A stretch of 9,176 nucleotides of DNA from Magnetococcales bacterium (lineage in GTDB: Bacteria > Pseudomonadota > Magnetococcia > Magnetococcales > Magnetaquicoccaceae), in assembly GCA_015228895.1 (NCBI GenBank), contig JADGCR010000078.1:1-9176 (forward strand). The letters run 5' to 3'. The notes under the pieces are model-generated. The model had not been told where the DNA came from, ran no database searches, and worked only from the letters and a program-made list of their open reading frames with translations. Shown here in pieces: positions 1 to 9,176 of the stretch. Position 1 is the first letter of the stretch; each line of letters starts with the position of its first letter. The translations under genes were made by a program, and so were the position numbers.

Positions 1-61
1 CGGTGCCGTCCACCGGACGCCCCCGCAGGCGGGAGGCCATTTTGTCCCGATCAACCCCCAT
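1..61 (-). CDS. 5' end of a gene downstream of phoH (possibly ybeY), cut by window edge
   Basis: An ATG at 59-61 on the minus strand opens a frame that stays open to the left edge, giving about 20 residues beginning MGVDRDKMASRL. Its start overlaps the phoH stop by 11 bases. A purine-rich GAGGG sits about five bases before this ATG, inside the phoH coding region, which favours it over the in-frame ATG at 38-40. The overlap suggests translational coupling to phoH. In many proteobacteria the gene after phoH is ybeY, the rRNA-maturation endoribonuclease, so that is the first guess from gene order. The visible residues contain no diagnostic motif, so the product is left open. Confidence 0.4.
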   Translation of the reverse strand, partial: MGVDRDKMASRLRGRPVDGT

Positions 62-1073
62 GGTTCCCTCTGCGGGCCTTCTGAACCACAGCCGCCTCTT
101 CGTAAGCCCTGACAATCCGTCGCACCAAAGGATGGCGCACCACATCCTGATGAGAAAAACGGGCGAAAGCGATCCCCTCCACCCCCTGGAGAATCTCCAC
201 GGCGTGGTCCAGCCCGGAACGACGGTGGGCGGGGAGATCCACCTGGGTGACATCGCCGCACACCACGACCCGTGAACCCTCCCCGAAACGGGTGAGAAAC
301 ATTTTCATCTGTTCCACCGTGGCATTTTGCGCCTCATCCAGAATGATGAACGCCTCGGACAGGGTTCTTCCCCGCATATAGGCCAGCGGGGCGATTTCCA
401 GCTCGTTGCGCCCCAGCATCCGTTCCACTTTCTCAAAACCGAGCATGTCATACAAGGCATCATACAAAGGCCGCAGATAGGGGTCCACCTTGTCTTGCAG
501 ATCCCCGGGCAAAAAGCCCAGATTTTCACCCGCCTCCACCGCTGGACGGGTCAGGATGATCCGCGCCACCCGCCCCTCGATGAAATCCACCACCGCCGCC
601 GCCACCGCCAGATAGGTCTTGCCGGTTCCAGCCGGACCCACGGCGAAGACCAGATTGGGACGCATCAGGGCGCGGAGATACTCCCCCTGACGGGGCGTGC
701 GGGGATGGATCTCCCGCAAAGGGGTGCGCAAGACCCACTTTCCGGTCAACAGATCCTCCGGAGCATCCTGTTTTTCCAACGCCAACATCCCGGCCTCCAC
801 CCGATCATAATCCACGGTCTGCCCCTGTTCCAGGGCGGCGTACAACAACTCCAGCAACCGGCGCGCCTTGTCCACCCGGTCCGGAGAGGCGGTCAGGGTG
901 ACGCTGTTGCCCAACGGATAGAGGATCACGCCCATCCGCTCCTCCACCAGTCGCAGATGGACATCCAACGCTCCGAACAGGGTCGCCGCCAAACGGTTGT
1001 CCGGGAAGGCCAACGTGATGGTCATGGCGTCGTCCGGTGGACGATCAGCCGCGATGGGGAACGTGGATTGCAT
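51..1073 (-). CDS. phoH: PhoH-like P-loop ATPase
   Basis: Cytoplasmic PhoH/PhoL-family ATPase, a family linked to RNA metabolism and usually encoded beside ybeY and miaB. Numbering from the ATG at 1073 gives 340 residues. The N-terminal part resembles the region that precedes the ATPase in PhoH proteins (DNRLAATLFGALDVHLRLVEERMGV). The Walker A motif GPAGTGKT is at about 146-153 and the Walker B FIILDEAQNA at about 242-251. Between them lie the family-typical LTRPAVEAGENLGFLPGDL, and later GDVTQVDLP. The start is uncertain: the frame extends upstream to a TTG at 1130, only 19 bases from the miaB stop, and a further ATG lies at 1025. None has a good ribosome-binding site. The identity is secure; the exact RNA-related role of the family is not settled. 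Confidence 0.93.
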   Translation of the reverse strand: MQSTFPIAADRPPDDAMTITLAFPDNRLAATLFGALDVHLRLVEERMGVILYPLGNSVTLTASPDRVDKARRLLELLYAALEQGQTVDYDRVEAGMLALEKQDAPEDLLTGKWVLRTPLREIHPRTPRQGEYLRALMRPNLVFAVGPAGTGKTYLAVAAAVVDFIEGRVARIILTRPAVEAGENLGFLPGDLQDKVDPYLRPLYDALYDMLGFEKVERMLGRNELEIAPLAYMRGRTLSEAFIILDEAQNATVEQMKMFLTRFGEGSRVVVCGDVTQVDLPAHRRSGLDHAVEILQGVEGIAFARFSHQDVVRHPLVRRIVRAYEEAAVVQKARRGNHGG

Positions 1074-1149
1074 GGAGATATTTACGGCTGATTCGGGAAT
1101 TTTCTGAAATGAATTCGTCGTGGAAGGCAAAAAGAGAATTGATGGACAT

Positions 1150-2466
1150 TCAGGCCAACCTTCCCCGCAGGGAGTTGGGCAGCCCCTCGGTGATCAGCAC
1201 CTCCACCACACGGCCCAGGAATTCCGGGTCACCGGGAAAATTCACCGTGCGTCCGTGGGGCGTCTTTCCGGTCAACTCCCCGCTGCCCCGCCTGGCCAGG
1301 CCTTCCACCAGCACCTGCTCCACGCGGCCCACGCGGGCATGATTCTTGGCCAACTGAATGGCGTTCAAGAGCTGTTGCAACTCGGCCAGTCGCCGGGTGG
1401 CCACCTCCGGCGGCACCTGATCCCCCATGGTGGCGGCGGCGGTTCCCGGTCGGGAGGAGTAGACGAACGAGTAGGCGTGATCGAACTCCACCCGCCGGAT
1501 CAGCTCCAGGGTTTGGCGAAACTCCCCGTCGCTCTCTCCCGGAAAACCCACGATGAAATCCGAGGCCAGGGCGATATCCGGCACCAGTTGACGCAACCGG
1601 TGGATCCAGCCCAGATAATCCGCCACCGTATGGCCCCGCTCCATGCGCCGCAACACAGCGTCGGAACCGCTTTGAATGGGCAGATGCAGATAGGGGCAGA
1701 GCCGGGGCACGCGGGCGAAGACCTCCACCAGTTCCCGGGTCATGTCCGCCGGATGGGAGGTGATGAAACGGACCCGTTCCACCCCCTCCACCAGGGCGAC
1801 CTGCTGGATGAGCAGGGCCAGATCGTTGTCCACCCCGTCCTGGTCCAGACTCTGGTAGGCGTTGACGTTCTGTCCCAGGAGATGAATCTCCTTGCAGCCG
1901 ACCCGGGTCAACCCCGCCACCTCCCGGAGGATCTCCGTCACGGGGCGGCTCCACTCCCGGCCTCTGGTGAAGGGGACCACGCAGTAGGTGCAGAAACGAT
2001 TGCACCCCTCCTGGACCACCACCGAGGCGACGATTCCCGCTTCGGTCACCGCGGGCAGGGTGTCGAATTTGGAGTCCGCGGACTCCCCGTTGTCGAAAAT
2101 CCGCCCCCCCTCCCTGGCCAGACGAGCCAGCATGTCCGGGAGCCGGTGATAGTTCTGGGGACCGAACACCAATGAAACGAAAGGGGCGCGCCGAAAGATG
2201 TTGTCTCCTTCCGCCTGGCCCACGCACCCTCCCACGGCGAAGAGCACCTCCCGCGGGGCGACCGCCTTGTGCAGACGGCCCAGTTCGGAAAAGAGCTTCT
2301 CGGCGGCCTTCTCGCGGATGTGGCAGGTGTTGAAGATGATCAGATCCGCCCGGGCCGGATCCTCCACGGCGTGATAACCCAGCGCGTCGTGGAGCAACGC
2401 CGCCATGCGCGAGGCGTCGTAGACGTTCATCTGACAACCGAAATTCTTGATGAAGAGGTTTTTCAA
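1150..2466 (-). CDS. miaB: tRNA-2-methylthio-N6-dimethylallyladenosine synthase (MiaB)
   Basis: Radical-SAM methylthiotransferase that converts i6A37 to ms2i6A37 in tRNAs reading UNN codons, using two [4Fe-4S] clusters. The 438-residue length is normal for MiaB. The N-terminal domain carries the three ligands of the auxiliary cluster, C11 (KNFGCQMN), C48 (NTCHIREKA) and C81 (GGCVGQ). The radical-SAM CxxxCxxC motif is GCNRFCTYC, with C155, C159 and C162, followed by VPFTRGRE. The last 60 or so residues fit the RNA-binding TRAM domain. The start is a TTG that overlaps the coaD stop (TTGA); it gives the expected MKNLFIKNFGCQMN beginning and has a strong Shine-Dalgarno sequence. No key residue is missing. 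Confidence 0.97.
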   Translation of the reverse strand: MKNLFIKNFGCQMNVYDASRMAALLHDALGYHAVEDPARADLIIFNTCHIREKAAEKLFSELGRLHKAVAPREVLFAVGGCVGQAEGDNIFRRAPFVSLVFGPQNYHRLPDMLARLAREGGRIFDNGESADSKFDTLPAVTEAGIVASVVVQEGCNRFCTYCVVPFTRGREWSRPVTEILREVAGLTRVGCKEIHLLGQNVNAYQSLDQDGVDNDLALLIQQVALVEGVERVRFITSHPADMTRELVEVFARVPRLCPYLHLPIQSGSDAVLRRMERGHTVADYLGWIHRLRQLVPDIALASDFIVGFPGESDGEFRQTLELIRRVEFDHAYSFVYSSRPGTAAATMGDQVPPEVATRRLAELQQLLNAIQLAKNHARVGRVEQVLVEGLARRGSGELTGKTPHGRTVNFPGDPEFLGRVVEVLITEGLPNSLRGRLA

Positions 2467-2966
2467 CCCGCACCTCTTCCCAGCCGTTCCATCATTCGGC
2501 GGCGCAATTCGGGAATGACCCCGGGGGGGGTGAAACGGCTCACGTCTCCCCCCATGCCGGCGATCTCCTTGACCAGACGGGAAGAGAGAAACTGGGTCTC
2601 TTCTCCAGAGACCAGAAAGATGGTCTCCAGGTCGGGGCTGAGCTTGCGATTCATGCCCGCCATTTGAAACTCATACTCGAAATCGGAGACGGCCCGCAAC
2701 CCGCGCAACACGGTGTGGGCGCCCAGGGTTTTCACGAAATCCACCAGCAATCCATCCATCTGGCACACCTCGACTCCGGGAATGGTGTCGGTCACCTCAC
2801 GGATGAAGCCGATGCGCTCCTGAGTGGTGAACAGGGAGTGCTTTTCCGTGTTGACCGCGACCGCCACCACCAGGCGATCCACCAGCGACGCCCCCCGGCG
2901 GATCATGTCGAGATGGCCAAAGGTCACCGGATCGAACATTCCGGGATAGACAGCGATTCTGTGCAT
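2463..2966 (-). CDS. coaD: Pantetheine-phosphate adenylyltransferase (CoaD)
   Basis: Catalyses the penultimate step of coenzyme A synthesis: 4'-phosphopantetheine plus ATP gives dephospho-CoA plus pyrophosphate. The product is 167 residues, close to the usual 160-170. The start MHRIAVYPGMFDPVTFGH matches the family. It contains the nucleotidyltransferase (H/T)xGH motif as T15-F-G-H18. LRGLRAVSDFEYEFQMAGMNRKL is the family's central signature, and FLSSRLVKE corresponds to the ISSxxVRE segment that binds ATP. The frame is open upstream to 3002, but the ATG at 2966 fits the family, although its ribosome-binding site is weak. It begins 17 bases after the rsmD stop. rsmD-coaD is a common bacterial gene pair, which supports the call. 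Confidence 0.96.
   Translation of the reverse strand: MHRIAVYPGMFDPVTFGHLDMIRRGASLVDRLVVAVAVNTEKHSLFTTQERIGFIREVTDTIPGVEVCQMDGLLVDFVKTLGAHTVLRGLRAVSDFEYEFQMAGMNRKLSPDLETIFLVSGEETQFLSSRLVKEIAGMGGDVSRFTPPGVIPELRRRMMERLGRGAG
2471..2476 (-). promoter_or_regulatory. Ribosome-binding site for the TTG start of miaB
   Basis: On the minus strand this reads GAGGTG, a six-base match to the complement of the usual 16S rRNA 3' end (CACCTC), four bases before the TTG at 2466. It lies inside the last codons of coaD. It supports the unusual TTG start and coupled translation of coaD and miaB. Confidence 0.6.
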
Positions 2967-2983
2967 GCGTTCTTTGCTCACGA

Positions 2984-3568
2984 TCAACCACGCCATTGCC
3001 AAAAGGATATACGGGTATCACCATAGGCGCGATTTTGCAACGGATGCCAAGCACCTTGCAGCGCTTTTCCCTCTCCCCCCGGCTCATGCTCCGCCACCAC
3101 CACCGCCTTCGGGGCCAGCAGGGGGGAGTGGGCCAGCATTTCCAGCGCCGCCGGCACCAGTCCCCTGCCGTAGGGAGGATCCATGAAAACCAACCCGATG
3201 GCCGGCACCTGGCCAAAACGTCGCATCGCCCCCTGCTGCACCTGCCCGACCAGTCCGGGATGCAGCACGGAGGCGGTCACCACCTCGCCCCTGGTTTCCA
3301 TGCCACAGGCGCGCAGGTTGAGACGGATCAACTCCGCGATGGAGCCATCCTGCTCCACGAACAGAGCGCCGCCCCCCCCCCGACTGAGGGTCTCCAGCCC
3401 AAGCACGCCGCTGCCCGCGAACAGATCCAGCGCCCAGGCCCCGGTCACCCGTTCCCCCAACATGGCAAAGAGCGCCTCCCGCGCCCGTCCCGTGGTGGGC
3501 CGCACCCGTTGATCCCGGGGGGTCTGCAATACGCGCCCCCGCAACCCGCCTCCCGTCACGCGCACCAT
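2984..3568 (-). CDS. rsmD: 16S rRNA (guanine(966)-N(2))-methyltransferase RsmD
   Basis: S-adenosylmethionine-dependent enzyme that methylates N2 of G966 in 16S rRNA during small-subunit assembly. The product is 194 residues, normal for RsmD. The beginning MVRVTGGGLRGRVL followed by VRPTTGRAREALFAML is the family signature. The SAM-binding motif is DLFAGSGVLGLE at about 48-59 and the catalytic motif is DPPYGRG at 130-136. The end YGDTRISF is also typical. The ATG at 3568 is preferred because it gives the family N terminus and has GGTGG upstream; the frame also extends to a TTG at 3604. A run of ten G on the coding strand (3372-3381 as C) encodes a four-glycine stretch after LSR. It could be prone to slippage or sequencing error, but the frame is intact here. 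Confidence 0.95.
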   Translation of the reverse strand: MVRVTGGGLRGRVLQTPRDQRVRPTTGRAREALFAMLGERVTGAWALDLFAGSGVLGLETLSRGGGGALFVEQDGSIAELIRLNLRACGMETRGEVVTASVLHPGLVGQVQQGAMRRFGQVPAIGLVFMDPPYGRGLVPAALEMLAHSPLLAPKAVVVAEHEPGGEGKALQGAWHPLQNRAYGDTRISFWQWRG

Positions 3569-3659
3569 CCAAACCACCCGACCTTGCAACCGCAAAGGAT
3601 CCAAAGGAGATCAAAGCCAAAGAAGCTGTCGCCATTTGACGACGACAAGGGGAGAGAGT

Positions 3660-4367
3660 CTAGCAGACAACCAGGCAGCGGTTCAACTCGTCCAGAAATT
3701 CCGCCAACTGTTCGATCAGGCGGTCCTTGGTGCGTTCCCGCTCTTCGACGGGACGGTTGGTGCCTTCGCGGAGTTGGAACTCCAGTTCCGGGTCCACGGT
3801 CAGCAGGGGGTCCTGTCCGGTGATGAAGACCACCTGTTCATGCATGGAGTCCACCCGCAAGGCCAGATGCTGGATGATCAGGTCCTTGATCTTGATCCGC
3901 AGGAGGATCTCCAGCGTGGCCATCAACTCCGGGTCGAAGCGCAACACCGTGGTGCTGGCCCTTTGCAGTTCATCGGGAAGCCCCGGTCCGAACAGGTGGG
4001 GAACAGGACCGATCCCCGCGTCGCTTTGCGCCTCGGAGAGGGGATGAACAATCACGTTGGTGGTGCGCACCCGATCGGTGAGAAACGACACTTCCCCAAA
4101 GAAGTCACCAGGAATCAAGGAGGCGAGAGGGATGCGCGCCCCTTTCTTGACCACGCTCGCCCCTCCCGACAGCAGCAGGAAGAAACTTCTCTCCTCGCTG
4201 CTCCCCTCCTGAATCAGGTACTCACCGACATCGTAGACCATCACATGGGTGAAGGGGCCGATCAGGGCTCTCTTCTCCAGGTCGGAAAATGAGGAAAAAA
4301 AATCGATCTGTCGAAAAATCAACAAGAGAGTGTCTGTGTCAAGACCCTTGATCTCACGCATGGACAT
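3660..4367 (-). CDS. Cyclic-nucleotide-binding-fold protein without a recognisable output domain
   Basis: A 235-residue, probably cytoplasmic protein. Residues about 20-107 fit the cNMP-binding (CRP/FNR-type) beta-roll: VGEYLIQEGSSEERSFFLLLSGGASVV, then GDFFGE (87-92) and RVRTTNVIV. The Glu (E92) and Arg (R101) positions that contact the cyclic phosphate in true cNMP binders appear to be present. Residues about 108-138 look like an insertion rich in Gly and Pro, and STTVLRFDPELM (139-150) probably resumes the fold. The rest (about 150-235) looks helical and charged, with no helix-turn-helix or kinase motif. It may therefore be a sensor or adaptor, not a CRP-type transcription factor. A GAAGG lies just before the ATG at 4367; another ATG at 4361 is possible. 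It sits 91 bases upstream of rsmD on the same strand. Ligand and role are unknown. Confidence 0.8.
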   Translation of the reverse strand: MSMREIKGLDTDTLLLIFRQIDFFSSFSDLEKRALIGPFTHVMVYDVGEYLIQEGSSEERSFFLLLSGGASVVKKGARIPLASLIPGDFFGEVSFLTDRVRTTNVIVHPLSEAQSDAGIGPVPHLFGPGLPDELQRASTTVLRFDPELMATLEILLRIKIKDLIIQHLALRVDSMHEQVVFITGQDPLLTVDPELEFQLREGTNRPVEERERTKDRLIEQLAEFLDELNRCLVVC

Positions 4368-4430
4368 CCGCCTTCAATCCGTCCGGGTGGCATCCCATTG
4401 GGAAAAATCTGCAATCGATAACATCCCAGA

Positions 4431-4607
4431 TCAAGTGCCTGGGCCGTCCTGTGGTGTGCTCAGGCTGCCTTCCTGAAGACTGACCAGTCGTTCGTAGAGC
4501 ATCAGGGCACGTCGGTAACTGGAAATACCTTCAACGATCAAACGGTGGGCATCATCGTCCAGAATCTTGTAACCCTGCTGGCTGACGACGATTTGAAAAG
4601 TGGCCAT
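4431..4607 (-). CDS. Small hypothetical protein, 58 residues
   Basis: I do not recognise this protein. From the ATG at 4607 it reads MATFQIVVSQQGYKILDDDA and continues with a predicted helix (HRLIVEGISSYRRALMLYERLVSLQ) and a short polar tail. There is no signal peptide, membrane segment or cysteine. The start is chosen because GGGAG lies about eight bases upstream. The frame continues to an ATG at 4667, but that start has no comparable site. It is the first gene of the leftward train, 63 bases before the cNMP-fold gene, and the two may be co-transcribed. The ribosome-binding site and position make it a credible gene, but this is short evidence. Confidence 0.6.
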   Translation of the reverse strand: MATFQIVVSQQGYKILDDDAHRLIVEGISSYRRALMLYERLVSLQEGSLSTPQDGPGT

Positions 4608-4645
4608 TCTGTGACTCTCCCGGACAAAACAATGCTGATCGAGAG

Positions 4646-4654
4646 AAAATAGCA
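4646..4654 (-). promoter_or_regulatory. Possible extended -10 promoter for the leftward gene train
   Basis: The minus strand reads TGCTATTTT, an extended -10 shape (TGn followed by TATTTT), about 39 bases before the ATG at 4607. No good -35 is seen at 17 bases, which is tolerated in extended -10 promoters. It is a weak pattern call, supported mainly by its place ahead of the first leftward gene in an A/T-rich stretch. Confidence 0.25.
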
Positions 4655-4709
4655 CACCGTATGCCATTCATTTTCTTTGTTTCTGATCAATAAATTAACC
4701 GTTGCCGTC

Positions 4710-4761
4710 AAAAAAGCCTTCTCCGCCTTGCCGATTCCGGTGTGCTGGGACGTCGAGAAGG
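4710..4761 (-). terminator. Possible leftward hairpin with T run
   Basis: Read on the minus strand, CCTTCTC (4755-4761) can pair with GAGAAGG (4717-4723) in a perfect 7-bp stem, followed by CTTTTTT ending at 4710. The loop is long (31 nt), so this is a poor intrinsic terminator by the usual rules. If real, it would stop a leftward transcript that starts upstream of 4761, where no leftward gene is visible. Confidence 0.2.
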
Positions 4762-4990
4762 GCAACCCGTCTCGGTACGCGATCCAGCCCCGGAATCCAG
4801 ACAAGGCAAAAGGAAAAAGCTGTCAAGCACTTCATCGGCAACAACGGTCTTGTCCATTAATCAAGCAATTTTCGTACCGTATCGTTTCGCCCCACCCAAC
4901 CCTCTGCCATCAGGCAAAAATTTCCCGATCAACAAAGAACCTTTGCGGGGGATGTTTCATCATCTTATTGAAATAAATCATTTTTATTAA

Positions 4991-5007
4991 TTGGCACGGC
5001 ACTTGAT
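4991..5007 (+). promoter_or_regulatory. Sigma-54-like (-24/-12) promoter
   Basis: TTGGCACG at 4991-4998 matches the YTGGCACG half of the sigma-54 consensus exactly. After four bases it is followed by TTGAT (5003-5007), where the consensus is TTGCW. The GG-to-G spacing of 12 bases is correct. The one mismatch is at the normally conserved C of the -12 element, which would weaken it. The predicted start, near 5017, lies about 37 bases before the ATG at 5054. An inverted repeat (CAAAG, three bases, CTTTG at 4933-4945) lies roughly 80 bases upstream of that start, a possible activator site. This is inferred from pattern only. Confidence 0.4.
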
Positions 5008-5014
5008 ACCGGTT

Positions 5015-5041
5015 GCTGCTCCAGCATCAATCATCAGCAGC
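5015..5041 (+). other. Short leader hairpin upstream of the small gene
   Basis: GCTGCT at 5015-5020 is complementary to AGCAGC at 5036-5041, giving a 6-bp stem with a 15-nt loop. It ends directly before the GGGG that may serve as ribosome-binding site for the ATG at 5054. It could affect initiation, but a stem this short can arise by chance. Confidence 0.2.
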
Positions 5042-5053
5042 GGGGTCCAAGGT

Positions 5054-5257
5054 ATGAACGCCAAAATGGATGCACTGAATCTCAAACTCAACAGACTCCA
5101 AAACACCCCCATGGTGTACGATGAATTCCTGGCCCGCCTGGAATTGGATGGTCTTTCCCAGGCCGACCCCATGGACGACACCCAAACAGGTCGATTGCAG
5201 GGCGTGCTGGACTTCTTTTATGACAAAATGTGGCTCGAACAACCTTCCGTGCTCTAA
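5054..5257 (+). CDS. Small hypothetical protein, 67 residues
   Basis: I do not recognise this protein. It begins MNAKMDALNLKLNRLQNTP, likely a short amphipathic helix, followed by an acidic, mostly helical remainder ending FFYDKMWLEQPSVL. There is no signal peptide, membrane segment, cysteine or known motif. The ATG at 5054 has GGGG about eight bases upstream and AAGG immediately before it; the in-frame ATG at 5066 is an alternative. The frame is open back to a TTG at 4991, but that codon lies inside the sigma-54-like promoter. The gene ends 11 bases before the preferred NUDIX start, so the two are probably co-transcribed. The opposite frames in this span look like shadows. Confidence 0.55.
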   Translation: MNAKMDALNLKLNRLQNTPMVYDEFLARLELDGLSQADPMDDTQTGRLQGVLDFFYDKMWLEQPSVL

Positions 5258-5268
5258 AAATCACCTAC

Positions 5269-5871
5269 ATGAAACTCGAACTGTCACGCATGGAAGAGGT
5301 GTACCGGGGATTCTTCCGCCTGCTGAAAGCGCGTTTGCGCTATCAACGTTTCGGCGGGGGAATGAGCCGGGAAGTGGAACTGGAGGTTCTGGAACGGGGA
5401 GACGCCGTGGCCGTGATTCTCTACGACCCGGTGCTGGATCAGGTTGGTCTGATCCGCCAATTCCGCATCGGTCCCCATCTGCGTCAGGAATCCGGTTGGA
5501 TTGTGGAGATCGTGGCCGGTTCCTGCGGCCAGGAGCGGGACACCAGCCAGGTGGCCCGCCGGGAAGTGGCGGAAGAGACGGGATGGCGCATCAGGAAACT
5601 GGAGTTCATTCAGACGTTCTATTTGAGTCCCAGCGGCAGCAGCGAGCGGATTCATCTGTATTGCGGTCTGTTCGACGCCTCCCTCCCCCGCCACCAGGGC
5701 GGGGGACTCGAACAGGAGGACGAGGACATCGAACCCCTGCTGGTCCCCTTCGCCACCGTCCTGGAGTGGATGAGCCAACGGCGCACCTTCAACTCGGCGA
5801 TCGTCCTGCTGGCCATGCAGTGGCTCACCCTCCACCGGGAGCGACTGCGGATCGAGGTCAGCACGCCCTAG
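5269..5871 (+). CDS. nudF: NUDIX hydrolase, ADP-ribose pyrophosphatase type (NudF-like)
   Basis: Predicted cytoplasmic NUDIX enzyme that hydrolyses ADP-ribose to AMP and ribose 5-phosphate. The product is 200 residues, near the usual NudF length. VYRGFF at 11-16 matches the N-terminal segment of E. coli NudF as I recall it. The NUDIX box spans about 84-106 with the metal-binding REVAEE intact (R98, E99, E102, E103). In the Gx5Ex7REUxEExGU pattern the first Glu is replaced by R90, with a Glu one place earlier. LSPSGSSERIHLYCG and DEDIEP match the segments that hold substrate and the catalytic Glu in NudF. The ATG at 5269 fits the family start; GTG 5230 and ATG 5290 are alternatives and none has a clear ribosome-binding site. 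The TAG stop lies in the CTAG that opens the downstream repeat. Confidence 0.88.
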   Translation: MKLELSRMEEVYRGFFRLLKARLRYQRFGGGMSREVELEVLERGDAVAVILYDPVLDQVGLIRQFRIGPHLRQESGWIVEIVAGSCGQERDTSQVARREVAEETGWRIRKLEFIQTFYLSPSGSSERIHLYCGLFDASLPRHQGGGLEQEDEDIEPLLVPFATVLEWMSQRRTFNSAIVLLAMQWLTLHRERLRIEVSTP

Positions 5872-5967
5872 TGGGCCACCCAGGCTATCTTGACATGTTG
5901 CAATGTGCTGGCTCCCCAATAAATCAGGGAAAACCAACATGTCAAATCAGCGCGGGTGGCCTACTAG
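5868..5967. repeat. Palindromic element, copy 1 (about 100 bp)
   Basis: An imperfect inverted repeat bounded by CTAG at both ends (5868-5871 and 5964-5967). The outer arms, TGGGCCACCC and GGGTGGCCTA, pair with one mismatch. The inner arms, TTGACATGTTG and CAACATGTCAA, pair perfectly over 11 bp. They enclose a 34-base centre whose CCC and GGG can also pair. The right arm, read inward, resembles the left arm of copy 2 (GCTGATTTGAC then TGTTG). The bounding tetranucleotides look like a 4-bp target duplication of the YTAR type known for IS5-family elements, so a MITE is a fair reading. It carries no coding capacity. As RNA it would fold strongly and could end transcription from either side. Confidence 0.75.
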
Positions 5968-6064
5968 TGGATCAACCTAGCTGATTTGACTTGTTGCGAT
6001 TTGTCGGTACGCCAGGAAAACCGGGGGAATTGACCCATCAAATTCAGCACGGGTGACCCGCTAG
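5964..6064. repeat. Palindromic element, copy 2 (about 101 bp)
   Basis: A second, more diverged copy that shares its left CTAG with copy 1 and ends in CTAG at 6061-6064. The left arm contains GCTGATTTGAC and the right arm its near complement TCAAATTCAGC, one base bulged. The outer ten bases of each arm agree at 7 positions. The four arms of the two copies fit one consensus: about ten bases like TGGGYCACCC, then GCTGATTTGACATGTTG after a two-base variable spacer. The centre differs from that of copy 1 but shares AGGGAAAACC/AGGAAAACC-like bases. An extra CTAG lies inside the left arm (5977-5980). Greater arm divergence suggests it is the older insertion or under weaker constraint. Confidence 0.7.
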
Positions 6065-9000
6065 GGTTGCACCCGTGTCAAGGCGAAATTCAAGTCGTTC
6101 AGGTTGCCGCTTTGGGAGATCCCCACCGGACGCTGGGTGTACTGGGGCTGCTCCCTGCTGATCCGCTGAATGGAACGGTCCACGAAAATGGAAATCTGAC
6201 TGGCGACCACCTCCTGATCGCTGCGCATGGCCGCCTCCCCTTTCAGACCGTTGAGCACCGTGTAGGCGAACAGACCGTGATCCGTACCCTTGCCGCTCTT
6301 GTCAACATATTCGTCGGCGGACTCCTGGGAGGCTCCGGCCGCGGCCACCAGCAACAGATCGCCGGTCCGCTCCCGCACCTTGCTGATCCCTTCCCGTTCC
6401 TGGTTCAGGTCCAACGACTTCCCCTTCACCTGGAAGGCCCCGGAGTGGCAGGAATCGAGAAACATGATGATCTTCTTGGCCTTCTCCGCCAGCAGCGCCA
6501 TCTTTTCCCCCAGCATGCCTTGGGAGAAGGCGGTCTGTGACCAGTTGTCGGTGGTGCGGGCGTTCTGGGTGATGAAGTAGTAGGTGTTGTCCTGATTGGT
6601 CCCGTGTCCGGCCATGTAGATCACGACGGTATCCTCCGGGGCGATCTGGCTGGCGAGCTTGTCGAAGGCTTTCAAGACGTTGACCTGGGTGGCCTGATCG
6701 TCGTACAGACCCTGGACCACCACCTTGCCATACTCCGGACTGGGACTGCTTGCCATCATCGCGGCCACGGCCCTGGCATCCTTCACCGCGAAACGGAGGC
6801 GGTTTTCCGGTTCCAGATACTGGTCCACACCAATGGCCAGCACATGCATGACGGGCTTGACCCCTCTGGCGCTCCCCCCCGCGACGGGGGCCGGCGGCGG
6901 GACGATCAGTTTCACCACGCCGCTTTTGCCATGGACGCTGTTGGAGGCGTCGAAGGCGCGCATCTGGATCAGGTTCTCATCTGGCAGCAGTTCCAGGTCC
7001 CGTTCCAGGATGACCGCCTCCTCCTGCTGCTCCCTGGCGGCGGGAGCGCGGGCGAAACCACGGGTTTTGGCGTTGGCGTTCTCCACCACCATGCCGTTGC
7101 GCAACAGATGGAGTTCACCCACGCCCCCCGCCCGCTCCTTGAGCCTGAATTTCAGCCGCACCCGCCTTTTGCCCTCCGGCAGTTGCCGGGTGTGGAGCAC
7201 GGGCTCGTCGGCGGAGGCGGTTTTGGCGGGGGCGGAGGCGCGGACGAAACCACGGGTGGTCCCCTTGCCCAGGGGAAAACAGTCCGGCGGGGACTCCCCG
7301 GTGGATTCGGCGCGCCGGAAACCACGGGTGGTGGCGCCGCTGTCCAACAGACAATACTCCACCACTTCCACTTCCGGCACCGGCGCGGCAAAAAGACGCT
7401 GCACCACCGCGTTGGCCTGCTCCAGTTGAGCCGTCAGCGCCGCGTCCCCGTCCCCCCCGGCCATCTTGCGACCCAGCAGGGAAGGAGAGTAGAAACTCTG
7501 GTAGAGTTGACCGAAATCGATCCATTCCGGCGCCTTGGCGCTCCCCCGATTGAGATGGAAACCCGCCAGTCTCTTGCCCCCGTTGCCGGAGTGGGCGAAC
7601 AACCCCTCCCTGCTCCAGGCGATCCATTGACGGTTCTCGGTATTGAAAAAGAGGGTGGCGTACTCCTGCAACGCGGGTTGACCGGCAAGCATGCGATACC
7701 AGTGCAGGGTTCCATCCGCCAGGGCCGCCACCAGATAGCGGCCATCCCTGGAGATGTTGACCCCGTAAACCGCCCCGGTCACATCCACCTTGACCAGCTC
7801 CCGCCCCTGGGCGTCAAACCAGCGCAGAAAAAAATCGGTGCCCAGCACGAAACTTTTGCCATCCGGAGCGATACTCAAGGCGCGGGCGATTTCGTTGCGG
7901 CTCAATGGGAGGGGGCCCTTGTTCTTCAACTGGGGGGAATGGCTGTTCTCCCACCGGGTGACCGTCACGTTCCCATCCTCCACCCCGGGTTGAGCCAGCG
8001 TGGCCTCCCTGGGGGGATTGACGCTCAGTTCCTGATGGGCGATATCGAAGCGCACCAGATCCTTGACACCGGGTCGCAAACGCCACTCCACCACCATGCC
8101 ATCGGGAGAAAGGGCGAAGTGGTGTTTGAAAATGCCCCGGAAATCGGTTATGGGGGCCTTTTTGTGCAGCACGGGCTGACCGGTGGCGCCCACCAGCCCC
8201 CAGGAGGGCTCCGCCGTGGCGTAGACCAGCTTGCCATCCGGCAGATGATCCAGGGAGGTGATGGTGTTCTCGGCGACCACCACATCCACCGGCTTGCCGC
8301 CACCCTTGGCCCAGCGACGGATCACCCGCCTGTTCCCCTTGGCGGCCCCGCCGGCCGCCAGCAGGTCCTCGCCCGCCCAGGTCACCACCGAGAGGTTCTC
8401 CCCCGTCAGTCCGGTCACGTCGGGTTCCTTGACCATGGTGCCGGTCGCCACATCCAACAGGTCCACCCGCAACCTGTCCAGATAGCCCACCGCCAGACGC
8501 CGGTCATCCCCGGAAAAGGCCAGACCGTAAGGCTGCCCGCCCACCGCGGTCTTGACCGAGCGGGTCCATTTCATCTGGCTGTCGTACAGTCGGACGGTGC
8601 CGTCGTCGCTGCTGGTGGCCAGGCGGCCATCCCCGGCGAAGGTGACCCAGTTGGCGGTGGCGGACCCGTACTCCCGATCCTCCGCCAATTTCTTGCCGGT
8701 GCCCGCGTCCCACGCCATCATCCCCTTGCCATCGCCGAACACGGCGGCGAAACGGGTGCCATCCCGGGAGTAGGCCAGATGAAGTATGGTGGCCGGCAAT
8801 TTGGAGAGCCGACTTTTCATCTTCATGGTGGCGGTATCGAAAAGATACAGGGAGTAGCTGTTCTCGTTGTTGGTCACCGCCCCGGCCACCAGGGCGGTGT
8901 GCCCGTCCGGGGACAAGGCGCCCGCATACAGCGCCCCTTCCACCCCGTCGCCGATGGGTACCCGCAACACCCCTTTCAACACCCCTTCCGGCATCTCCCA

Positions 9001-9176
9001 CAGACGGGCGCTCTTGTCGTCCGAGACGGTCAGCAGCAGGGTGCCCTCACGATTGAGGGCCAGGCGGTTGATGATGGCCACATGCTGACCCGCCTCGATG
9101 CGCAGATGGGGCATCTCCGCGGCCTCCACGGCAAAACCGCACCACCACACCACCACCAACGACAGAACCCGCCAGA
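6061..9176 (-). CDS. Exported WD40-repeat/caspase-like (C14) protein, start beyond window edge
   Basis: Large protein of 1032 residues counted from the codon at 9159. The frame stays open to the edge, adding WRVLSL before VVVWWCGFAVEAAE; this reads as a signal peptide, so the true start lies outside. A likely signal-peptidase cut follows VEA. Residues about 25-500 hold WD40-like blades (for example LSPDGHTALVAG, GRLATSSDDGTVRLYD, SRDGRYLVAALADGTLHWY). Residues about 508-562 match the linker common in bacterial WD40-caspases (WIAWSREGLFAHS, then GFHLNRG). Residues about 655-755 look like a beta-sandwich. The C-terminal p20-like domain starts near 770 (MHVLAIGVDQY), with catalytic His in YMAGHG (H852) and Cys in LDSCHSGAF (C904); a p10-like part follows. 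It should cleave after basic residues like other orthocaspases, by inference. It converges on nudF. Confidence 0.9.
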   Translation of the reverse strand, partial: WRVLSLVVVWWCGFAVEAAEMPHLRIEAGQHVAIINRLALNREGTLLLTVSDDKSARLWEMPEGVLKGVLRVPIGDGVEGALYAGALSPDGHTALVAGAVTNNENSYSLYLFDTATMKMKSRLSKLPATILHLAYSRDGTRFAAVFGDGKGMMAWDAGTGKKLAEDREYGSATANWVTFAGDGRLATSSDDGTVRLYDSQMKWTRSVKTAVGGQPYGLAFSGDDRRLAVGYLDRLRVDLLDVATGTMVKEPDVTGLTGENLSVVTWAGEDLLAAGGAAKGNRRVIRRWAKGGGKPVDVVVAENTITSLDHLPDGKLVYATAEPSWGLVGATGQPVLHKKAPITDFRGIFKHHFALSPDGMVVEWRLRPGVKDLVRFDIAHQELSVNPPREATLAQPGVEDGNVTVTRWENSHSPQLKNKGPLPLSRNEIARALSIAPDGKSFVLGTDFFLRWFDAQGRELVKVDVTGAVYGVNISRDGRYLVAALADGTLHWYRMLAGQPALQEYATLFFNTENRQWIAWSREGLFAHSGNGGKRLAGFHLNRGSAKAPEWIDFGQLYQSFYSPSLLGRKMAGGDGDAALTAQLEQANAVVQRLFAAPVPEVEVVEYCLLDSGATTRGFRRAESTGESPPDCFPLGKGTTRGFVRASAPAKTASADEPVLHTRQLPEGKRRVRLKFRLKERAGGVGELHLLRNGMVVENANAKTRGFARAPAAREQQEEAVILERDLELLPDENLIQMRAFDASNSVHGKSGVVKLIVPPPAPVAGGSARGVKPVMHVLAIGVDQYLEPENRLRFAVKDARAVAAMMASSPSPEYGKVVVQGLYDDQATQVNVLKAFDKLASQIAPEDTVVIYMAGHGTNQDNTYYFITQNARTTDNWSQTAFSQGMLGEKMALLAEKAKKIIMFLDSCHSGAFQVKGKSLDLNQEREGISKVRERTGDLLLVAAAGASQESADEYVDKSGKGTDHGLFAYTVLNGLKGEAAMRSDQEVVASQISIFVDRSIQRISREQPQYTQRPVGISQSGNLNDLNFALTRVQP
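7046..7068 (-). repeat. In-frame 23-bp repeat, copy A (third in protein)
   Basis: One of three near-identical 23-bp segments inside the caspase gene, all sharing GAAACCACGGGT on the plus strand. Here it encodes KTRGFARA (about residues 698-705). This copy lacks the left half of the ACCAC/GTGGT palindrome seen in the other two, having AAAAC in its place. Confidence 0.65.
7238..7260 (-). repeat. In-frame 23-bp repeat, copy B (second in protein)
   Basis: Same 23-bp repeat, encoding TTRGFVRA (about residues 634-641). On the coding strand it contains the palindrome ACCAC-CC-GTGGT. It lies 192 bases (64 codons) from copy A. Confidence 0.7.
7310..7332 (-). repeat. In-frame 23-bp repeat, copy C (first in protein)
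   Basis: Same 23-bp repeat, encoding TTRGFRRA (about residues 610-617), with the same ACCAC-CC-GTGGT palindrome. It lies 72 bases (24 codons) from copy B. All three copies use the same frame. Confidence 0.7.

Follow-up and report, generated by a model that had tools for sequence, protein, structure and literature searches.

Two tandem CTAG-bounded palindromes between convergent genes of a Magnetococcales bacterium as probable copies of an IS630-type MITE family

The RUP element of Streptococcus pneumoniae is a non-autonomous sequence of about 107 bp which, in the cited portions of the reports, is proposed to be mobilised by IS630-Spn1 and is placed at TA-containing targets (PMC3049150, PMC2229807). 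Within the IS630 family itself, ISY100 is described as duplicating TA (PMC2170065, section cited), and the title of a work listed in that same paper states that IS630 prefers the TA in 5'-CTAG-3' (Tenzen and Ohtsubo 1991). For ISPsy32, an IS630-family member of Pseudomonas syringae pv. actinidiae, the target is given as CTAG repeats in the part of the paper cited here (PMC8027508). The same tetranucleotide is found in the account of MITEPsy1 of Pseudomonas syringae, an element of 100 nt which, according to the passages used, duplicates CTAG or YTAA (PMC3189936), and in the title of the work on IS870, where the CTAG target is tied to a stop codon (Fournier et al. 1993).

The locus studied here lies in a stretch of 9,176 nucleotides from a Magnetococcales bacterium, which is called the window in what follows. 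The initial annotation had described two units of about 100 and 101 bp that have one CTAG in common and CTAG at both outer ends, and our coordinates agree with it. The features of the locus are the following.

5269..5871, plus strand: NUDIX hydrolase gene (Pfam NUDIX, 3e-9; start inferred from the 200-aa protein length)
5868..5871, no strand: probable left target copy CTAG, which includes the TAG stop of the NUDIX gene (5869-5871)
5872..5963, plus strand: probable MITE copy 1, a 92-bp core forming an imperfect palindrome (inverted repeat; similarity to G003)
5964..5967, no strand: shared middle CTAG between copies 1 and 2
5968..6060, plus strand: probable MITE copy 2, a 93-bp core with a left arm that resembles the end of the IS630-family IS of G005
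6061..6064, no strand: probable right target copy CTAG, which includes the TAG stop of the WD40-caspase gene (6063-6061, minus strand)
6061..9159, minus strand: gene with WD40 repeats and a caspase domain, 1032 aa (Pfam Peptidase_C14, 1e-13)

CTAG is scarce in the window, where it was found five times (at 5868, 5964, 5977, 6061 and 3660) against 32 occurrences expected from the base composition. Unit 1 extends over 5868-5967 (100 bp) and unit 2 over 5964-6064 (101 bp), the CTAG at 5964-5967 being common to both and that at 5977 being internal to unit 2. Once the CTAGs are set aside the cores measure 92 and 93 bp; both are short and lack a transposase gene, and TA is present at both ends of both copies. 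The only CTAG outside the elements, at 3660-3663, is the TAG stop of a gene encoding a cyclic-nucleotide-binding domain (3660-4367, minus strand).

Each unit had also been described as an imperfect inverted repeat, and this was borne out by terminal complementarity and by folding, both of which exceed those of shuffled sequences. The inverted-repeat search gave for unit 1 a pair of arms of 33 nt that are 82% complementary, and listed no arm pair for unit 2 alone. The ungapped terminal matches amounted to 21/27 in unit 1 and 16/22 in unit 2, the respective maxima in 20,000 mononucleotide shuffles being 17 and 13. Folded as single-stranded DNA, the units gave z values of -5.4 (unit 1) and -2.8 (unit 2), each of them better than 200 out of 200 dinucleotide shuffles.

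The two units fill the space between genes that face each other, the NUDIX gene on the plus strand and the WD40-caspase gene on the minus strand, as had been stated, and both genes have their TAG stop inside the bounding CTAG. The ends of both genes are native, because their relatives terminate at the same or nearly the same residue: the WD40-caspase orthologues in G001 and G002 are 71% identical and have the same terminal residue and the same VQP end, and in NUDIX homologues at four loci (L003, L005, L006 and L008) the C-terminus is no more than a few residues away from that of the window protein. The homologues of the NUDIX protein in Magnetococcales reach 75% identity, and its closest named homologues belong to this order. 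When the elements and the extra target copies are removed in silico, what remains is CCCTAGGG, which carries TAG on both strands and thus two overlapping stops. In the relatives examined the NUDIX and WD40-caspase genes are not neighbours, and no empty site for the window locus was found there. In G001 and G002 (L100, L101) another reading frame begins in the same direction just past the WD40-caspase stop, whereas the window has the facing NUDIX gene, so the neighbourhood has been rearranged.

Scanning with a NUDIX alignment yielded 50 loci, of which 16 are from Magnetococcales; by way of these loci 48 genomes of the class Magnetococcia became searchable. The whole 197 bp used as query detected full-length relatives in G003, and copy 1 is 69-71% identical over about 100 bp to two copies in that genome. 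The terminal repeat, with up to two mismatches allowed, was present in 20 of the 48 genomes and its reversed control in none of the 48; G020 contained 44 matches and G038 contained 42, and many matches form inverted pairs about 190-250 bp apart. We also built a covariance model of the class of about 97 bp from eight copies of about 97-105 bp, two of which come from the window. It gave matches in at least 14 of the 48 genomes (E <=0.1; 86 candidates scored per genome), with a best E below 1e-9 in 10 of the matching genomes, four of which (G003, G019, G041 and G042) had supplied sequences to the model. Copies outside the building set are found as well, for example in G040, G046, G011, G014 and G006. 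The dispersed copies foreseen by the initial annotation therefore exist in relatives, by the repeat search as well as by the model.

The arm sequence had no match in the viral contig collection searched, and the 197 bp, compared at low stringency with plasmids, matched one record over about 29 bp, which is chance level. Rfam gave no match on the window at the gathering threshold. No description of this MITE family was found in the open-access literature searched on IS630, MITE, CTAG-target and magnetotactic topics.

The target duplication was studied in 62 non-redundant elements, a non-random sample taken from chosen regions of repeat and model matches, mostly in G020 and G038. TA is present at both ends in 44 of them, and the other 18 were excluded from the test. 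Identical 4-mers were found on both sides of 38 of these 44 elements, whereas 10,000 permutations gave 16.1 on average and never more than 25; the next base outward was identical in 10/44. From the tetramer identity and the behaviour of the outward base it follows that the target duplication is 4 bp long and that the elements end in TGG...CCA. The duplicated tetramer is NTAN and mostly CTAG: among the 38 there are 22 CTAG, 8 GTAG, 4 CTAC, 2 CTAT and 2 ATAG, and over all 62 elements the base to the left of TA is C in 47 and the base to its right is G in 52. When the related tandem loci of G038 are left out, agreement persists in 32 of 38 elements (mean 16.7, maximum 26 in 100,000 permutations). 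G038 taken alone gives 8/8, equalled in 11 of 100,000 permutations; G020 taken alone gives 15/19, which was equalled in 4182 of 20,000 permutations and is uninformative, because nearly all targets in this genome are CTAG and the test has no power there. Of the 4-bp YTAR-type target that had been proposed, the length was thus confirmed, and the YTAR form has to be replaced by NTAN with CTAG preferred. A duplication of TA only (2 bp), as in ISY100, does not describe the family, although at CTAG sites such as those of the window duplications of 2 and 4 bp look the same. The family is filed as IS630-type by its ends, the 4-bp duplication being a variant feature.

An IS with the same terminal repeats, which the earlier reading called for, was found in three relatives. 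Complete ISs of about 1.2 kb in G005, G033 and G014 carry the terminal repeat and CTAG at both ends. That of G005 (about 1.23 kb) has two reading frames, the first with HTH_32 and HTH_29 and the second with DDE_3 (1.4e-30), and this second frame scores 146 bits with the IS630 model NF033545, whose cut-off is 100; the transposases of G033 and G014 are close homologues of it (76-77%). Over a 37-nt stretch of query, the left arm of MITE copy 2 and the end of the G005 IS are 87% identical. The same end is present twice in G013, there with C or T in place of G after the TA, as would be expected of a base that is part of the target, and in G020 a fragment of the matching transposase clade adjoins the repeat. 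Judging from this sequence likeness, the parent of the window MITEs is likely an IS630-family IS. G003, G019 and G038, MITE carriers which are fragmented MAGs, yielded no IS630 transposase flanked by these ends. Of the 48 genomes, 14 were searched for IS630 transposases and 7 of these gave a match; at the 16 loci examined the repeat matches (up to five mismatches) were chance-like in nine and absent in seven, which speaks against the presence of a parent IS in those assemblies. The IS630-type transposase of G005 is split over two frames (positions 906-2076 of L052), as is that of G033, and this points to frameshifting or to decay in parallel.

An empty site with a single CTAG, also anticipated, was seen for one sister element. 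The G020 element at L142 is absent from the orthologous loci of G034 and G028; the joined G020 flanks align with both of these loci without a gap at the junction (identity about 65%), each locus has a single CTAG at that point, and this CTAG is the in-frame TAG stop of the same gene in all three genomes. For two loci of the class of about 97-105 bp (L204 and L190) no locus matching both flanks was present among the matches listed. The search with L191 returned homologues of the right-hand gene only, two of which stop at the equivalent residue, with a TGA or a TAA codon. Inside the G020 element of about 200 bp, the stretch at about 599-668 of the L142 query matches many places in many of the 25 matching genomes and looks like a separate repeat, widespread in Magnetococcia.

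Stop codons at the junctions are not peculiar to the window. The count covered 120 element sides for which the flank reached 700 bp or more; any frame of at least 100 codons was taken as gene-like, and in 59 of the sides such a frame ends no more than 300 bp away. At 16 of the 120 sides the stop codon coincides with the junction itself, and no other distance occurs more than twice. These 16 stops are distributed over 15 loci, the window giving two of them and the other 14 loci having no common flanks; one is TAA (L141) and the others are TAG. By another criterion, 15 stops were counted for 117 element sides and 11 for 237 sides of non-element CTAGs, the former count omitting the left side of the window, where a longer antisense frame exists. 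The pattern may be sufficiently explained by the preference for CTAG, the scarcity of CTAG inside genes and the loss of harmful insertions.

We are confident that the two units are decayed copies of a non-autonomous Magnetococcia MITE, whose presumed mobiliser is an IS630-family (Tc1/mariner-like) transposase working in trans on shared terminal repeats. The copies in relatives, the ISs with matching ends and the 4-bp duplications uphold the non-autonomous element that had been suggested from the window alone. The ancestral locus would have been a convergent gene pair whose TAG stops overlapped in one CCCTAGGG. A first MITE, transposed by the IS630-family enzyme supplied in trans, would have inserted into that CTAG and duplicated it, each gene keeping a CTAG and with it a stop; a second, different copy would presumably have entered one of the regenerated CTAGs afterwards, to give CTAG-element-CTAG-element-CTAG. 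There is no need to assume a host function. A wider reading, which we offer tentatively and doubt slightly more than we believe, is that an IS630-type lineage duplicates 4-bp NTAN and not TA, and that its preference for CTAG, where CTAG is rare, leads it to land repeatedly on TAG stops, the stop being copied and the insertion being harmless. Overlapping stops of facing genes would then be a doubly safe site, and each insertion would recreate targets and so lead to tandem arrays.

Adjacent elements with one NTAN in common were found in six places (the window, L115, L116, L119, L126 and L134), and at control positions repeat-like matches occurred in 14 of 6100. The four pairs of G038 (L115, L116, L119 and L126) share flanks or partners, so at least three of the six are independent; the G038 loci L115, L116, L119/L162 and L126 may represent copies of a single composite. 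In the G038 pairs of L116 and L126 the main type has directly beside it a variant of the repeat, TGGGCCGACAAAGCTAAAATGACA or TGGGGCGACAAAGCTAAAATGACA. Each copy offers targets to the next, because insertion into CTAG leaves two CTAGs.

The tandem arrangement of the window could also have been produced, still with MITE copies, by one insertion followed by local tandem duplication, and the two copies do align better in the same orientation (35.5 forward against 27 reverse). We consider this unlikely, since the identity between the copies (68%) is no higher than that of either to a G003 copy (71-72%), and since the two elements paired at L119 differ in length class (222 and 130). Two insertions of one type of element, as the initial annotation had it, agree with the existence of the family, the 4-bp duplications and the recurrence of tandem pairs in relatives.

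A YTAR target is typical of IS5, and a 4-bp duplication, a preference for CTAG and a length of about 100 bp would suit an IS5-family MITE with a 4-bp YTAR-like target, as is MITEPsy1. We regard this origin as very improbable, since the ends read TGG... here and GGAAGGTCTG... in the portion of the MITEPsy1 paper cited (PMC3189936), and since each of the three complete ISs identified by these ends encodes a transposase of the IS630 type. The least probable explanation, to which we give hardly any credit, is that of an immobile local pair of bidirectional transcription terminators serving the facing genes: the position between convergent genes and the folding of both units would suit it, but homologous copies are dispersed and ISs with matching ends exist, the terminator scan found 0 sites with a GC-rich stem and T-run in 5700-6250, and the RNA consensus of 16 copies shows next to no covariation (term -0.01), although in 3 of 12 predicted pairs a sequence is changed on both sides. 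Having been inserted as MITEs, the units may have acquired a secondary role as terminators.

Elements of this kind, IS630-type MITEs, are already known, RUP being the close analogue, and it has been published that members of the IS630 family target CTAG, as the cited titles and extracts attest. What the window adds is a MITE family of Magnetococcia with its likely parent IS, together with a simple way for a mobile element to occupy a convergent gap harmlessly, the duplicated target tetramer containing the stop codon. The excess of stop codons at the junctions and the 4-bp duplication provide testable predictions about IS630-type transposases.

Compared with the systems described at the outset, the Magnetococcia elements have in common with IS630 and ISY100 the IS630-family DDE transposase; ISY100 differs by duplicating TA, in the section cited, whereas here the base on each side is duplicated too. 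ISPsy32 is alike in its CTAG target and differs in being an autonomous IS, the comparison resting on its published description. The ends of MITEPsy1, as given in the cited passages, resemble those of ISPsy2 (IS5 family), unlike the ends found here. In IS870, according to the title cited, the target supplies the stop for the gene of the IS itself, whereas the CTAG of the window preserves the stops of host genes. The closest resemblance is to RUP, in size, non-autonomy, terminal repeats that resemble the ends of an IS630-family IS and TA in the target, a likeness drawn from the cited descriptions; RUP belongs to a host of another phylum, and the Magnetococcia MITE duplicates 4-bp NTAN, with CTAG preferred.
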